Shown piece by piece: positions 1 to 64,000 of a DNA stretch of 64,000 nucleotides. The translations under genes were made by a program, and so were the position numbers. Below the pieces are notes generated by a model, which was not told the DNA's origin, searched no databases, and was given only the letters and a program-made list of their open reading frames with translations. This DNA comes from Marinimicrobium hydrolyticum. GTDB taxonomy: Bacteria; Pseudomonadota; Gammaproteobacteria; Pseudomonadales; Cellvibrionaceae. The stretch covers positions 62,001 to 126,000 of the forward strand of contig NZ_JAVDDU010000003.1 of NCBI RefSeq assembly GCF_030848505.1, in the 5' to 3' direction. Positions within the stretch are counted from its first letter, which is position 1. Every line of letters starts with the position of its first letter.

Positions 1-1304
1 TCGTCCGCCGGAGCAGAACCTTCCAATTGCTCTTCGGATGCCAACGCCTGGGTAAGCAAAGCGTCTTTGGCGCGACCACGCAGTTCTTCTGCAATATCTT
101 CGTCGAAGCCTTCGATGCCCAGCATTTCTTCCAGCGGTACGTAGGCCACCTCTTCCAACGTGGTAAAGCCTTCTTCCACGAGCACGGCGGCCACATCTTC
201 ATCCACGTCCAGGGCATTCATGAACATTTGCATGTAACTGCCCGATTCCTCTTCCTGCTTGGACTGCCACTCTTCCAAGCTCATGACGTTGATGTTCCAG
301 CCGGTCAACTCAGAGGCGAGACGCACGTTTTGTCCACCGCGCCCAATTGCCATGGCGAGGTTGTCTTCACTCACAGCCATGTCCATAGACCCGGCATCCT
401 CGTCCACCACAATGGATTCGATTTCGGCCGGCGACATGGCATTGATAACAAACTGTGCAGGGTTGTCATCCCACAGCACAATGTCCACGCGCTCATTGCC
501 CAACTCATTGGAAACCGCCTGCACGCGCGAACCGCGCATACCGACACAAGCCCCCACCGGATCGATACGGCCATCGTTGGTGCTGACGGCAATCTTGGCC
601 CGCAAACCTGGATCCCGAGCCGCGCCCTTAATCTCAATAACTTCTTCAGATATTTCGGGCACTTCGATTTTAAACAGCTCGATGAGCATTTCCGGGCAGG
701 AGCGGCTCAAAAACAATTGTGGACCACGCGCTTCACTGCGCACATCCTGCAACAAAGCGCGAATACGATCACCGACGCGAAAAATTTCGCGACCGACCAG
801 TTGATCGCGGGGCAACAGGCCCTCTGCATTATTTCCCAAATCAACAATAATACTATCGCGGGTAACCTTTTTCACGGAGCCGCTAATCAGATCGCCCACT
901 TGGTCGCGGTATTCCTCGACAGTCTGGGCACGCTCGGCCTCGCGCACTTTCTGCACAATGACCTGTTTGGCCGTCTGAGCGGCAATGCGACCGAATTCCA
1001 CATTCTCGATTTGCTCACGATAAACGTCGCCGACCTTCAGATTGGGATCTTTCTCCGCCGCTTCTTCGGTGGTGAGTTGGGTTCCCAACTCAGCCAGGAC
1101 GTCATCGCCGACCACTTCCCAGGTACGGAAAGTTTCGTAATCGCCCGTGGCTCGGTCAATGTTGACTTCAATATGTGAGTCTTCATCGAAACGTTTTTTA
1201 GTGGCAGTGGCCAGAGCGGTTTCAATGGCTTCGAAAATAATTTCTTTGCCAACACCTTTTTCGTGGGAAACCGCGTCAACGACCAACAAAATTTCTTTGC
1301 TCAT
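1..1304 (-). CDS. nusA: Transcription termination/antitermination factor NusA (3' end outside window)
   Basis: NusA binds RNA polymerase and nascent RNA, and controls pausing, termination and antitermination. The visible protein starts [20 protein letters not shown] and runs about 434 residues: N-terminal RNAP-binding domain, S1 domain, tandem KH domains ([17 protein letters not shown] and [12 protein letters not shown]), then an acidic helix-hairpin-helix repeat near the cut ([20 protein letters not shown]). The family is about 490-500 residues, so roughly the last 60, including the second acidic repeat, lie beyond base 1. The ATG start at 1304 lies 43 bases after the rimP stop. The order tRNA-fMet, rimP, nusA (then normally infB) is the classic gammaproteobacterial operon. 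Identity is certain; only the 3' end is missing. Confidence 0.97.
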
Positions 1305-1347
1305 GAGCTTGCCTCGTTAAACTCCTTTGTTCTAGCCAATCAGTGGG

Positions 1348-1803
1348 CTAGAAACGGGGGACGATATTCGCCTTTTCAATTGTTTCAAAAGGCAGCAGAA
1401 ACTCTTCAGAATCCACTACCACCAAAACGTTTTGGCCTTCAACACCTTTCAAGGTGCCCTTAAATTTGCGACGGCCATCTATGGCAGACCGCAATTTCAG
1501 AGCCAGGTCCTCGCCCACGTACTGGGCAAACTGTTCGAGCGTATAGAGCGGCCGATCCATTCCCGGCGATGACACTTCCAACGTGTAGTGCTCGCTAATC
1601 GGGTCTTCAACATCGAAAACACTACTAATCTGGCGACTGGCCCGCTCACAATCTTCAAGCGCAACGCCGCCTTCCCGCTCGATGTAGACCCGCACGGTCG
1701 ACTGACGCCCCTGGGTTAAATATTCCAACCCCCAGAGCTCGCAACCCAGTGCGGACACCACTGGCGCTACCAGCGCCTGCAACTTCTGTTGTTTAGACAC
1801 CAT
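1348..1803 (-). CDS. rimP: Ribosome maturation factor RimP
   Basis: RimP helps mature the 30S ribosomal subunit. From the start MVSKQQKLQALVAPVVSALG the protein is 151 residues, the usual size. It carries the family landmarks LGCELWGLEYL, VRVYIEREGGV, DCERASRQISSVFDVEDPI and YTLEVSSPGMDRPL. The reading frame is open further upstream, to base 2046, but that extension would cross the hairpin at 1947-1969 and has no family similarity, so the ATG at 1803 was chosen. It is cotranscribed with nusA and lies downstream of tRNA-fMet. Confidence 0.96.
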   Translation of the reverse strand: MVSKQQKLQALVAPVVSALGCELWGLEYLTQGRQSTVRVYIEREGGVALEDCERASRQISSVFDVEDPISEHYTLEVSSPGMDRPLYTLEQFAQYVGEDLALKLRSAIDGRRKFKGTLKGVEGQNVLVVVDSEEFLLPFETIEKANIVPRF

Positions 1804-1946
1804 GGCGTAAACCTGTTGGTTTTGAACAATACGAAGGTCGGGCCAATACAGTTGCCGCAAACAAAAAATGGGCCCGAGGCCCATTCGCAACAACTGCCAC
1901 AGGCCTCTGTGGCTGGGGGTTAACCCCATGTCAAAAACAAATACAA

Positions 1947-1969
1947 AAAAGCCCCAAAATGGGGCTTTT
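1947..1969. terminator. Hairpin with A/T flanks between tRNA-fMet and rimP
   Basis: AAAAGCCCC and GGGGCTTTT form a 9-bp stem around a five-base loop, and the flanks are A-rich on one side and T on the other, so it looks like a bidirectional Rho-independent terminator. It lies about 90 bases past the tRNA 3' end and 144 bases before rimP. It could end the tRNA transcript or act as an attenuator or processing site ahead of rimP-nusA. Confidence 0.75.
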
Positions 1970-2058
1970 CGCTGCGAGCCTTGCTCGCCGGCTGATGCAC
2001 TCCTAAGAAGTAGACACCAACCTGAAACTTGGAAGGAATGCACCAAGCTTCTTTAATT

Positions 2059-2135
<77 letters not shown>

Positions 2136-2176
2136 ACTTCAACTCAGCGGGTCAATTACCCTAACCGAGGCCGCGC

Positions 2177-2205
2177 ATTATAGGGAGCTGTCCCGATCGG
2201 GTCAA
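2177..2205 (-). promoter_or_regulatory. Sigma-70 promoter for tRNA-fMet / rimP-nusA
   Basis: On the minus strand, TTGACC (2205-2200) is followed by a 17-base spacer and a perfect TATAAT (2182-2177), about 40 bases before the tRNA 5' end. The sequence after the -10 box is GC-rich (GCGCGGCC), typical of stable-RNA promoters under stringent control. That regulation is inferred, not shown. Confidence 0.85.
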
Positions 2206-2278
2206 GGGGCGCGCGCCGATTTCTCAGCATTCGGCGCCACTCTACTTTAGCTACGGAGGCGACTTGCTTGAGCTGCCC

Positions 2279-2461
2279 CTACACGGCCCCCTCGAATCTC
2301 GCGAGAACGAGGCTTAGCAGACTCAAAGCCGTCAACACTACAACAATAACCCCCAGCAACATCCAGCCGCGAAAGGGCTTACGCTCCACACTATTTACCC
2401 CTGTGGACACAAACTCGTCCACACGCGCCTGATCTTCCGGCGATAGCCGAGTATTAGACAT
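2279..2461 (-). CDS. DUF3094 family small membrane protein
   Basis: A 60-residue protein of unknown function. It has a charged N-terminus (SPEDQARVDEFV), the family motif SVERKPFRGW near residues 24-33, and one hydrophobic helix (residues about 34-53) ending in LARFEGAV. This matches DUF3094, found widely in Pseudomonas and relatives. It is probably a single-pass inner-membrane protein with a cytoplasmic N-terminus. It is on the same strand as the tRNA downstream, but the tRNA has its own promoter in between, so it is probably a separate unit. Confidence 0.8.
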   Translation of the reverse strand: MSNTRLSPEDQARVDEFVSTGVNSVERKPFRGWMLLGVIVVVLTALSLLSLVLARFEGAV

Positions 2462-2553
2462 AATTAATCCACCTTTGACTGTTGGTGCTAAAAAAACATG
2501 CGCTATTGTATGCGGGGAAATGACACCAAAAAAGGGATAAGGGTCCAGCGGCT

Positions 2554-3390
2554 TTAAATATTGTGATCCAACCTGTGCCCTAAGGGTGTGGGATCATCAT
2601 CTACACCCATATCAATCAGGCGGCGGCTTAAGTCGGAAGGTCGTTGCGCCAACTCCCGCTGCCCGCGGCTCACCTGGACACTCTGGTCTTGATTTACTCT
2701 CATGGAGTCGCCCTGATCCGCGGTATCATCCTGAATGCCACGCAAAACCTGTAGCGATTTCATGAGTTTCTGCGCTTGTTCCCGCAGCAATTCGGCTCGC
2801 GCCTCTGCTTTCAGCTGGCCAGCCTGGGCGGCCACGCGCCGGTAAACTTCTGAAGGCTCCAGCGGGGCGTAGGCCGCGCGCAGAAGCTGGCGAGCCTTTT
2901 CCAGTGTCGCCCTGGGGTCGCCGGGCACCTCCCGCAAATCCACGGGCACTTCGCCAGAAACCGCATAGTGGCTACCATCCGGCCCTCGAACATACTGATA
3001 GCGTGGCGCGCCAGCGTGACGCCCGGCCATGGCCGCGTAAACCTGTTCCTGCAGCCTTACTTTTCGATCTTGAACCGCCAGCTCCCGAACTTGCCGTGCC
3101 TCCTCCTGCTGCCCCTGCTCAGCCGATCGCCGCTCGATCGCGGACACCTCTTGCTCATCGGTATTTTGGTTGCGGCCATGGGAAAGTCGTACTTGCTCAC
3201 CCGCTTCACCCGCCCGCTCGTCGGGGGAGCGGCGGTTCTCGCTCCGAGCCGTTTCAGCCGCGGCTTCAAGCGCCTTGAGGGTTGAAGCGCGGGCTTTTAG
3301 GTCAGTGTTTTCCTCACTCACAGCCTGACGCCCCAAGGGTGAAAAGGGGGCTATGGCGTTGGCGTGGTTGGGGGGGATGGTCGGCATCAT
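2554..3390 (-). CDS. SprA-related putative metalloprotease-family protein
   Basis: A 278-residue hydrophilic protein. Residues about 60-190 hold the SprA-related region: alanine- and charge-rich helices, then QVYAAMAGRHAGAPRYQYV and GPDGSHYAVSGEVPVDLREV, with an EVPGDP segment typical of the family. In many proteobacteria these proteins are annotated as putative metalloproteases, but I see no HExxH motif, so catalysis is doubtful. The C-terminus is low in complexity and rich in Gln and Arg. The start has two adjacent ATGs (3390, 3387). It lies 18 bases after the 3409-3660 gene on the same strand, so the two probably form an operon. Confidence 0.65.
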   Translation of the reverse strand: MMPTIPPNHANAIAPFSPLGRQAVSEENTDLKARASTLKALEAAAETARSENRRSPDERAGEAGEQVRLSHGRNQNTDEQEVSAIERRSAEQGQQEEARQVRELAVQDRKVRLQEQVYAAMAGRHAGAPRYQYVRGPDGSHYAVSGEVPVDLREVPGDPRATLEKARQLLRAAYAPLEPSEVYRRVAAQAGQLKAEARAELLREQAQKLMKSLQVLRGIQDDTADQGDSMRVNQDQSVQVSRGQRELAQRPSDLSRRLIDMGVDDDPTPLGHRLDHNI

Positions 3391-3408
3391 TTTTGTGCCT
3401 GCTGCGGA

Positions 3409-3660
3409 CTAGGCCTTAGTATCCAGCAGCCGACCGAGCATTTCGTCCGCCGCTTGGACTACGCGCGCGGAACTGTCGAACACTTGCTGCTGGGCGCGGA
3501 TATTAAGCAGAGGCTCAATCACATCCTGATTTCCAACGGGCTCGTTGGCTGGCGCGGTGGCGACACTGGCGATTTGCTCGGCGGAACGAGTCATCTCCGC
3601 CTGGCTCCGCTGCATGCCGATTAAGCCTTGGTTGACCATGGATCCATCTATTGAAGACAT
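3409..3660 (-). CDS. Small conserved protein with a flagellar-rod-like C-terminus
   Basis: An 83-residue protein, MSSIDGSMVNQGLIGMQRSQ..., ending IRAQQQVFDSSARVVQAADEMLGRLLDTKA. The heptad-like C-terminus resembles the terminal helix of flagellar rod and hook proteins such as FlgC (the pattern V..A.K.....DEM...L). The N-terminus has the Gly/Ser/Met-rich start seen in small proteins that often accompany SprA-related genes. A strong Shine-Dalgarno (GGGAGGTT) sits just before the ATG. It is probably cotranscribed with the SprA-related gene. Function unknown; a flagellar link is only an inference. Confidence 0.6.
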   Translation of the reverse strand: MSSIDGSMVNQGLIGMQRSQAEMTRSAEQIASVATAPANEPVGNQDVIEPLLNIRAQQQVFDSSARVVQAADEMLGRLLDTKA

Positions 3661-3943
3661 GGAACCTCCCGTAGTTTGTCAGAAGTGTTGAATAGAGCGA
3701 CACCTGTGGCCATTTTACCGCTGATCACGCTCAAAAAACAGCCAAAACGGGGTAACTTTAAGAAGAGTTCGGTGTAAAACGTGACCTATTATAACCAATT
3801 CGAATTCGGCGTAAGGGCCCTCTCCGCTTGCGGCCCCTGAGAAAGTGGGGGTTCGGCGGTGTGGGGGCTTTGGTCGAGTGCTGAAAGCGGGGTGGTTGGG
3901 TAGGCTATTCCGGTTTCCGCACTCTTATTGGAAAACGGAGGTT

Positions 3944-4045
3944 GGGTTTGGCAATCTACCTCCGGGACACGCCGTGAATACCTCCATGTAGGCTCGGATG
4001 CAGCATCCATGCTGCATACGGTCCCGGAGGTAGCTCCCCAAACCC
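3944..4045 (+). repeat. Type I palindromic element, copy A1
   Basis: A 102-bp inverted repeat. The outer arms run GGGTTTGG...CTACCTCCGGGAC and GTCCCGGAGGTAG...CCCCAAACCC. The inner core starts ACGCCGTGAATAC and contains GGATGCAGCATCC and TGCTGCATACGG. The same core occurs in copies A2, B1, B2, C1 and C2. Confidence 0.9.
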
Positions 4046-4197
4046 TTGCGGGACGTTAGGTGCCTGTAAGCAATTCCAACCGACCTCAGTGCCAACTCCA
4101 TCGTTTTGCGGAGCCCGATGCTGGGTTCGACCATAACCTTATGACTCCCGATACCCAACTCCCTTATTTCCCGAAACCTCCAGTATGGCACCGCGGA

Positions 4198-4295
4198 GAG
4201 TGGGGCAGGCATTCCCGGACCGTATGCAGCAGGGATGCTGCATCCGAGCCTATAGGGATATATTCACGGCGTGTCCGGGTGTGCCTGCCCCACTC
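4198..4295 (-). repeat. Type II palindromic element, copy A2
   Basis: A 98-bp inverted repeat with outer arms GAGTGGGGCAGGC and GCCTGCCCCACTC, unrelated to the type I arms, around the same core in reverse orientation (GGATGCAGCATCC with TGCTGCATACGG). Confidence 0.9.
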
Positions 4296-4386
4296 GTAGC
4301 ACTCGACCAAAGCACTATACTTTGCACTCGATCAATGCGCTGAAAGGCCACTCGAAAGAAACAGGCTACTACGGAGGTTCAGGAGG

Positions 4387-5073
4387 TTAACTGCCCCCTA
4401 AAAGACCAACATCCAAATGCGCTGTAGCAGCCTCGGGAGTGGCATGCTCCAAGTGCGGCACTACACCCAAACAAGGGGCCGGCAGCAGTTGCCTCAGTGT
4501 GTCGATATTCTCCTGAAGACGCGGCATGTCCGGGTCAAGCGTATTGGCGACCCAGCCTGCCAGTGGCAGGCCGTCCCGAGCAATGGCTTCCGCGGTGAGC
4601 AGCGCGTGATTCAGGCATCCGAGACGCATCCCAACCACTATAATCACGGGGAGATTGAGCTGCCGGGGCAGTTCGGCCAAAGTTTCGCGTGGATTCAGCG
4701 GCACGCGCCAGCCGCCGGCACCTTCCACCAGGGTGAAATCTGCCAGCCCCATGGCGCCTCGGCAATAACCGCTGAGACGGTCAACAGAAAGCACCTTCCC
4801 CGCTTCTTGGGCGGCAATGTGGGGCGCAATGGCTGGCTCCAGAGCCACGGGATTGATTTGCTCGTAATCCAAGGGCACGCTACTGACCGACGCCAGCAAC
4901 TCCGCGTCCGCGTTGCGCAACCCTTGCGGGCCTCGCGTACAACCGGCGGCCACCGGCTTTAAGCCGAGAGTGGTTAAGCCTCGCTGCTGCGCACTGTGGA
5001 GAAGCGCACTAGCCACCAGAGTTTTACCCACATCCGTATCGGTGCCGGTGACAAAAAAGGCGTGCTTAGGCAT
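4387..5073 (-). CDS. bioD: Dethiobiotin synthetase
   Basis: BioD closes the ureido ring: 7,8-diaminononanoate + CO2 + ATP gives dethiobiotin in the cytoplasm. The 228-residue protein begins [20 protein letters not shown], with the P-loop GTDTDVGKT at residues 10-18, the substrate-binding KPVAAGC near 40, and the VEGAGGWRVPL motif near 115-125. It is the last gene of the bioB-bioF-bioHC-bioD operon and overlaps bioHC by 8 bases, so it is translationally coupled. bioA (diaminopelargonate synthase) is not in this window. Confidence 0.96.
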   Translation of the reverse strand: MPKHAFFVTGTDTDVGKTLVASALLHSAQQRGLTTLGLKPVAAGCTRGPQGLRNADAELLASVSSVPLDYEQINPVALEPAIAPHIAAQEAGKVLSVDRLSGYCRGAMGLADFTLVEGAGGWRVPLNPRETLAELPRQLNLPVIIVVGMRLGCLNHALLTAEAIARDGLPLAGWVANTLDPDMPRLQENIDTLRQLLPAPCLGVVPHLEHATPEAATAHLDVGLLGGS

Positions 5074-6700
5074 GGGGGGTGTCCTCAGTCAATTGGCCGG
5101 CAACGGCCTGGCAGTAGTAAACGTCGTAACTGGCCGGGAGCTGACCGTCCACCCGAAAGAGTTCGTAAGCCTCCTTGAGCGCCGCTATTTTGTGGCGTCC
5201 AGTCAGCCCCTCAGGGCCGCCGCGATTCACGTTGTGAGCACCCAGGGCTTTCAGCTCCCGAGTGAGATCGCCCAGTTGCGCGTAATGAAGTACTCGCTCT
5301 TCTCTGTGCCACTGTATGTCCACAAACCCGGCCGCAGTCAGGGCCGCCTCCAAATCTTCCATGGGCAAAAAGCGGTTGACGTGTACGTAGCCATCCACCG
5401 CCTGCCAGGCTTGCTTGAGTTCACGTAAGGTACCAGGGCCCAGCGTTGAAAATGCCAGGGTTCCGCCGGGCATTATGACCCGTTGAAGCTCGTTAAAGAG
5501 CCCCGAAACCTGCTCGCACCATTGAATCGACAAGCTGGAATAGACTAAATCGAGGCTGTCGGGAGCCAGAGGCAAGGCCTCGGCATCGGCGCACAACCAC
5601 TGCGCCGGCATCGATCTCTGGCCTCGGGCAAAGTGAAGCATGCCTTCGGCGAGATCCAAGCCCAACACTTGCGCACCCGGCCGATTCTGAGCCAAACGCT
5701 CAGTGATGTAGCCGGTGCCGCACCCCAAATCCAGAATTCGGGTGGCCTCCACGGCCGACTTGGGCAGGAGTTCAAGCAAGCGTTCACTTACGGCGCGCTG
5801 TAGGCGAGCCACGCGGTCGTAACTGCTGGCTGCACGGCTAAAGGAGTTGGCGACGCGGCGCTTATCCAGCTGACCGGCGTCTCGGCGCAGAAAGCGGCCT
5901 ATGTGCTCAACCACTTCGACAGGGCGGCTCCAATGCAGGGCGTGGCCCGCGCCGGGAATCACGGCCACGGTTTGACGATTATTGAGCTGGGGTACGGCCT
6001 CGGCGGCGGCCAGGGGAACCAAGGCATCGGCTTCGGCATAGAGGTGCAGTCCGGGCTGGGGGAGACGAGCAAATCGTTCCCGGTTGTCCAGCTGCGCCAA
6101 CAACTGCAGGGCTTCAGACCAGGTGTGAGCGCTCACATCGGGACCGGAAAACGCCTTTCTCAACTCTTTCAGCAGGGTCCGCTCCTCAGAGTCACCCTGG
6201 GCCATAAGCCCCGTGAAACGCCGCCAGGTAGCGGCAGGATCAGCCTTAAAGCCCGCGTTAAAGCGACGATTGATCGCCGGAGCCATGGCTGCGGGCCAAT
6301 CCGCTCGAGCTACAAACGCCAGGTTACTGGCCAGGGTTACGACTCGCTGAACTTTATCCGGGCAGCGCTCCGCCAAAGCGACCGCCAACATACCGCCCAA
6401 GGACCAACCGATGAGTGTGGCGCGTGGCGGCAAACTGTCTTCCAGGCGCTGCAAAACCGTACCCAAATCGAAGCCCGGTACTGGCGCACTCTCTCCAAAT
6501 CCCGGCAAATCGATAGCGATTACATCTCCAAATTGCCGAAGCACCGGCAGCAGCGGCTCCCAACTGCCGCTGTCGCACCCCCAACCGTGTAACAAGACCA
6601 GAGGGTCTCCTGGTTTCTCGCTCAGAGCTGGGTAATGGTGGGCCGCCAGTTGTCGGGACTGGGGAAGGTTGGCCGCCACGCTGGTAAGGGGGTTAGTCAC
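5066..6700 (-). CDS. bioHC: Bifunctional BioH-BioC fusion: pimeloyl-ACP methyl esterase and malonyl-ACP O-methyltransferase
   Basis: The 544-residue protein joins two enzymes that act at opposite ends of pimelate synthesis. BioC methylates malonyl-ACP to start the pathway, and BioH removes the methyl group from pimeloyl-ACP methyl ester to end it. Residues 1 to about 275 are an alpha/beta hydrolase with nucleophile Ser100 in GWSLGG, Asp225 in EADALVP and His253 in GAGHALHW. From about 280 ([15 protein letters not shown]) comes a class I methyltransferase with SAM motif LDLGCGTG at 323-330. Such fusions are known in Saccharophagus and Teredinibacter. The start is GTG at 6700, with GGGAGA just upstream inside the end of bioF (8-base overlap). 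Confidence 0.96.
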
Positions 6701-7868
6701 GGGTCAATTCTCCCAGAGCATCCAACAACTGCGTCACCTGTTGTTCCGAATGCTCCGCCGACAGGGTAATGCGCAGCCGCGCGGTACCGACCGGAACGGT
6801 GGGAGGACGGATCGCGATCACCAGAACGCCACGCCCGGCCAGCTTGTCGGCCAGCTCCAGGGCGCGCGCTTCGTCACCCACCAACAAGGGCTGAATTGCG
6901 GTTTCCGAGGGCATCAAGGTCAAGCCCAGGGACTCGGCGCCTTGGCGAAACTGGTGGATCCGATTTCGCAGCGCTTCCCGGCGCCAGCTCTCCTCTTGGA
7001 ACAAGCGCAAGCTGAGGCGACTGGCCGCTGCAACGGCCGGGGGCATGGCGGTGGTGTAGATGTAGCTGCGGGCCTGCTGAATCAATGTTTCTATGAGCAC
7101 TTCGCTGCCAGCCACAAAGGCACCGAAGGTTCCCAGCGCTTTGCCCAGGGTGGCCATCAGAATGGGCAACTGATCCTGCCCCAAGCCAAAGTGTTCCGCG
7201 CTACCCACGCCCTTGGCGCCGAGACAACCAAAACCATGGGCATCGTCCACCATCAACCAGGCATTTTGCTGCTCGGCCAGTTGAGCCAGCTGCGGCAGGG
7301 GCGCGCAATCGCCGTCCATGCTGAAGACCCCGTCTACCGCGATCAGCTTGCGGCGGCTTTGGGTGCTGAGAAGACGCCGCTCCAGATCGCTAACGTCATT
7401 GTGCTTAAAACGCTGAAAGCGAGCACCACTAGACAGTCCGGCATCCAGCAGGGAGGCATGATTGAGACGATCCTCGAATACCGCGTCGCCACGCCCTACC
7501 AGAGCCGTGACGGTGCCGAGATTGGCCATATAGCCCGTAGAAAACAGTAACGCCCGATCCCGCCCGCAAAACGCTGCCAGCTCTTCTTCCAGGGCGTGAT
7601 GCTCCCGAGAATGGCCATTGACCAGGTGCGAGGCACCACTACCGACGCCGTACTCGTTGGAGGCCTGCTGCAAGGCTGTAACCACACGCGGGTGGCGGGC
7701 CAGGCCCAGATAATCATTGCTACAGAAAGCCGTGTAGGTTTTGCCGTCCACACGCACTTCCGGCCCCTGGGCGGATTCCAGCAGCCGGCGCTGGCGGTAC
7801 AAATGCCGCTCGCGACGCTCCGCCAGTGCGGGCGACAAGGCTTGTTCAAGAGAGGTGGTCTGGCTCAC
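6693..7868 (-). CDS. bioF: 8-amino-7-oxononanoate synthase
   Basis: PLP enzyme that condenses pimeloyl-ACP with L-alanine to form 8-amino-7-oxononanoate. The 391-residue protein has the alpha-oxoamine synthase landmarks: [10 protein letters not shown] near 53, the [11 protein letters not shown] loop at 77-86, [10 protein letters not shown] near 208-217, and PLP lysine K243 in [11 protein letters not shown]. It lies 44 bases downstream of bioB and overlaps bioHC by 8 bases. Confidence 0.97.
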
Positions 7869-7912
7869 GGCGGTGCTCGGATGGGCCGGGCATAGCGCCC
7901 GGCACCAGTGGA

Positions 7913-8971
7913 TTATTTGGCAGCGTTATAGAAAAAGCGGTCGTTGCGAACTTCTTCCAGGCTCTCTGCCAATTCAGCTTCCAACTTGGCTTCTTCCTCG
8001 TGGATCTGCCGCGCTTCGGGCTCAATACCCAGGCGCTTAAATAGCTGCATGTCTTTGTTGGTTTCGGGGTTGGCCGTGGTGAGGAGTTTTTCGCCGTAAA
8101 AGATGGAGTTGGCGCCCGCCAAAAAGGCCAGAGCCTGCATTTGTTCGTTCATTTCCTCGCGCCCGGCGGACAGGCGTACGTGCGACCTGGGCATAAGAAT
8201 ACGGGCAACGGCCACGGTACGAACAAACTCGAAGGCATCCAGCTCTTCGTTATCCCCAAACGGGGTGCCGGCAACCCGCACCAACATGTTAATGGGCACG
8301 GACTCTGGGTGGTCGGGCATATTAGACAGTTGCTGCAATAAGCCGGCACGGTCTGTTTGCTCTTCGCCCATGCCCACAATACCGCCGCAACACACCTTCA
8401 TGCCGGCTTTGCGGACATTGTCGAGAGTCTCTAAGCGATCCTGATAGGTACGGGTGGTAATGACCTCCCCGTAATACTCAGGTGAGGTATCCAAATTGTG
8501 GTTGTAGTAATCCAGACCGGCATCCGCCAATTGCTTCGCCTGATTGCCGTCGAGCATGCCCAGGGTCATGCAGGTTTCCAACCCCAGGGATTTAACTTCG
8601 CGCACCATATCCGCCACATAACCCATATCGCGGTTTTTGGGCGAGCGCCAAGCGGCACCCATGCAAAACCGGGTCGCGCCACTGGCTTTGGCGGCCTTGG
8701 CCTCCTCCAGAACCTTCTCCACGGCCATAAGCCGCTCGCGCTCCAGGCCGGTATCGTAGCGGGCGCTCTGGGGACAATATTTGCAGTCCTCCGGACAGGC
8801 GCCGGTTTTGATGGAGCACAGGGTGCTGACCTGCACTTGGTTGGGATTGAAAAACTGCCGATGCACCGTTTGCGCCTGGAACATCAGGTCGCTAAAGGGT
8901 TGATTGAACAAGGCGAGAATCTCATCGCGGGTCCAGTCGTGGCGAATCAGGGGCTGAGCTATGGCGTTCAT
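7913..8971 (-). CDS. bioB: Biotin synthase (radical SAM)
   Basis: Inserts sulfur into dethiobiotin to give biotin, using a radical SAM [4Fe-4S] cluster and a sacrificial [2Fe-2S] cluster. With the ATG at 8971 ([10 protein letters not shown]) the protein is 352 residues. The cluster motif CPEDCKYC gives Cys59, Cys63 and Cys66, preceded by [23 protein letters not shown] and the C-terminal [15 protein letters not shown] are typical. The frame stays open to a TTG at 9001, but the ATG at 8971 has GGAAA upstream and fits the family N-terminus. First gene of the operon behind the BirA-type operator. Confidence 0.97.
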
Positions 8972-9022
8972 GGGCAGTTTCCGTGCAAAAGTTCGCGCCA
9001 AGTGATTGGCGGTGAGCGCTCT

Positions 9023-9050
9023 ATATTACCTTCACCCAAGTCGCTGTCAA
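9023..9050 (-). promoter_or_regulatory. Sigma-70 promoter of the biotin operon
   Basis: On the minus strand a perfect TTGACA (9050-9045) and TAATAT (9028-9023) are separated by 16 bases, about 52 bases before the bioB ATG. The -35 box lies inside the left arm of the operator-like palindrome, which would let a repressor block polymerase. Confidence 0.8.
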
Positions 9051-9076
9051 CCTTGAGCAGGCATTTTGGTTAACAG
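9044..9076. promoter_or_regulatory. Candidate BirA operator
   Basis: CTGTCAACC, a 15-base spacer and GGTTAACAG form an inverted repeat. It matches the known bacterial BirA (biotin repressor) signal, TTGTAAACC - 14 to 16 bases - GGTTTACAA, in layout and in the AACC/GGTT inner half-sites. It lies between bioB and the divergent comF-family gene, over the bioB -35 box. Repression by BirA-biotinyl-AMP is inferred; birA is not in the window. Confidence 0.8.
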
Positions 9077-9084
9077 CCGAAGCT

Positions 9085-9113
9085 TTGACAGATTTTTCAG
9101 ACGACGCCAAAAT
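9085..9113 (+). promoter_or_regulatory. Possible promoter of the comF-family gene
   Basis: TTGACA (9085-9090), a 17-base spacer and a weak CAAAAT (9108-9113), 52 bases before the chosen ATG. The -35 is perfect and the -10 poor, so the call is tentative. Confidence 0.4.
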
Positions 9114-9164
9114 GTGCCTGTGACTGCCAAGGACGCTACAAGCTCACTGCACAAAAGGATTTTT

Positions 9165-9917
9165 ATGCCGATCATCGACCTTACCTCTTTAACCCGCACC
9201 TTCAGCGCCATGGGCAACGCGCTTTTGCCCTGCCACTGTGTGTTGTGCGATGCACCCCTGAGCGGGGAGCTGCTGTGCCATGATTGCCAATTGGCCTTGC
9301 CCTATCTGCGCGGACACACGTGCGAAAGTTGTGCCCTTCCCCTGACCACCCAAAGCCGCTTTTGCGGGCACTGCCTGCAAAACCCGCCTGCCTTTAGTCG
9401 CAGCTTGATCCCCTTTCGCTACGGATTTCCCATCGACAGTATGATTCATCGTTTTAAGTATCGGCGTCATCTGACTCAAGGCCGAACCTTGTCTCGGCTC
9501 TTAGCGGATCATTTGCAGCATAGCTATGACCAGCAACCCGACCTGAATTTGCCCGAGGTCATTGTGCCAGTGCCACTGCACTGGTCGAGGCGATGGTTGC
9601 GCGGCTTTAACCAGACTGAGGCACTTGGATGGGATCTCGCCCGTGACTTGAACATCCCCCTTGCCACGCGCCTTTGCCGTCGCCGCCAACGCACACCGCC
9701 CCAGCGTGGCCTAAGCCGAAAAGAGCGGCAAAAGAACCTGCGCCAGGCGTTTTCAGTGACCCGAAGAGGAAGAGGGGCATTTGAAGGAAGGTGCGTGGCG
9801 CTGCTGGATGATGTCGTCACCACCACCAGCACCACCCGGGCACTCAGCAAGTTACTTATGGAGGCAGGCGCCGCCGAAGTTCACGTCTGGGCGCTAGCCC
9901 GCACGCCCGACCGATAA
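9165..9917 (+). CDS. comF: ComF-family phosphoribosyltransferase-like protein
   Basis: A 250-residue protein with an N-terminal zinc ribbon made of paired cysteines (CHCVLCD, CHDC, CESC, CGHC, residues about 20-85). A type I phosphoribosyltransferase fold follows, with VPVPLHWSRRWLRGFNQTE and the PRPP-loop-like VALLDDVVTTTSTTRALS. ComF proteins act with the DNA-uptake machinery in naturally competent bacteria, but the biochemical activity is unclear. The frame is open from 9066, but the ATG at 9165 has AAAAGGA six bases upstream. It is divergent from the biotin operon, as in many gammaproteobacteria. Confidence 0.85.
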   Translation: MPIIDLTSLTRTFSAMGNALLPCHCVLCDAPLSGELLCHDCQLALPYLRGHTCESCALPLTTQSRFCGHCLQNPPAFSRSLIPFRYGFPIDSMIHRFKYRRHLTQGRTLSRLLADHLQHSYDQQPDLNLPEVIVPVPLHWSRRWLRGFNQTEALGWDLARDLNIPLATRLCRRRQRTPPQRGLSRKERQKNLRQAFSVTRRGRGAFEGRCVALLDDVVTTTSTTRALSKLLMEAGAAEVHVWALARTPDR

Positions 9918-9929
9918 GCAACCTTGTTT

Positions 9930-10301
9930 TTACTCTGGCTTACATTCCGTGTCGGCCAGCATCTGATGCTGGCCGCTGTCTTTGTGTACCAGAATACAGG
10001 CGCCGCCCTGAAACAACAGCTGGAAATGCTCCGGCTGATCCAGTCGGCGCCCCTGTCGATGCATGTTTTCATCCGCCCGGTAATGGGATTGCTCCAATAT
10101 CAACACGCTGGACTCGGTCAACGCATTCGGCGCCAACAGTACATCCACCCCATCCAAAGCATTGCTCACCGCTTCGGAAAGCGCCGCTCGGCTGTCAGCG
10201 TCGGGCTCCACGATCAGCCCCGGCACAGGATCCAGGTCAGTTGTTTGACAGCCGCTGAGAGCGCCCATGAGCGCTACCACCCCAATAAATCTGCGCATCA
10301 T
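9930..10301 (-). CDS. Small lipoprotein of unknown function
   Basis: A 123-residue protein with a lipoprotein signal (MMRRFIGVVALMGALSGC, lipobox LSGC, Cys18), so probably anchored in the outer membrane. The mature part contains a short acidic stretch (EPDADSRAALSEAVSNALDG) and a C-terminal domain ending GGACILVHKDSGQHQMLADTEC. I do not recognise the family. Its ATG overlaps the stop of the upstream S41 protease gene (TAATG), so the two are translationally coupled and likely work together. Confidence 0.7.
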   Translation of the reverse strand: MMRRFIGVVALMGALSGCQTTDLDPVPGLIVEPDADSRAALSEAVSNALDGVDVLLAPNALTESSVLILEQSHYRADENMHRQGRRLDQPEHFQLLFQGGACILVHKDSGQHQMLADTECKPE

Positions 10302-11887
10302 TAATCTCCTGTCATGATTCGATTTTGCAGCGCTGGAGAGCGAGGAATATACCCATCCTCTACCGGGGCCACTGTGCCTTTCATGCTAGCACCGGATCCC
10401 CCGGAAAGGGTAGGGCAGGTCTCGCTCTCCCGGTACTGAAGGGCGGCCGCAAGGCGCCACTCCTCAGGATCGCCCAACTGGCGTCTCAAGTCGTCGCGGA
10501 CACTACAACCGGGCAGCGATACCGCGCCCGGGGCTCCCGAGCCCGGGGCAAAGCCTTCGCTGTAATCTCCAAATCCTTTTTCGTTCTCACCCCGAAACTG
10601 GGTCATGGCGTAAGTGGTGCCACAGTTGTCTTGCGCATAGAAACCATAGGGTTTACCACAGGTGGTGGCGCCAATCAAAATGACGTCCACGTCGACGCCG
10701 CGCAAACCGTTGATGATGGCTTCGCTGGCCGAGCAGGTATTGGAACCAGAAATCACATACACGCGCGACAACTGCAAGCTCGGCAAGGGTTCACCCGCTG
10801 GTGCCGACAAGCCGACAGTTTCCGAATAAAAATTCATGGGCCTAATAGGTTGGTCGGTGACCGGATTCACGTCCGGGTGCTTATCGTTGAAACTCAACTT
10901 CTCAAAGACTTTTCCGTCCGTAAGACGAGTGTCTGCGATCATATAAGACAATTGACTTGCGATCGCCAGGTAACCGCCGCCGTTGTATCGCAGGTCCAAG
11001 ATCAAATCCATCACCTCTCCTTCGAGGGAGGTGATAGCATCCACCAAGGCTTGCTCCGACACTGCCGTGTGATCGTTAAATAACAGGTAACCAACTGTGC
11101 CAGATTCAGTCTCGAACGTTTTGACTATCGGAACAGGGGAAGACGTAATAGCCTCCGCCGTGAGGTCCGCGTTCAGGTTGCCGTCAAATTTCAATTCGTA
11201 GTTATCGCCGGCTTGGGCCGGGTATAAGCCCGCATTGATGATTGCCAAAGCGGCAGTATTATTGTTGTGAACCACATCCAAACCATTCACAGCGGTTAGC
11301 TTTTGGCCACGTTTAACGCCCGCCTCGTCAGCAGGAGACCCAGGCTCCACGTAGACCACTTGGATATCTCGAGGCGGTGTGGGGGAGTGAATGGCCCATT
11401 GAATACCGTAACCAACCGATACCCCGGATTGCGCCATGGCCTGATATTCATGGGTGGGCATAGTAAAGCGAAAGTCATCCTTACTCCGCCCGGATTCGGT
11501 TCTTTCGGTAGTGCGCAAAAGGCGGAAATAAGATTCCGTTTCCGTGTAGAGCCCCGGATCGCGATCCAACACCTCGTCGTACCAAAGGTAAGTATCGTTA
11601 ACCCAGGAGCGCAACCAATTGTTTTCATCCAGGATGGATCCGGCACGGTCCGGGTAGTTAGAGCCGGTACGCGGATCTGCGCACCGGTGGGCAAACTGAT
11701 CGGCGGGCAAAAACTCTCCCTTCACCCAGCCTTCGCCCTCCGAAGAACTGCGATTTATATCTCGCGGGGAGCCGTCATTACCGCCACCACAGGCGCTCAG
11801 GCTCAGCGCCACAGCTAAGCACAGACCGGCGGCGGACTGACTGGTATTGGTGGCTTTCTCCAGAGGGATGTGTGTGCGAAGGGTCAT
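10301..11887 (-). CDS. S41-family peptidase lipoprotein (C-terminal-processing-protease type)
   Basis: A 528-residue lipoprotein (lipobox LSAC, Cys33, followed by GGGNDG). A helical N-terminal domain has the family motif WLRSWVNDTYLWYDE near 91-105. It is followed by a PDZ domain (about 150-245; VEPGSPADEAGVKRGQKLTAVNG) and the S41 core with DLILDLRYNGGG near 294-305. The likely catalytic pair is Ser386 (SNTCSASE) and Lys412 (ATTCGKPYG). Such proteases cleave periplasmic protein tails; the substrate here is unknown. The extra cysteines near the active site (C385, C410, C422) are unusual. Coupled to the small lipoprotein downstream. Confidence 0.88.
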   Translation of the reverse strand: MTLRTHIPLEKATNTSQSAAGLCLAVALSLSACGGGNDGSPRDINRSSSEGEGWVKGEFLPADQFAHRCADPRTGSNYPDRAGSILDENNWLRSWVNDTYLWYDEVLDRDPGLYTETESYFRLLRTTERTESGRSKDDFRFTMPTHEYQAMAQSGVSVGYGIQWAIHSPTPPRDIQVVYVEPGSPADEAGVKRGQKLTAVNGLDVVHNNNTAALAIINAGLYPAQAGDNYELKFDGNLNADLTAEAITSSPVPIVKTFETESGTVGYLLFNDHTAVSEQALVDAITSLEGEVMDLILDLRYNGGGYLAIASQLSYMIADTRLTDGKVFEKLSFNDKHPDVNPVTDQPIRPMNFYSETVGLSAPAGEPLPSLQLSRVYVISGSNTCSASEAIINGLRGVDVDVILIGATTCGKPYGFYAQDNCGTTYAMTQFRGENEKGFGDYSEGFAPGSGAPGAVSLPGCSVRDDLRRQLGDPEEWRLAAALQYRESETCPTLSGGSGASMKGTVAPVEDGYIPRSPALQNRIMTGD

Positions 11888-12074
11888 AGGCGCTCCTCAA
11901 ATTGTTATTTGTAGACTTCCCTGAACAGCGTCAGTAGCGACGCTGGCAACACATGATAGGCGGATTTGTGTCGCCTGTGAACGCCTGACCCGAGCAAAAT
12001 GTGAAGCTGCCCCCAAATAAGCGTTGGAAAGCGCTACAATGGATGCTTCGATATTTTACAGAGCGCGAGGGACT

Positions 12075-13064
12075 ATGACCGAATCAATGGCACATCCCTA
12101 TGAAGCCCTGACGCCGGATTTGGTGTTGGATGCAGTGGAAAGTGGTGGTTACGTATCTGACGCGCGCATCCTGGCTTTAAACAGCTATGAGAACCGAGTT
12201 TATCAGGTGGGCATCGAAGATGAGCAACCCCTGATTGCCAAATTTTACCGCCCTGAACGCTGGTCCAACGCACAGATCCAGGAAGAACACGACTTTACTC
12301 AGGCTCTGCTGGAGCTGGAAGTCTCGGTGGTTCCACCCCTGCCAGATGGGCAGGGCAAGACGCTGCGTGAATACGCTGGTTTTCGCTTCGCTCTTTATCC
12401 CCGCCAGGGCGGCCACGCCCCCAACCTGGACGATTTTGATCAGCTACTGTCCCTGGGTCGCGTCCTGGGCCGGATGCACGCCCTGGGCCGGGTACAACCC
12501 TTCTCCGAACGACCCGATTTGAGCATACAAAGTTACGCTCGGGAGAGTTATGATTTTTTGTTGTCCAGCGGCTTCATCCCGTCTTCACTGGAACAGTCCT
12601 ATAGCACCTTAGGCGCAGACCTGATCGACGCCTTGGAAACCGCCTTCGCGCACACTGACTACACCCCCATCCGCTTGCACGGAGACTGCCACCCGGGGAA
12701 TATTCTCTGGCGTGGCGATGCCCCGCATTTCGTGGATTTCGACGATGCTCGCAATGGCCCGGCGATACAGGATTTGTGGATGCTGTTGTCGGGAGAACGA
12801 GAGCAGCAGACGGCGCAAATTGCCGAAGTGCTTGAGGGGTATCAGGAGTTTTGCGATTTCAATTTTGCTGAACTGAAACTGATTGAAGCACTGCGAAGTC
12901 TACGCATCATGCATTACAGCGCTTGGCTGGCGCGCCGCTGGAGTGACCCGGCGTTTCCCAAGAGCTTTCCCTGGTTCAACACGGAGCGCTATTGGGGAGA
13001 ACATATTCTGGAGTTGCGTGAGCAGCTGGCGGCTCTGCAAGAGCCGCCGCTGGCCATCTTCTAG
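12075..13064 (+). CDS. srkA: Stress response serine/threonine kinase SrkA (YihE/RdoA)
   Basis: Cytoplasmic aminoglycoside-phosphotransferase-fold protein kinase implicated in the Cpx/envelope stress response and protection from stress-induced death. With the ATG at 12075 (MTESMAHPYEALTPD) the protein is 329 residues, against 328 in E. coli. Landmarks are LNSYENRVYQVG, KFYRPERWSNAQIQEEH, the catalytic loop LHGDCHPGNILWR, the metal-binding VDFDDARNGPAIQDLWMLL and the C-terminal RRWSDPAFPKSFPWF. The longer frame from 12024 is not supported by the family. Flanked by convergent hflC-like and divergent S41 genes; appears monocistronic. Confidence 0.93.
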   Translation: MTESMAHPYEALTPDLVLDAVESGGYVSDARILALNSYENRVYQVGIEDEQPLIAKFYRPERWSNAQIQEEHDFTQALLELEVSVVPPLPDGQGKTLREYAGFRFALYPRQGGHAPNLDDFDQLLSLGRVLGRMHALGRVQPFSERPDLSIQSYARESYDFLLSSGFIPSSLEQSYSTLGADLIDALETAFAHTDYTPIRLHGDCHPGNILWRGDAPHFVDFDDARNGPAIQDLWMLLSGEREQQTAQIAEVLEGYQEFCDFNFAELKLIEALRSLRIMHYSAWLARRWSDPAFPKSFPWFNTERYWGEHILELREQLAALQEPPLAIF

Positions 13065-13104
13065 CAAGGGAGCTGCTGGACTAGTTCAGAGGCTCCCAAG
13101 CTAT

Positions 13105-14046
13105 TTATTGCTTCTGATTTCTTTCCAGGTAACGGAATAAAACCGAATCGGCGCGAATCATGAGCGTGGCGTTGTCACCCAATGCCTGATAGGTATCCAA
13201 GGTGCGGATAAACGCAAAGAACTCTGGATCAGCCCCAAAAGCGTCCCCGTAAATACGGATTGCTTCGGCGTCGGCATCACCTCGGATTTCTTCCGCTTCC
13301 CGGGCGGCTTCGGAGTTGATACGGCGTAACTCCCGCTCCATTTCCCCGGTAATTTCCAGGCTACGCCCTTCCCCTTCCGCGCGGAACCGCGCCGCTATGG
13401 CCTGGCGCTCGGAAATCATGCGGTTCTCCACTTGCCGGCGCACCGAATCGATATAGTTGATGCGCTTAATACGCACATCGACCAACTCAATCCCCAGGTC
13501 TGGCATGAGGCGCGAGGCGCTTTGCAAAATTTCCGTTTCCAACCGCTCCCGGCCCAACTTCGGCCGTTGAGTCAAAGCAACGTCGTCCCGATCTTGCTCC
13601 ACTTCGTCTAACTCTTCCATGTCCACCTCCCAGTCTCCCGAGCGAACGATTTCCTCCAGCTCGGTGCCTGAAATAATGTCGCGTACCACTGAATCGATAA
13701 TGTCATCAAGCCGGTTTCGGCCACCGAATTCATCTCGCACGCTGCGCAAAAATTGCAGCGGATCGCTGATACGCCAGCGCGCAGTGGTATCCACTTGGAT
13801 AAACTCACGACCCAAGGTAGGAATCTGAGTGACGTCTCCATCCCAAATCAACAGGCGTCGATCGTAGTAACGCACTTCTTGAATAAACGGCTTTTTCCAA
13901 TGTAAGCCCGGCTCGCTGATTACCTCACCCTGAGGTTCACCAAACTGCACAATAATCGCCTGTTCGGCCTCATCCACAACAAACGCCGAAGAGAAAATGG
14001 TTACCACGATAAGGGCGCCTACAACCCCTGCAATTGCCGCTTTCAT
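13105..14046 (-). CDS. HflC-like SPFH/Band 7 membrane protein (paralogue)
   Basis: A 313-residue protein with one N-terminal transmembrane helix (residues 1-25), a Band 7 domain (EQAIIVQFGEPQGEVISEPG, then VDTTARWRISDPLQF), a coiled-coil region (RFRAEGEGRSLEITGEMERE) and the HflC signature DPEFFAFIRTLDTYQALG. HflC with HflK forms a periplasmic cage regulating the FtsH protease. This copy has an acidic insert (about residues 145-165, VDMEELDEVEQDRDD) absent from the canonical copy at 53763-54644. It overlaps the partner hflK-like gene by 4 bases. It may serve another FtsH complex or other proteins. Confidence 0.85.
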   Translation of the reverse strand: MKAAIAGVVGALIVVTIFSSAFVVDEAEQAIIVQFGEPQGEVISEPGLHWKKPFIQEVRYYDRRLLIWDGDVTQIPTLGREFIQVDTTARWRISDPLQFLRSVRDEFGGRNRLDDIIDSVVRDIISGTELEEIVRSGDWEVDMEELDEVEQDRDDVALTQRPKLGRERLETEILQSASRLMPDLGIELVDVRIKRINYIDSVRRQVENRMISERQAIAARFRAEGEGRSLEITGEMERELRRINSEAAREAEEIRGDADAEAIRIYGDAFGADPEFFAFIRTLDTYQALGDNATLMIRADSVLFRYLERNQKQ

Positions 14047-15068
14047 TGTGACACCCCCTTACGCGCATCATGAATATTCATCAAGGGCAGAGGGCCCACC
14101 TGGTTTTCCTGAATCATGATCACCTGGCCCACATTGGGCAGTACATTGGTCATGGTTTCCAGGTATAAGCGCGAACGGGTAACCTCGGGTACGGCGGCGT
14201 ACTCCCGCAACATAGCTCGGAAGCGTGCCGTCTCACCTTCGGCGCGGTTCACTCGCTCCGTGGCATAACCCTGAGCTTCGGCAATCAAGCGCTGGGCTTC
14301 GCCTTCGGCACGGGGGATTTGTTGGTTCGCCCGCTTGGTGGCTTCATTAATCATTCGCTCGCGCTCTTGGCGCGCCTCATTCACTTCATTGAAGGCTGGG
14401 CGCACGGCCTGAGGCGGCACCACGTCCTGCAACTCTACGGTAATGATGTGCAGGCCTGAGTTGTAGCGATTCATAATGTTCTGAATTTCGTCACGCACGC
14501 CATGAGCAATTTCCACCCGGCCCACGGTGAGGACTTCGGAACCCAAACGATTCCCAACGACCCGCCGCATCACCGATTCGGAAATATCCCGCAGGGTACG
14601 ATCCGGCTCGCGCTGTTGATAAAGGTACTTAATGGGATCCTGAATGCGGTACTGAACGACCCACTCCACATCAATGATGTTCAAATCACCGGTGAGCATG
14701 AGCGATTCGTCGGTAAAATCCCGCGCGGAGTATCTAGTGCGATCGCTACCGGTTTGGCTTTCAGTTCGAAAACCAAACTCCTGCTTCAGCACCCGCGCCG
14801 ACGCCACGCGCTGAACCTGATCAACACCAAAGGGAATCTTAAAGTGCAGTCCTGGATCGGTGATATCCACTACAGCACCCAAGCGTTTTACCACAGCCTG
14901 TTCCTCCGGCTGCACGGTATAAAAACTGGTCATCGCACCCCATAGCGCAATAACCGCCAAAGGAATCAGAACGATGGAGACGCGCGAGGGCAGTTTCTTA
15001 AACAGGGCCCGAAGATCGTCCTCCAGCCCCCTGCTATCAGATGATCCCTGCCAGGGATTCTTATTCAT
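14043..15068 (-). CDS. HflK-like SPFH/Band 7 membrane protein (paralogue)
   Basis: With the ATG at 15068 (MNKNPWQGSSDSRG) the protein is 341 residues. An excellent Shine-Dalgarno (AAGGAG) precedes it, and the 21-residue extension upstream is not family-like. It has a short Gly-poor cytoplasmic N-terminus, one transmembrane helix (about 30-50), a Band 7 domain (EQAVVKRLGAVVDITDPGLHFKIPFG) and the HflK markers PPQAVRPAFNEVNEARQERER, IPRAEGEAQRLI and RSRLYLETM. It lacks the long Gly-rich N-terminus of the canonical hflK at 54644-55810. First gene of a two-gene operon with the hflC-like gene. Confidence 0.85.
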   Translation of the reverse strand: MNKNPWQGSSDSRGLEDDLRALFKKLPSRVSIVLIPLAVIALWGAMTSFYTVQPEEQAVVKRLGAVVDITDPGLHFKIPFGVDQVQRVASARVLKQEFGFRTESQTGSDRTRYSARDFTDESLMLTGDLNIIDVEWVVQYRIQDPIKYLYQQREPDRTLRDISESVMRRVVGNRLGSEVLTVGRVEIAHGVRDEIQNIMNRYNSGLHIITVELQDVVPPQAVRPAFNEVNEARQERERMINEATKRANQQIPRAEGEAQRLIAEAQGYATERVNRAEGETARFRAMLREYAAVPEVTRSRLYLETMTNVLPNVGQVIMIQENQVGPLPLMNIHDARKGVSQ

Positions 15069-15247
15069 GATTACTCTCCTTGAGCAAAAAACCGGAGGAT
15101 TATGCCGGCCGCAAGATCGGAACACTCTCACTCACGCAAACAAATCCTCGGGTTTGCGAACTCTCGAGCGGAGGCCAGCGGGCCACGATAGCAGAAAGAT
15201 ATTTTGGGCGCCATGAACGCTTAGTGACTGAGCATCAAAAACGGGGG

Positions 15248-15976
15248 TTACGCGGTAAGGATCGGGCCATCGGTGAGTATTTCGTCCACCCCGGCCTTCA
15301 AGGCCAAGCGCGTATCGGCTTCAGTCGCTGGCAAATAAGCCAATACATTGGCGCCATGGCGCCGATAGCGAGACAAGATAGAGGGCTGCATAAGATTTAT
15401 GCCGCCGATTCGTGGCGGCAGGGAATAACTAACTCCGGGCTCAATGCCTGCTAACGACGGCATTCCCAGTGCGCAGGCGATACCGGCTCGGCGACACTGC
15501 TCCACGCGTGCCATGCACCTGGCCGCTGGCTGATACCGAAGCAGGTAGTCCTGATGACTTTTGTCCCAGAACAAAAAGCGCACGCGTTGACTAAAAAAAT
15601 CTCTGTAGCCAGGTTGGCGCCACCAATGCAGCAAGGTATCGATGGTGCGTAAGGCCGACTCGGGCTTGATATCAAATATCCAGTGGCTCTGTGTAAATTC
15701 CTCTAGAAACTGATCAAAGAACACCAGCCGCGCCTTTCCGCGCAGTTGCACCTGCTCTAGCAACAGGCGCGGGCTCGCTTCGATGCGATGCGTCGTGCCA
15801 CTCAAACGCTCGAGCGTGGCGTCATGCGCCAAAACAATATGGCCGTCAGCCGTGGTGCGCAGATCGGTTTCCAAATGCAAAAAACCCAGTGAGCGAGCCA
15901 CACGAAACGCTTCCGCCGTGTTTTCCTCGGCTTCCAGGCAGTAACCCCGGTGACTGATCCAGATGGGAGAAGCCAT
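15248..15976 (-). CDS. Glycerophosphodiester phosphodiesterase-family protein
   Basis: A 242-residue TIM-barrel protein starting MASPIWISHRGYCLEAEENT. It has the GDPD catalytic pair HRGY...EENT, metal-binding LETDLRTTADGHIVLAHDATLERLSG, and IFDIKPES. The family hydrolyses glycerophosphodiesters to glycerol-3-phosphate and an alcohol. The frame is open to 16015, but GAGGT precedes the ATG at 15976. No signal peptide, so cytoplasmic (UgpQ-like). It is divergent from cls, which makes phospholipid, so a lipid-turnover link is plausible. Confidence 0.88.
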   Translation of the reverse strand: MASPIWISHRGYCLEAEENTAEAFRVARSLGFLHLETDLRTTADGHIVLAHDATLERLSGTTHRIEASPRLLLEQVQLRGKARLVFFDQFLEEFTQSHWIFDIKPESALRTIDTLLHWWRQPGYRDFFSQRVRFLFWDKSHQDYLLRYQPAARCMARVEQCRRAGIACALGMPSLAGIEPGVSYSLPPRIGGINLMQPSILSRYRRHGANVLAYLPATEADTRLALKAGVDEILTDGPILTA

Positions 15977-16073
15977 AAGCTGCACCTCAGATGACATTCG
16001 CGTAATAAGGGCCATTTTCCGGTACTATGGCAGTTACAACAACCGCCTAAGAGCCAGAACCGTCAACCCGCTC

Positions 16074-17501
16074 ATGTATTATTGGTTAATCGTACTATTT
16101 CACTTGGTGGTGATGCCCATAGCCGCCCTTCACGTACTAGTCAGCAAACGCGATCACCGCGCAGCGCTGGGCTGGATTGGCGTCATTGTGATTTTTCCTG
16201 TTGCCGGCCCAGTCATTTACTTTGTGTTCGGGATTAATCGGGTGCGCACCAAGGCCCGTTTGTTTGCCGGCCGGCATTTGCCGGTGATGCACTTTGGTTA
16301 TGAGCGCGCCACCCGGGAGCCCGGTGACGACCATGATCCAATGGCAAGCCACGTAGATCCTCCCTATCTGGCCGAGATTGGCGCGCGTGCGACCGGGCGC
16401 CGGCTATCCGCCAACAACCAGATTACCCCCTTCATCAATGGCGAGCAGTTTTTTCCGCGTCTTATCCAAGTCATCGATGAAGCCAAGGAATACATTCTTC
16501 TGTCCAGCTACCTGTTTTCTCCGAGCGGTGTGGGCGGTGAGGTCATTAACGCATTGAGCCGGGCAGCGGCGCGCGGCGTCACGGTGCGTGTACTGATCGA
16601 CGGCATCGGCGCCTGGTACTCACTCCAGGGGGCGATTCAACCGCTGCGCAGAGCCGGCGTAAAGGTACGCCTTTTCAGACCCCCCGGCCTCTTACCGCCG
16701 AGCCTGGACATCAATCTGCGTAATCACCGCAAAATTGTTGTGGTGGACCATCAAATCGGTTTTTTCGGCGGGATCAATATTGACCAAAGACACATGGTGA
16801 ATGACCCGAACAACCGCCACATCACAGAAGATGTCCACTTCGAGGCTCGGGGGCCGGTGGTGCACGATTTACACCGCTCGTTTGCCGATGACTGGCTGCT
16901 GATCACCCGCACACCTCTGGACTCTCCGCTCGACCCTGCAGAGCCCGCCGGCACCAGCTATTGCCGAGTCATTGACGATGGCCCGGGCGATAACCTCTCG
17001 CACCTCTCCATGACGTTATCCACCGTCTTTACCGCTGCGCGTGAACACATCACCATCCTGATGCCTTACTTTCTCCCCAACCAGGAGATGACCGCCGCGC
17101 TGCAGTCGGCCAGCCTCAGGGGCGTTAAAGTACAGGTGGTGCTACCGGAGCGAAGCAACCTGCGTTTCGTGGATTGGGCCACCCGCAATATGTTGTGGGA
17201 ACTGTTGCTATGGGACGTGGAGGTTTACTACAAGCCCGCCCCTTTCGCGCACACCAAACTGGTGGTGGTGGATGACCACTATGTGCTGGGCGGTTCTGCG
17301 AATCTGGATGCGCGCAGTTTGCGACTGAATTACGAGCTGGGCGTGGAAGTGTTCGACGCTCCCTTGGCGGAGTATCTTCATCAGCACATTCAGGCGGCCA
17401 TCGACGTAAGCACACGGGTGACACTTGAGCGGCTGGACCAGCGGCCCTTCTGGCAGCGAGTAAGAGATGCGTTCTTCTGGCTGTTTTCCAGCTACCTCTA
17501 A
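16074..17501 (+). CDS. cls: Cardiolipin synthase (phospholipase D type)
   Basis: Joins two phosphatidylglycerols to cardiolipin and glycerol at the inner membrane. From the ATG at 16074 (MYYWLIVLFHLV) the protein is 475 residues, with two N-terminal transmembrane helices (about 1-23 and 33-53). Two HKD phosphatidyl-transfer motifs follow: H218-K220-D225 (NHRKIVVVDHQIGFFGG) and H393-K395-D400 (HTKLVVVDDHYVLGGSANLD). The upstream extension to 15963 would overlap the divergent GDPD gene and lacks family similarity. Confidence 0.93.
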   Translation: MYYWLIVLFHLVVMPIAALHVLVSKRDHRAALGWIGVIVIFPVAGPVIYFVFGINRVRTKARLFAGRHLPVMHFGYERATREPGDDHDPMASHVDPPYLAEIGARATGRRLSANNQITPFINGEQFFPRLIQVIDEAKEYILLSSYLFSPSGVGGEVINALSRAAARGVTVRVLIDGIGAWYSLQGAIQPLRRAGVKVRLFRPPGLLPPSLDINLRNHRKIVVVDHQIGFFGGINIDQRHMVNDPNNRHITEDVHFEARGPVVHDLHRSFADDWLLITRTPLDSPLDPAEPAGTSYCRVIDDGPGDNLSHLSMTLSTVFTAAREHITILMPYFLPNQEMTAALQSASLRGVKVQVVLPERSNLRFVDWATRNMLWELLLWDVEVYYKPAPFAHTKLVVVDDHYVLGGSANLDARSLRLNYELGVEVFDAPLAEYLHQHIQAAIDVSTRVTLERLDQRPFWQRVRDAFFWLFSSYL

Positions 17502-17596
17502 CAGAGCGCCAACACGTACGCATTGGCAAGCGGGGGTAGAAATTGTCGCCCTCAAGCCCAATAATAGCCCCACTTTTTACCGGCCTGGTGAACCTT

Positions 17597-18406
17597 ATGA
17601 GCGCCCATCCCGTCCCCATCAGCAGCGATCCCATTTGGGAATCCATTCGTCTGAACGCCTTGAAACAAGCCGACGGCGAACCGGTCCTGGCAAGCTTCCT
17701 GTACACCACCATTCTCAATCACGGCACTCTGGAGGCAGCGCTCAGCTATCACCTGGCCAATAAGCTGGACAGCCCGGCCATGCCGGCCATGCTGGTACGG
17801 GAAGTCATTGAGCAAGCCCTGGAGGACGAACCGACCATCGGCCGGGCGGTTCGAGCTGACCTACGCGCCATTAATGAACGCGATTCAGCCTGCTGTTCGG
17901 CAACCACACCGTTTCTGTATTTCAAGGGCTTTCATGCTTTGCAGGCGTACCGAGTGGCGCACTGGCTTTGGCAGCGCGGTCGGCGCTCCCTGGCGTTGTT
18001 TCTGCAGAATCAAATCTCCGTCGTCTTCGCCGTGGACATTCACCCAGCGGCCCGCATCGGCGAAGGCATTATGTTCGATCACGCTACCGGGATCGTCATT
18101 GGCGAAACGGCCGTGGTGGAGAACGATGTGTCAATCATGCAGTCTGTAACCCTGGGCGGCACCGGCAAAGAAGGCGGTGACCGCCACCCAAAGGTCCGCG
18201 AAGGTGTGCTGATTGGCGCGGGCGCCAAAGTCCTCGGTAACATCGAAATCGGAGCCTGCTCAACAGTCGGTGCCGGTAGCGTGGTTTTAAAATCGGTGCC
18301 TCCGCGCAAAATCGTCGCGGGCGTACCTGCTCAAGTGGTCGGTGAGAGCCGTTGTTCGCAACCGTCTCGTACCATGGACCACCGCATTGGAGATTCTCAT
18401 GAATAA
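17597..18406 (+). CDS. cysE: Serine O-acetyltransferase
   Basis: Makes O-acetylserine from serine and acetyl-CoA, the first step of cysteine synthesis. From the ATG at 17597 the protein is 269 residues (E. coli 273). It has an N-terminal helical SATase domain (DPIWESIRLNALKQADGEPVL, ALSYHLANKL) and a left-handed beta-helix of hexapeptide repeats with catalytic residues in DIHPAARIGEGIMFDHATGI and GGTGKEGGDRHPKV. The C-terminus ends in Glu (GDSHE), not the Ile that inserts into the CysK active site in the cysteine synthase complex, so that complex may not form. It overlaps the DUF411 gene by 8 bases. Confidence 0.93.
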   Translation: MSAHPVPISSDPIWESIRLNALKQADGEPVLASFLYTTILNHGTLEAALSYHLANKLDSPAMPAMLVREVIEQALEDEPTIGRAVRADLRAINERDSACCSATTPFLYFKGFHALQAYRVAHWLWQRGRRSLALFLQNQISVVFAVDIHPAARIGEGIMFDHATGIVIGETAVVENDVSIMQSVTLGGTGKEGGDRHPKVREGVLIGAGAKVLGNIEIGACSTVGAGSVVLKSVPPRKIVAGVPAQVVGESRCSQPSRTMDHRIGDSHE

Positions 18407-18911
18407 ATACCTGGCGCTCTGGCTTCTGGCCGCGGTGGCACTGGTCGGCTGCGGCCAAGCCGGCGACAACGCCAACGACTTAACCGCATCTCAGTCCGAG
18501 CCGTTGGAAACCGTCGCTCTGACCGTGTACAAAAGTCCCACTTGTTTATGCTGCGATGATTGGGTCGTGCATATGGAAGAGCGTGGCTTCAGTGCCCAGG
18601 GTGAGCATCCGGACAACTTGTATGAATTAAAACGGGAGCTTGGCATACAGGATCAGTACGCCTCCTGCCATACCGCTGTGACTGAGTCAGGTTATGTGTT
18701 TGAAGGACACATTCCCGCCCATCTGGTGCGGCGCTTCCTGGATGCACCACCGGAAGGTGCCCTGGGCCTAGCCGTTCCGCGCATGCCCATGGGCAGCCCG
18801 GGTATGGAAATGGGCAATCGGTTTGAACCCTACGATGTGCTGCTACTAAAACACGATGGCGAACATGAAGTGTTCGCGCGCGTTGACAGCCCTCAAGAGC
18901 AATATCACTAG
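18399..18911 (+). CDS. DUF411 metal-binding-type lipoprotein
   Basis: A 170-residue lipoprotein, MNKYLALWLLAAVALVGCG (lipobox LVGC), with GGAG upstream of its ATG inside the end of cysE. The DUF411 domain follows: LTVYKSPTCLCCDDWVVHME with a CxxC pair, then the Cys/His segment YASCHTAVTESGYVFEGHIPA, and a methionine-rich RMPMGSPGMEMG. DUF411 proteins are often found with copper-resistance genes and probably bind copper. Here the partner is cysE, which is unusual. The hairpin at 18946-18972 probably ends this transcript. Confidence 0.85.
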   Translation: MNKYLALWLLAAVALVGCGQAGDNANDLTASQSEPLETVALTVYKSPTCLCCDDWVVHMEERGFSAQGEHPDNLYELKRELGIQDQYASCHTAVTESGYVFEGHIPAHLVRRFLDAPPEGALGLAVPRMPMGSPGMEMGNRFEPYDVLLLKHDGEHEVFARVDSPQEQYH

Positions 18912-18945
18912 CACCACGCGCGCACCCACGACAATCCTATCCCTC

Positions 18946-18972
18946 CCGCTGCGCACCAAAAGTGCGCAGCGG
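18946..18972 (+). terminator. Terminator-like hairpin after the DUF411 gene
   Basis: CCGCTGCGCAC and GTGCGCAGCGG form a perfect 11-bp stem with a CAAAA loop, followed by TTTCCTCT. Probably the Rho-independent terminator of cysE-DUF411. Confidence 0.65.
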
Positions 18973-19102
18973 TTTCCTCTCCAAACCGTTCATTCATGCG
19001 TAACAGGCGTATTCCGTCCGACTCTTTATATCTGGCGGGTTTTTTGCAAGTTTCTTCGTACCTTTCAGGCTGATGATTATCAGTTGGCGCCAGGAGACTG
19101 GA

Positions 19103-19450
19103 ATGCAATACAGCAAACCCATGATTGAATTGGTATTCGAAATACGACGTCGCGTGCCCAGTGATCTCAAACCCGGCATAAAGCTCGCTAATCCCGAGCT
19201 GCTCACAGAGTTGTCTGATTATTATAAAAACTCAAAGGACACAATCACCAAGGCCCTGACCAAAGAACTTATGGCGCTCGCCGGTGGCCGTTGGTTGGAA
19301 CATCTTGAGAACCCGAGACGGGAGCCCGGCCCCAAACAGGTGACCAAAGTTTATCGAGGCCAAGTCACTCTGGTCGATGTGCCACCCGCAAGCGAGAAGA
19401 AAATTCCCAGCCCCAGCCGCGTGTATCGCGGCCAGATTGTGGACTACTGA
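19103..19450 (+). CDS. Small conserved-type protein with two VYRGQ motifs
   Basis: A 115-residue cytoplasmic protein starting MQYSKPMIELVFEIRRRVPS, with AGGAG nine bases before the ATG. Residues about 1-70 are a helical domain (LLTELSDYYKNSKDTITKALTKEL). The C-terminus carries a duplicated motif, KVYRGQVTLVD and RVYRGQIVDY, the second ending the protein. The motif is reminiscent of the YRG motif of DUF4278 proteins, but I would not assign the family. Its 3' end overlaps the convergent antiporter gene by 7 bases. Function unknown. Confidence 0.65.
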   Translation: MQYSKPMIELVFEIRRRVPSDLKPGIKLANPELLTELSDYYKNSKDTITKALTKELMALAGGRWLEHLENPRREPGPKQVTKVYRGQVTLVDVPPASEKKIPSPSRVYRGQIVDY

Positions 19451-21102
19451 CCCTTATTAGAGTCCAGCTCGCGAATGCGCTCTACGATCACCTCTGCCGC
19501 ATCGGTAAAGGGCATCAGCACCTGATCAGCGCCAGCGCCTTGGAGAGCACCGGCATGCTCCGAACTGTGAGCGGTAAGCAGTATGTCGCCTTCAAAGCCC
19601 GCCTCACGCATGGTTTTTAACAAGGTGAGGTTACCGTGCAGCTGTGGCGTGGAGCTGATCAAGAAGCGTGTCTGATTGATGGGCAGCTGCTCCGGTAAAT
19701 CGGGATCCTCCACATCGCCGTACTGGGTATCGAAACCCTGGCGTTGGTAATTTTTTACAGCCTGAGGATCAAAATCGACGCCTAGCACGGTTAAACCTTG
19801 GCGGCTTAAGCGGCGTACCATGTTGCCGCCGTAACGGCCCAACCCAAACACAATGGCATCGAAGTGGCGCACCTCGTTCTGATGTGTTTGCGCCTCCCGA
19901 TAGGGATTGGCCTTTTCAAAAATTGACAGTAGCGGAGCCAAACGCTCGAACAAGGGGTGTGAATAAATAATCATGTAGGTGGACAACGCAATCGTGATAA
20001 GCCCCACCAGAGTGATTAAGCCCACCACCTCGTCGCTGATGTGCCCCAAGGTCAAACCCAGAGCGGCGAAAATTAACGAGAATTCACTGATTTGCGCTAC
20101 GGTCAAACCGGCCAAAAACCCGGTACGCTTTCGATAGCCCATCAGGCCCATAATAATCAACACGATCACCGGGTTGCCGATCAGAACGAATACCGACAAA
20201 ACCAGCGCTGGCCAAACTTGGGCCCCCAATAGCGACAGGTCCAACTGTGAGCCAAGGTTGATAAAGAAAAATAGCAGCAGGAAATCCCGAATACTCACCA
20301 AACGGCCACTAATGATCTCCCGGTAATGCGTGGATGCCAGCGAAACGCCCGCCAAAAAGGCGCCCACTTCTCGACTGAATCCCATCAATTCGCTGATCGC
20401 CGCCAGGACCACCGCCCAGGCAATGGCGAAGAGCACTAGCAATTCTTGGGAGGAGGCCAAATAGTTGGTCAAGCGGGGCAGAACAAACTTCATGGCCAGG
20501 CCGGTTACCACCAACAGCCCAAACCCTTTAAGCGCGACGCCGATGGCAATCTGCGCCACTCCGTCATTGCCGTCCTGTCCCAGCGCCGACAATACGATCA
20601 TCACCAAAATGACCACAATGTCCTGCACGATCAAGAAACCCACGGCGATCTGTCCGTGCAGCGAGTCAATTTCTTTTTTGTCCGAGAGCAGCTTGACGAT
20701 AATAATGGTACTGGAAAACGTCAGTGCCACGGCAATATAGAGAGAGGCCATGGGAGAAAATCCCAAGCCCAAAGCGATAATAAAACCAAACAAGGAGGTA
20801 AATATTACCTGCCCGAGCCCGGTAAACAGGGCGACGCCGCCGGTGGTTCGAATCAAACTCAGATCGAGCTTCAACCCCACCACAAACAACAAGATGGCGA
20901 TACCGATTTCCGCCAAAAGATGAATCTGGTCTTCAGAATGAATAACACCGAGCGCCGAAGGGCCAGCAAGAATCCCAAGAACGATGAAGGCTACGATAAG
21001 GGGCTGGCGCAGCAAACGTGCGGCCACACCGAACACGGCAGCTAATAGTAGAAGGGTGGCGAATTCGACAAAGGGGTTGTCAGCCAAAACGCTGGCATCC
21101 AT
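19444..21102 (-). CDS. CPA2 monovalent cation:proton antiporter with RCK domain
   Basis: A 552-residue inner-membrane protein. Residues 1 to about 395 form a 12-13 helix Na/H-exchanger domain (LAGPSALGVIHSEDQIHLLAEIG, ALTFSSTIIIVKLLSD, GFLIVQDIVVIL). Residues about 410-530 are a TrkA-N/RCK nucleotide-binding domain with GLGRYGGNMVRRL and acidic GVDFDPQAV. The architecture matches the KefB/YbaL group, which exchanges K+ or Na+ for protons under ligand control. It lacks the quinone oxidoreductase partner of true KefB/KefC, so substrate and regulation are open. Convergent with the YRGQ gene. Confidence 0.9.
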   Translation of the reverse strand: MDASVLADNPFVEFATLLLLAAVFGVAARLLRQPLIVAFIVLGILAGPSALGVIHSEDQIHLLAEIGIAILLFVVGLKLDLSLIRTTGGVALFTGLGQVIFTSLFGFIIALGLGFSPMASLYIAVALTFSSTIIIVKLLSDKKEIDSLHGQIAVGFLIVQDIVVILVMIVLSALGQDGNDGVAQIAIGVALKGFGLLVVTGLAMKFVLPRLTNYLASSQELLVLFAIAWAVVLAAISELMGFSREVGAFLAGVSLASTHYREIISGRLVSIRDFLLLFFFINLGSQLDLSLLGAQVWPALVLSVFVLIGNPVIVLIIMGLMGYRKRTGFLAGLTVAQISEFSLIFAALGLTLGHISDEVVGLITLVGLITIALSTYMIIYSHPLFERLAPLLSIFEKANPYREAQTHQNEVRHFDAIVFGLGRYGGNMVRRLSRQGLTVLGVDFDPQAVKNYQRQGFDTQYGDVEDPDLPEQLPINQTRFLISSTPQLHGNLTLLKTMREAGFEGDILLTAHSSEHAGALQGAGADQVLMPFTDAAEVIVERIRELDSNKGQ

Positions 21103-21180
21103 AAATATTCAGGCTCCATGGAGAGGTCCGGGTCGGAGGGCAGTATATCAGCACTCTCTAGCTCTGGCCCTAATTCTGGC

Positions 21181-21741
21181 TCAGGCCCACTCCCGCCGCC
21201 CGGTGAATTGGGGGCGGAGAAATTCCATCTGATCACCGCGGATGCGATCGCTGTTGATCAGCGCCAGATACTCCGCGGTATTCGGACAAAAAGGCAACGC
21301 CAGCAGCTCCATGCCGATTTCGCTCAAAAGCCGGTTGCCCTTGTGTTGATTACAACGCTTGCAGGCACTGACCACATTGTTCCAGCGATCGCGCCCGCCG
21401 CGGCTGATGGGGTGAACATGATCTCGGGAGAGAAAGTGGGCAGGGAAAAACCGTCCGCAATACAGGCACTGATGGTGATCGCGCGCGAACAGCGCTTGAT
21501 TGGTAAGAGGAGGGACCAGGCGCATGCGCGCTAGGCGGTTGCCGCCGCAGGCGATGATCGCGGGCAAATCCATTTGTGTGCGCAAACCGGTAAGCCGCGA
21601 GTGGCCACCGTATACTCGACGCACCTGCCCACCAAGGCTCCAATGCACCAGATCCCGGGCGTAAAGACACACCGCATCCTTCCAGTGCAGCCACTCGATA
21701 GGCTGGCCGGCAATATTCAAACGTAAAATACGTGCCTCCAC
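21181..21741 (-). CDS. HNH endonuclease family protein
   Basis: A 186-residue protein. The N-terminus (ARILRLNIAGQPIEWLHWKDAV) and middle match the standalone HNH proteins common in Pseudomonas and relatives. The nuclease core is CLYCGR...LSRDHVHPISRGGRDRWNNVVSACKRCNQHKGNR, with zinc-binding CxxC pairs and catalytic DH/N/H residues. Start: a GTG at 21741 with GGAGG five bases before it fits better than the GTG at 21747. These are predicted nucleases with no known target; no restriction or phage genes are nearby. Confidence 0.85.
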   Translation of the reverse strand: MEARILRLNIAGQPIEWLHWKDAVCLYARDLVHWSLGGQVRRVYGGHSRLTGLRTQMDLPAIIACGGNRLARMRLVPPLTNQALFARDHHQCLYCGRFFPAHFLSRDHVHPISRGGRDRWNNVVSACKRCNQHKGNRLLSEIGMELLALPFCPNTAEYLALINSDRIRGDQMEFLRPQFTGRREWA

Positions 21742-21985
21742 GGACACCTCCGCCTTCGATGCGGTGCGCCAGCGGGCTGACTACGAAACTACAAGCAGCG
21801 CCTGCCCGGCATACCGGCTTGTTCGTCATCGGCTAGACTTGTTGGAACGGCAAACTCCGACAACAAAATCTCATTACGCTGTCGTACTATGCCGGGAATA
21901 GGTAAAAAATACTACTGTTTGACGATGCTGTGGTGATCCTTCGGGGGGTTGGAAGCACCCAGATTGAGGCGGGGCCAGACGTAAA

Positions 21986-22013
21986 AAACCCGCGGCAGGG
22001 GGGCCGCGGGTTT
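21986..22013 (-). terminator. Rho-independent terminator of pomA-pomB-PilZ
   Basis: AAACCCGCGGC and GCCGCGGGTTT form an 11-bp GC-rich stem. On the minus strand the stem runs into a T6 tract (21988-21983). It lies about 190 bases downstream of the PilZ stop. Confidence 0.85.
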
Positions 22014-22023
22014 CGGTACTTAC

Positions 22024-22062
22024 AGGATATAGTCCGTCCTGGACCAGTCTGGCATAGATCCT
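22024..22062. repeat. Imperfect 39-bp palindrome in the 3' region of the PilZ transcript
   Basis: AGGATATAGTCC and its near-complement GGCATAGATCCT flank a TGGACCA centre. It would form an irregular hairpin in the RNA just ahead of the terminator hairpin. Confidence 0.45.
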
Positions 22063-22202
22063 TCCTGCTCCCTGCCGCACTCCCTGTGCCTGCGTCCATA
22101 ACAAGGCTATTGTGCCGCGCCTGCCAGCATCTACGCCAGTGGGTAAAAGCGGAATGCGCTGTGAGACATGTCGCACAAAACGAAGTCCGTGCGCTAGGTG
22201 CC

Positions 22203-22760
22203 TCAGCCCTCCTCGGACGCCGCCCGAGTCTGACGCAGCAGTTCGCATTGGCGGCGCACGATGTGCTGAATAAGCTCCTCCTGGACGACGCTGTCCAGTT
22301 CGACAAAATCAAAGCGAACATACCAACTGTCCCCCTCCGGCGCACAAGCGACCACCTCGGCAGCGATCTGGTAACGACGGCGCTCAGGAAAAAGAAGTAG
22401 GTCCAGATCTACCAGAGCCGCTTTTGGTAGAGCCCTCTCCAGGCGCAGACCTAGACCACAGGCACTTATGTTCACGGGATACAGTTCATGCTCCCTAGGC
22501 CCATTAGGTGCTGACTCTTCCGCGAGCTGGCTGACCCGGTCAATTTTTGCGTTCAAGCACTGTATCAACTCGGCCCACTGTGGCTCGTGAGGTGCCAACT
22601 CGCTCAGCAAACGTTCGATGCTGGCATTGCAGGCGGCGAGAGTGGCGTCTGGCTGTGACTCCGCAGCCTTGGACAATTCTGTACTTAGGCGATAGATCAC
22701 CCCCACTTGATCGGCAATGCGAAAGTACCGCCGCCGCTCGTCCCGCTCGACAGTGCTCAA
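22203..22760 (-). CDS. PilZ-domain c-di-GMP-binding-type protein, third gene of the stator operon
   Basis: A 185-residue cytoplasmic protein. The c-di-GMP-binding RxxxR motif is at the very N-terminus (R10 and R14 in RRRYFR), and the second motif (N/D-x-S-x-x-G) is at residues 97-102 (NISACGLGL). About 80 residues of helical sequence lie between them, where standard PilZ domains have about 20-30. The barrel continues with RYQIAAEVVAC and SWYVRFDFVELD. It overlaps pomB by 4 bases, so it is probably cotranslated with the stator. The inferred role is to brake or tune the flagellar motor in response to c-di-GMP. Confidence 0.85.
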   Translation of the reverse strand: MSTVERDERRRYFRIADQVGVIYRLSTELSKAAESQPDATLAACNASIERLLSELAPHEPQWAELIQCLNAKIDRVSQLAEESAPNGPREHELYPVNISACGLGLRLERALPKAALVDLDLLLFPERRRYQIAAEVVACAPEGDSWYVRFDFVELDSVVQEELIQHIVRRQCELLRQTRAASEEG

Positions 22761-23740
22761 AATATTTCCTCAGCTTCCAGGTCGAACAGATAGTCCGGCT
22801 CCAAATCCAGCTCGCGCATGATGTCCGGTCCTTCAGATTCCAGCATCTCGGTTTCGTGTTCTTCCAACTCGTCCCCCAGGCCTTGTTGAATCACCACTTC
22901 CACACGCCGGTTGCGAGCCCGGTTGGCAGCGGTGTCGTTAGGTGCAAGCGGGCGGGTATCGGCAAAGCCGGCCACCTGAAAACGCCGCTCGTCCAAGTAG
23001 CCTCCGCGCATCAACTCATGCGCCACGGAAACGGCGCGGGCGGATGATAAATCCCAGTTGGAGCGGAAACGCTCTGAGCTAATGGGCAAGCTGTCGGTGT
23101 GTCCTTGCACCTGTATACGCCCTGGCTGGAGCATCAGTACCGCACGAATTTCTTCCATCACGCCAAAATAGTCCCTGGCCAAGTCGGCTGATGCTGATGC
23201 GAAGGAGCCTTGCTCCCGAATACGAATAATAATCTGACGTCCGCGCGTTTCTATTTCAATTTGCCCCGCGGCAATTTGCGGCTGCAGCTTGGCGGCCAGC
23301 GCTCGCGCGTCCTGCCGGGTACTCTCCACCAACTCCTCCAGTCGATGTTTCAACTGCTCCCGAGCATCAATGTAATCCGGATCCCCCTGCTGAATGTCGA
23401 ATTGCTCGGCGCAGTAGACCTCCAGGCTCATTTGAGGAATATCATCGGTGCTTTGGAATATTTCATTGATGGGGGTTGGCTCAGGCCGGCCGGGGCTGAA
23501 TTCCTGAGCGATGATGCTGGTGCCCTTGGGTACATCGTCAAACGGTTCTTCCACTTGCACACCGAAAGCCTGCGCCATAGAGCCGGCCAAGCGCTTGAAC
23601 TTCATCGCATCCATTTCAGAAAACGACAGCAAAAGCACAAAAAAGCACAGCAACAGCGCCATCAAGTCCGCGAAAGTTGCCATCCACATGGGGAGGCCTA
23701 CTTTCTGACGCGGCTTTTCCGGCTCTTCATCGACGATCAT
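22757..23740 (-). CDS. pomB: Flagellar stator protein, sodium-type MotB homologue
   Basis: PomB forms the stator ion channel with PomA and anchors it to peptidoglycan. The 327-residue protein has the single transmembrane helix with the ion-binding aspartate Asp25 (MATFADLMALLLCFFVLLLS), then the plug/linker segment PKGTSIIAQEFSPGRPEPTP shared with Vibrio PomB, and a C-terminal OmpA-like domain (IQVQGHTDSLPI, RSNWDLSSARAVSVA, NRRVEV). Similarity to PomB rather than enteric MotB suggests sodium drive. The linker has an unusual stretch with EVYCAEQFDIQQGDPDYIDA. Confidence 0.92.
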   Translation of the reverse strand: MIVDEEPEKPRQKVGLPMWMATFADLMALLLCFFVLLLSFSEMDAMKFKRLAGSMAQAFGVQVEEPFDDVPKGTSIIAQEFSPGRPEPTPINEIFQSTDDIPQMSLEVYCAEQFDIQQGDPDYIDAREQLKHRLEELVESTRQDARALAAKLQPQIAAGQIEIETRGRQIIIRIREQGSFASASADLARDYFGVMEEIRAVLMLQPGRIQVQGHTDSLPISSERFRSNWDLSSARAVSVAHELMRGGYLDERRFQVAGFADTRPLAPNDTAANRARNRRVEVVIQQGLGDELEEHETEMLESEGPDIMRELDLEPDYLFDLEAEEIF

Positions 23741-23752
23741 GAGAAGCTCCGC

Positions 23753-24514
23753 TTAGGCCGCATCGGCTAAATCACGCTTGCCTTCGGGCAAGTAGGTTCG
23801 CAACATGGAGTCAATCACGCGCGGGTTTTGACCGCTCTGAATGGCCAGCAGAGCGTCAATGATTAAGCTCTTGACCAAGACCTCTTCCGAGGCACGCAGC
23901 CGCAATTTATCCGCAATGGGTAGGAACACCGCGTTGGCCAGCAAGGTGCCGTACAACGTAGTCAGCAGCGCAATGGCCATGGCCGGGCCAATGGCTTTGG
24001 GGTCATCCATATTGGCCAGCATGGCCACCAGCCCAATCAGCGTACCGATCATGCCCATGGCGGGAGCGACGTCACCTAAAGCACCAAAAATGGATGAGCC
24101 GCCGCTGTGCCTCTGCTCGGTCAGGTACCGATCTTTTGACAGCATGGCCTTCACCACTTCCGGGTCATGGCCATCGACCAACAGTTGTATGCCTTTTTGT
24201 AAAAACGGGTTACTGACCTCTTTCCCTTCCAGAGATAGCAGTCCACCTTTGCGGGCCGCATCGGCGAGCTCCACGATTTCGTCGATCAAATCGGCCGGGT
24301 CTTCCAGACGGAACACAAAGCTTTTGGCCGCCACCCGGAAAGCACTAAAAAACTGCCCCAGACTGAATTTGGCCATCACCGCAAAAACCGATCCCCCGAC
24401 CACAATCAACAGGGACGGCCCGTTGACAAACATGCCAATCTCGCCGGTGAGGAACATGGCGGCGACGACCAAGCCAATAGCACCGACCAAACCCACCAGA
24501 GTTGCTAAATCCAC
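23753..24514 (-). CDS. pomA: Flagellar stator protein, sodium-type MotA homologue
   Basis: A 253-residue inner-membrane protein, exactly the length of Vibrio PomA. It starts with GTG as (M)DLATLVGLVGAIG, preceded by AGGAC. The open frame from 24568 adds 18 residues with no family match. It has four transmembrane helices, a large cytoplasmic loop with LADAARKGGLLSLE and GIQLLVDGHD, and the helix 3-4 signature DVAPAMGMIGTLIGLVAMLANMDDP. Rotor-contact charged residues lie in the loop. Operon pomA-pomB-PilZ, divergent from xseB, as in Vibrio-type pomAB-xseB-ispA-dxs neighbourhoods. Confidence 0.93.
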   Translation of the reverse strand: MDLATLVGLVGAIGLVVAAMFLTGEIGMFVNGPSLLIVVGGSVFAVMAKFSLGQFFSAFRVAAKSFVFRLEDPADLIDEIVELADAARKGGLLSLEGKEVSNPFLQKGIQLLVDGHDPEVVKAMLSKDRYLTEQRHSGGSSIFGALGDVAPAMGMIGTLIGLVAMLANMDDPKAIGPAMAIALLTTLYGTLLANAVFLPIADKLRLRASEEVLVKSLIIDALLAIQSGQNPRVIDSMLRTYLPEGKRDLADAA

Positions 24515-24611
24515 AGATAAGTCCTCATAACCTTTTTTTATTGCCCTGCCATCAACTGCAGCGCCCACTTCACTAACTATAGTCGCCCCAGCCGGTTGCG
24601 CCTGAATATAC

Positions 24612-24641
24612 CTGCCATCTTAGCAGCAGTACGTTTATAAT
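24612..24641 (+). promoter_or_regulatory. Candidate promoter of xseB-ispA
   Basis: A perfect TATAAT (24636-24641) with a weak CTGCCA 18 bases upstream, about 92 bases before xseB. Confidence 0.5.
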
Positions 24642-24732
24642 GGCGCGCATAAGCGCTTGGCCTTCGGCATCTAGCAGCCCAATAGTTATACCATCGGCCA
24701 AGACTGCAATTTCTCAACCCCACAGGTGTGCC

Positions 24733-24984
24733 ATGCCCGCAAAAAAGCCGTCTGCGGACTTCGAAGAGTCCCTCAACGCCCTTGAAACCCTGGTCAACAA
24801 GATGGAGCAAGGGGATATGTCACTCGAGGAATCACTCAAGGCTTTCGAGACCGGGATTCAACTAACCCGAGATTGTCAGGCGCGCCTGACCGCCGCTGAG
24901 CAACAGGTGCAGAAGCTAGTGGAACAGCAAGGTGAACTGAGCCTGCAGCCGCTGGACAGTCGCGACCTGGAGAACGGCGGCTGA
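24733..24984 (+). CDS. xseB: Exodeoxyribonuclease VII small subunit
   Basis: Small subunit of ExoVII, which degrades single-stranded DNA to short oligonucleotides together with XseA. The 83-residue, fully helical protein starts [20 protein letters not shown] and has the signature [19 protein letters not shown]. The start was set at 24733; the upstream open frame has no family match. It is coupled to ispA by a TGATG overlap. Confidence 0.95.
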
Positions 24985-25874
24985 TGACCGAGCAATTCGA
25001 CGCCTTCGCCGCCCAGTGCCGCGCCCGTGCCGATGCGGCACTTAAAGCGCGTCTACCAGCGCCCGACTCCCAACAGCCCGATCTGGCTGAAGCCATGGCA
25101 TACAGCCTGTTCAACGGCGGCAAACGAGTTCGACCCACGCTAATTTACGCCGTCGGCGAAGCCTTGAACGCTCCCCAAGCGGCCGGCCTGGATACCGTGG
25201 CTGCAGCGGTCGAGTGCGTGCACGCCTACAGCCTGGCCCACGACGACCTCCCCGCCATGGACGACGATGACCTGCGCCGAGGCAAGCCCAGCTGCCACAT
25301 CGCCTTTAATGAGGCCACCGCCATCCTGGCCGGCGATGCGCTACAAACCTTAGCGTTTCAGTTACTGGCCGAGAACAATGAATTGAGCGCCATCCTAAAG
25401 GTTGCCCTGGTCACTCGGCTGGCCCAGGCCTCCGGGATGCAGGGTATGGTACTGGGCCAAGCCATCGACCTGGGTGCGGTCAATAAGGCCTTGGATATTA
25501 CGCGTTTAGAACGTATGCACCACTGCAAAACCGGTGCCTTAATCAGTGCCAGCGTCGCCATGGCCGCGTTGGTTTGCGAGGCCAGCGACTCGCAGATACA
25601 GTCGTTGGAGCGCTACACCCGCGCCCTGGGGCTCGCGTTCCAGGTCCAGGACGACATTCTGGATGTCACGTCCGACACGGCCACCCTGGGCAAGCACCAG
25701 GGCTCCGACCTAAAGCAGAACAAACCCACCTATGTGTCCCTGTTGGGCCTTGAAGGCGCACAACAACGAGCCGATGAGCTGTACCGGGAAGCCCTGGACG
25801 CCATCGCCGAATTTAACGACAGTGCCGGCTGGCTTAGGGCTCTTGCGGCTTACATAGTGCAGCGGAATCATTAA
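24984..25874 (+). CDS. ispA: Farnesyl diphosphate synthase
   Basis: Condenses IPP with DMAPP/GPP to farnesyl diphosphate for quinones and undecaprenyl carriers. The 296-residue all-alpha protein carries the first aspartate-rich motif DDLPAMDDDD (residues 87-96), the second DDILD (223-227), and GGKRVRP at 45-51. The order xseB-ispA-dxs is the conserved isoprenoid cluster, but here 767 bases of repeats separate ispA from dxs. Confidence 0.96.
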   Translation: MTEQFDAFAAQCRARADAALKARLPAPDSQQPDLAEAMAYSLFNGGKRVRPTLIYAVGEALNAPQAAGLDTVAAAVECVHAYSLAHDDLPAMDDDDLRRGKPSCHIAFNEATAILAGDALQTLAFQLLAENNELSAILKVALVTRLAQASGMQGMVLGQAIDLGAVNKALDITRLERMHHCKTGALISASVAMAALVCEASDSQIQSLERYTRALGLAFQVQDDILDVTSDTATLGKHQGSDLKQNKPTYVSLLGLEGAQQRADELYREALDAIAEFNDSAGWLRALAAYIVQRNH

Positions 25875-26042
25875 CCTGAACTAAGATTGCTAGTTTTCGA
25901 TTTTTGGCGCTTTGATCGAGTGCTGCGAGTGCGGAAGGCATACCCACCCCCATTTTTCGAAAGAGCGCCTACATCACAATAGTTAGTACCACGCCCAACA
26001 CGTCTGGAGAACCCAATTTGGCGGGCTTTGGTCGGGAGCTGC

Positions 26043-26140
26043 GAGTGGGGCAGGCACACCCGGACACGCCGTGAATACTTCCCTGTAGGCTTGGATGCGG
26101 CATCCATGCCGCATACAGTCCGGGAATGCCTGCCCCACTC
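26043..26140 (+). repeat. Type II palindromic element, copy B1
   Basis: Arms GAGTGGGGCAGGC and GCCTGCCCCACTC around a core with GGATGCGGCATCC and TGCCGCATACAG. The core is the G-C variant, where copies A1, A2 and C1 have A-T. Confidence 0.9.
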
Positions 26141-26290
26141 TCCGCGGTGCCACACAGGCAGTTTCGGGAAATAAGGGAGTCGGGTATGGCTTCAGTGCAC
26201 GGAAATGGATTCCCCGTCCCCGATTAGAGCCTAGAATGACGCTCTTCGCGGGAATGACGCAGTGGTACAGAGGTACGAGGATCTTTATAT

Positions 26291-26317
26291 CGTCATCTCC
26301 GCGAAAGCGGAGATCCA
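26291..26317. repeat. REP-like hairpin
   Basis: CGTCATCTCCGC-GAAA-GCGGAGATCCA, with arms TCTCCGC/GCGGAGA around a GAAA tetraloop. One of eight copies in the window. Confidence 0.8.
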
Positions 26318-26405
26318 ATCACGGAACAGCTTCGGGCACCACAGAACAACACAGCTGGCACAAAGGCAGACTGGGTCAGGCTTACTGGCACCGAGCGTCC
26401 CGTAA

Positions 26406-26507
26406 GGGTTTGGGGAGCTACCTCCGGGACTGTATGCGGCATGGATGCCGCATCCAAGCCTACATGGATGTATTCACGGCGTGTCCCGGAGGTAGATCGC
26501 CAAACCC
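26406..26507 (-). repeat. Type I palindromic element, copy B2
   Basis: Outer arms GGGTTTGGGGAGCTACC and GGTAGATCGCCAAACCC around the same G-C-variant core as B1, in the opposite orientation. Confidence 0.9.
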
Positions 26508-26641
26508 ACCTCCTTTTTCAAAAAAGAGCGCAGGACTAGAATAGCTCCACCTCATTCCGCCACGCCACACTCAAAACCCAGGCTAGGCAATACCCCCTCA
26601 GTTCCCTACAATGTGCAGCTTTCTTATGATGAAGCGCCTTC

Positions 26642-28522
26642 ATGTTTAACGAGATTCCCACCCAGCGCCCTGATACGCCTCTGTTGGACAGGGTTCACTT
26701 CCCCGAGCAGCTGCGCGAACTCAAAGAAAAACAGCTGCCGCAGCTGGCGGAAGAACTGCGTGCGTTCTTGCTTTACAGCGTGGGACAGACGGGCGGCCAC
26801 TTCGGCGCCGGCCTGGGTGTAGTGGAGCTAACACTGGCTCTGCACTACGTCTATCACACCCCGGAAGACCGGCTGGTATGGGACGTGGGCCACCAGACCT
26901 ACCCTCATAAAATTCTCACCGGCCGGCGCGAAAAAATGCACACCATGCGCCAAGCCGATGGCCTGTCTGGATTCCCCCGACGGGAAGAGAGCGAGTTCGA
27001 CGCTTTCGGCGTGGGCCACTCGAGCACCTCATTAAGCGCCGCTTTGGGCATGGCCCTGGGCAGCCGAATGGCCGGCAGCGAGCGCAAAACCGTGGCCGTC
27101 ATCGGCGACGGCGCTATGACCGCCGGCATGGCCTTTGAAGCACTGAACCACGCCGCCCACACCCACACCGACATGCTGGTCATCCTGAACGACAACAACA
27201 TGTCCATCTCACCGAACGTGGGCGGCATGGCCACTTACCTGTCCAAGGTGTGGGGCAGCAAGTTTTACAATTCCCTGCGCGAAGGCAGCAAACAGGTACT
27301 GACCAAAATTCCCACCGCCTGGGAATTTGCCCGCCGCACCGAAGAGCACCTGAAGGGCTTTATGTCCCCCGGCACTTTGTTCGAGGAAATGGGCTTTAAC
27401 TATGTCGGCCCCATCGACGGGCATGACTTGCCCAGTTTGATCAGTTACTTGAGCAATCTGCGCGACGTCAAAGGTCCTAAGCTGTTGCATGTGATCACTC
27501 GCAAGGGCAAAGGATTCGGTCCCGCGGAAGAAGATCCGGTTGGCTACCACGCCCTCAACAAACTGGAGCGGAGTCCGAAAGCGGCCGCACCCGGCATGAA
27601 ATACCAGCAGGTGTTTGGCCAGTGGTTATGTGATGTGGCCACTCAGGAGCCGCGCTTACTGGCAATCACCCCAGCCATGTGCGAAGGCTCCGGGATGGTT
27701 GAGTTCGCCAAGCAATTTCCCGATCGCTTTTACGATGTGGCCATTGCCGAACAGCATGCCGTTACCCTGGCGGCCGGATTGGCCTGCGAAGGACAAAAGC
27801 CAGTTGTGGCTATTTATTCCACTTTTTTACAACGGGCCTACGACCAGCTGATTCACGATGTGGCGTTGCAGAATCTGGACGTCACCTTCGCCATTGACCG
27901 CGCCGGCATGGTGGGCGAAGACGGCGCTAGCCACGCGGGCAGCTTCGACCTGACCTACCTACGCTGCATCCCGAACATGGTCATTGCCACACCCAGCAAC
28001 GAAAATGAATGCCGCCAGTTGCTGCACACCGCGTGGCAGCACCCTGGCCCCGCCGCTGTGCGCTACCCCCGAGGTACCGGACCGGGCGCACCCATAGACC
28101 CGAACCTGCAATCGCTTCCTCTCGGCAAAGGCGTGCAGAAACGCCATGGCGAAACTGTGGCGATACTCAGCTTCGGTGCCTCCCTGCAGGCGGCGCTCCA
28201 AGTGGGCGAGAGTCTGAACGCCAGCGTGTGTGACATGCGCTTTGTAAAACCTTTGGACCAAGAACTCATCGAGCGCATGGCGCACGAACATAAGCTGCTG
28301 ATAACACTGGAAGAGAATGCCGTGGCGGGCGGTGCTGGCAGTGCCGTAAGCGAACACCTAAACAGCCTGGGATTGGTCACGCCCTTGTTGCAACTGGGCT
28401 TCGCGGACCGCTTCGTTGAGCACGACAAGCAACAGCGGCAGCTGGCCAGCCAGGGCCTGGACGCAACCGGCATTGAACAGTCCATTCGCGCCCGTTTAGC
28501 GTTACTCCAAGCCCCCGACTAA
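26642..28522 (+). CDS. dxs: 1-deoxy-D-xylulose-5-phosphate synthase
   Basis: First step of the MEP isoprenoid pathway: pyruvate + glyceraldehyde-3-phosphate gives DXP, using thiamine diphosphate. The 626-residue protein has the TPP/Mg motif [17 protein letters not shown]...LNDNNMS (residues about 157-190), [14 protein letters not shown], the catalytic region [17 protein letters not shown] near 370, and the C-terminal transketolase domain. The ATG start gives [17 protein letters not shown]. It is downstream of ispA but separated by repeat cluster B, so it may need its own promoter. Confidence 0.97.
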
Positions 28523-28601
28523 CGAGCTCAATCGTCCTATTTTTCTCAGCCGGTCCCCTCTTCCAATTGACGATGCCTTCATCTTCGGCGAGGATCTGCT
28601 G

Positions 28602-28627
28602 ACCGGTCGTTTCCCAAGACGACCGGT
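28602..28627. promoter_or_regulatory. Perfect ACCGGT-armed inverted repeat before the sugar porter
   Basis: ACCGGTCGT, an 8-base centre and ACGACCGGT, 32 bases before the sugar-porter ATG. No T tract follows, so a regulator-binding site or 5' leader hairpin is more likely than a terminator. The ACCGGT core recurs in the operators at 30140 and 30259. Confidence 0.45.
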
Positions 28628-28658
28628 TTCACTCGAAAAATAAGAACGGAGCTCTACC

Positions 28659-29990
28659 ATGACCAATCCCAAAATCCTTTTTTGGGCCATTACCGTGGCC
28701 CTGGGTGGTTTCCTGTTCGGTTTTGACACCGCTGTTATTTCCGGTGCCGAACAGGCCATTCAACGTGAGTGGGGGCTATCCAACGCCCTCGTCGGCCAGA
28801 TGGTGGCCATGGCCCTCTACGGCACTGTGATCGGCGCCTTGTTCGGCGGTATTCCCTGTGATCGCTACGGCCGCAAAACCACCCTGATCGGCATCGCCAT
28901 TTTGTATCTGGTATCCGCCGTGGGTTCGGCCCTGGCGCCGGACGCCATCTGGTTAATGGTTTTCCGCTTTATTGGTGGCTTGGCGGTGGGCGCCTCGTCC
29001 GTAGCGGCTCCGGTGTACATCTCCGAAATTGCCCCCACACACCTGCGCGGTCGGCTAACAGCGATCTTTCAGTTCAATATTGTCCTGGGGATTTTGATTG
29101 CCTATGTCTCCAACTACCTGATTGGCAGCGCCGATTTCGGCAATTGGCGACTGATGCTGGGAATTGAAGCGGTGCCCGCGGCCATTTTTGTAGCCCTGGT
29201 ATTCCTGGTGCCGCGCAGCCCGCGCTGGCTGGTCGTGCAGCGCGGCGCCATAGAAGAGGCCCGGGCGGTGCTGCAGCGCATCAACCCGGCTACGGCCGAC
29301 GCCGAGCTAGCGGCCATTCAACACAGCCACCGCACCGCCAGCGGCCGCTCCGAGTGGCGGGAGTTTATTTCCGGCCGCTTCAATCTGCCGATTTTACTGG
29401 CCTTCCTATTCGCGTTTTTTAACCAGCTGTCGGGCATCAACGCGGTGATCTATTACGCGCCGCGCATTTTCGCCATGGCTGGCATGGAAGAAGGTGCCGC
29501 CTTGCTGTCCTCTGCAGGGCTGGGGATGGTCAATCTGACCTTCACTATCATTGGGCTGTTTTTGATCGACCATTTCGGCCGGCGTTTCCTGATGTACATC
29601 GGCTCGGTGGGTTACATCGTATCGCTGGCCTGTCTGGCGCTGATTTTCCAGGCGGAGGCCTTTGATGGCGCTCTGGTGCCGATGTTGATTTTCGTGTTTA
29701 TCGCTTCTCACGCCATTGGTCAGGGTGCATGCATCTGGGTGTTTATCTCGGAAATCTTCCCCAACAATGTGCGCGGCTTTGGTATGTCCTTCGGCTCGGG
29801 CACTCACTGGGTATTTGCAGCCGTGATCGCCGGCACCTTCCCCTACTTTGCCGGGCTGCTGGGCGGCGCGCCGATTTTCGCCTTCTTCGCGGTGATGATG
29901 GTGCTGCAGCTGTTGTTTGTCCGCTACATGATGCCGGAAACCAAAGGAGTCTCGCTGGAAGAACTGGAAGCCAAGCTAAGCCGGCCCTAA
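28659..29990 (+). CDS. MFS sugar:proton symporter (sugar porter family)
   Basis: A 443-residue, 12-helix inner-membrane transporter of the sugar porter family (XylE/GalP/GLUT type). Signatures are GFLFGFDTAVISGA in helix 1, GGIPCDRYGRKTT in loop 2-3, PVYISEIAPTHLRGR after helix 4, QLSGINAVIYYAP in helix 7, and the terminal PETKG at about residue 430. It probably imports a hexose or pentose. It stands 385 bases upstream of the GH5 enzyme, consistent with uptake of released sugars, though mannose specificity is only a guess. Confidence 0.9.
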   Translation: MTNPKILFWAITVALGGFLFGFDTAVISGAEQAIQREWGLSNALVGQMVAMALYGTVIGALFGGIPCDRYGRKTTLIGIAILYLVSAVGSALAPDAIWLMVFRFIGGLAVGASSVAAPVYISEIAPTHLRGRLTAIFQFNIVLGILIAYVSNYLIGSADFGNWRLMLGIEAVPAAIFVALVFLVPRSPRWLVVQRGAIEEARAVLQRINPATADAELAAIQHSHRTASGRSEWREFISGRFNLPILLAFLFAFFNQLSGINAVIYYAPRIFAMAGMEEGAALLSSAGLGMVNLTFTIIGLFLIDHFGRRFLMYIGSVGYIVSLACLALIFQAEAFDGALVPMLIFVFIASHAIGQGACIWVFISEIFPNNVRGFGMSFGSGTHWVFAAVIAGTFPYFAGLLGGAPIFAFFAVMMVLQLLFVRYMMPETKGVSLEELEAKLSRP

Positions 29991-30000
29991 CCGATAGACT

Positions 30001-30045
30001 CCCCCGGACGAAGCAGACGATGCAACTACAGCTTCGTTCCGGGGG
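30001..30045 (+). terminator. Terminator-like hairpin after the sugar porter
   Basis: CCCCCGGACGAAGC and GCTTCGTTCCGGGGG pair with one bulged base; only a weak T-rich stretch follows (CACCTTGCCTT). Confidence 0.55.
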
Positions 30046-30139
30046 CCACCTTGCCTTATAAGCACATATTTTCTTATTCACACTCATGCTAACCGCTTCC
30101 GCTCAGCAGCTTGCCCGAGCTAGACAACCCCGATAGACT

Positions 30140-30153
30140 TGTAACCGGTTACA
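30140..30153. promoter_or_regulatory. LacI-type operator, upstream copy
   Basis: TGTAACCGGTTACA, a perfect 14-bp palindrome with the central CCGG typical of LacI/GalR-family operators. No LacI-family gene is in this window, so the regulator must be encoded elsewhere. Confidence 0.75.
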
Positions 30154-30258
30154 GTTTGGCCTGATGTATTCCCATAAGAAATGGCCTCTGCAACCACAAA
30201 ATGGGCGATAACCCTTCAGGTATAAGCACTTCCCCACAAAGGAAGCACTGCCACACTA

Positions 30259-30272
30259 TGTAACCGGTTACT
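30259..30272. promoter_or_regulatory. LacI-type operator, downstream copy
   Basis: TGTAACCGGTTACT, identical to the upstream copy except for the last base, 116 bases before the GH5 ATG. Two sites suggest cooperative binding or looping at the GH5 promoter. Confidence 0.75.
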
Positions 30273-30387
30273 TATAGTGGCTAACACCATAAGCAACCAC
30301 TTTCCCGCACCTTATACCCTGGGCCGCCAAATTCACTCTGGGGACTTTTATGGCTGTACCCCAACACCAAAATAAATGAGGCTTAGC

Positions 30388-31842
30388 ATGAAGGCTTTAA
30401 TAAGAAAATGGTTGAGATGTATGGCATTCGCCACCCTCTCACTGACTGCGCTTACCGTCCACGCCGGCTTTTCCGTTTCCGGCACTCAACTCCTAGACGC
30501 TAACGGCAATCCCTTTGTCATGCGCGGCGTCAACGTACCCCACGCCTGGTATACAGGGGAAACCGCGCAGTCCTTAACTCACATTTCCAACCAGGGCGCC
30601 AATACCGTGAGGGTGGTGCTGGCCAATGGCGTACTCTGGTCCGCCACGCCGGAGTCTCAGGTCAGGGATATTATCAGTCATGCCAAAAATCAGAATCTAA
30701 TTGTGGTGCTGGAAGTTCACGACACCACGGGCTACGGCGAACAATATGCGGCCGCTCTGGACCAGGCTGTGGATTACTGGATTTCTATTGCCGACGCGCT
30801 GATGGGCGAGGAAGACTACGTCATCATCAATATTGGCAACGAACCCCACGGCAATGGGCATTCCGCCAGCACCTGGGTCAACGACTGGAGCACAGCCATT
30901 CAGCGCATGCGCAACGCCGGCTTTACCCACACGCTGATGGTGGATGCCGCCAATTGGGGGCAGGACTGGGAGCAGATAATGCTCAACAACGCACAAACGG
31001 TGTTCAACAACGATCCACTTAATAACACCATTTTCAGCGTGCATATGTATGAGGTTTACCCCAACGACAACGCCGTCAATAACTACATGTCAGCCTTCAA
31101 TTCCATGGGGCTGCATTTGGTGGTGGGCGAGTTTGCCGCTGATCATTGGGGCGCCTTCGTGGACGCCGGGGCCATTATGAATCGCTCCGAGCAATACGGT
31201 TTTGGATACCTGGGTTGGTCCTGGTCCGGCAACGGGGCCGGACTCGAGTCTTTGGATATTGTCCACAACTTCAGCAACAACCTAACCTCCTGGGGCGACT
31301 TGCTGTTCAACGGCGCCAATGGCATCAGCCATACCTCCCAACTGGCAACCGTGTTCACTGGTGGTGATCCGGGCAATGGAGATCCCGGAAATGGTGGCTC
31401 GAGCGGTCAATGTAATTGGTACGGCACCTTGTATCCCATTTGCGAGCACTCAGACAACGGCTGGGGTTGGGAGAATGGACAAAGCTGTATCGGATATAGC
31501 GAATGCGAGGCCAATGGTGGCATCGAAGACGCCTCTGGTGATGAGGACTCGAACGGCAACGGGGGTTCTAACGGTAATAATGGCTCTAACGGTAATGGGG
31601 GCTCCAACGGCAATGGGGGCTCTAACGGCAACGACTGCGGAACAGCCAGCAACGGCTACCCGTACTGCTGCGAAGCCTCTTCGGCTACCGGTGATGGCTG
31701 GGGCTGGGAGAGCGGACAAAGTTGTGTCGTTCAAACTGGTTGCGGAACTGCGCCAAACGGGTATCCCTACTGCTGCTATTCATCATCGAACACCGGCGGT
31801 GGTTGGGGTTGGGAGAACAACCAAAGCTGCGTTGTGCAATAG
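30388..31842 (+). CDS. Secreted GH5 glycoside hydrolase (mannanase-type, subfamily 8-like) with three CBM10 modules
   Basis: From the ATG at 30388 (GAGG six bases upstream; another in-frame ATG is at 30376) the protein is 484 residues. It has a signal peptide 1-26 ending TVHA and a GH5 barrel, about 27-325, closest to GH5_8 beta-mannanases ([41 protein letters not shown]). The likely acid/base is Glu152 (GNEPHG) and the nucleophile Glu248 ([10 protein letters not shown]). A DPGNG linker leads to CBM10 no. 1 (342-367, [11 protein letters not shown]...[10 protein letters not shown]), then a Gly/Asn/Ser linker (about 380-416) and two tandem CBM10s (417-446 and 452-481) sharing CGTA.NGYPYCC. It is an extracellular plant-polysaccharide enzyme; CBM10 usually binds cellulose. 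Substrate inferred. Confidence 0.92.
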
Positions 31843-31878
31843 CCGGCGCAAAGGAAGCACGCAACCTCGAATGGAGGT

Positions 31879-31910
31879 ATAAAAAACCCGGCGGAAGCCG
31901 GGTTTTTTAT
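31879..31910. terminator. Bidirectional terminator between the GH5 and GGDEF genes
   Basis: ATAAAAAACCCGGC and GCCGGGTTTTTTAT form a perfect 14-bp stem with a GGAA loop. It serves the GH5 gene on the plus strand and the SBP-GGDEF operon on the minus strand. Confidence 0.93.
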
Positions 31911-31932
31911 AGGGGGGCCTTTTCGCTAGATG

Positions 31933-33657
31933 TTAAGCCTTATCGTAGTACGCCGATTTGCGCGCGTACATGGCTTGGTCGGCACGCGTGATCAGCTCGT
32001 CAATCGGCGTGTGCTCAGTGGTCGCGAACCCTAAACTATAGGTGATTGGGTGACTGAACGAACCGGAATCCGTCTCGAGCGTCAAACTCAGCGCCGACTC
32101 CGTCGCGACCAGACGCCGCTCCAATGCACGAGCAGACGCTTCTCCCGCACTGCGCAACAGAATGTAAAACTCGTCTCCGCCCACCCGTGCCACTAAATCT
32201 TCATCCCGGCAGATTTTCGACAGATGACGCGCCACGGCAACAATTAATTGGTCGCCCGCTTCGTGGCCATGATTGTCATTAATCGGCTTCAGGCCGTTGA
32301 TATCAAGCACCATAATGCCAAAGTGGTAACGGCCATCGGCTTTGCATCGGTTTACCTCAGCTGCCAATGCCTGTTCAAACGCGTGGCGATTGGCCATTTG
32401 GGTCAGGCTATCGGTTGCTGCCATTTTTTCCAGCCTCTGATTGAGCTTATCCAGTAACGCCAAGTTGTCTTCCAACTCCCGGGTGCGCTCTGACACGGTT
32501 GTTTCCAGATTGCTTTTTATGGTCAACAATTCATCAAACTGCTGGCTGATTTTTCCGGACATGGTATTCATCAGGTCGACGGTTTCCCGAAACTCGCGGA
32601 AGCGCATGGTATTGCTCACAGGTTCGTAATTACCCTGTGCCAACTGATGCGTTAGCCGATTGAGAAAACGCACCGGACTCACCACTCGCCGGCTGAGCAG
32701 CACCGACGTAATCACGGTAATAATCACCAGCGCTATGATGATGAACAGAGAAGTGCGAAAAGCGTCGTAAACAATGGCCAGCTGAATCGACATCGGTTGC
32801 GCCAGTTCCAGGCGCAAAGGTTGATCGGTAATTAGGCCAGTGAATTCAATTGCTGCGGTTTCAGTCACCAGATCGCCTTCACCCAGATTACTGTGTCGGG
32901 ACAGGACTTGGTCGCCCAGTAAAAACGCCACCGACATGTCCTGCTGAACAATCTCCGGCAGCGATGTGATCGCTTCTCTGACCGCTGCCAATGGAATCGT
33001 GGCAACCAGTAAGCCGTTAAGTTGTATAGAGCGCGTGCCGGTGCCTTCAGAAGCGACGATGGCACTGGTAATCACCAACACCTTGTTAGCGCCCTCTTCG
33101 TCTACTACACCAACAACCGGGACGCGATTCAGCTGCGCCAGGCCCACATGATCTGCCAGGAAAACGCTTTGGCGCAAAGTATCGACGATCGACAAGGGAC
33201 GCACCAATGGGTGCAATTCGGGCAGTTCGGCCAAATCGATCGTGATCCCCTCTTCGGGCACCGTCTCCATCGCAAACAAGTCCCGATCGAGAACGAAGGC
33301 GGCATTGACCATCGGGTAACGCTCAATAAACTGTTCAATCTGTTCAACAGCCCGGTGCCCGAGAAAACTACCGCTCGCCGCGCGAATCACCGGCACTTGC
33401 TGAGACAGACTGTCGAAGTCATGCAACAAATTCAGAAGCGATTGCTCGATTTCGAGCGCCGACTTTTGTGCTGTCAAACTCAGCTGCTCGCGCGCTGACT
33501 CCAAGGTCGAATCGTAGATGCGGTGCAGAAAGTACACTGACAGCAAGAGCATCGGCAGTAGCGACCAAAGCACGGCCACCTTGACCAAATAGGACTGGAA
33601 CAACGGGTGACGCAGTTTCCGCTTGGGCGCTGAAGATTGATGCGCGGGCAGATTCAT
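31933..33657 (-). CDS. Membrane diguanylate cyclase with periplasmic sensor domain
   Basis: A 574-residue protein that should make c-di-GMP from two GTP. Helix 1 (about 25-45) and helix 2 (about 303-321) bracket a 255-residue periplasmic region with dCache-like features (HDFDSLSQQVPVIRAAS, PMVNAAFVLDRDLFAME). A HAMP linker (about 322-375), a coiled coil (375-412) and a GGDEF domain follow. The active site is intact (GGDEF 493-497, DINGLKPINDNHGHEAGD), and the inhibitory I-site RxxD is present (R484-D487). Its ATG directly follows the stop codon of the tandem binding protein (TAAATG), so the two are tightly coupled and the binding protein is the likely ligand-presenting partner. Confidence 0.92.
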   Translation of the reverse strand: MNLPAHQSSAPKRKLRHPLFQSYLVKVAVLWSLLPMLLLSVYFLHRIYDSTLESAREQLSLTAQKSALEIEQSLLNLLHDFDSLSQQVPVIRAASGSFLGHRAVEQIEQFIERYPMVNAAFVLDRDLFAMETVPEEGITIDLAELPELHPLVRPLSIVDTLRQSVFLADHVGLAQLNRVPVVGVVDEEGANKVLVITSAIVASEGTGTRSIQLNGLLVATIPLAAVREAITSLPEIVQQDMSVAFLLGDQVLSRHSNLGEGDLVTETAAIEFTGLITDQPLRLELAQPMSIQLAIVYDAFRTSLFIIIALVIITVITSVLLSRRVVSPVRFLNRLTHQLAQGNYEPVSNTMRFREFRETVDLMNTMSGKISQQFDELLTIKSNLETTVSERTRELEDNLALLDKLNQRLEKMAATDSLTQMANRHAFEQALAAEVNRCKADGRYHFGIMVLDINGLKPINDNHGHEAGDQLIVAVARHLSKICRDEDLVARVGGDEFYILLRSAGEASARALERRLVATESALSLTLETDSGSFSHPITYSLGFATTEHTPIDELITRADQAMYARKSAYYDKA

Positions 33658-35958
33658 TTAGTCTCTCATCCGGCGGTTGTCGCGCTCGAGCTCACGCGCG
33701 ATTTCGCGCTCAGCCAAACGCTGCATAAGGCTCGACGCCTCGGCGCCCGTGGCTAACCCAGCCTGATGCCGAAAAAAGCCCCGCACTATGGCGCCCCAGG
33801 CATGAGACATGGCACTTTCACTGGGTATCGGGCGAGCCTGTTCGAGCTGTTTGAACACGGTCGCCAGATGCTCATCTGCATTGTCGCGCGCGTAGCTGAT
33901 CGCGCTACGCTCTACGGGCAACACCCGAAATTCATCGACCAACTTTTTTTGAGCTTCGGCGCTTAGGGCGTAGTTCAGAAATGCCATCATGGCGTCGTGT
34001 TTAGGCCCCTGCAGCCCGTGTTGGGGAAAAGCGAAAACCTGAGTTGAATAGGGAGAGATTAGGGTCCGTCCATTCAGGCTCGGTAGAAGAGCAACCCCGA
34101 GCTTGTCCCCCAATTTGGACGCGTATTCTTGCAGCGCCCAGTCGCCATCGATGGTATAGGCCGCCTGGCCAGCAACAAAGGCGCCATGGGCACAAGGGTA
34201 GTCGCACTCGGTATCGACGATCCCCTGCTCCGCCAGCCACCGGTAGTTATCCAGCCCTTTGGCCATGGCCGGAGTATTCAGAGTCAGCTCGTGGCCATCC
34301 ATGGGCATTCCCCCATGGGCAGCGACATAGGGCATCAACCAGTACATAGCCTTGTAGTGCCAGGTGATGGGGATAACACCCTTTGCAGCAAGCGCCGGCG
34401 CTCGTTCTATCAATGACGCCCAATCGCTCGCCGGCTCATCAACATGATCCTTGTTGTAATACAACAACAGATGATTGCCCTGGGTCACCGGCGCGCCATA
34501 ATAATGCCCATCGGCTAAACCCGTATGCCAAAGCTCATCGTTAATGTTGTGGGGAATGCGCTCGCGATCAATCCGACTGTACTCCATATAGCGGTGCAGA
34601 CCGATGTGGTCCGAAGGAACCATCACAATATCCGGTGCAATCCCCTTATCGACCATATTGATTAGCTCGACCTTAATCTCGTCCTGATGAATCCAGCGGT
34701 GCTCGACCTCAATGCCGGTCTGGGCGGTAAAATCGGCGATAAATTCGAACGTCTGGGGCTGCATCCCAAATGTGTACACCAGGGTTAGAGGGTCTGGAGC
34801 GAGCTCCCGATTGATTAGGCGCAATATGATATCGGCGGTCTCCTCGGCACTGACGACTCCGGCCTGATAACGCAGCCAGCCTTTGCGGATAGCATCCCAA
34901 ACTCGCACCGTGGCTTTTTCTGCGGGCAGAGGAATGGCATGAGGCAGCGCCTCGATAACGGTCTTCAGGTTGGTGCCGGCATTGGCCAGGGTGTAAGCCT
35001 GAGCCTCGGCCTCCACTGGCAACACCTTTAGTCGATCGGCTAGGCGCTTCTGTATTGGCGGACTCTGCAAGTAATTAATCAGCGCTCGTAGAGCCGCTTT
35101 ATGCGGGCCATTGAGGCCGTCGCCCGGAAACACTAGCACGTGTGCCGAGTAAGTGGATCGCATCGGCTTGTCCGCCAATGCTGGCAGTGCGGACACTGCT
35201 AGGTTTTCGCCCAGCGCCTCTTGCAGCTGGCCCAGAGCCCAGTCCCCATTGATGGTGTAGGCCACCTCGCCGTTGCGGAACCGGCGCAGGGCACAATCGT
35301 CATCGCACTTGGGGTCAACCAGTTGCGCCTCGGCCAGCGCTCGGTAGTCGCTCAGCCCCCGGACCAAGGCGTCACGTTCGAGCTTAAATTCAAGCTCATT
35401 GGAGGCGGACGCATGCGCCAGCAGGAAAGGCGCCATCCAGTACATGCCCTGATAGTCCCAGGCAATGGTGTCGAAGGGTTGCGCACCGTCTCGGCGCTGC
35501 CATTCATGCAGCGCCTCCCAGGTGGTGGCCGGGGCATCCACCAACGCCCGGTTGTAGTAGAGCATCAAGTGGTTACCCAGCATCAAAGGTGCGCCATAGT
35601 AGCGATCCCCCACCCGAGCTGTTTCCCAGGCTTGCGCTTTAATGGTATGGCTAAGTGATGCAGGAATGATGTGACTGAGCTGAAAGTCCTCGTGCATACC
35701 AGCGTAGTCATTGGGCACAAGGGCAACCTCTAGGCCGCTACGGTTGGCGCTGGCCTCGTGCAGCACATCCACCATCTCCGACAGGGAAACCCAGCGGGTG
35801 CGCACGGCAACACCGGTTTCCTCAGTGAAGGACTCAACCAGATCGAGTAGGCCCTGCTGCTCATAAGAGTAATAGAAGGTCAGTTCGGTGGCGAGGGTTC
35901 GAACTGGAAGTAGCGCGCTGCCCAGTGCAACAGCAAAGCTGAGCCAGAAACGGATCAT
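33658..35958 (-). CDS. Tandem (two-domain) periplasmic solute-binding protein coupled to a diguanylate cyclase
   Basis: A 766-residue secreted protein (signal peptide about 1-23, ending VRTLA) made of two homologous MalE-like solute-binding modules, about 25-386 and 390-760. The halves align along their whole length: DRYYGAPLMLGNHLMLYYN / GHYYGAPVTQGNHLLLYYN, AYTINGDWAL / AYTIDGDWAL, KVLPVE / RVLPVE. Each has a CxxxC pair (C218/C222 and C585/C589). No ABC permease or ATPase gene is nearby, so transport is unlikely; presenting ligands to the adjacent GGDEF sensor is more plausible. The start is the ATG at 35958, with AGGTG nine bases upstream; an in-frame GTG lies at 35970. Ligands unknown, possibly sugars given the island. 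Confidence 0.88.
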   Translation of the reverse strand: MIRFWLSFAVALGSALLPVRTLATELTFYYSYEQQGLLDLVESFTEETGVAVRTRWVSLSEMVDVLHEASANRSGLEVALVPNDYAGMHEDFQLSHIIPASLSHTIKAQAWETARVGDRYYGAPLMLGNHLMLYYNRALVDAPATTWEALHEWQRRDGAQPFDTIAWDYQGMYWMAPFLLAHASASNELEFKLERDALVRGLSDYRALAEAQLVDPKCDDDCALRRFRNGEVAYTINGDWALGQLQEALGENLAVSALPALADKPMRSTYSAHVLVFPGDGLNGPHKAALRALINYLQSPPIQKRLADRLKVLPVEAEAQAYTLANAGTNLKTVIEALPHAIPLPAEKATVRVWDAIRKGWLRYQAGVVSAEETADIILRLINRELAPDPLTLVYTFGMQPQTFEFIADFTAQTGIEVEHRWIHQDEIKVELINMVDKGIAPDIVMVPSDHIGLHRYMEYSRIDRERIPHNINDELWHTGLADGHYYGAPVTQGNHLLLYYNKDHVDEPASDWASLIERAPALAAKGVIPITWHYKAMYWLMPYVAAHGGMPMDGHELTLNTPAMAKGLDNYRWLAEQGIVDTECDYPCAHGAFVAGQAAYTIDGDWALQEYASKLGDKLGVALLPSLNGRTLISPYSTQVFAFPQHGLQGPKHDAMMAFLNYALSAEAQKKLVDEFRVLPVERSAISYARDNADEHLATVFKQLEQARPIPSESAMSHAWGAIVRGFFRHQAGLATGAEASSLMQRLAEREIARELERDNRRMRD

Positions 35959-36268
35959 GGCGTGCGGCACCTATCGTTATGCTCTTCTTCAACAGAGAAA
36001 AAGAGATCGTTTGTCTGTGTCCGTTGCCAGGGGGTGGAGGTGACGACCTGTCGTATTTTTCATTATTTTGCCTGTCACACCAGTCCGGTGCAAGCTCGGC
36101 ATTGGCCGCTCATCCTTCAAACGACTCAAGGTGTTGCAACCCCGAGCCTGTACTAAGTATAGCTGTTGCTCGCCCAAAGAAAAGCCCGGCTTCGGCCGCC
36201 TGGTTGCTCCGCTAACGTGAGCAACCAGGCGGCCGAAGCCGGGCTTTTTCGGCTTTCAATACTCGCCG
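35959..36268. other. 310-bp gap holding a long perfect hairpin; no gene
   Basis: Upstream region of the tandem binding-protein operon and downstream region of the MFS operon. The only clear structure is the 30-bp inverted repeat at 36180-36248. Confidence 0.6.
36180..36248. terminator. Unusually long perfect hairpin (30-bp stem, 9-base loop)
   Basis: AAAAGCCCGGCTTCGGCCGC (36180-36199) continues to TGGTTGCTC and pairs without a mismatch with GAGCAACCAGG...GGGCTTTT (36219-36248). The flanks are A/T-rich, so it can act as a bidirectional terminator after the MFS operon, but the stem is two to three times longer than usual. Confidence 0.85.
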
Positions 36269-37858
36269 TTAGCTGGCGCCGCGACCGGGATCGGACGTTT
36301 CCAGCTTCACTGCGCGGTAACCACCTTGCTTGCGGTCACGCAGGTACATGACAGCGAAGAAGCCTGCCACAATCAGTGCGATGGGGGCTACCCAGCGGAA
36401 GGCCATACGACCACCGTAGTTGTCGGCGGGACGCAGTACTGCGCCTGCTTCGGCAATCAGTTCACCTTCCTGGTCTAAACCAGAATCCAGAAGTGAACGC
36501 AGCGCGTTACCGGTCAGCTGGCCGTCGAGCTGGTTGTTATTACGGAAGTAAGTCAACGCACGCTCGTTGTGGCGAATCACCGTTTCCACGTCGTCGGCCC
36601 GGAAGCCCAGACGTGCCAACTCTTCAAGGTCGCCGGCAGCGGCTTCGGCCTGCTCCACGTAAGTCGGGAAGCGGTTTTGCACTTGCTCCATAACTTGCAC
36701 GGTGCGCTGCTCATCCAGGGCATCCGGCATGTAACGGTCGGCAATTACACCCATTTGGCCTTGCAGAGTACCAGAGGCGGCCATACCCGCACCGATCATC
36801 AGTACGATGCCCACCGAACCGGCTTTGGGGAAGCGCTCGCTCATCAAGCCCACCATGGTGGGGAAGAAGAAGGCCACACCGAAGGCGAACAGGGTAGCGG
36901 CAAACAGCAATTGGAAGACGCCAGTTTCAAAGGCAGAGAACAGAATCAACCCGAGGCCGGTAAAAACGGCGGAGAAGAACAGCATGCCCGTGGGTGCCAG
37001 GCGCTCCACAACAGGACCGGCAAACAGACGCAGAACAGCCATCAAGCCGGTGATCCAGGCAAATACCAGCAGCCCGTGCATACCGGCGTTTTCCAGTACG
37101 TCTGGAATCCAACGCATGGGGCCCAGTTCCAGCGACAGGGTGACCATTTTGATCAGGATCAGCAGCAGTACGATGGGGTGGGTCAAGGTGTAACGCAGGA
37201 TTTCGCTCACCGGTACACCCGCTTCGGCGGTTTCGGTTTTGGGGAACTTGAGCGGCAGAATCATCGCACCGTAAACAATAATCGGGATGTACATAACCGC
37301 GATATGGACGGTCCAGTGGCCCAAGTTAAGAGCACCGATAGAACCGATCTGGAACATTACCCAACCAAGCAGGGCACCGACCACCATGCCGCCGGGGAAG
37401 AAGGCGTGAAAGTGGTTGAGCTTGACGGTTTTTTGCTCTGGATAGAGCGCAGCCGTCATGGGGTTACCTGCGGCTTCAATCAGGCCGTTACCAATACCGA
37501 GGCAGATGGCCCCGAGGAACAGTACCCAGAAACCTGCGGGTGTGCCGGCCGAGAAGTAGGCGAGCAACAACAAAGTGACACCGACCAAGTGGCCGACGAA
37601 AGCACCGGAAGCCGCAACCCGAAGGCCGATTTTTTCCAGTACCGGCGCTACCGCGATCAGCGATAGAGCCATACCCCAAAGTACCGCACCACCGATAAAA
37701 CCGACGTCTGCGTTGGTCAAGACGAACTCGGTTTTCAGCTGGCCCAAAATCCCGCCAACCAGTGCGAATGAAAAAGCCGTGGGGAACAATGCCAGACAGG
37801 CCCCAGCAAACAAGCGCGAACGGTGAATGCCGTTGGCATCCAACTTAGCTGTATTCAT
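36269..37858 (-). CDS. MFS transporter with large extracytoplasmic insert before the last helix
   Basis: From the ATG at 37858 (MNTAKLDANGIHRSRLFAG) the protein is 529 residues. It has the MFS fold with family-like motifs GGAVLWGMALSLI, GIGNGLIEAAGNPMTAALYP and HFHAFFPGGMVVGALLG. The last helix (VAPIALIVAGFFAVMYL, near 490-505) is separated from the preceding one by an approximately 110-residue hydrophilic segment (MPDALDEQRTVQVMEQVQNR to AEAGAVLRPADNYG), not a normal MFS feature. It probably imports a carbohydrate or cyclitol processed by the two downstream enzymes (67 bases to the Gfo/Idh gene in this reading; same strand). Confidence 0.85.
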   Translation of the reverse strand: MNTAKLDANGIHRSRLFAGACLALFPTAFSFALVGGILGQLKTEFVLTNADVGFIGGAVLWGMALSLIAVAPVLEKIGLRVAASGAFVGHLVGVTLLLLAYFSAGTPAGFWVLFLGAICLGIGNGLIEAAGNPMTAALYPEQKTVKLNHFHAFFPGGMVVGALLGWVMFQIGSIGALNLGHWTVHIAVMYIPIIVYGAMILPLKFPKTETAEAGVPVSEILRYTLTHPIVLLLILIKMVTLSLELGPMRWIPDVLENAGMHGLLVFAWITGLMAVLRLFAGPVVERLAPTGMLFFSAVFTGLGLILFSAFETGVFQLLFAATLFAFGVAFFFPTMVGLMSERFPKAGSVGIVLMIGAGMAASGTLQGQMGVIADRYMPDALDEQRTVQVMEQVQNRFPTYVEQAEAAAGDLEELARLGFRADDVETVIRHNERALTYFRNNNQLDGQLTGNALRSLLDSGLDQEGELIAEAGAVLRPADNYGGRMAFRWVAPIALIVAGFFAVMYLRDRKQGGYRAVKLETSDPGRGAS

Positions 37859-37924
37859 AAAGACGATCCTCAGTGTTATTGTTGGCACCCCGCCCCAAGA
37901 CGGGGTTTGCCTGCTTTTACATTA

Positions 37925-39076
37925 TTATGTGTTCAGCGGTGTCCAGCGACCATCGTCTTCGGACGAACGCAGTACTGCATCAATAAAACGCATACCCAGC
38001 ACGCCGGTTTCAATACCGGGAATCCACGCCTCCATCGGATGCGATTCACCCTTGCGCTTGGCCACCAGCACATCTGCCACATCGGTATACAGAGTAGCAA
38101 ACGCCTCCAGATAACCTTCCGGATGCCCGAAGGGAATGCGAATACCGCGCACTGCCACTTCACTATCCAGGTTATCGTCGCGCCGGGTAATACGACGGTG
38201 GTTGCCCGCCAGTGGCGTTAACCACAACTCATTGGGCTTCTCCTGCGCCCACTCCAATCCGGCCTTATCACCAAATAGGCGAATACGCAGACCGTTTTCA
38301 CAGCCAGGGGCTACCTGACTGGTCCAAAGCATGCCTTTAGCGCCACCTTTAAAGCGCATCATGGCGTGGACATTGTCATCCACTTCGCGTCCGGGCACAA
38401 ACGCGGTCAAATCCGCGCTTACCGCGTCCAGCTCCAAGTGCGAAATAAACGTCGCTAACTGGAAAGCGTGGGTACCAATGTCCCCCAAGCAACCGGCCTT
38501 GCCGGAGCGCTTAGGATCGGTGCGCCAGGCGGCTTGTTTGTTGTCGGCGTCTGGTGCCGTAGTCAGCCACTCTTGCGGATACTCCACTTGCACCAAACGG
38601 ATGTTACCCAAGTCGCCACGCTCTACCATCTCACGCGCATAACGCACCAGCGGGTACGCGCTGTAGTTGTGGGTCAGGGCAAAAAAGGCGCCGCTTTTGG
38701 CCACGATGCCGGCCAGCTCTTCGGCTTCTTCCAGGGTGCGGGTGACCGGCTTGTCGCAGATCACATTGATACCCGCTTCCAGTGCTGCTTTGGCGACAGG
38801 AAAGTGCATGTGGTTGGGAGTCACGATGGCCACCGCTTCAATGCCGTCCTCGCGCTGGGCTTCGGCTTTGAACATGGCTTCGTAAGACTCGTAGGAGCGC
38901 TCCGGTGCAATGTGCAGTTCGTCGGCTGAGGCCTTGGCCACGTCCGGCTTGGAAGACAGGGCGCCGGCTACCAGCGTGTAACGATCATCCAGGCGGGCGG
39001 CGAAACGGTGCACGCCACCAATGAATGCGCCTTGACCGCCGCCGACCATACCCAGTCGGATCCTAGGTTCTGTCAT
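37925..39076 (-). CDS. Gfo/Idh/MocA-family NAD(P)-dependent oxidoreductase
   Basis: A 383-residue cytoplasmic dehydrogenase. The N-terminal Rossmann fold has RLGMVGGGQGAFIGGVHR (dinucleotide motif GGGQGAFIG), AIVTPNHMHFPVA and the family signature ICDKPVTRTLEEAEELA with the catalytic-loop lysine. The C-terminal substrate domain includes GCLGDIGTHAFQLATF. Members oxidise or reduce hydroxyls of sugars and inositols. It lies 12 bases after the TIM-barrel isomerase gene and ahead of the MFS transporter in one operon, so it likely acts on the transported compound. Substrate unknown. Confidence 0.9.
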   Translation of the reverse strand: MTEPRIRLGMVGGGQGAFIGGVHRFAARLDDRYTLVAGALSSKPDVAKASADELHIAPERSYESYEAMFKAEAQREDGIEAVAIVTPNHMHFPVAKAALEAGINVICDKPVTRTLEEAEELAGIVAKSGAFFALTHNYSAYPLVRYAREMVERGDLGNIRLVQVEYPQEWLTTAPDADNKQAAWRTDPKRSGKAGCLGDIGTHAFQLATFISHLELDAVSADLTAFVPGREVDDNVHAMMRFKGGAKGMLWTSQVAPGCENGLRIRLFGDKAGLEWAQEKPNELWLTPLAGNHRRITRRDDNLDSEVAVRGIRIPFGHPEGYLEAFATLYTDVADVLVAKRKGESHPMEAWIPGIETGVLGMRFIDAVLRSSEDDGRWTPLNT

Positions 39077-39088
39077 TGTCTAACCTCC

Positions 39089-40141
39089 TTAAAGACCGAG
39101 AATACGGCGGTTGCTGGCTTCGTCGGCTTCGCCACCGGCGAAATCGTCGAACGCTTTTTCCGTTACACGGATAATATGGTCGTTCACAAACTTCACGCCT
39201 TCTTCGGCACCGGCTTCTGGGTGCTTCAGGCAGCATTCCCACTCGATCACGGCCCAGCCTTCGAAATCGTAGGCAGTGAACTTGGAGAAGATCTGTTTGA
39301 AGTCGATCTGACCATCGCCCAGGGAACGGAACCGACCGGCGCGCTCCACCCAGCCTTCGTAACCGCCGTACACGCCCTGCTGAGCGGTGGGGTTGAACTC
39401 GGCATCTTTAACGTGGAACAGCTTGATGCGGTCGTGGTAACGATCGATAAAGCCCAGATAATCCAATTGCTGCAGGATCAGGTGGCTGGGGTCGTAGAGC
39501 ATGTTGGCGCGGGGGTGGTAGTCCACTTCCTTCAGGAAGCGTTCAAAAGTGGCGCCATCGTGCAGGTCTTCGCCGGGGTGAATCTCATAACACAGATCAA
39601 CACCCGCCTCGTCAAAGGCGTCCAGAATCGGCCTCCAACGTTTACCAAGCTCAGCGAAACCCGCATCCACCAAACCGGCGGGGCGCTGGGGCCAGGGGTA
39701 CATAAATGGCCAAAGTAAGGCACCGGAAAAGGTCGCGTGAGCGGTAAGGCCCAAGTTTTTACTGGCTTTGGCAGCCAACATCAGTTGATTGACGGCCCAC
39801 TTTTGGCGCTCGTCGGGCTTACCGTGATATTCCGGAGGCGCAAAGCCGTCAAACATTTCGTCGTAAACGGGGTGCACCGCAACCAGTTGGCCTTGCAGGT
39901 GGGTGGTCAGCTCGGTCAATTCCAGACCGTGGCGGGAGAGCGTATCTTTTACTTCCTGACAGTATTCCTGGCTTTCCGCAGCGCGCTCCAGGTCAAAAAT
40001 GCGCTTGTCCCATGACGGAATCTGTACGCCTTTAAACCCCAAGCCACCAGCCCACTCGGCGATGTTCTCCAGGGTATTGAAGGGCGCTTCGTCACTGCAG
40101 AATTGGGCTAGAAATAGGGCGGGCCCTTTCATCGTCTTCAT
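39089..40141 (-). CDS. Sugar phosphate isomerase/epimerase (xylose-isomerase-like TIM barrel)
   Basis: A 350-residue protein starting MKTMKGPALFLAQFCSDEAP; GGAGA precedes the ATG at 40141. The fold is an AP-endonuclease-2/xylose-isomerase-like barrel with metal ligands suggested by CYEIHPGEDLHDG, MLYDPSHLILQQLDY, HVKDAEFNPT and WAVIEWECCLKHPEAG. First gene of the operon isomerase, Gfo/Idh, MFS transporter. This pairing is common in catabolism of inositols and modified sugars; the actual substrate cannot be read from the sequence. Confidence 0.88.
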   Translation of the reverse strand: MKTMKGPALFLAQFCSDEAPFNTLENIAEWAGGLGFKGVQIPSWDKRIFDLERAAESQEYCQEVKDTLSRHGLELTELTTHLQGQLVAVHPVYDEMFDGFAPPEYHGKPDERQKWAVNQLMLAAKASKNLGLTAHATFSGALLWPFMYPWPQRPAGLVDAGFAELGKRWRPILDAFDEAGVDLCYEIHPGEDLHDGATFERFLKEVDYHPRANMLYDPSHLILQQLDYLGFIDRYHDRIKLFHVKDAEFNPTAQQGVYGGYEGWVERAGRFRSLGDGQIDFKQIFSKFTAYDFEGWAVIEWECCLKHPEAGAEEGVKFVNDHIIRVTEKAFDDFAGGEADEASNRRILGL

Positions 40142-40281
40142 TATAGTCTCCAGTCTATTCAGCGGTTCACAATCCGGCACCGGCGCTCCCGCTGGAGCTG
40201 CAAGCCGATACCCGTAAAATGGCCAATTACTTGAGCATCGGGATTATGGCATTCCCCGAGCAATATCTCTAACTTTTCGCG

Positions 40282-40297
40282 CTTTACGATTGTAAAG
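40282..40297. promoter_or_regulatory. Palindromic operator-like site upstream of the isomerase operon
   Basis: CTTTACGATTGTAAAG is a 16-bp palindrome (arms CTTTAC/GTAAAG) 141 bases upstream of the isomerase ATG, in an A/T-rich stretch. It resembles LacI-family operators, but no regulator gene is adjacent. Confidence 0.55.
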
Positions 40298-40394
40298 ATT
40301 TATATGATTTATTCCAGCCTTGAGAGAAGGCACCCGGCGATAAAAGAAAAGAGAGTATAGAGGGGCAAGATCGAAGATTAGCGGGCGCAACAAG

Positions 40395-40423
40395 GCGCAG
40401 GCAGCGGTAATCACTGCCTGCGC
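40395..40423 (-). terminator. Hairpin after dnaJ
   Basis: GCGCAGGCAG and CTGCCTGCGC form a 10-bp stem 10 bases past the dnaJ stop. The trailing sequence is only mildly T-rich, so termination strength is uncertain. Confidence 0.6.
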
Positions 40424-40432
40424 ACAGCGCCA

Positions 40433-41560
40433 TTAAATCTTCATATCACCAAAGAAGTTCTTCATACCGTCAAACCAACTGCTCTGACGGGGTGAGTTTT
40501 TACCGTTTTTCATGGTGGCCTGGAACTGGCGCAGCAGCTCCTTTTGTTTGCTGGTGAGGTTCACTGGGGTTTCTACCACCACCCGGCACATCAGGTCACC
40601 AGGAGCGCCGCCACGAACCGGCGTAACGCCTTTGCCGCGCAGGCGGAACAGCTTACCGGTCTGGGTTTCCACGGGAACCTTGAGTTTCACCCGGCCATCC
40701 AGCGTCGGGACTTCCAACTCACCACCCAAAGCAGCATCAACAAAATCCACCGGCACTTCACAATACAGATCGGTACCGTCGCGCTGGAAAATTTCATGCG
40801 GGAGCACACTGACTTGCACAAACAAATCGCCTGCTGGACCACCTTCCAGGCCCGCCTCCCCTTCTCCGGACAACCGAATGCGATCACCGGTATCCACGCC
40901 GGGGGGGACTTTAACGGACAGGGTTTTGGTTTCTTCTTTGCGCCCCTGACCATGACAGGCGGTGCAGGGATCGGAAATGATAGTGCCGCGGCCACGACAA
41001 GTGGGGCAGGTCTGCTGTACGGAGAAGAAGCCCTGCTGCATGCGCACTTGGCCGATGCCGCCACAGGTGGTACAGGTCTTCGGTGAGCTACCTTTCTTGG
41101 CACCTGAGCCGTCGCACACATCGCACGCAGTCAGTGTGGGCACTTTGATCTGCACACTGGTGCCCCGAACGGCCTCTTCCAGGGTCAAATCCAGGCTGTA
41201 GCGCAAATCGGAGCCGCGACTGGCACCGCCGCGGCCACGTCCGCCACCAAAGATATCACCGAATACATCGCCAAAGATGTCGCTGAAACTGCCAAATCCG
41301 CCAGCGGCACCTGCGCCGCCCATGCCGCCCTGCTGATCCACACCCGCGTGACCAAACTGGTCGTATGCGGAGCGCTTCTGGGCGTCGGAGAGGACTTCGT
41401 AGGCTTCACTTGCCTCCTTGAATTTATCCTCGGAGGTTTTGTCGCCGGGGTTTCTGTCCGGGTGGTGCTTCATCGCCACGCGGCGGTAAGCTTTTTTCAG
41501 CTCAGCGGCGGACACGTCTTTGGAGACACCCAGTACTTCGTAATAGTCGCGTTTAGCCAT
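40433..41560 (-). CDS. dnaJ: Chaperone protein DnaJ
   Basis: Hsp40 co-chaperone that stimulates DnaK ATPase and delivers substrates. The 375-residue protein starts [17 protein letters not shown] (ATG 41560; the open frame extends to 41605 without family support). It has a J domain with HPD in [11 protein letters not shown], a Gly/Phe-rich linker ([20 protein letters not shown]), four zinc-binding CxxCxGxG repeats ([32 protein letters not shown]) and a C-terminal substrate-binding region. It follows dnaK by 113 bases containing two hairpins. Confidence 0.97.
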
Positions 41561-41592
41561 GCTTGAATCGCTTGTTGTGGATCTGACACGAC

Positions 41593-41615
41593 AAATGCGG
41601 GCCAAGCCCGCATTT
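41593..41615. terminator. Hairpin in the dnaK-dnaJ gap (dnaJ-proximal)
   Basis: AAATGCGGGC and GCCCGCATTT form a 10-bp stem with a CAA loop. With its neighbour it could reduce dnaJ transcription relative to dnaK or stabilise the dnaK mRNA. Confidence 0.65.
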
Positions 41616-41640
41616 GCTCTAAATCTCTGTATGTCTGTCT

Positions 41641-41665
41641 GAAGCCCCGCCTAAGGCGGGGCTTC
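41641..41665. terminator. Hairpin directly after dnaK
   Basis: GAAGCCCCGCC and GGCGGGGCTTC form an 11-bp GC-rich stem nine bases past the dnaK stop. No T tract follows on the minus strand, so it is an attenuator or processing hairpin rather than a full terminator. Confidence 0.65.
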
Positions 41666-41673
41666 GGTTCAGG

Positions 41674-43599
41674 CTACTTTTTCTCGTCTTCCTTTACCTC
41701 TTCAAACTCAGCGTCCACGGCGCTGTCGTCCTCTGGCTTCGCCTCGCTTTCCGGACCGGCCTGAGCTTGCTCGCCGCCCTGTTGCTCGGCGTACAACTTC
41801 TGCGCCAGTGAGCCGGAGGCTTCGGTCAGCTTAGTGGTGGCCGCTTCAATGGCTTCCTTGTCTTCACCTTTGACCACTTCTTCCGCCTCTTTGATGGCGG
41901 CTTCAATGGCAGACTTTTCTTCCTCAGTAGCCTTATCTCCGGCGTCTTTTACGGTTTTCTGGGTGGCGTGAATCAAGCCTTCCAGCGTATTGCGCGCGGT
42001 GACGATTTCCTCGAACTTGCGGTCCGCCTCGGCATTGGCCTCGGCATCCTTAACCATTTTTTCGATTTCCTCGTCTGACAAGCCCGAGGAAGCTTTAATC
42101 ACAATGGACTGCTCCTTGCCGGTGGCCTTGTCTTTGGCGCTCACGTTCAAAATACCGTTGGCGTCGATATCAAAGGTCACCTCAATCTGCGGCAGGCCGC
42201 GCGGTGCCGGGGGGATATCCGCCAAGTCAAAGCGACCCAGAGACTTGTTCTGAGACGCCTGCTTACGCTCACCCTGTACCACGTGGATGGTCACGGCGGT
42301 CTGGTTATCGTCAGCGGTCGAGAACACCTGCGATTTTTTGGTCGGCACGGTGGTGTTTTTCTCGATCAACGGCGTGGCCACACCGCCCATGGTTTCAATA
42401 CCCAAGGTCAGCGGGCTCACATCCAGCAACAGCACGTCTTTTACGTCACCGGCCAGTACAGCGCCTTGAATGGCGGCGCCCACAGCGACCGCTTCATCCG
42501 GGTTAACGTCTCTGCGTGGATCCTTACCGAAGAAGTCGGCCACGGCTTTTTGTACCAGAGGCATACGGGTTTGACCGCCCACCAGGATCACATCACTGAT
42601 GTCGTTGGCGGAAACACCCGAGTCCTTCAAAGCCATTTTAACTGGCTCAATGGAGCGCGTGACCAGATCTTCCACCAGGGACTCCAGCTTGGCCCGAGTC
42701 AACTTAACCACCAAGTGTTTGGGGCCGGTGTTGTCGGCGGTAATGTACGGCAGATTCACTTCGGTCTGCTGGCTGGAAGACAGTTCAATTTTGGCCTTCT
42801 CAGCCGCTTCTTTCAGCCGCTGCAGAGCCAGGGGATCGGAGTGCAAATCAATGCCCTGCTCTTTCTTGAACTGCTCGGCCAAGTATTCGATCAGCCGCAT
42901 GTCGAAGTCTTCACCACCCAAGAAGGTGTCGCCGTTGGTAGACAGCACTTCAAACTGGTGTTCACCGTCCACATCCGCAATTTCAATAATGGAGATATCG
43001 AAAGTACCACCACCCAAGTCGTACACGGCGATGGTGCGATCACCACGAGCTTTGTCCATACCGTAAGCCAGGGCTGCGGCGGTGGGCTCGTTAATGATGC
43101 GCTTCACTTCCAGACCGGCGATCTTACCCGCGTCTTTGGTGGCTTGGCGCTGGGAGTCGTTGAAGTAGGCGGGCACGGTAATGACGGCCTCGGTGACCTT
43201 CTCGCCCAGGTAATCCTCGGCGGTTTTCTTCATTTTCTTGAGCACTTCCGCGGAAACCTGCGGTGGCGCCTTCTTCTCGCCCTTCACTTCCACCCAGGCA
43301 TCGCCATTGTCAGCGCCCACAATTTTGTAGGGCACCATTTTGATGTCTTTTTGCACCACGTCGTCTTTGAACTTGCGCCCAATCAAACGCTTAACGGCGT
43401 ACAGGGTGTTGTGAGGATTGGTGACCGCCTGGCGCTTAGCGCTCTGGCCCACGAGGATTTCGCCGTCGTCGGTAAACGCAACGATGGACGGGGTAGTACG
43501 ATCCCCTTCCGCGCTCTCGATGACTTTCGGCTTGCCGCCTTCCATGACCGACACACAGGAATTCGTGGTGCCCAGGTCAATGCCAATAATTTTACCCAT
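41674..43599 (-). CDS. dnaK: Chaperone protein DnaK (Hsp70)
   Basis: ATP-dependent Hsp70 chaperone. The 641-residue protein starts [20 protein letters not shown] (ATG 43599). The nucleotide-binding domain has [39 protein letters not shown] and [13 protein letters not shown]. The substrate-binding domain follows ([16 protein letters not shown]), then a helical lid and an acidic tail ending [11 protein letters not shown]. It sits between grpE and dnaJ in a heat-shock operon. Confidence 0.98.
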
Positions 43600-43753
43600 G
43601 AACAAATCTCCTAAATTTCTTGCTCGACCCGATGTGGTCATCGGCCCGACGATTACTGAATTAGTGAACGGCTTTGCTTCGCGTTTACACTCTATATTGG
43701 CCCACTTGCCGCCTTTTCAAGGCCCCGGCCATAAACGGCTGCTCGCCAGGCGA

Positions 43754-44335
43754 TCAGGGCGCCTTGGAAACCACCACCATGGCGGGACGCACCAGACGAC
43801 CGTGCAGGGTGTAGCCCTTTTGGAACACTTCCACCACGGTATTGGGCTCCACATCCGGATTGGGCACCATGGTCATGGCCTGGTGAAACTGAGGATCGAA
43901 GGGCTCGCCCTGCGGATCCAACGGCACCACCTGGTACTTGGCCAGCACATCCGTAAAGGCCTTCAGAGTAAGCTGAATGCCTTCCGCTACGGGCTTCAGA
44001 GCCTCCTCATTCGGGTCGATAGCGGCCAATCCGCGCTCCAGGTTGTCCACTACCGGCAACAAATCCGTCAGTAGCTTCTCCTGACCAAATTTGTGGGCTT
44101 TTTCCACGTCCTGTTCGGCCCGACGGCGCGCATTCTGTGCCTCAGCCTGAGAGCGCAGCACTTGATCCTTGGCCGCCTCCATGGCTCCGGTCAGTGCTTC
44201 CACCTTGGCCTGCAGGGCTTCTACGGTGTCCTCGCCCTGCCCTTCGGTGGTCTCCTCGGCACCCTGTTGAGCCCGGTATTCTTCCGCCTGGGCCTCGGTG
44301 TTTTCCTGGGGTTCTTGCTTGTCTTGATCCGCCAC
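43754..44335 (-). CDS. grpE: Nucleotide exchange factor GrpE
   Basis: Releases ADP from DnaK. The 193-residue protein has an acidic disordered N-terminus (QDKQEPQENTEAQAEEYRAQ), a long dimerisation coiled coil (ALQAKVEALTGAMEAAKDQV, AQNARRRAEQDVEKA) and the C-terminal beta-wing domain (PQFHQAMTMVPNPDVEPNTV, GYTLHGRLVRPAMVVVS). First gene of grpE-dnaK-dnaJ, behind a near-consensus heat-shock promoter. Confidence 0.97.
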   Translation of the reverse strand: MADQDKQEPQENTEAQAEEYRAQQGAEETTEGQGEDTVEALQAKVEALTGAMEAAKDQVLRSQAEAQNARRRAEQDVEKAHKFGQEKLLTDLLPVVDNLERGLAAIDPNEEALKPVAEGIQLTLKAFTDVLAKYQVVPLDPQGEPFDPQFHQAMTMVPNPDVEPNTVVEVFQKGYTLHGRLVRPAMVVVSKAP

Positions 44336-44419
44336 GGTGATCTCCGTCGTGATTTACCTTTGCAGCAAGCCGCTGCACAATGAGTGACTTGTGCGCTAAG
44401 AAGCGCCTTGTGCAGCCCT

Positions 44420-44447
44420 ATATGGGGCTAGCCGGCTCGGATTCAAG
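44420..44447 (-). promoter_or_regulatory. Sigma-32 heat-shock promoter of grpE-dnaK-dnaJ
   Basis: On the minus strand, CTTGAAT (44447-44441), a 13-base spacer and CCCCATAT (44427-44420) match the RpoH consensus CTTGAAA - 11 to 15 bases - CCCCATnT almost perfectly, about 85 bases before the grpE ATG. Confidence 0.9.
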
Positions 44448-44506
44448 GCCAAAGGTCGCATTTCGCATTTCCCTCCCCTCAGACTCTGGCCGAACCGAAA
44501 CAAATA

Positions 44507-44522
44507 CTGTATAAACAGCCAG
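44507..44522. promoter_or_regulatory. LexA (SOS) box before recN
   Basis: CTGTATAAACAGCCAG has the CTG - 10 bases - CAG layout and the CTGTATA left half of the gammaproteobacterial LexA box, 29 bases before the recN ATG. recN is a classic SOS gene, which supports the call. Confidence 0.75.
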
Positions 44523-44550
44523 AAATCCTCACGAAAAACACGAGGCTCCC

Positions 44551-46218
44551 ATGCTTACGCACCTCAGCATTCAGAATTTCACTCTGGTGGACCACCTGGA
44601 CCTGGACCTAAAGCCCGGCATGACCGTAATTACCGGCGAGACCGGGGCGGGAAAGTCGATTCTGCTCGACGCCCTGGGCCAGACGCTGGGGGACCGAGCC
44701 GATGGCCAGCGGGTCCGAACCGGAGCCAAACGGGCCGACATTCACGCCAGTTTTGATCTCAGCGCCATCACCCGGGCGAAACGGTGGCTGGAAGAGCAGG
44801 ATCTGGAGCAGGAAGAGCACCCTGAGGAGTGCCTGCTACGCAGGGTAATTACCAGTGAAGGCCGCTCCAAGGCCTACATCAACGGCCGCCCCGTGACGCT
44901 GCAACAGCTGCGTAGCCTGGGTGAAATGCTGATCGATATCCACAGCCAGCACGAACACCAATCCTTGCTGCATCGAGAAACGCACCGGCGCCTGCTGGAT
45001 GAGCTGGCAGGCCAAAGCGCGCTGGCAAAGGACGTTCGGGAGCGCTTCCGGCACTGGCAGGCTCTTCGAGAAGATCTCGCTTATCGCAGCGCCAATGCCG
45101 AGGAGCTGAGCGCGCGCTTTCAGTTGCTCAGTTATCAGGTCCAAGAGCTGGACCAACTGGGTTTGGACGAAGGTGAGCTGGATGATTTGGAGAGTGAACA
45201 ACGCACGCTCGCGCACGCCGAAGACATTCTGCAGGCCAGCCAGCAGCTCTCGACGCTGTGTGGCGACGAAGAACAGGGGCTCAGCGTGGGCCTGCACCGG
45301 GCCTTGAACCTGTTCCACAACCTGCCCGAAAAGTCCGCCGCGCTGCAGGAAGCGGAGCAACTGCTCACCAGCGCACAGATTCAGGTGGACGAAGCGCAGC
45401 GGGAGATTGACCGGCACATCGATAATTTCACCCTGGACCCCGAGCGCCTGCAAACGGTCGAGGAGCGTTTGAGCGCGATTTACGATATCGCCCGCAAGCA
45501 TCGGGTCGGCCCGGAACAGCTGTCCGAGCTGGAGCAAAACCTACGCACTGAGCTAGAACAACTGGAGGGCGGCGACGCTCATCTGGAAGCACTGACACAG
45601 GAAGTCGCCAAGGCCGAAAAGCAGTATCGCGAACAGGCACAGAAGCTGTCTGAGTCCCGTCGCAAAGCCGGCGTCAAACTGGCGACGGAGGTAAATGCCC
45701 AGCTCCACGCACTGGCCATGGAAAACGCCCGGCTGGAAGTCAGCCTAACGCCCCTCAAAGACAAACCCGGAGCGCACGGCCTTGAAGAGGTGGAATTTTT
45801 AATCAGCACCAACCCCGGTCAAACGCCGCGTTCGCTCAGTAAAGTGGCTTCCGGCGGGGAGCTTTCGCGCATCAGTCTGGCGATCCAGGTGATTACTGCA
45901 CAGACCTCCGCCAGCCCGACGCTGGTGTTCGATGAGGTGGATGTGGGCATTGGAGGCGCAACCGGCGATGTGGTGGGCCGGCTGCTGCGTCAGCTGGGCG
46001 ATCGGGGCCAGGTGATTTGCGTTACCCATTTGGCGCAAGTGGCCAGCAAAGGGCACCAACACTTGCAGGTCAACAAAACCGCCAGCGCCTCCAGCGCTCA
46101 GTCAACGCTGATAGAGCTCACTGGAGAGGCCAAAGTGGAAGAAATCGCGCGCATGTTGGGCGGTATGACTATTACCGACCAATCACTGGCTCATGCGAGG
46201 GAAATCCTGGAAAAGTAG
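44551..46218 (+). CDS. recN: DNA repair protein RecN
   Basis: SMC-like ATPase for double-strand-break repair. The 555-residue protein starts MLTHLSIQNFTLVDHLDLDL, with the Walker A motif GETGAGKS at 29-36. A long coiled-coil middle (about 150-370) has a hinge-like break. The C-terminal signature is FLISTNPGQTPRSLSKVASGGELSRISLAIQV, and Walker B is LVFDEVDVGIGG. Divergent from the grpE operon, with a LexA box upstream. Confidence 0.97.
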   Translation: MLTHLSIQNFTLVDHLDLDLKPGMTVITGETGAGKSILLDALGQTLGDRADGQRVRTGAKRADIHASFDLSAITRAKRWLEEQDLEQEEHPEECLLRRVITSEGRSKAYINGRPVTLQQLRSLGEMLIDIHSQHEHQSLLHRETHRRLLDELAGQSALAKDVRERFRHWQALREDLAYRSANAEELSARFQLLSYQVQELDQLGLDEGELDDLESEQRTLAHAEDILQASQQLSTLCGDEEQGLSVGLHRALNLFHNLPEKSAALQEAEQLLTSAQIQVDEAQREIDRHIDNFTLDPERLQTVEERLSAIYDIARKHRVGPEQLSELEQNLRTELEQLEGGDAHLEALTQEVAKAEKQYREQAQKLSESRRKAGVKLATEVNAQLHALAMENARLEVSLTPLKDKPGAHGLEEVEFLISTNPGQTPRSLSKVASGGELSRISLAIQVITAQTSASPTLVFDEVDVGIGGATGDVVGRLLRQLGDRGQVICVTHLAQVASKGHQHLQVNKTASASSAQSTLIELTGEAKVEEIARMLGGMTITDQSLAHAREILEK

Positions 46219-46246
46219 GCTGGAATTGTAAAACGCTAACAAGTTG

Positions 46247-46654
46247 TTATTTTTTTGGTTTCACGTACAGCACCAGGCTGTGATCCACCAACTCGTACCC
46301 GTGTTCGTCGGCGATCTGGCGCTGCAGCGCTTCAATTTTTTCGTTGTGGAACTCTATGACGGCGCTCGTGTCCATGCATACCATATGGTCGTGGTGTTCA
46401 CCGCGAGCGATTTCAAACACCGAGTGGCCACCATCGAAGTTATGGCGCTCCACCAAACCGGCACTTTCAAATTGCGTCAGCACCCGATACACAGTGGCCA
46501 GGCCGACATCGTCGCCCGCTTCCATCAAGGCCTTGTAGACGTCTTCCGCGCTCATATGGCGCTCTTCGGAAGACTCCAGCATTTGCAGGATCTTGACCCT
46601 AGGCAGCGTCACCTTGAGGCCCGCTTTGCGCAGTTCCTGGTTTTCTTCGGCCAT
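46247..46654 (-). CDS. fur: Ferric uptake regulator Fur
   Basis: Iron-responsive repressor. The 135-residue protein has an N-terminal winged helix (GLKVTLPRVKILQMLE, DVGLATVYRVLTQFESAGLV) and a C-terminal metal-binding dimerisation domain with GEHHDHMVCMD. As in Pseudomonas Fur, the second cysteine of the enteric CxxC zinc site is absent (CMDT), and the His-rich tail of E. coli Fur is missing. It is divergent from bamE, the usual arrangement. Confidence 0.96.
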   Translation of the reverse strand: MAEENQELRKAGLKVTLPRVKILQMLESSEERHMSAEDVYKALMEAGDDVGLATVYRVLTQFESAGLVERHNFDGGHSVFEIARGEHHDHMVCMDTSAVIEFHNEKIEALQRQIADEHGYELVDHSLVLYVKPKK

Positions 46655-46731
46655 TTTTCCCCCAAACCCTTCTCAGTGTTCCTGTCAATCAGGTATTATC
46701 GCGATTCGTTTTGCCAAGTGGAAGCCCTTAT

Positions 46732-47181
46732 ATGAAAATAGCCAGCCGCCTAATCCTGGTCGCAGCCCTTCTCGCCAGCCTGGCAGGTTGTTCCTATTTC
46801 CAATTTCCCGGCGTTCACAAGATCTATATTCAGCAAGGTCACATTGTGACTCAGGACATGCTTGATCAGCTGGAGCCCGGCCTGACCAAACGCCAGGTTC
46901 GCTATGTGCTGGGCACACCGCTACTGGCCGACAGTTTCAACGAAGACCGCTGGGATTACCACTACAGTCTGCGTCAGGGCGACAAAACATTTCGCAAGCG
47001 CGCTATGACGGTCTTCTTTGAAGACGATCGCATGACGCACTTCACGGGTGACTTTGGGCGGACTAACCTTGAGGACGCCGGAGAAGGCCTGCCCGCCGTT
47101 CCGACCAACGTCGAAGAAGACGCGGGCGCATTCCCGACTGAACCACTCGAGGGCGAAATACCCCTACCGACTAATCAGTAA
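46732..47181 (+). CDS. bamE: Outer membrane protein assembly factor BamE (SmpA/OmlA)
   Basis: Lipoprotein subunit of the BAM complex that inserts outer-membrane proteins. The 149-residue protein starts MKIASRLILVAALLASLAGC (lipobox LAGC, Cys20). The family core is IYIQQGHIVTQDMLDQLEPGLTKRQVRYVLGTPLLAD...WDYHYSLR. It has an acidic C-terminal extension (EDAGEGLPAVPTNVEEDAG). The frame is open from 46711, but the ATG at 46732 begins the signal peptide. Confidence 0.95.
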   Translation: MKIASRLILVAALLASLAGCSYFQFPGVHKIYIQQGHIVTQDMLDQLEPGLTKRQVRYVLGTPLLADSFNEDRWDYHYSLRQGDKTFRKRAMTVFFEDDRMTHFTGDFGRTNLEDAGEGLPAVPTNVEEDAGAFPTEPLEGEIPLPTNQ

Positions 47182-47188
47182 AACTCTA

Positions 47189-47219
47189 GGGCTCTGACGA
47201 TCAACGTCCGTCGGAGCCC
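47189..47219. terminator. Shared hairpin between bamE and rnfH
   Basis: GGGCTCTGACG and CGTCGGAGCCC pair with one G-T wobble in the short space between two convergent genes, so probably a bidirectional terminator. Confidence 0.65.
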
Positions 47220-47221
47220 AC

Positions 47222-47542
47222 TCAATCACTGGCTTTGTTCTTCTCGGCGCGTTTGCGCCGAATTTCTTTCGGGTCGATGATCAACGGCCGATAGATCTCT
47301 ACTCTATCGCCCGGTTGTAACTCATATTCCCGTGGCGGTTTGAGTCCTTTAGTACCCAGGGCCTGCCCGAAAATACCCATTTTTGCGCTCTCCAGATCCA
47401 GCTCTGGAAAACTTTTTGCGATCCCCGAGCGCTCGGCCGCTTGGTAAGCACTGGTCCCAGGCTCCACCAACAATTCAATGATTTTTTGTTTGTCCGGAAG
47501 CGCGTAGGCCACCTCCACGGTAATTAAGTCCAGATCGGCCAT
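47222..47542 (-). CDS. rnfH: RnfH-family ubiquitin-like protein
   Basis: A 106-residue beta-grasp protein: MADLDLITVEVAYALPDKQK, then GIFGQALGTKGLKPPREYEL, GDRVEIYRPLIIDPKEIRRK and a Lys-rich tail. RnfH is paired with RatA in many gammaproteobacteria; its biochemical role is unsettled. The start at 47542 lies just after the ratA stop (47547); an ATG at 47563 inside ratA is an alternative. Confidence 0.9.
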   Translation of the reverse strand: MADLDLITVEVAYALPDKQKIIELLVEPGTSAYQAAERSGIAKSFPELDLESAKMGIFGQALGTKGLKPPREYELQPGDRVEIYRPLIIDPKEIRRKRAEKNKASD

Positions 47543-47546
47543 ACTC

Positions 47547-48005
47547 TTAGCGCTCTCCTGCATGTGGTAACCCATAAACGTTCTGCGCCCGCCGACACAA
47601 AGCATCCACCTGTTTACTCGCGGCGGATTCAAACAATTTACCCACCGCCATACCCAGGAGACGGCTCTTCATATCGAAGGCCAATTCAAAACCCACCCGG
47701 CAGGCACCACTATCAATGGCTTCGAAGGTCCAGCACCCCTCCAAACGGGAAAAGGGCCCCTCGACCAATTTCATGGTCATGCGTGTCGGTGGCTGTAACT
47801 CGTTGCGCGTGACGAAGCTCTGGGTCAGCCCCGCCTTCTGGAGCTCCAAACGTGCCTCCAACCAACCGGGGCCGCGCTGCAGCACCTGCGCCCCCACGCA
47901 ATCGTCCATGTATTCTGGGTAGGCCTCAATGTCATTGACCAAATCGAACATCTGCTGCGCCGAATACTGCACCAGCGCCGATCGTTCTACTCGATGACTC
48001 AACAA
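47547..48005 (-). CDS. ratA: RatA/PasT START-like (Coq10-type) protein
   Basis: A 152-residue member of the polyketide cyclase/START family, with VERSALVQYSAQQMFDLVND, YPEYMDDCVGA, LVEGPFSRLEGCWTFEAI and CRVGFELAFDMKSRLLGMA. In E. coli RatA (PasT) has been linked to 70S association and stress survival; the Coq10 similarity suggests a role in ubiquinone handling. The start is a TTG (48005 or 48002) preceded by AGGGAG; no ATG is available. Pairs with rnfH. Confidence 0.9.
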   Translation of the reverse strand: MLSHRVERSALVQYSAQQMFDLVNDIEAYPEYMDDCVGAQVLQRGPGWLEARLELQKAGLTQSFVTRNELQPPTRMTMKLVEGPFSRLEGCWTFEAIDSGACRVGFELAFDMKSRLLGMAVGKLFESAASKQVDALCRRAQNVYGLPHAGER

Positions 48006-48018
48006 ACGTACTCCCTAT

Positions 48019-49401
48019 TCAAGAAAACTGATCCCACAGGCCGGCCAGGAGAATCACAAGCAAAGCCGCGGGGCAAAGATATTTTAAAAGCCATAACCAG
48101 GCGGAAAATAAGGTCTCGGAGGCGGGCCTGACTTCGTGATGCAGAAGTTCACGACGCACCACCCAACCCACAAACAAAGCCATCAGAAGTCCCCCGAGAG
48201 GCAGCATGACACGCTGCGTGAAGAAGTCGAGGAAGTTAAATACGTTCATCCCCAGCAATAGGGACATATCCTGCCAGACATTAAACGACAAGACCGACCC
48301 GATCCCGAGCAGCCAAGCACTTCCGGCAATCAGCACATTCGCTGTCCAGCGCTGAATGTTAAAGCGTTCGGCAACGTAGGCAACGCCCGGCTCCAACAAC
48401 GATATGGTGGAACTCCAGGCCGCCAAGGCCACCAAGGCGAAAAACGCCGCCCCAAAGAATACCCCCGCCTGCATACTGCCAAAAGCAACCGGCAAGCTAA
48501 TAAACATCAACCCGGGCCCCTCGGCCGGGCTCAAACCGGGTGTGGCGAACACAATCGGGAAAATGGCCAAGCCGGCGATCAACGCCACCAAGGTGTCTAG
48601 AGCCGCGACGGCAAACACCATTTTACCAACGGAGGCCTTGCCAGGCATATAGGAGCCGTAGGCCATAATGGCGCCCATGGCCAAACTGAGCGTAAAGAAC
48701 GCGTGCCCCAACGCCAGCGAGGCGGCTCCCCAGGACAACCCCGCCGGATCAAAACCAAACATAAACCGCCAACCAGCGGCAAAATCACCTGCAGTCACGG
48801 CGTAGACCAATAGCACCAATAACAGCACAAACAGCAACGGCATCAGCAAGCGCACGGCGGTTTCCAAACCACGGGTAACGCCAAACGCCACCACAAGTAC
48901 AGTCATGGCGATAAAAGCGCTCTGCCATCCAAATAACCGCCATGGATTGGCCAGCAATGCGTTAAAAGCAGCGCCAGCCGTTTCGCCATCCAGGCCCACA
49001 AAGTGGCCTCGGGCGGCAGCCCCGAAGTATTCCAGGGACCAGCCAGCGACGACGCTGTAAAACGACAAAATCAAAAAACCGGCGATGACACCGCTCCAGC
49101 CTATGAGATTCCACATAGGGGAGGCACCGCTCTGGCGAGCGATCTTACTCACGGCATCGATGGGGTTGGCTCGACCGTGCCGACCAAGGGTCACTTCGGC
49201 CATCATCACCGGCACACCGATCAGCAGGATGAACACGAGATACATGAGCACGAAGGCGCCACCGCCGTTCTCGCCCGCAATGTAGGGAAATTTCCAGATA
49301 TTTCCCAAGCCGACAGCCGATCCAGTGGCGGCGAGAATGAAGGTACCTCGGTGGCCCCAGATGGCGTGTTGTTTAATTGTCTTCACCAGGAGGCTCTCCA
49401 A
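48019..49401 (-). CDS. Sodium-dependent transporter of the NSS (SNF) family
   Basis: A 460-residue inner-membrane protein of the LeuT-fold neurotransmitter:sodium symporter family, with 11-12 helices. The helix 1 signature is [20 protein letters not shown], the unwound Na/substrate site, followed by [19 protein letters not shown]. Helix 6 holds [24 protein letters not shown], and [21 protein letters not shown] is in helix 8. It probably imports an amino acid with Na+. It sits between ratA and smpB, which usually face each other directly; the 13-base gap to ratA suggests cotranscription. Confidence 0.9.
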
Positions 49402-49500
49402 GCTGGCTGGCCGCGATCAGCGAATTGTAACGATATTGGCGTGGAAACAACAATCATCGAACCTTCCGGTCATTGGAAGACAGAAGCACGGCTAAGCCGA

Positions 49501-49506
49501 TATAAT
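49501..49506 (+). promoter_or_regulatory. -10 box of smpB
   Basis: A perfect TATAAT 39 bases before the smpB ATG; no convincing -35 box is visible at 16-18 bases upstream. Confidence 0.55.
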
Positions 49507-49545
49507 GCCCGCCCACTCACGGAATCACAGTCATTAGTTGGCGTT

Positions 49546-50025
49546 ATGGGAAAGACCAAGAAGAAGCCGAGCGGCAATACCATCGCTCAGAACAAGAAGG
49601 CTAAGTTCGATTTTGAGCTGCACGAGCGAACGGAGGCGGGCGTCGCCTTGTTGGGATGGGAGGTGAAGAGCCTGCGCCAGGGTAAGGTGCAGCTGACGGA
49701 TAGCTATGTGATTTTCAAAAACGGCGAGGCTTGGTTGTTGGGCTCGCACATTACGCCGTTGCCCACGGCCTCGACGCATTTTGTGACTGACCCAACCCGT
49801 ACCCGCAAGTTACTGTTAAAGCGCAAGGAGATTGCCAAGCTCCAAGCCGCTGCAGAACAGAAGGGCTACACGGTGGTGGCAACGGCTTTGTACTGGAAGG
49901 CTCATTTGGTGAAATGCGAGGTGGCTCTAGGTAAGGGCAAGCAGCTGCACGATAAACGCCAAACCGAGAAAGAGCGGGATTGGGATCGTCAGAAGCAGCG
50001 AGTTTTGCAGGATCAGAATAAGTAA
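49546..50025 (+). CDS. smpB: SsrA-binding protein SmpB
   Basis: Partner of tmRNA in rescuing stalled ribosomes. The 159-residue protein starts [20 protein letters not shown], with the core [21 protein letters not shown] and [11 protein letters not shown], then KLLLKRKEI, and a basic C-terminal tail with [15 protein letters not shown] that enters the mRNA channel. The frame is open from 49003, but that would overlap the divergent transporter; the ATG at 49546 follows a TATAAT box. tmRNA itself is not downstream in this window. Confidence 0.96.
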
Positions 50026-50052
50026 TCTCTACGGTGGACGTCCCCTCGTCCC

Positions 50053-50079
50053 CGTCATTCCCGCGAAAGCGGGAATCCA
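50053..50079. repeat. REP-like hairpin
   Basis: CGTCATTCCCGC-GAAA-GCGGGAATCCA, 28 bases after the smpB stop; arms TTCCCGC/GCGGGAA. Confidence 0.85.
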
Positions 50080-50216
50080 TCTCTCTTCGTCGCACATTTC
50101 TCTCGTTTACAAAAAGCTCTACTAAGTTCTGACGTTCGGAGCTCTGGTCAAGTGCAGCGAGTGGGGCGGCTGGGTGCGCTACTCGTGCTCGGCGCTCTTA
50201 TCGAAGAACGGGGGTT

Positions 50217-50318
50217 GGGTTTGGCGATCTACCTCCGGGACACGCCGTAAATATGTCCCTATAGGCTCGGATGCAGCATCCCTGCTGCATACGGTCCCGG
50301 AGGTAGCTCCCCAAACCC
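50217..50318 (+). repeat. Type I palindromic element, copy C1
   Basis: Arms GGGTTTGGCGATCTACC and GGTAGCTCCCCAAACCC around an A-T-variant core (GGATGCAGCATCC, TGCTGCATACGG). Confidence 0.9.
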
Positions 50319-50401
50319 TTTCGGGACGCTGGGTGCCACTAAGTATCGCCAACCGCCCCGGTGCCAATAGCGCTGTTTGGTGGTACCCGAAGATGTTCTA
50401 T

Positions 50402-50428
50402 TGGATCTCCGCTTTCGCGGAGATGACG
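50402..50428. repeat. REP-like hairpin
   Basis: TGGATCTCCGC-TTTC-GCGGAGATGACG, reverse orientation, arms TCTCCGC/GCGGAGA. Confidence 0.8.
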
Positions 50429-50451
50429 GTGTAAGGATCCTAGTACCTATG

Positions 50452-50477
50452 CGTCATTCGCGCGAAAGCGGGATCCA
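50452..50477. repeat. REP-like hairpin, one arm altered
   Basis: CGTCATTCGCGC-GAAA-GCGGGATCCA; the arms no longer match fully, so this copy is decaying. Confidence 0.7.
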
Positions 50478-50542
50478 TTTCGGTGCACTGAAGCCAAACC
50501 CAACTCCCTTATTTCCCGAAACTATCAGATTGGTACAGCGGA

Positions 50543-50640
50543 GAGTGGGGCAGGCATTCCCGGACTGTATGCGGCATGGATGCCGCATCCAAGCCTACAC
50601 GGATGTATTTACGGCGTGTCCGGGTGTGCCTGCCCCACTC
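50543..50640 (-). repeat. Type II palindromic element, copy C2
   Basis: Arms GAGTGGGGCAGGC and GCCTGCCCCACTC around a G-C-variant core (GGATGCGGCATCC, TGCCGCATACAG). C1 next to it has the A-T variant. Confidence 0.9.
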
Positions 50641-50738
50641 GCAGCACTCGACTAAAACCCAGTTCACCAAAGCAGCACTTGACCAAGTCAACGAGAGCCG
50701 TGGTGCTACTAGTTATTAAATTAGAGGAGTGCTAGAAA

Positions 50739-50765
50739 TGGATCCCCGCATTCGCGGGAATGACG
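50739..50765. repeat. REP-like hairpin
   Basis: TGGATCCCCGC-ATTC-GCGGGAATGACG, with one G-T-type mismatch in the arms. Confidence 0.75.
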
Positions 50766-50830
50766 AGAAGACGTGGGAGTGACGAGAAGATGGGCTTGGG
50801 GAGTCGCAGAAAGACCAGCGACTCCCCTAC

Positions 50831-50856
50831 CGTAATCCCCGCACAGGCGGGGATCA
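50831..50856. repeat. REP-like hairpin, variant loop
   Basis: CGTAATCCCCGC-ACAG-GCGGGGATCA, 10 bases past the purA stop; it could double as the purA terminator. Confidence 0.7.
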
Positions 50857-50865
50857 GTGTTTTAA

Positions 50866-52197
<1,332 letters not shown>

Positions 52198-52208
52198 TCA
52201 GGCTTGCA

Positions 52209-53387
52209 TCAAGCAAGAGGCGCTACTTCGTAACCCTGCTCGGTGGGGATTAATTGCCGGTCGCAACCGAGATCTTCAGGGTTGCTCCCAGGCGCTGCAC
52301 AGATGACCCGCTCGCCCTGTAAGCGCAGCTTCTGGATCACTTGCCACTGGGCTGGATCGTTAACCTCGGGGGCGTAAATTCCCCCCGCGGGCAACGTGGC
52401 CAGAATTCCCAGTTTGCTCAATGCGGTAATGTCGACAGCGAAACCGGTCGCGGGGCGGGAGCGGCCGAAAACCTCACCGATATGATCGTAACGTCCACCG
52501 CTGGCCACGGGGTTGCCATAGCCAGGAGCGAAGGCGGCGAACACCAGTCCGGTCAGATAGTGATAGCCCCGAAGCTCACCAAGATCAAAATACAGCTCGG
52601 CGCCGGGGTAGCGCTGCGTCACGGTGTCGGCTACGGCGTCCAATTGGTTGATCGCCTCGAGCACTTCCATCGGGCAGCTGGCGAAACGCTCGCGTGCCTC
52701 TGCAAGTACTTCACGTCCGCCGGCCAACCGGGGCAGATCCAGAAACACTTGTGCCATGGCGCTATCGGCAATGTTCTCCGCGACCCATTCGCGAATTTCA
52801 GTCATGGCCTTGCGCTGCAGCAATTCAAAGAAAACTTCTTCCTGATGCTCACTCAAGCCCGCGTGAGCCGCCAGGGCGCGGTAGATACCCACATGCCCCA
52901 GATCAATGTGCAATTGCGGCAACCCGGCCACCTGCAGGGATTCCAGTAGCAAGGACACCACTTCAATGTCCGCACTCACACTGGCCTCACCATAAAATTC
53001 CACACCGGCTTGTATCGGGGTGCGCGTAGCGAGTGGGTTTTTGGGGCGGGCGTGGACCACATGACCAGCGTAGCAAAGGCGGTTAGCACCGCGGCGGGTA
53101 AAGCTGTGAGCATCCATGCGCGCGGTTTGAGGGGTGATATCCGCGCGGATTCCCAGCGTGCGGCCACTGATTTGATCGGTCACTTTAAAAGTGAGCAGAT
53201 CGACGTCACGGCCCAAGCCAATCAACAGGGAATCGGTGTATTCAAGTAAAGGAGGAATGACCAGGTCATATCCCCAGGTAGCGTAGAGGTCCAGCAGTCG
53301 CCGGCGCAGTTGTTCTATAGGCTTAGCCTCGGCGGGCAGAATTTCTTCCACCCCATCGGGCAAGAGCCAGCGGTCAGCGTAGGTCAT
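52209..53387 (-). CDS. hisZ: ATP phosphoribosyltransferase regulatory subunit HisZ
   Basis: HisRS-like paralogue that activates the short-form HisG in histidine synthesis. The 392-residue protein has the class II synthetase motifs YGYDLVIPPLLEYTDSLLIG-type at the N-terminus (WGYDLVIPPLLEYTDS), LRADITPQ-type (IRADITPQTARMDA) and YYLTGLVFAAFAPG-type (YHYLTGLVF), and a degenerate C-terminal region instead of an anticodon-binding domain. Located between DUF2065 and purA, as in Pseudomonas. It implies a short HisG elsewhere in the genome. Confidence 0.95.
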   Translation of the reverse strand: MTYADRWLLPDGVEEILPAEAKPIEQLRRRLLDLYATWGYDLVIPPLLEYTDSLLIGLGRDVDLLTFKVTDQISGRTLGIRADITPQTARMDAHSFTRRGANRLCYAGHVVHARPKNPLATRTPIQAGVEFYGEASVSADIEVVSLLLESLQVAGLPQLHIDLGHVGIYRALAAHAGLSEHQEEVFFELLQRKAMTEIREWVAENIADSAMAQVFLDLPRLAGGREVLAEARERFASCPMEVLEAINQLDAVADTVTQRYPGAELYFDLGELRGYHYLTGLVFAAFAPGYGNPVASGGRYDHIGEVFGRSRPATGFAVDITALSKLGILATLPAGGIYAPEVNDPAQWQVIQKLRLQGERVICAAPGSNPEDLGCDRQLIPTEQGYEVAPLA

Positions 53388-53406
53388 ATCGAACTCTGAC
53401 AGTTGT

Positions 53407-53592
53407 TCAGTTCAACAGGTAAAGGCATCCGACCCCAACCAGCATGCTGGCCAACCCGACAAGTCGTAATTGTCGATTGCTGACCTCGGCCAGGCTTACT
53501 ACAAGTTGACGCCAACGGGCCGGGTACAGGAACGGGATAATGCCCTCAAGCACCAGCATCAGGCACAGGGCTCGACCGAGATCTTCCCACAT
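53407..53592 (-). CDS. yjeT: DUF2065 (YjeT-like) small membrane protein
   Basis: A 61-residue protein, MWEDLGRALCLMLVLEGIIP, with two hydrophobic helices (about 6-24 and 40-60) and the family motif FLYPARWRQLV. Function unknown, but it is nearly always found between hflC and purA or hisZ. The longer open frame to 53757 crosses the terminator at 53690-53715 and is rejected. Confidence 0.9.
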   Translation of the reverse strand: MWEDLGRALCLMLVLEGIIPFLYPARWRQLVVSLAEVSNRQLRLVGLASMLVGVGCLYLLN

Positions 53593-53689
53593 ACGATGCG
53601 CCTTCGGAGTGAGGTTGCCATCCGGAGTACCACGTTGGCCAAACGCCGTATTGGTCAGGTTGTACCTGAATTTCTTTGGCGTTTGACAC

Positions 53690-53715
53690 AAAAAACCGAG
53701 CCCTGAGGCTCGGTT
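53690..53715 (-). terminator. Rho-independent terminator after hflC
   Basis: AACCGAGCC and GGCTCGGTT form a 9-bp stem with a four-base loop, running into T6 on the minus strand. It ends the hfq-hflX-hflK-hflC transcript before the DUF2065 gene. A second GC-rich hairpin, TGCGGGGC/GCCCCGCA, lies just upstream (about 53735-53756). Confidence 0.88.
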
Positions 53716-53762
53716 GCGGCATTCTAGCACTTTTTGCGGGGCAATGGTGCCCCGCAAACAGG

Positions 53763-54644
53763 CTAATTGTTACCTCGACCTTGCGAGTTGTTCAAGAAGC
53801 GGAAGAACTCGCTGCTTGGGTCCACCACCATCAGATCTTCCTTAGTACTGAAGGCGCTCCGGTAGGCGTTGAGACTGCGAGTAAATGCGTAGAACTCGGG
53901 GTCTTGCCCGAACGCATCAGCAAAAATCGCCGCCGCCCGAGCATCCCCGTCACCACGCAGAAGCTCGGCGTCACGGTAGGCATTGGCCAGCAAAACTGCA
54001 CGCTGACGGTCCGCATCCGCGCGAATCACTTCGCCCTGCTCGCGACCGGTTGCCCGGTATTCCTGAGCTTCTTTGTTCCGATCAGCCGACATCCGGTCAA
54101 AGACCGACTGGCTTACGTCGACGGGCAGGTCAATACGGCGAACGCGTACGTCCAGAATCTCGACGCCCAACTGGTCCAGAGCCACGACATTCAAACTTTC
54201 CGTCAGCTGCTCCATCAGCTCGTCCCGCTGCCCGGATACCACTTCGTGCAGGGTACGCAAGCCCACTTGGTTACGTAATCCATCTTGAATCCGCTCGGAA
54301 AGACGGGAGTCGGCTGTAGCCTCCAAACCACCGGTAGCCCGATAGTAAGTAGCCACATCGACGATACGCCACTTCGCGTAAGAGTCGACAATCAGACGCT
54401 TGCTTTCCACCGTAAAATAGCTTTCTGGGGGCGCATCGACGGTGATCACACGGCCATCGAACAGTTGGGCCCGGTCCGCGAAAGGAATTTTGACATGCAA
54501 CCCCGGTTGAAGGTCAGCCTGAACCATGCGCCCGAAGCGAAGTACGACCCCACGCTCATATTCCGAGACAACATACACGGTGTTGGCGGCGATAAAGACC
54601 GCCAAAGCCACAGCAATGATGGCTCCTATACCTTTGTTAGACAT
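53763..54644 (-). CDS. hflC: FtsH protease modulator HflC (canonical copy)
   Basis: A 293-residue protein with one N-terminal helix, a Band 7/SPFH domain (YERGVVLRFGRMVQADLQPGLH, VDSYAKWRIVDVATYY) and the signature QDPEFYAFTRSLNAYRSAF. With HflK it forms the periplasmic cage around FtsH. Its ATG overlaps the hflK stop (TAATG). It lies in the standard order hfq-hflX-hflK-hflC. Confidence 0.95.
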   Translation of the reverse strand: MSNKGIGAIIAVALAVFIAANTVYVVSEYERGVVLRFGRMVQADLQPGLHVKIPFADRAQLFDGRVITVDAPPESYFTVESKRLIVDSYAKWRIVDVATYYRATGGLEATADSRLSERIQDGLRNQVGLRTLHEVVSGQRDELMEQLTESLNVVALDQLGVEILDVRVRRIDLPVDVSQSVFDRMSADRNKEAQEYRATGREQGEVIRADADRQRAVLLANAYRDAELLRGDGDARAAAIFADAFGQDPEFYAFTRSLNAYRSAFSTKEDLMVVDPSSEFFRFLNNSQGRGNN

Positions 54645-55810
54645 TAGCGCACCTCCCGACGAACAGGACGAGTTGTGTTACGACTACCCAGCTCCCGGCT
54701 GACCTGCTCGGTCACTTGCCGGATTGCATCGGCAGACGCGTCGGTACGGGGAGCGCTGGTCTTTTGTCCAGCCGCGCTGCCCATCCGATCCAGGGGCAGG
54801 AACAGCACGTTGTTGCCATCGGCCACATCCAACATCACCTTGCTGGAAGCTTCCATGACACCCTGCAGAGTCTCGATATACAGACGCTCGCGAGTCACTT
54901 CCGGTGCGCGCTGGTATTCCGCCAACAGCAGTTCGAAACGACGCGATTCACCTTCGGCCCGGGCGACGACTTCCGCACGATAGGCTTCAGCTTCTTCGAT
55001 CATCCGCTGTGCCCGCCCGCGGGCTTCGGGGATTACCGAATTGGCATAGGCTTGAGCTTCGTTTTTGATACGTTCTTCCTCCTCACGCGCCTTGATCACG
55101 TCATCGAAAGCTTCGCGCACTTCTTGAGGCGGACGACCTTCCTGAAGGTTGACCTGGCGAACAGCGATACCCGTACCGTAATTATCCAAATAAAGTTGTA
55201 GCCGCTTATGCACTTCCCTACCGATGGCTTCACGACCCCCAGATAGCGCCTGATTGAGTTCGGTGGAACCAATCACGTGGCGCAAGGCACTATCAGCGGC
55301 GTGACGCAAACTCACTTCCGGGTCGCGCACACTGAGCACATAGGAGCGCACGTCCGCCACATTGTACTGCACGGTGATAGGCAGCTCGACGATGCTCTCG
55401 TCCTGGGTCAGCATCAACGCCCTGGAGGCGTATTGCCGCTCCTGGGTGACGTTTTCCACGAACACTTCGTTAATCAATCGGGCGTTCCAGCGTAAACCTT
55501 CGTCTTTGATCTCATGGAAGGCACCCAGTCGGAGCACTACCGCCCGCTCCTGGGCGTTTACCACATAAAAACCAGAGAGCAGGTAGACGATGGCCAGCAC
55601 CAACACACCCACGGCAATGAGGGGAATCAGGCTGGCAGAGCCGCCTGAGTTGCCGCCGCCGGCATCTCCACCACCGGAGCCACCGCCAAACATGCCATTG
55701 AGCCTGTCGCGCAGTTTTTTCCAAGCTTCATCTAAATCGGGTGGGCCGCCGCTACCGCCGCCTCCGCCCCAGGGGTCTTTACCCCCTCCTCCCGGTTGAT
55801 TCCAGGCCAT
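54644..55810 (-). CDS. hflK: FtsH protease modulator HflK (canonical copy)
   Basis: A 388-residue protein. The Gly/Pro-rich cytoplasmic N-terminus (MAWNQPGGGGKDPWGGGGGS) is typical of HflK. It has one transmembrane helix (about 63-82), a Band 7 domain (NAQERAVVLRLGAFHEIKDEG), helical regions with PPQEVREAFDDVIKAREEEER and IPEARGRAQRMIEEAEAYRA, and RERLYIETL. The C-terminus is charged and low in complexity. Partner of hflC downstream; compare the divergent second pair at 13105-15068. Confidence 0.95.
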   Translation of the reverse strand: MAWNQPGGGGKDPWGGGGGSGGPPDLDEAWKKLRDRLNGMFGGGSGGGDAGGGNSGGSASLIPLIAVGVLVLAIVYLLSGFYVVNAQERAVVLRLGAFHEIKDEGLRWNARLINEVFVENVTQERQYASRALMLTQDESIVELPITVQYNVADVRSYVLSVRDPEVSLRHAADSALRHVIGSTELNQALSGGREAIGREVHKRLQLYLDNYGTGIAVRQVNLQEGRPPQEVREAFDDVIKAREEEERIKNEAQAYANSVIPEARGRAQRMIEEAEAYRAEVVARAEGESRRFELLLAEYQRAPEVTRERLYIETLQGVMEASSKVMLDVADGNNVLFLPLDRMGSAAGQKTSAPRTDASADAIRQVTEQVSRELGSRNTTRPVRREVR

Positions 55811-55917
55811 AGGATGTTCTCCGCTTTACGTTAAAAATATAAAATTCTGTAGTGGCGTTCCCGCAAGACGTGGGAGTCTACCAAAGTCGGGCCTTTCTAG
55901 CAGACAATTCGGTCCGG

Positions 55918-57234
55918 CTAGCAGGCTACTCGGCCAGATTCGCCGTGTGACAACCAGTGCAACTGCTCTGGTGCCAGTTTGCCCGCGCTGAGAATACGCA
56001 TTAAATCGCTGTGAGGCAGACGTACGTCCAGCTCACTCGCGCCATCATCCCGGTGGGTTTCCGCCGCCACGGCGTGTTGTTGATAGAGCATGGCCCTGAC
56101 GCGACCCAGGTCGGGGGGAAGCAACAACCGCCCGCTAACCATTTCTGTACCCAATCGCTCGGCAATGGCCTGCTCCAGCAGCTCTAAGCCTTCGCCCGTT
56201 TGCGCCGAGACCCAAACCGCCTGAGGTCGGCCGTCATCATCTCGATCGATGCGGGGCTCCATATTCAAGAGATCGATCTTGTTATAAACCCGCAACTGAG
56301 GCAACTCGGCGGCATCAATTTCGCCCAAAACCAAGTCGACCTGGTCAATGTTCCGCAGGCGCTCATCGGCAGCCGCGTCTACCACATGCAACAGCAAACT
56401 GGAGTTGCTGGCCTCCTCCAAAGTAGCCCGGAAAGCCTGCACCAATTTGTGCGGCAAATGGCTGATAAATCCGACAGTGTCGGCCACTATGGCCGCGCCC
56501 ACGTCCGGGAGTTCCACCCGGCGCATAGTGGGATCCAAGGTGGCGAACAGTTGGTCCTGCACGTACACCTCAGCTCCAGTCACCCGATTAAACAAGGTGG
56601 ACTTGCCGGCGTTGGTGTAGCCCACCAGAGATACGGTCGGAATCGCCGCACGCTGACGTGACCGGCGCCCTTGATCCCGTTGTGTGCGCACCTTTTTCAG
56701 GCGTCGCTCGATGCTGCTGATCCGCCCGCGCAACAAACGCCGGTCAGTTTCCAACTGGGTTTCACCCGGCCCGCGCAAACCGATACCGCCCTTCTGCCGC
56801 TCCAAGTGAGTCCAGCCTCGCACCAGGCGCGTGGACATGTGGCGCAGCTGGGCAAGTTCTACCTGCAGCTTACCTTCAAAGGTGCGCGCTCGCTGAGCAA
56901 AAATATCGAGAATCAAACCAGTACGATCCAGAACGCGACATTCCAGAGCTTTCTCCAGGTTTCGCTCCTGGCTGGGAGAGAGTGTGTGGTTAAAAATCAC
57001 CAACTCGGCGTCGTGCTCGGCCACCAGAGCTTTCAGCTCTTGTAGTTTGCCGGTACCGACAAAGTATTTTGCGTGAGGCGCAGCTCGCTGGCCCGCTATC
57101 AATGCGACGGGATCGCCACCAGCGGACAGCACCAACTCTTCAAATTCGCGGGGATCTTCCGGGGCTTGCCCGTGAGAAATGTCCAAGTGAACAAGCACAG
57201 CCAATTCACCCGACTCAGGACGATCAAAGAACAA
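55918..57234 (-). CDS. hflX: GTPase HflX
   Basis: Ribosome-associated GTPase that splits stalled 70S ribosomes during stress. The 438-residue protein has the HflX N-terminal domain (ALIAGQRAAPHAKYFVGTGK, IFNHTLSPSQERNLEKAL), the Gly-rich linker GPGETQLETDRRLLRGRI, and a G domain with P-loop GYTNAGKST, switch DTVGFISHLPH and NKIDLL. It follows hfq by 75 bases containing a terminator-like hairpin. Confidence 0.96.
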   Translation of the reverse strand: MFFDRPESGELAVLVHLDISHGQAPEDPREFEELVLSAGGDPVALIAGQRAAPHAKYFVGTGKLQELKALVAEHDAELVIFNHTLSPSQERNLEKALECRVLDRTGLILDIFAQRARTFEGKLQVELAQLRHMSTRLVRGWTHLERQKGGIGLRGPGETQLETDRRLLRGRISSIERRLKKVRTQRDQGRRSRQRAAIPTVSLVGYTNAGKSTLFNRVTGAEVYVQDQLFATLDPTMRRVELPDVGAAIVADTVGFISHLPHKLVQAFRATLEEASNSSLLLHVVDAAADERLRNIDQVDLVLGEIDAAELPQLRVYNKIDLLNMEPRIDRDDDGRPQAVWVSAQTGEGLELLEQAIAERLGTEMVSGRLLLPPDLGRVRAMLYQQHAVAAETHRDDGASELDVRLPHSDLMRILSAGKLAPEQLHWLSHGESGRVAC

Positions 57235-57267
57235 TGAACTACCTCAAGGGTTAAATGCGCGCTTACT

Positions 57268-57301
57268 GAAAAACGACCCGCCCTGCGGCGGTGCGTTTTT
57301 C
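57268..57301 (-). terminator. Terminator-like hairpin between hfq and hflX
   Basis: GAAAAACG and CGTTTTTC enclose CCGCC/GGCGG, giving a 13-bp interrupted stem ending in a T5 run on the minus strand. It probably gives partial termination, raising hfq expression relative to hflX-hflK-hflC. Confidence 0.8.
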
Positions 57302-57309
57302 AACAAGTC

Positions 57310-57573
57310 TTACTCGCCTTGTGACTCCTGACCCTCTGCCTCATCAGCCGGATTCAGCAGTGGAACCCGAACCGCACGGGAAGGCACAATGGTCGAAATC
57401 GCGTGTTTATACACCATTTGGCTGACAGTATTTTTCAGCAATACCACAAACTGGTCAAATGACTCAACCTGACCCTGTAACTTAATGCCATTGACCAAGT
57501 AAATGGACACGGGCACGCGCTCTTTGCGCAGCACATTCAGGTAAGGGTCTTGTAAACTATGCCCTTTTGACAT
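57310..57573 (-). CDS. hfq: RNA chaperone Hfq
   Basis: Hexameric Sm-like chaperone for small RNA-mRNA pairing. The 87-residue protein starts [20 protein letters not shown], with Sm1 ([20 protein letters not shown]), Sm2 (YKHAIST) and the proximal-face Lys/His residues intact, followed by a short acidic tail. AAGGAG precedes the ATG. The gene lies downstream of miaA and is flanked by hairpins on both sides. Confidence 0.98.
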
Positions 57574-57593
57574 GTTTATTCTCCTTTTTGAGT

Positions 57594-57635
57594 AAAAAAA
57601 TCCGCCTAAGTCCTTCCTATGAGGAAGGGGGGCGG
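57594..57635 (-). terminator. Terminator/attenuator between miaA and hfq
   Basis: Nested stems CCGCC/GGCGG and CCTTCCT/AGGAAGG, followed on the minus strand by T7 (57600-57594), 21 bases before the hfq ATG. It should cut read-through from miaA into hfq, implying that hfq has a promoter very close by or relies on read-through. Confidence 0.75.
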
Positions 57636-57675
57636 GCGCAAGTAATGAAAAACTGACTAGGTTCTCACGGCTCTA

Positions 57676-58668
57676 TTATATGGCCTCTGTGCCTATAAAA
57701 TTCAAGGCATCGCGCAGAATTTCTTGTAAAGGGCGCATATCTCCCGTCTCGGACTGAGTATAGAGCCACTCCAACTCCGGCCAGCCGCGAAGCCAGGTCA
57801 ACTGGCGTTTGGCAAGCTGCCGAGTGGCGGCAATGCCCCTCTGAATCATTTCTTCCTGGGAAAAAATGGACCCCAAACCCGCCTGGCCATCCAGGTATTC
57901 CCACACTTGCCGGTAACCCACCGCTCTTATGGCGGGCAATGCCGGATGCAGGTCGCCCCGTTCTCGCAGGGCTTGGACCTCTTCAAGCAAGCCCTGTTCC
58001 ACCATTTTGTGAAACCGTTCCGCTATTCGCTCGTGCAGCACCCGCCGCTCTTGAGGGGCCATGGCGAGCTGAACGAGCCGAAAACGCTCCTGAAACGCGG
58101 GGCCAGCATCTCGCTGTTGAGCCTGGTGCAGCTCCGTCATGGTCCGCCCACTGGCCCGATAGACCTCCAGGGCGCGACTCAGGCGCTGGGAGTGATTGGG
58201 GTGGATCTGCGCGGCGGACACTGGGTCCACCGCCGCCAACTGTTCGTGGATGTACGGCCACCCATGCTCGGCGGCTTCTTTTTCGATGGCGGCGCGCAAG
58301 GCGGGATCGGCTGGCGGCATGGGGGCCAGGCCCTCCAGCAGCGCTTTGAAGTAGAGCATGGTGCCGCCCACCAATAGCGGGATGCGACCTTGGGCCACGA
58401 TGTCGGCGATTTCCCGCTCGGCGTCAGCGCGAAAATCCGCCGCCGAGTAAGGCTCAGCCGGATCGCGGATGTCGATCAACCGGTGCGGGGCTTGAGCCAT
58501 TTCCTCCGGACTGGGCTTGGCGGTACCGATGTCCATGCCTCGGTAAACCAGTGTGGAGTCGACACTCACTAACTCGACGGGCAAGTGTTGGCGCAGCGCG
58601 ATAGCCAAATCGGTCTTGCCTGCGGCGGTAGGGCCCATCAGAAAGATCACTAGGGGTTTGGTTTGCAT
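57676..58668 (-). CDS. miaA: tRNA dimethylallyltransferase MiaA
   Basis: Adds a dimethylallyl group to A37 of tRNAs reading UNN codons. The 330-residue protein has P-loop GPTAAGKT (12-19), [52 protein letters not shown] and [16 protein letters not shown]. In most gammaproteobacteria miaA directly follows mutL; here 1.1 kb of repeats and a DUF5610 gene intervene. Confidence 0.97.
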
Positions 58669-58836
58669 TCGCCCATTATCTCATGGTTTTTGGTATTCCC
58701 TGCTGTAACGAAGTTTAGGGTTTTGCTTTGGTGATGTTGCATGGAGCTGATGGCGCTTTGGTCGAGTGCTGCGAGTGGGGCCAACTTGATAGTTTCGGGA
58801 AATAAGGGAGTTGGGTTTGGCTTCAGTGCACCGAAA

Positions 58837-58863
58837 TGGATTCCCGCTTTCGCGGGAATGACG
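58837..58863. repeat. REP-like hairpin
   Basis: TGGATTCCCGC-TTTC-GCGGGAATGACG, reverse orientation, intact arms. Confidence 0.85.
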
Positions 58864-58902
58864 AGTCCGAGGGAAAGTCAGGGTCCCCGCCGCCCTCCTT
58901 TT

Positions 58903-58929
58903 CGTCATCCCCGCGAAAGCGGGGATCCA
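58903..58929. repeat. REP-like hairpin
   Basis: CGTCATCCCCGC-GAAA-GCGGGGATCCA, arms TCCCCGC/GCGGGGA. Confidence 0.85.
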
Positions 58930-58958
58930 CCTACTAAATGCTTATTGGCAGTCCAGTA

Positions 58959-59037
58959 AGGGTTGGGGAGTTACCTCCGAGACCGTCACCGACAGGGAGG
59001 TATCTACGGCATGTCCCGGAGGTAAATCGCTAAACCC
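58959..59037 (-). repeat. Deleted type I palindromic element, copy D1
   Basis: Outer arms are recognisable (GGGTTGGGGAGTTACCTCC and GGAGGTAAATCGCTAAACCC), but the core lacks the GGATGC/GCATCC hairpin and is reduced to CCGTCACCGACAGGGAGGTA, giving 79 instead of 102 bp. Confidence 0.75.
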
Positions 59038-59095
59038 AACCTCGGAGTCAAAAAGAGCGCAGTAACCAGAAGCGGCAAAGCTTTTCTCAGCAAGC

Positions 59096-59635
59096 TTAGT
59101 CTTTGTCCTGCCGCTCCAGCCGATCCTCCAACAAGCGCAGACGCAACTGATCGATACCCTCAAGTACCAGCTCACGAGTACGCCCTATGTCTTCGCTCAC
59201 TTCGGGAGAAAGCATGCTCAGCGCCTCCAATTGCTCGCGCGCCTGGGCAAAGCCTTTTTCAAAGCCCGCCAGGCCCTGCTCCAGGCGCAACTTCAGTTCT
59301 TCCTGCGTAGCACCTTCGGCGGCGTCCTTCAGCAAACGCTGCTCGATAAAGCCGAGAATATTACTGGCAACCTTTTCCGCGGTAAGCGGCTCAAAAGCCT
59401 TAAAGCCCTCAACGGCTGACTTTTGCCGGGCCGCCAGCTTTTCGTAGCCTATGGCGAGGGTTTGTTCCACAAGTTTCAGGGCGTTTTGGCGATTTGCCTG
59501 GAGATCTTGGGCCTGTGCCGCCTGGCTGTAGCTGCCGGGAGCCTTAACCCCATGCTTCAGACTGCTCTTGTCCTGGGGCTGGCCTTGTGATGACTGAGTG
59601 AAGCGGCTGTTTGGTCCCATGCTGGAAATTTGCAT
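59096..59635 (-). CDS. DUF5610 domain protein
   Basis: A 179-residue, almost entirely helical, soluble protein. The N-terminus is Ser/Gln-rich and disordered (MQISSMGPNSRFTQSSQGQP). Residues about 50-170 fit DUF5610: NALKLVEQTLAIGYEKLAAR, FEPLTAEKVASNILGFIEQRL, GLAGFEKGFAQAREQLEALS and VSEDIGRTRELVLEGIDQLR. No signal peptide or membrane helix. Function unknown. It is inserted between mutL and miaA, next to a repeat cluster, which suggests a rearrangement point. Confidence 0.75.
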   Translation of the reverse strand: MQISSMGPNSRFTQSSQGQPQDKSSLKHGVKAPGSYSQAAQAQDLQANRQNALKLVEQTLAIGYEKLAARQKSAVEGFKAFEPLTAEKVASNILGFIEQRLLKDAAEGATQEELKLRLEQGLAGFEKGFAQAREQLEALSMLSPEVSEDIGRTRELVLEGIDQLRLRLLEDRLERQDKD

Positions 59636-59798
59636 ATCAACTCCTGGCCTGGTGAGTGAAATACGCCTAATACGCCGGCTTCGGACATGACGCGTTTACG
59701 GCTATCGGCGGGATCACCGAAAACTTTAGAGCGCATTCCAGCATTTTTCAGATCTTTCAGCAGCGGGCAGGCACAGCGAAAGCTAAAAGTCGAAAACG

Positions 59799-61658
59799 CT
59801 ACTGCCCCCGCATAAACAACTTATCCAACTCATCCAGGGATTGCAGGGCCCAGGTGGGGCGGCCGTGGTTGCATTGGCCGCTGCGTTCGGTGGCTTCCAT
59901 ATCGCGCAGAAGTGCATTCATTTCTGGGATCGTCAGGCGGCGATTGGCGCGCACAGAGCCGTGGCAGGCCATGGAGGATAACAACTCATTGATGCGTTCT
60001 TGGATGCGCTCGCTGGTGCCGTGCTCGATCAGATCCGACAACACATCACGCACCAACTGAGCTACGGGAGCGCGGTTTAGCAGAGCGGGCACTTGGCGCA
60101 CCACCAAGGACTCGGGGCCAGCGCGCTGGATCTCGAAGCCCAAATTGGCAAAGGTCTCTGGGTACTGCTCGGCGTAGTCCGCTTCCTTCTGACTAACAGC
60201 CACGCTCTCTGGCACCAACAAGGGTTGGGATTGGATGCTGCCCTGCGCATAGGCGGCTTTCATACGCTCGTAGGTAATGCGCTCATGGGCCGCGTGCATA
60301 TCGACGATGATGAGCCCCTGGGCGTTTTCCGCCAGGATGTAAATATTTTTCAGTTGCGCAATGGCAAAGCCCAAAGGCGGAATATCGTCCTCGGGGGCGG
60401 TCGCCAGTGAAACGCTCTCCGAAGAACCGGGCTGATGGAGAGTCCCATAGTGCCGCATTTGCTCCGCCACTTGTGAGGCGCCGGGGGACGTGTAGGGGCG
60501 GGGCTGATAGCCGCCTATCGGAGCAGGGGCATGAGCCTGGGCCAGTGACATGGACGACTGGCTGAATTCTCCGATGGCGGCGCCCTCCAGCGGTGGGGAG
60601 GTCGGATTCAGGAGTGACTCTTCCGCCGCGCCGGTGTCTCCGAGCCGGTCACCCGGTTTAACCTGGGCCAGCACATGATGCAGGCTGCTGAAAATAAAAC
60701 CGTGCACTCGCCGGTTATCCCGAAAGCGCACCTCGTGTTTGGTGGGGTGGACGTTTACGTCCACCGAAGCGGGATCGACTTCTAAGTAGAGCACAAAGGC
60801 CGGGTGCCGACCGTGGTAGAGCACGTCCTGGTACGCCTGACGCACGGCATGCCCCACCAGCCGGTCTCGAATCGCGCGGCCGTTAACGTAAAAATGCTGG
60901 AGATCCGCCTGGCTGCGGGAGAAACTCGGCAGCGCTACCCACCCCCACAAACGCAAGCCGTCGCGCTCTATATCCACGTGCAGGGCGTGCTCCATAAAGG
61001 CTGGGCCGCACACTTGGGCCACGCGCCGCTCCTGCTCCAGGCGGCCAGTGCCGGCGGGCCAGTTGTAAACGGCGCGTTGGTTGTGGCGCAGGCTAAAGGC
61101 AACATCAAAACGGGACAGAGCCTGCCGTTTGACCACCTCTTCCAAATGGTTGTATTCGGTTTTTTCGGTGCGCAAAAATTTTCGCCGCGCGGGCGTATTG
61201 AAAAACAAATCCCGCACTTCCACCGTGGTGCCGCGAGGATGCGGCGCGGGGGACAGTTGCGTGTCCATGTCCCGCCCCTCGGCCACCACCTGCCAGCCCG
61301 CCCGCTGATCTTCAATGTTACTGGTCAGCGTCAGGCGCGCGACGGAGCTGATACTGGCCAAGGCTTCACCGCGAAAACCCAAAGTCGCCACCGCTTCCAA
61401 ATCATCCAACTCGCGAATCTTGCTGGTGGCGTGCCGACTGAGCGCCAAGGGTAGATCCTGCTCAGCGATACCCGAGCCATTGTCGCGGACACGCATAAGC
61501 TTGATGCCGCCCGCTTCCACGTCTATGTCGAGACGGGTTGCACCCGCATCCAGGCTATTTTCGAGTAGCTCTTTGATAACGGAGGAAGGCCTTTCCACCA
61601 CCTCGCCTGCAGCGATTTGGTTGGCTAGCCGGGGGTTGAGCAAGTGAATTTTATTCAT
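59799..61658 (-). CDS. mutL: DNA mismatch repair protein MutL
   Basis: Couples MutS mismatch recognition to strand incision. The 619-residue protein has the GHKL ATPase N-terminus ([40 protein letters not shown]), a variable linker (about 330-430) and a C-terminal dimerisation domain. The C-terminus has [26 protein letters not shown] and CNHGRPTW, resembling the DQHA...E and CPHGRP motifs of endonuclease-type MutL, so it may nick DNA itself. It follows the amidase gene on the same strand. Confidence 0.97.
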
Positions 61659-61779
61659 GGATAGTCTGTTCGCCCTGATCGAAGGCGGCCCATTATTCTG
61701 AGTGGATGCGCGCGGCCCAGGCCGCCCAAACAGGCGTCAGTGTACACGCACTGGGGTGCCGGTGGGTATGGGAGACAGG

Positions 61780-63141
61780 TCAGGATGAGCTGGGAATACG
61801 CAAGGTTTGGCCGACCCGGATCCGATGATCGCTCAAACCGTTCGCCTGCAGGATATCCCGCACGGACACGTCATAGCGACGCGCGATTTCGCTAAGGGTA
61901 TCGCCCCGGGCGATGACGTACTCTTGCTCTGAACCGCCGTTGCGTTGCCGCCAAGCCAGCAAGGTGCCGTCTGGGGGGTTGGAATTGAAGTAACTTTCAA
62001 TACCTTGGGCCAAAGTCGCAGCCATTTGGCGCCGGTAACTGACCGTGGCCAGCTTGGCGGCTTCACTGGGGTTAGAGATAAACCCGGTCTCCACCAGAAT
62101 TGAAGGGACGTCCGGCGACATCAACACCGCAAAGCCGGCCTGCTCCACCGTGGGTTTGTGCAAGCGGGCAATGCCGCCCATGCTGTTCAGCACTTTGCTG
62201 CCCACTTCCAAGCTGGTGCTGAGCGTGGCCGTCATGGACAAATCCACCAGCACGCCCGCCAACAACTCATCTTTATCATCCAGGCTCACACTGCCCACGC
62301 CGCCAATCAGGTCGGCCTCGTTCTCTCTCTGCGCCAAGAAGCGCGCCGATTCACTGGTGGCGCCACGGCGGGAGAGCGCGAACACCGAGGCGCCATTGGC
62401 GGAAGGGTGAGTAAAGGCATCGGCGTGTACGGAAATCATCAGGTCCGCCTGCATCCGCCGGGCAATATTGCGTCGGTCGCGCAAGGATACGTAATAATCT
62501 CCGGTGCGAATCAGTTGAGCCTTGTAGCCGGGAATGGCGTTCAACCGCTCCACCAGCCGCTCGCTGATGTCCATGACCACATTTTTTTCAAACAAGCCGC
62601 CGGGGCCTATGGCGCCGGGGTCTTCACCACCATGGCCAGCGTCCACGGCAATAATGATGTCTCTGCGTCCGTCATTCGTGTTTTGAGTCGGGCGCGGCGC
62701 ACGCCTTTGCGCGGTGGTGCTCGGCTCTCGGTCGTGCAGGTCAATCACTAAACGATCACCCACGCCCGCCTGTTTCTTGAGAAAGAAGCTGCGCGGCTGC
62801 ACCTGTTCACGCAGGTCCAACACTACCCGCAGGGTGTTGTCTTCCCGGTGGGCGCTGCGAATGTTGCGAATGGGGGTATCGTCTAGGGAAAGCTCGGAGA
62901 AGGTGGTTTTCAGGCGGGCGGCGCTGATATCCACCACCAGCCGGTCCGGGTTTGATAGCCGGAACACTTTGTGCTCAACGGGACCGCTGAGATCCAACAC
63001 CAGGCGGGTGTGGTCGGGGGCGCGCCACAGGCGCACGTTATCGACGTCCGCAGCGTGGATGACGGGCGCGAACATAACTGCAGCCAGCAGCACTAGGCTG
63101 AGCCAGGCTTTCCATGGACATTGGGCTCTAACGCAAGTCAC
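61780..63141 (-). CDS. amiB: N-acetylmuramoyl-L-alanine amidase (AmiB/AmiC type) with LysM
   Basis: Periplasmic zinc amidase that splits septal peptidoglycan so daughter cells can separate. The 453-residue protein has a signal peptide (about 1-30, ending VIHA), an AMIN domain (about 32-140, HTRLVLDLSGPVEHKVF) and an Amidase_3 domain with zinc ligands in VDAGHGGEDPGAIG, ISVHADAF and ILVETGFISNPSEA. A regulatory helix region (GGVGSVSLDDKDELLAGVLV) and a C-terminal LysM repeat (YVIARGDTLSEIARRYDVSV) complete it. It starts with GTG. Standard position between tsaE and mutL. Confidence 0.94.
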   Translation of the reverse strand: MTCVRAQCPWKAWLSLVLLAAVMFAPVIHAADVDNVRLWRAPDHTRLVLDLSGPVEHKVFRLSNPDRLVVDISAARLKTTFSELSLDDTPIRNIRSAHREDNTLRVVLDLREQVQPRSFFLKKQAGVGDRLVIDLHDREPSTTAQRRAPRPTQNTNDGRRDIIIAVDAGHGGEDPGAIGPGGLFEKNVVMDISERLVERLNAIPGYKAQLIRTGDYYVSLRDRRNIARRMQADLMISVHADAFTHPSANGASVFALSRRGATSESARFLAQRENEADLIGGVGSVSLDDKDELLAGVLVDLSMTATLSTSLEVGSKVLNSMGGIARLHKPTVEQAGFAVLMSPDVPSILVETGFISNPSEAAKLATVSYRRQMAATLAQGIESYFNSNPPDGTLLAWRQRNGGSEQEYVIARGDTLSEIARRYDVSVRDILQANGLSDHRIRVGQTLRIPSSS

Positions 63142-63184
63142 TAATTAAGTCGCTCTCATTTATTGAGGTTGCCAAACCACTTAT

Positions 63185-63667
63185 TCAATCCGGCATTCCC
63201 GCCGGGAGTTCATTGATCAGAGACTGCCCTGCGCTTGAGTCAGCGCTGAGCTGCGCCCGGCGTCCCGGGCCGCTGGTGGTTACTTTAACGCGCAAATCGG
63301 CAGCGGGCAAAACCCCGGTGCCCCGCTCGGGCCACTCCAGCACACAGATATGACCGGGGCCGAAATAATCCCGTATGCCCATGTATTCTAATTCTTCCGG
63401 ATCGCCAAGGCGATAGAGGTCAAAATGATGAATTCGACGGTCCGCCAGCTCGTAAAGTTCCACCAATGTATAGGTGGGACTCTTAACCGCCCCTGAATGG
63501 CCGAAGGCTTGCAACAAGCCGCGACACAGAGTCGTTTTCCCGGCTCCGAGATCACCTTCCAAAAATATCGTAAACGCCTCCGGCCGTGCCTTTAAGGCCT
63601 GCCCAATGGCTTGCCCCAAAGCGACGGTGGCGGCTTCGTCAGCCAGCTCCAAAGTTCTTGCGGTCAC
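63185..63667 (-). CDS. tsaE: tRNA threonylcarbamoyladenosine synthesis ATPase TsaE
   Basis: ATPase needed with TsaB and TsaD to make t6A37 in tRNAs. With a GTG start at 63667 ((M)TARTLELADEAATVALGQA) the protein is 160 residues and overlaps the nnr stop by 4 bases (GTGA); a GTG at 63688 is the alternative. The P-loop is EGDLGAGKTTLCRGLLQAFG, then VKSPTYTLVELY, HFDLYRLGDPEELEYMGIRDY and VLEWPERG. Confidence 0.96.
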   Translation of the reverse strand: MTARTLELADEAATVALGQAIGQALKARPEAFTIFLEGDLGAGKTTLCRGLLQAFGHSGAVKSPTYTLVELYELADRRIHHFDLYRLGDPEELEYMGIRDYFGPGHICVLEWPERGTGVLPAADLRVKVTTSGPGRRAQLSADSSAGQSLINELPAGMPD

Positions 63668-64000
63668 ACGTCCCCCAGCAATTGACACAAGGGCGCCAGC
63701 AAATCAGTGGCCAATAGTCCGCGCTCGCCAAACTGAGCCGCCTCCAGGTCCGCCGCCTCGGCGTGCAGGCAGGCTCCCAGCTGTGCCGCGTCGGGGAACT
63801 CCAGCCCCTGAGCCACGAGCCCGGCCAGCAAACCACTGAGCAAATCCCCCATACCGCCACTGGCCATACCGGGATTGCCTGCGGTTACGATTCCCACGTC
63901 TCCGCTCGGTCCAGCCACCAAAGTACCGGCGCCTTTAAGAAGCACGGTGCCGCCCCACCGCTCGCGCAGCGCTTGAACGGCGACAAAACGGTCTTGCTGT
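63664..64000 (-). CDS. nnr: Bifunctional NAD(P)HX epimerase/dehydratase, C-terminal part (runs off the window)
   Basis: Only the last 112 residues are visible. They belong to the ADP-dependent NAD(P)HX dehydratase (YjeF C-terminal) domain: VLLKGAGTLVAGPSGDVGIV and the nucleotide-binding loop TAGNPGMASGGMGDLLSGLL. The full protein, about 490-500 residues, also has an N-terminal epimerase domain beyond base 64000. It repairs hydrated NADH/NADPH. First visible gene of the nnr-tsaE-amiB-mutL operon. Confidence 0.94.
   Translation of the reverse strand, partial: QQDRFVAVQALRERWGGTVLLKGAGTLVAGPSGDVGIVTAGNPGMASGGMGDLLSGLLAGLVAQGLEFPDAAQLGACLHAEAADLEAAQFGERGLLATDLLAPLCQLLGDV

Follow-up and report, generated by a model that had tools for sequence, protein, structure and literature searches.

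A tandem MalE-like binding protein encoded directly before a diguanylate cyclase in Marinimicrobium hydrolyticum: a candidate two-module receptor for c-di-GMP signalling

The locus described here raises the question of what is served by a protein that resembles two maltose-binding proteins joined end to end: an importer, as the fold might suggest, or the diguanylate cyclase whose gene begins exactly where its own gene stops. The features of the locus are listed below in the coordinates of the window, by which we mean the whole stretch of 64,000 nucleotides of Marinimicrobium hydrolyticum DNA that was analysed.

33658..35958, minus strand: tandem MalE-like solute-binding protein, 766 aa (open reading frame and domain matches; putative N-terminal signal peptide, recognised by eye)
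34801..35898, minus strand: N-terminal binding module, residues 21-386, the half with the longer branch (38% identity to the other half; match to PDB 6ffl, E=2.4e-19)
33661..34800, minus strand: C-terminal binding module, residues 387-766, the half with the shorter branch (maltose-binding fold)
35293..35307, minus strand: CxxxC of the N-terminal module, C218 and C222 (read in translation; a family feature)
34192..34206, minus strand: CxxxC of the C-terminal module, C585 and C589 (read in translation; a family feature)
31933..33657, minus strand: membrane diguanylate cyclase, 574 aa, starting immediately after the tandem gene's stop codon (open reading frame, Pfam and model)
32767..33522, minus strand: predicted sensor region in the periplasm, approximately residues 46-297 (homologue of the sensors in kinase partners of related binding proteins, E=5.8e-35; weakly dCache-like; model)
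31951..32421, minus strand: GGDEF domain with intact GGDEF and RxxD motifs (PF00990, E=4.2e-37; VIA Z 22.6 to 6d9m)
36170..36262, minus strand: long hairpin ahead of the tandem gene, where the preceding operon probably ends (folding, -74.1 kcal/mol)
31875..31925, minus strand: terminator-like hairpin after the cyclase gene (folding, -22.2 kcal/mol)

The tandem reading frame comprises 766 codons with no internal stop. An alternative GTG start 12 bases further upstream would give a protein of 770 aa. When residues 21-386 were compared with residues 387-766, they aligned over 365 columns with E=2e-81, and both halves matched SBP_bac_8 and SBP_bac_1 above the cut-offs, so that the preliminary description of one gene encoding two complete and mutually homologous MalE-like modules stands. 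The best NCBIfam match of the protein is MalE, in two stretches and below the curated cut-off; PotD, which the single module of NspS from Vibrio cholerae resembles, is absent from the five NCBIfam matches listed at E<=0.1. Sequence searches against the PDB matched each half to solved maltose-binding proteins, and the predicted structure of the C half aligned with the solved MalE domain 6ffl over 362 residues (VIA Z 42.2, rmsd 2.5). The MalE-like fold is thus assigned from predicted structure for the C half and from sequence for the N half. In the model of the whole tandem the N half has lower confidence than the C half and was barely covered by the fold search, probably owing to alignment rows that fall on the C half. 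In the model the modules are separated by only a few residues, the first having its last helix at 371-386 and the other its first strand at 391.

The tandem gene and the cyclase gene touch, the TAA of the former being followed immediately by the ATG of the latter (GACTAAATGAAT), exactly as first described. In the cyclase, GGDEF is found at residue 493 and RxxD at 484-487, in agreement with the earlier reading of an intact catalytic motif and I-site. The HAMP domain included in that reading is less firm: Pfam reported no HAMP in this protein at E<=0.1, and the case for one consists of two helices with a break at 341-353 in the model of the presumed HAMP stretch and of weak matches (E about 0.002) at the corresponding stretch in three relatives (L054, L078 and L089). 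Pfam likewise reported no EAL domain at E<=0.1. A simple terminator scan listed neither of the two hairpins, both of which were obtained by folding; their positions before the tandem gene and after the cyclase gene suggest that the two genes probably form a transcription unit of their own.

Further out, the tandem gene is preceded on the same strand by genes for an MFS transporter, a GFO/IDH/MocA oxidoreductase and a xylose-isomerase-like protein, and beyond the cyclase gene the plus strand encodes a GH5 enzyme and a sugar porter. The GH5 enzyme had been called a mannanase; the GH5 domain is present together with three CBM10 stretches, but mannan is only a candidate for its substrate. The genome (3.99 Mb in 30 contigs, 99.83% complete) contains 11 matches to the importer-permease family PF00528, in 10 proteins. 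None of these 11 lies within the window, in keeping with the earlier remark that there is no ABC permease nearby, and none has MalF or MalG as its best name. The best names are OppB, OppC, a sulfate/phosphonate-type double permease, four of nitrate/taurine type, PstA, PstC and ModB, several of them being best matches below the curated cut-off. The double permease, which has its own binding protein, matches MalF (E=6e-6) and MalG (E=6e-7) weakly and far below the cut-offs. Besides the tandem, SBP_bac_8 identifies two proteins in the genome, one belonging to the double permease and another encoded next to a chemoreceptor gene, and SBP_bac_1 adds one further protein, near the ModB gene. A cognate ABC permease elsewhere in the genome had been named in advance as evidence against coupling to the cyclase; with no maltose-type best name among the 11 matches, the coupling reading is not refuted.

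We then considered the company kept by related binding proteins. One genome per species was scanned with a 10-row alignment, and 80 of the 156 relatives were kept, mostly from marine Gammaproteobacteria. The 80 loci hold 81 binding-protein reading frames (two in L089) of 270-430 aa, and none of the 81 contains two modules. At 76 of the 80 loci a reading frame on the same strand starts no more than 250 bases after the binding-protein stop, most commonly with a 4-base overlap (32/76, the start being taken as the first possible codon); no such partner is present at L088, L106, L115 and L125, of which the last is truncated by the end of its contig. A local domain search assigned 62 of the 76 partners, as 23 GGDEF proteins, 32 histidine kinases with REC, 5 histidine kinases, and 2 histidine kinases with both REC and GGDEF. 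Pfam added a kinase-type ATPase in 10 of the other 14 and SpoIIE in 2, leaving a kinase split over two reading frames (L075) and a RibD_C protein (L139). In total, 74 of the 76 carry a known signalling output: GGDEF, histidine kinase, the two together, or SpoIIE. One locus, L113, is uncertain: its partner frame is 164 bases away and a divergent gene on the other side holds the sensor match. When the 80 loci, 57 of which hold at least 4.5 kb on both sides, were searched with one MalF-type query, importer permeases were found at L072 and L091 only, those of L072 being PotB and PotC with their own PotD. The check proposed earlier, on whether homologues adjoin transporters or signalling genes, therefore came out in favour of signalling. 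Since the single-module relatives are nearly always paired with a sensor and not with a transporter, the tandem probably serves a signalling enzyme as a receptor with two pockets, and the family as a whole appears to consist of a binding protein and a sensor with an exchangeable output.

Evidence that the sensor is common to these pairs comes from a profile of the first 300 residues of 37 kinase partners, with no GGDEF partner in the training set. This profile found all 24 of the GGDEF partners, including the cyclase of the window (E=5.8e-35). The genome has 39 GGDEF matches; of the 38 besides the window's cyclase, 29 served as decoys, and the profile matched none of these at E<1e-3. In the reverse direction, a profile made from the GGDEF partners with the window excluded found 36 of the 37 kinase partners, the exception being L119 (E=0.013). 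Six of 150 neighbouring reading frames matched the sensor profile: five were partner frames relisted under another first letter, and the sixth was the divergently placed kinase-type protein of L113, 892 aa long. Of the partners at eight additional loci, five were recognised by the kinase profile, with no match at L188, L189 and L190. At 29 more loci, some from organisms also in the training set, a matching frame lay within 1.5 kb in 26, and none was found at L199, L209 and L212, which have short flanks. The sensor of the window's cyclase, as judged by these profiles, is homologous to that of the relatives' partners, and it is distant from the others, with 24% identity to the nearest. In most cases, then, the binding protein comes with the same type of periplasmic part, whatever the cytoplasmic output behind it, and it is chiefly on this ground that we take the two proteins to cooperate. 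Together with the permease content and the partners of the relatives, this association agrees with the original proposal of a binding protein that acts on the adjacent cyclase rather than on a transporter, and we regard the predicted coupling as well supported by comparison.

As for its fold, the sensor weakly resembles dCache: the window's sensor matches dCache_1 with E=0.022 and 14.7 bits, against a curated cut-off of 45, and 23 of 62 sensors do so at E<=0.1, with a best value of 7.1e-7 (the 62 being taken from 79 sensor stretches, with near-duplicates, L139, L075 and L113 left out). Structure searches with the cyclase model returned matches filled by the GGDEF part, and when the sensor profile was run on PDB sequences, the matches were two of TlpA (E=0.12) and a designed protein (E=2.3).

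The two halves were compared with 82 single-module relatives (L088, L139 and two outgroup rows being left out), both at conserved positions and at the pocket. Out of 66 family-conserved positions the N half has kept 52 and the C half 58, and the halves agree with each other in 66 of 99 family-conserved columns versus 71 of 265 other columns. Pocket positions were mapped by eye from an alignment to E. coli MBP, using D65, R66, E111, E153, Y155, F156, W230, W232 and W340, which we take to be positions of the sugar pocket and its surroundings. At D65, E111, Y155, F156, W230, W232 and W340 the N and the C half alike show D, N, Y, W, W, L and W, respectively, so that seven of the nine mapped pocket and neighbouring positions are identical between them. 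The two that differ are R66 (H in the C half, Y in the N half) and E153 (A in the C half, G in the N half). The idea that the halves differ around the pocket, put forward in the preliminary description, is therefore weak, the mapped residues being nearly alike. W is found at the W230 and W340 positions in all 82 relatives, and the E153 position holds E or D in 76 of the 82. Both halves have thus kept the aromatic positions and lost an acidic residue, and on account of this loss the ligand may differ from that of the rest of the family. Each module does have its own CxxxC, as had been observed; however, this is a trait of the family and not of the tandem, since at least one CxxxC occurs in 75 of the 82 relatives, the seven without it all being from Aeromonas, and the aligned cysteine columns hold C in 81 and 74 of the 82.

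Based on the fold, the aromatic positions and the neighbouring genes, carbohydrate is the most likely class of ligand; the plant-polysaccharide products suggested earlier are candidate signals. Within the same family an alpha-amylase gene adjoins the receptor at L046, a GH11 xylanase gene lies two genes upstream of it at L050, and at L054, where the binding-protein gene is cut by a contig end, genes for an MFS_2 transporter and a GH43 enzyme are downstream of the kinase. A carboxylase gene adjoins the receptor at L047, and the reading-frame lists of L049 and L052, read with no domain scan behind them, show nothing related to carbohydrates. These bacteria are rich in carbohydrate-related genes, which makes the argument from neighbourhood a weak one.

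The origin of the tandem was addressed with a careful tree of 32 modules picked from 88 rows, and a quick wider tree from which L094 and L125 were omitted. In the careful tree the two halves are sisters (support 99/92) within a clade (99/94) whose four other members (L046, L047, L058 and L062) all precede GGDEF genes, so that the duplication most likely arose in a receptor that was already coupled to a cyclase. A topology that joins the C half to L046 and L047 and leaves the N half apart withstood the AU test (p-AU 0.078). The end branch of the N half is 1.68, versus 0.73 for the C half, and the tree program flagged the placement of the N half as unsure.

Among the genomes sampled, a fused tandem was seen in the window alone. 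No second one was found in the 80 loci, nor in 144 genomes of the family (including one other genome of the genus, 86% complete, which gave no match), 390 of the order, 369 of the class, 398 of the phylum, 345 of another family and 116 of a third family, samples that overlap in some genomes and were searched with different E-value limits. The longest open frame of the other listed matches in the class, phylum and two other-family samples is 453 codons. A group of 19 long reading frames (747-859 aa) was inspected for further tandems, and none has a second full binding-module match: three show short stray stretches, and four that were read are a binding module joined to a MalF-type permease. A plasmid match covering 91% of the tandem query proved to be one 1.06-kb module that matches both halves.

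Other arrangements with two binding proteins do exist. Colwellia sp. 12G3 (L089, on the same contig as L221) has two separate binding-protein genes in a row followed by one kinase gene, and the same order is found in genome G1332 (L222), which has the same family code as Colwellia. Within each genome the adjacent proteins are 37% (L221) and 35% (L222) identical. Between the two genomes, the copies proximal to the sensor are 60% identical and the distal copies 42%. The sensor-adjacent copy is thus the more conserved one in the Colwellia-type pairs, as is the C half in the window. In a third arrangement, at L189, a single module is accompanied by an unrelated Peripla_BP_5 binding protein and a GGDEF-EAL protein.

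We consider it likely that the two genes form a unit in which an exported tandem receptor, descended by duplication from a cyclase-coupled receptor, docks on the sensor of the adjacent cyclase and changes c-di-GMP. The tandem protein would be exported to the periplasm, where a small solute, most likely a carbohydrate, would bind in one or both of the MalE-like clefts. The protein would then dock on the periplasmic sensor of the membrane cyclase, and docking would raise or lower its c-di-GMP output. An in-frame duplication would have arisen in the gene of an ancestral single-module receptor that was already coupled to a cyclase. Of the two resulting modules, the C-terminal one probably still docks as the ancestor did, and the N-terminal one would have changed so as to supply another pocket, a further contact with the cyclase dimer, or a modulating domain.

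What the second module contributes may be viewed in several ways. The two modules may bind different solutes, both of which are integrated by the cyclase; this has some plausibility but we would not expect it to be the eventual answer. It fits the agreement between the halves in conserved columns and their far lower agreement elsewhere, the two fused domains of CdgH, which differ in specificity (PMC5431781), and the two separate adjacent binding-protein genes that Colwellia sp. 12G3 and G1332 keep before one kinase gene; the identity at seven of nine mapped pocket positions speaks against it. A rather less likely view is that one tandem bridges both protomers of a cyclase dimer through two related surfaces, giving a 1:2 complex. 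GGDEF enzymes act as dimers, and the few residues between the modules in the model would suit such a bridge, but the halves relate differently to the sensor: across 75 relatives, divergence from the C half follows divergence of the sensor (Spearman 0.44) and divergence from the N half does not (0.015), an exploratory comparison of pairs that are not independent, with L139, L075, L113 and L094 left out. This favours docking by the C half, that is, one docking module rather than two equal ones. The N half could also be a functionless by-product of the duplication that is now decaying, as its longer branch and its loss of 14 conserved positions, compared with 8 in the C half, might indicate; we think this improbable, because its frame is open, the mapped aromatic positions and both cysteines are retained, and 52 of the 66 conserved positions are kept.

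The least probable reading by far is that of an ordinary receptor for an ABC importer whose permease is encoded elsewhere. The fold and the best family names are those of MalE, and a related genus has more distant modules fused to MalF-type permeases. However, no permease in the genome has MalF or MalG as its best name, and the MalF-type query found permeases at just two of the 80 loci, one of which has PotB and PotC with a PotD of their own. We reject a transport role on these two grounds, permease content and the neighbourhood of the relatives. Returning to the docked receptor, we suggest, tentatively and with more doubt than conviction, that it is a doubled, separate MalE-type receptor integrating two inputs (two ligands, or a ligand and the state of the dimer) for one cyclase. 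On this view, a broad family of sensors gated by binding proteins, with exchangeable outputs (GGDEF, kinase, SpoIIE phosphatase), would have evolved on more than one occasion a design with two receptors per sensor, of which the tandem would be the fused version.

Most cyclases have, to our knowledge, no known signal. With the pair described here, one GGDEF protein among 39 such matches in the genome gains a proposed receptor, and its signal becomes approachable through a soluble protein. A family in which receptor and sensor are constant while kinases, cyclases and phosphatases change offers natural domain swaps for the control of outputs by a docked receptor, and the fused tandem and its unfused Colwellia counterpart would allow a direct comparison of what a second module adds.

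The preliminary description knew of no covalently duplicated receptor; a lack of precedent in that form is not supported, given CdgH, a cyclase with two fused binding domains, and BvgS. The modules of BvgS belong to another module family. BvgS, a sensor kinase with tandem periplasmic Venus flytrap modules (PMC5431781), is like the present system in having tandem periplasmic binding modules that serve a sensor, but there they are fused to the histidine kinase, and the tandem here is a protein of its own. The Vibrio cholerae protein CdgH is a diguanylate cyclase with tandem PBPb domains of differing specificities and amino-acid ligands (PMC5431781); it resembles our system in that two covalently joined modules feed one diguanylate cyclase, and differs in that its modules are within the cyclase chain, whereas those of the window are of the larger MalE type and in a separate reading frame with its own stop. 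In GlnPQ, two joined binding domains also have different ligand specificities (PMC8025302), but that tandem serves an ABC importer, and thus transport rather than signalling. With NspS-MbaA of Vibrio cholerae, where a periplasmic binding protein sets the output of a membrane c-di-GMP enzyme by association (PMC8967002), the window shares a separate binding-protein gene directly before the gene for a membrane c-di-GMP enzyme, and a receptor without a cognate importer in the genome, no permease being best named as maltose-type. It differs in that NspS binds a polyamine and the window's receptor is a MalE-like tandem, and in that MbaA has GGDEF and EAL and the window's enzyme has GGDEF alone. In searches of the open-access literature, judged by titles and the beginnings of abstracts, we found no description of a separate tandem binding protein paired with a cyclase, nor of the family with exchangeable output, an absence that carries little weight. 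The locus appears to be an unusual variant of known sensing systems. Its direct kin are the single-module binding proteins paired with GGDEF proteins, kinases or SpoIIE proteins, which belong to the same family and have a homologous sensor, but have one module where the window has two.

A near-perfect and very long hairpin (positions 36170-36262 of the window, -74.1 kcal/mol) separates the tandem gene, which encodes two MalE-like modules, from the upstream sugar-related genes.

Among 19 long ORFs examined as possible further fused tandems (loci L010-L026, L028 and L029), all containing the binding module, 18 come from a single genus of the family to which the window organism belongs. The four that were read all run on past the binding module to a permease of MalF type. 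In each of the six loci inspected, the long ORF is preceded by one carrying an ATPase P-loop.

The window organism's own genome contains a second MalE-type binding protein, 407 residues long (contig C30, locus L055). A chemoreceptor gene (MCPsignal, 667 residues) begins 9 bases past the end of its gene, and no permease match was found at this locus; the pair (positions 5069-8305) is likely to be a chemoreceptor gated by a binding protein.

The arrangement of binding protein and sensor terminates at two loci in a SpoIIE phosphatase domain, which replaces the kinase or cyclase (L103, positions 165-3202; L110, positions 4893-7927). The single-module pair of one genome looks broken (L051, positions 3646-5559): the binding protein is cut down to 188 residues, and the cyclase is divided between two ORFs of 242 and 209 residues.

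At L189 (positions 103-5518) a MalE-like gene is followed by one for an unrelated binding protein, Peripla_BP_5, and then by one for a GGDEF-EAL protein. In Colwellia sp. 12G3 (L221, positions 1358-5735) two separate, consecutive MalE-like genes precede one kinase gene, and a genome sharing its family code has the same order (L222, positions 1744-6082). These double genes are the unfused counterpart of the window tandem.
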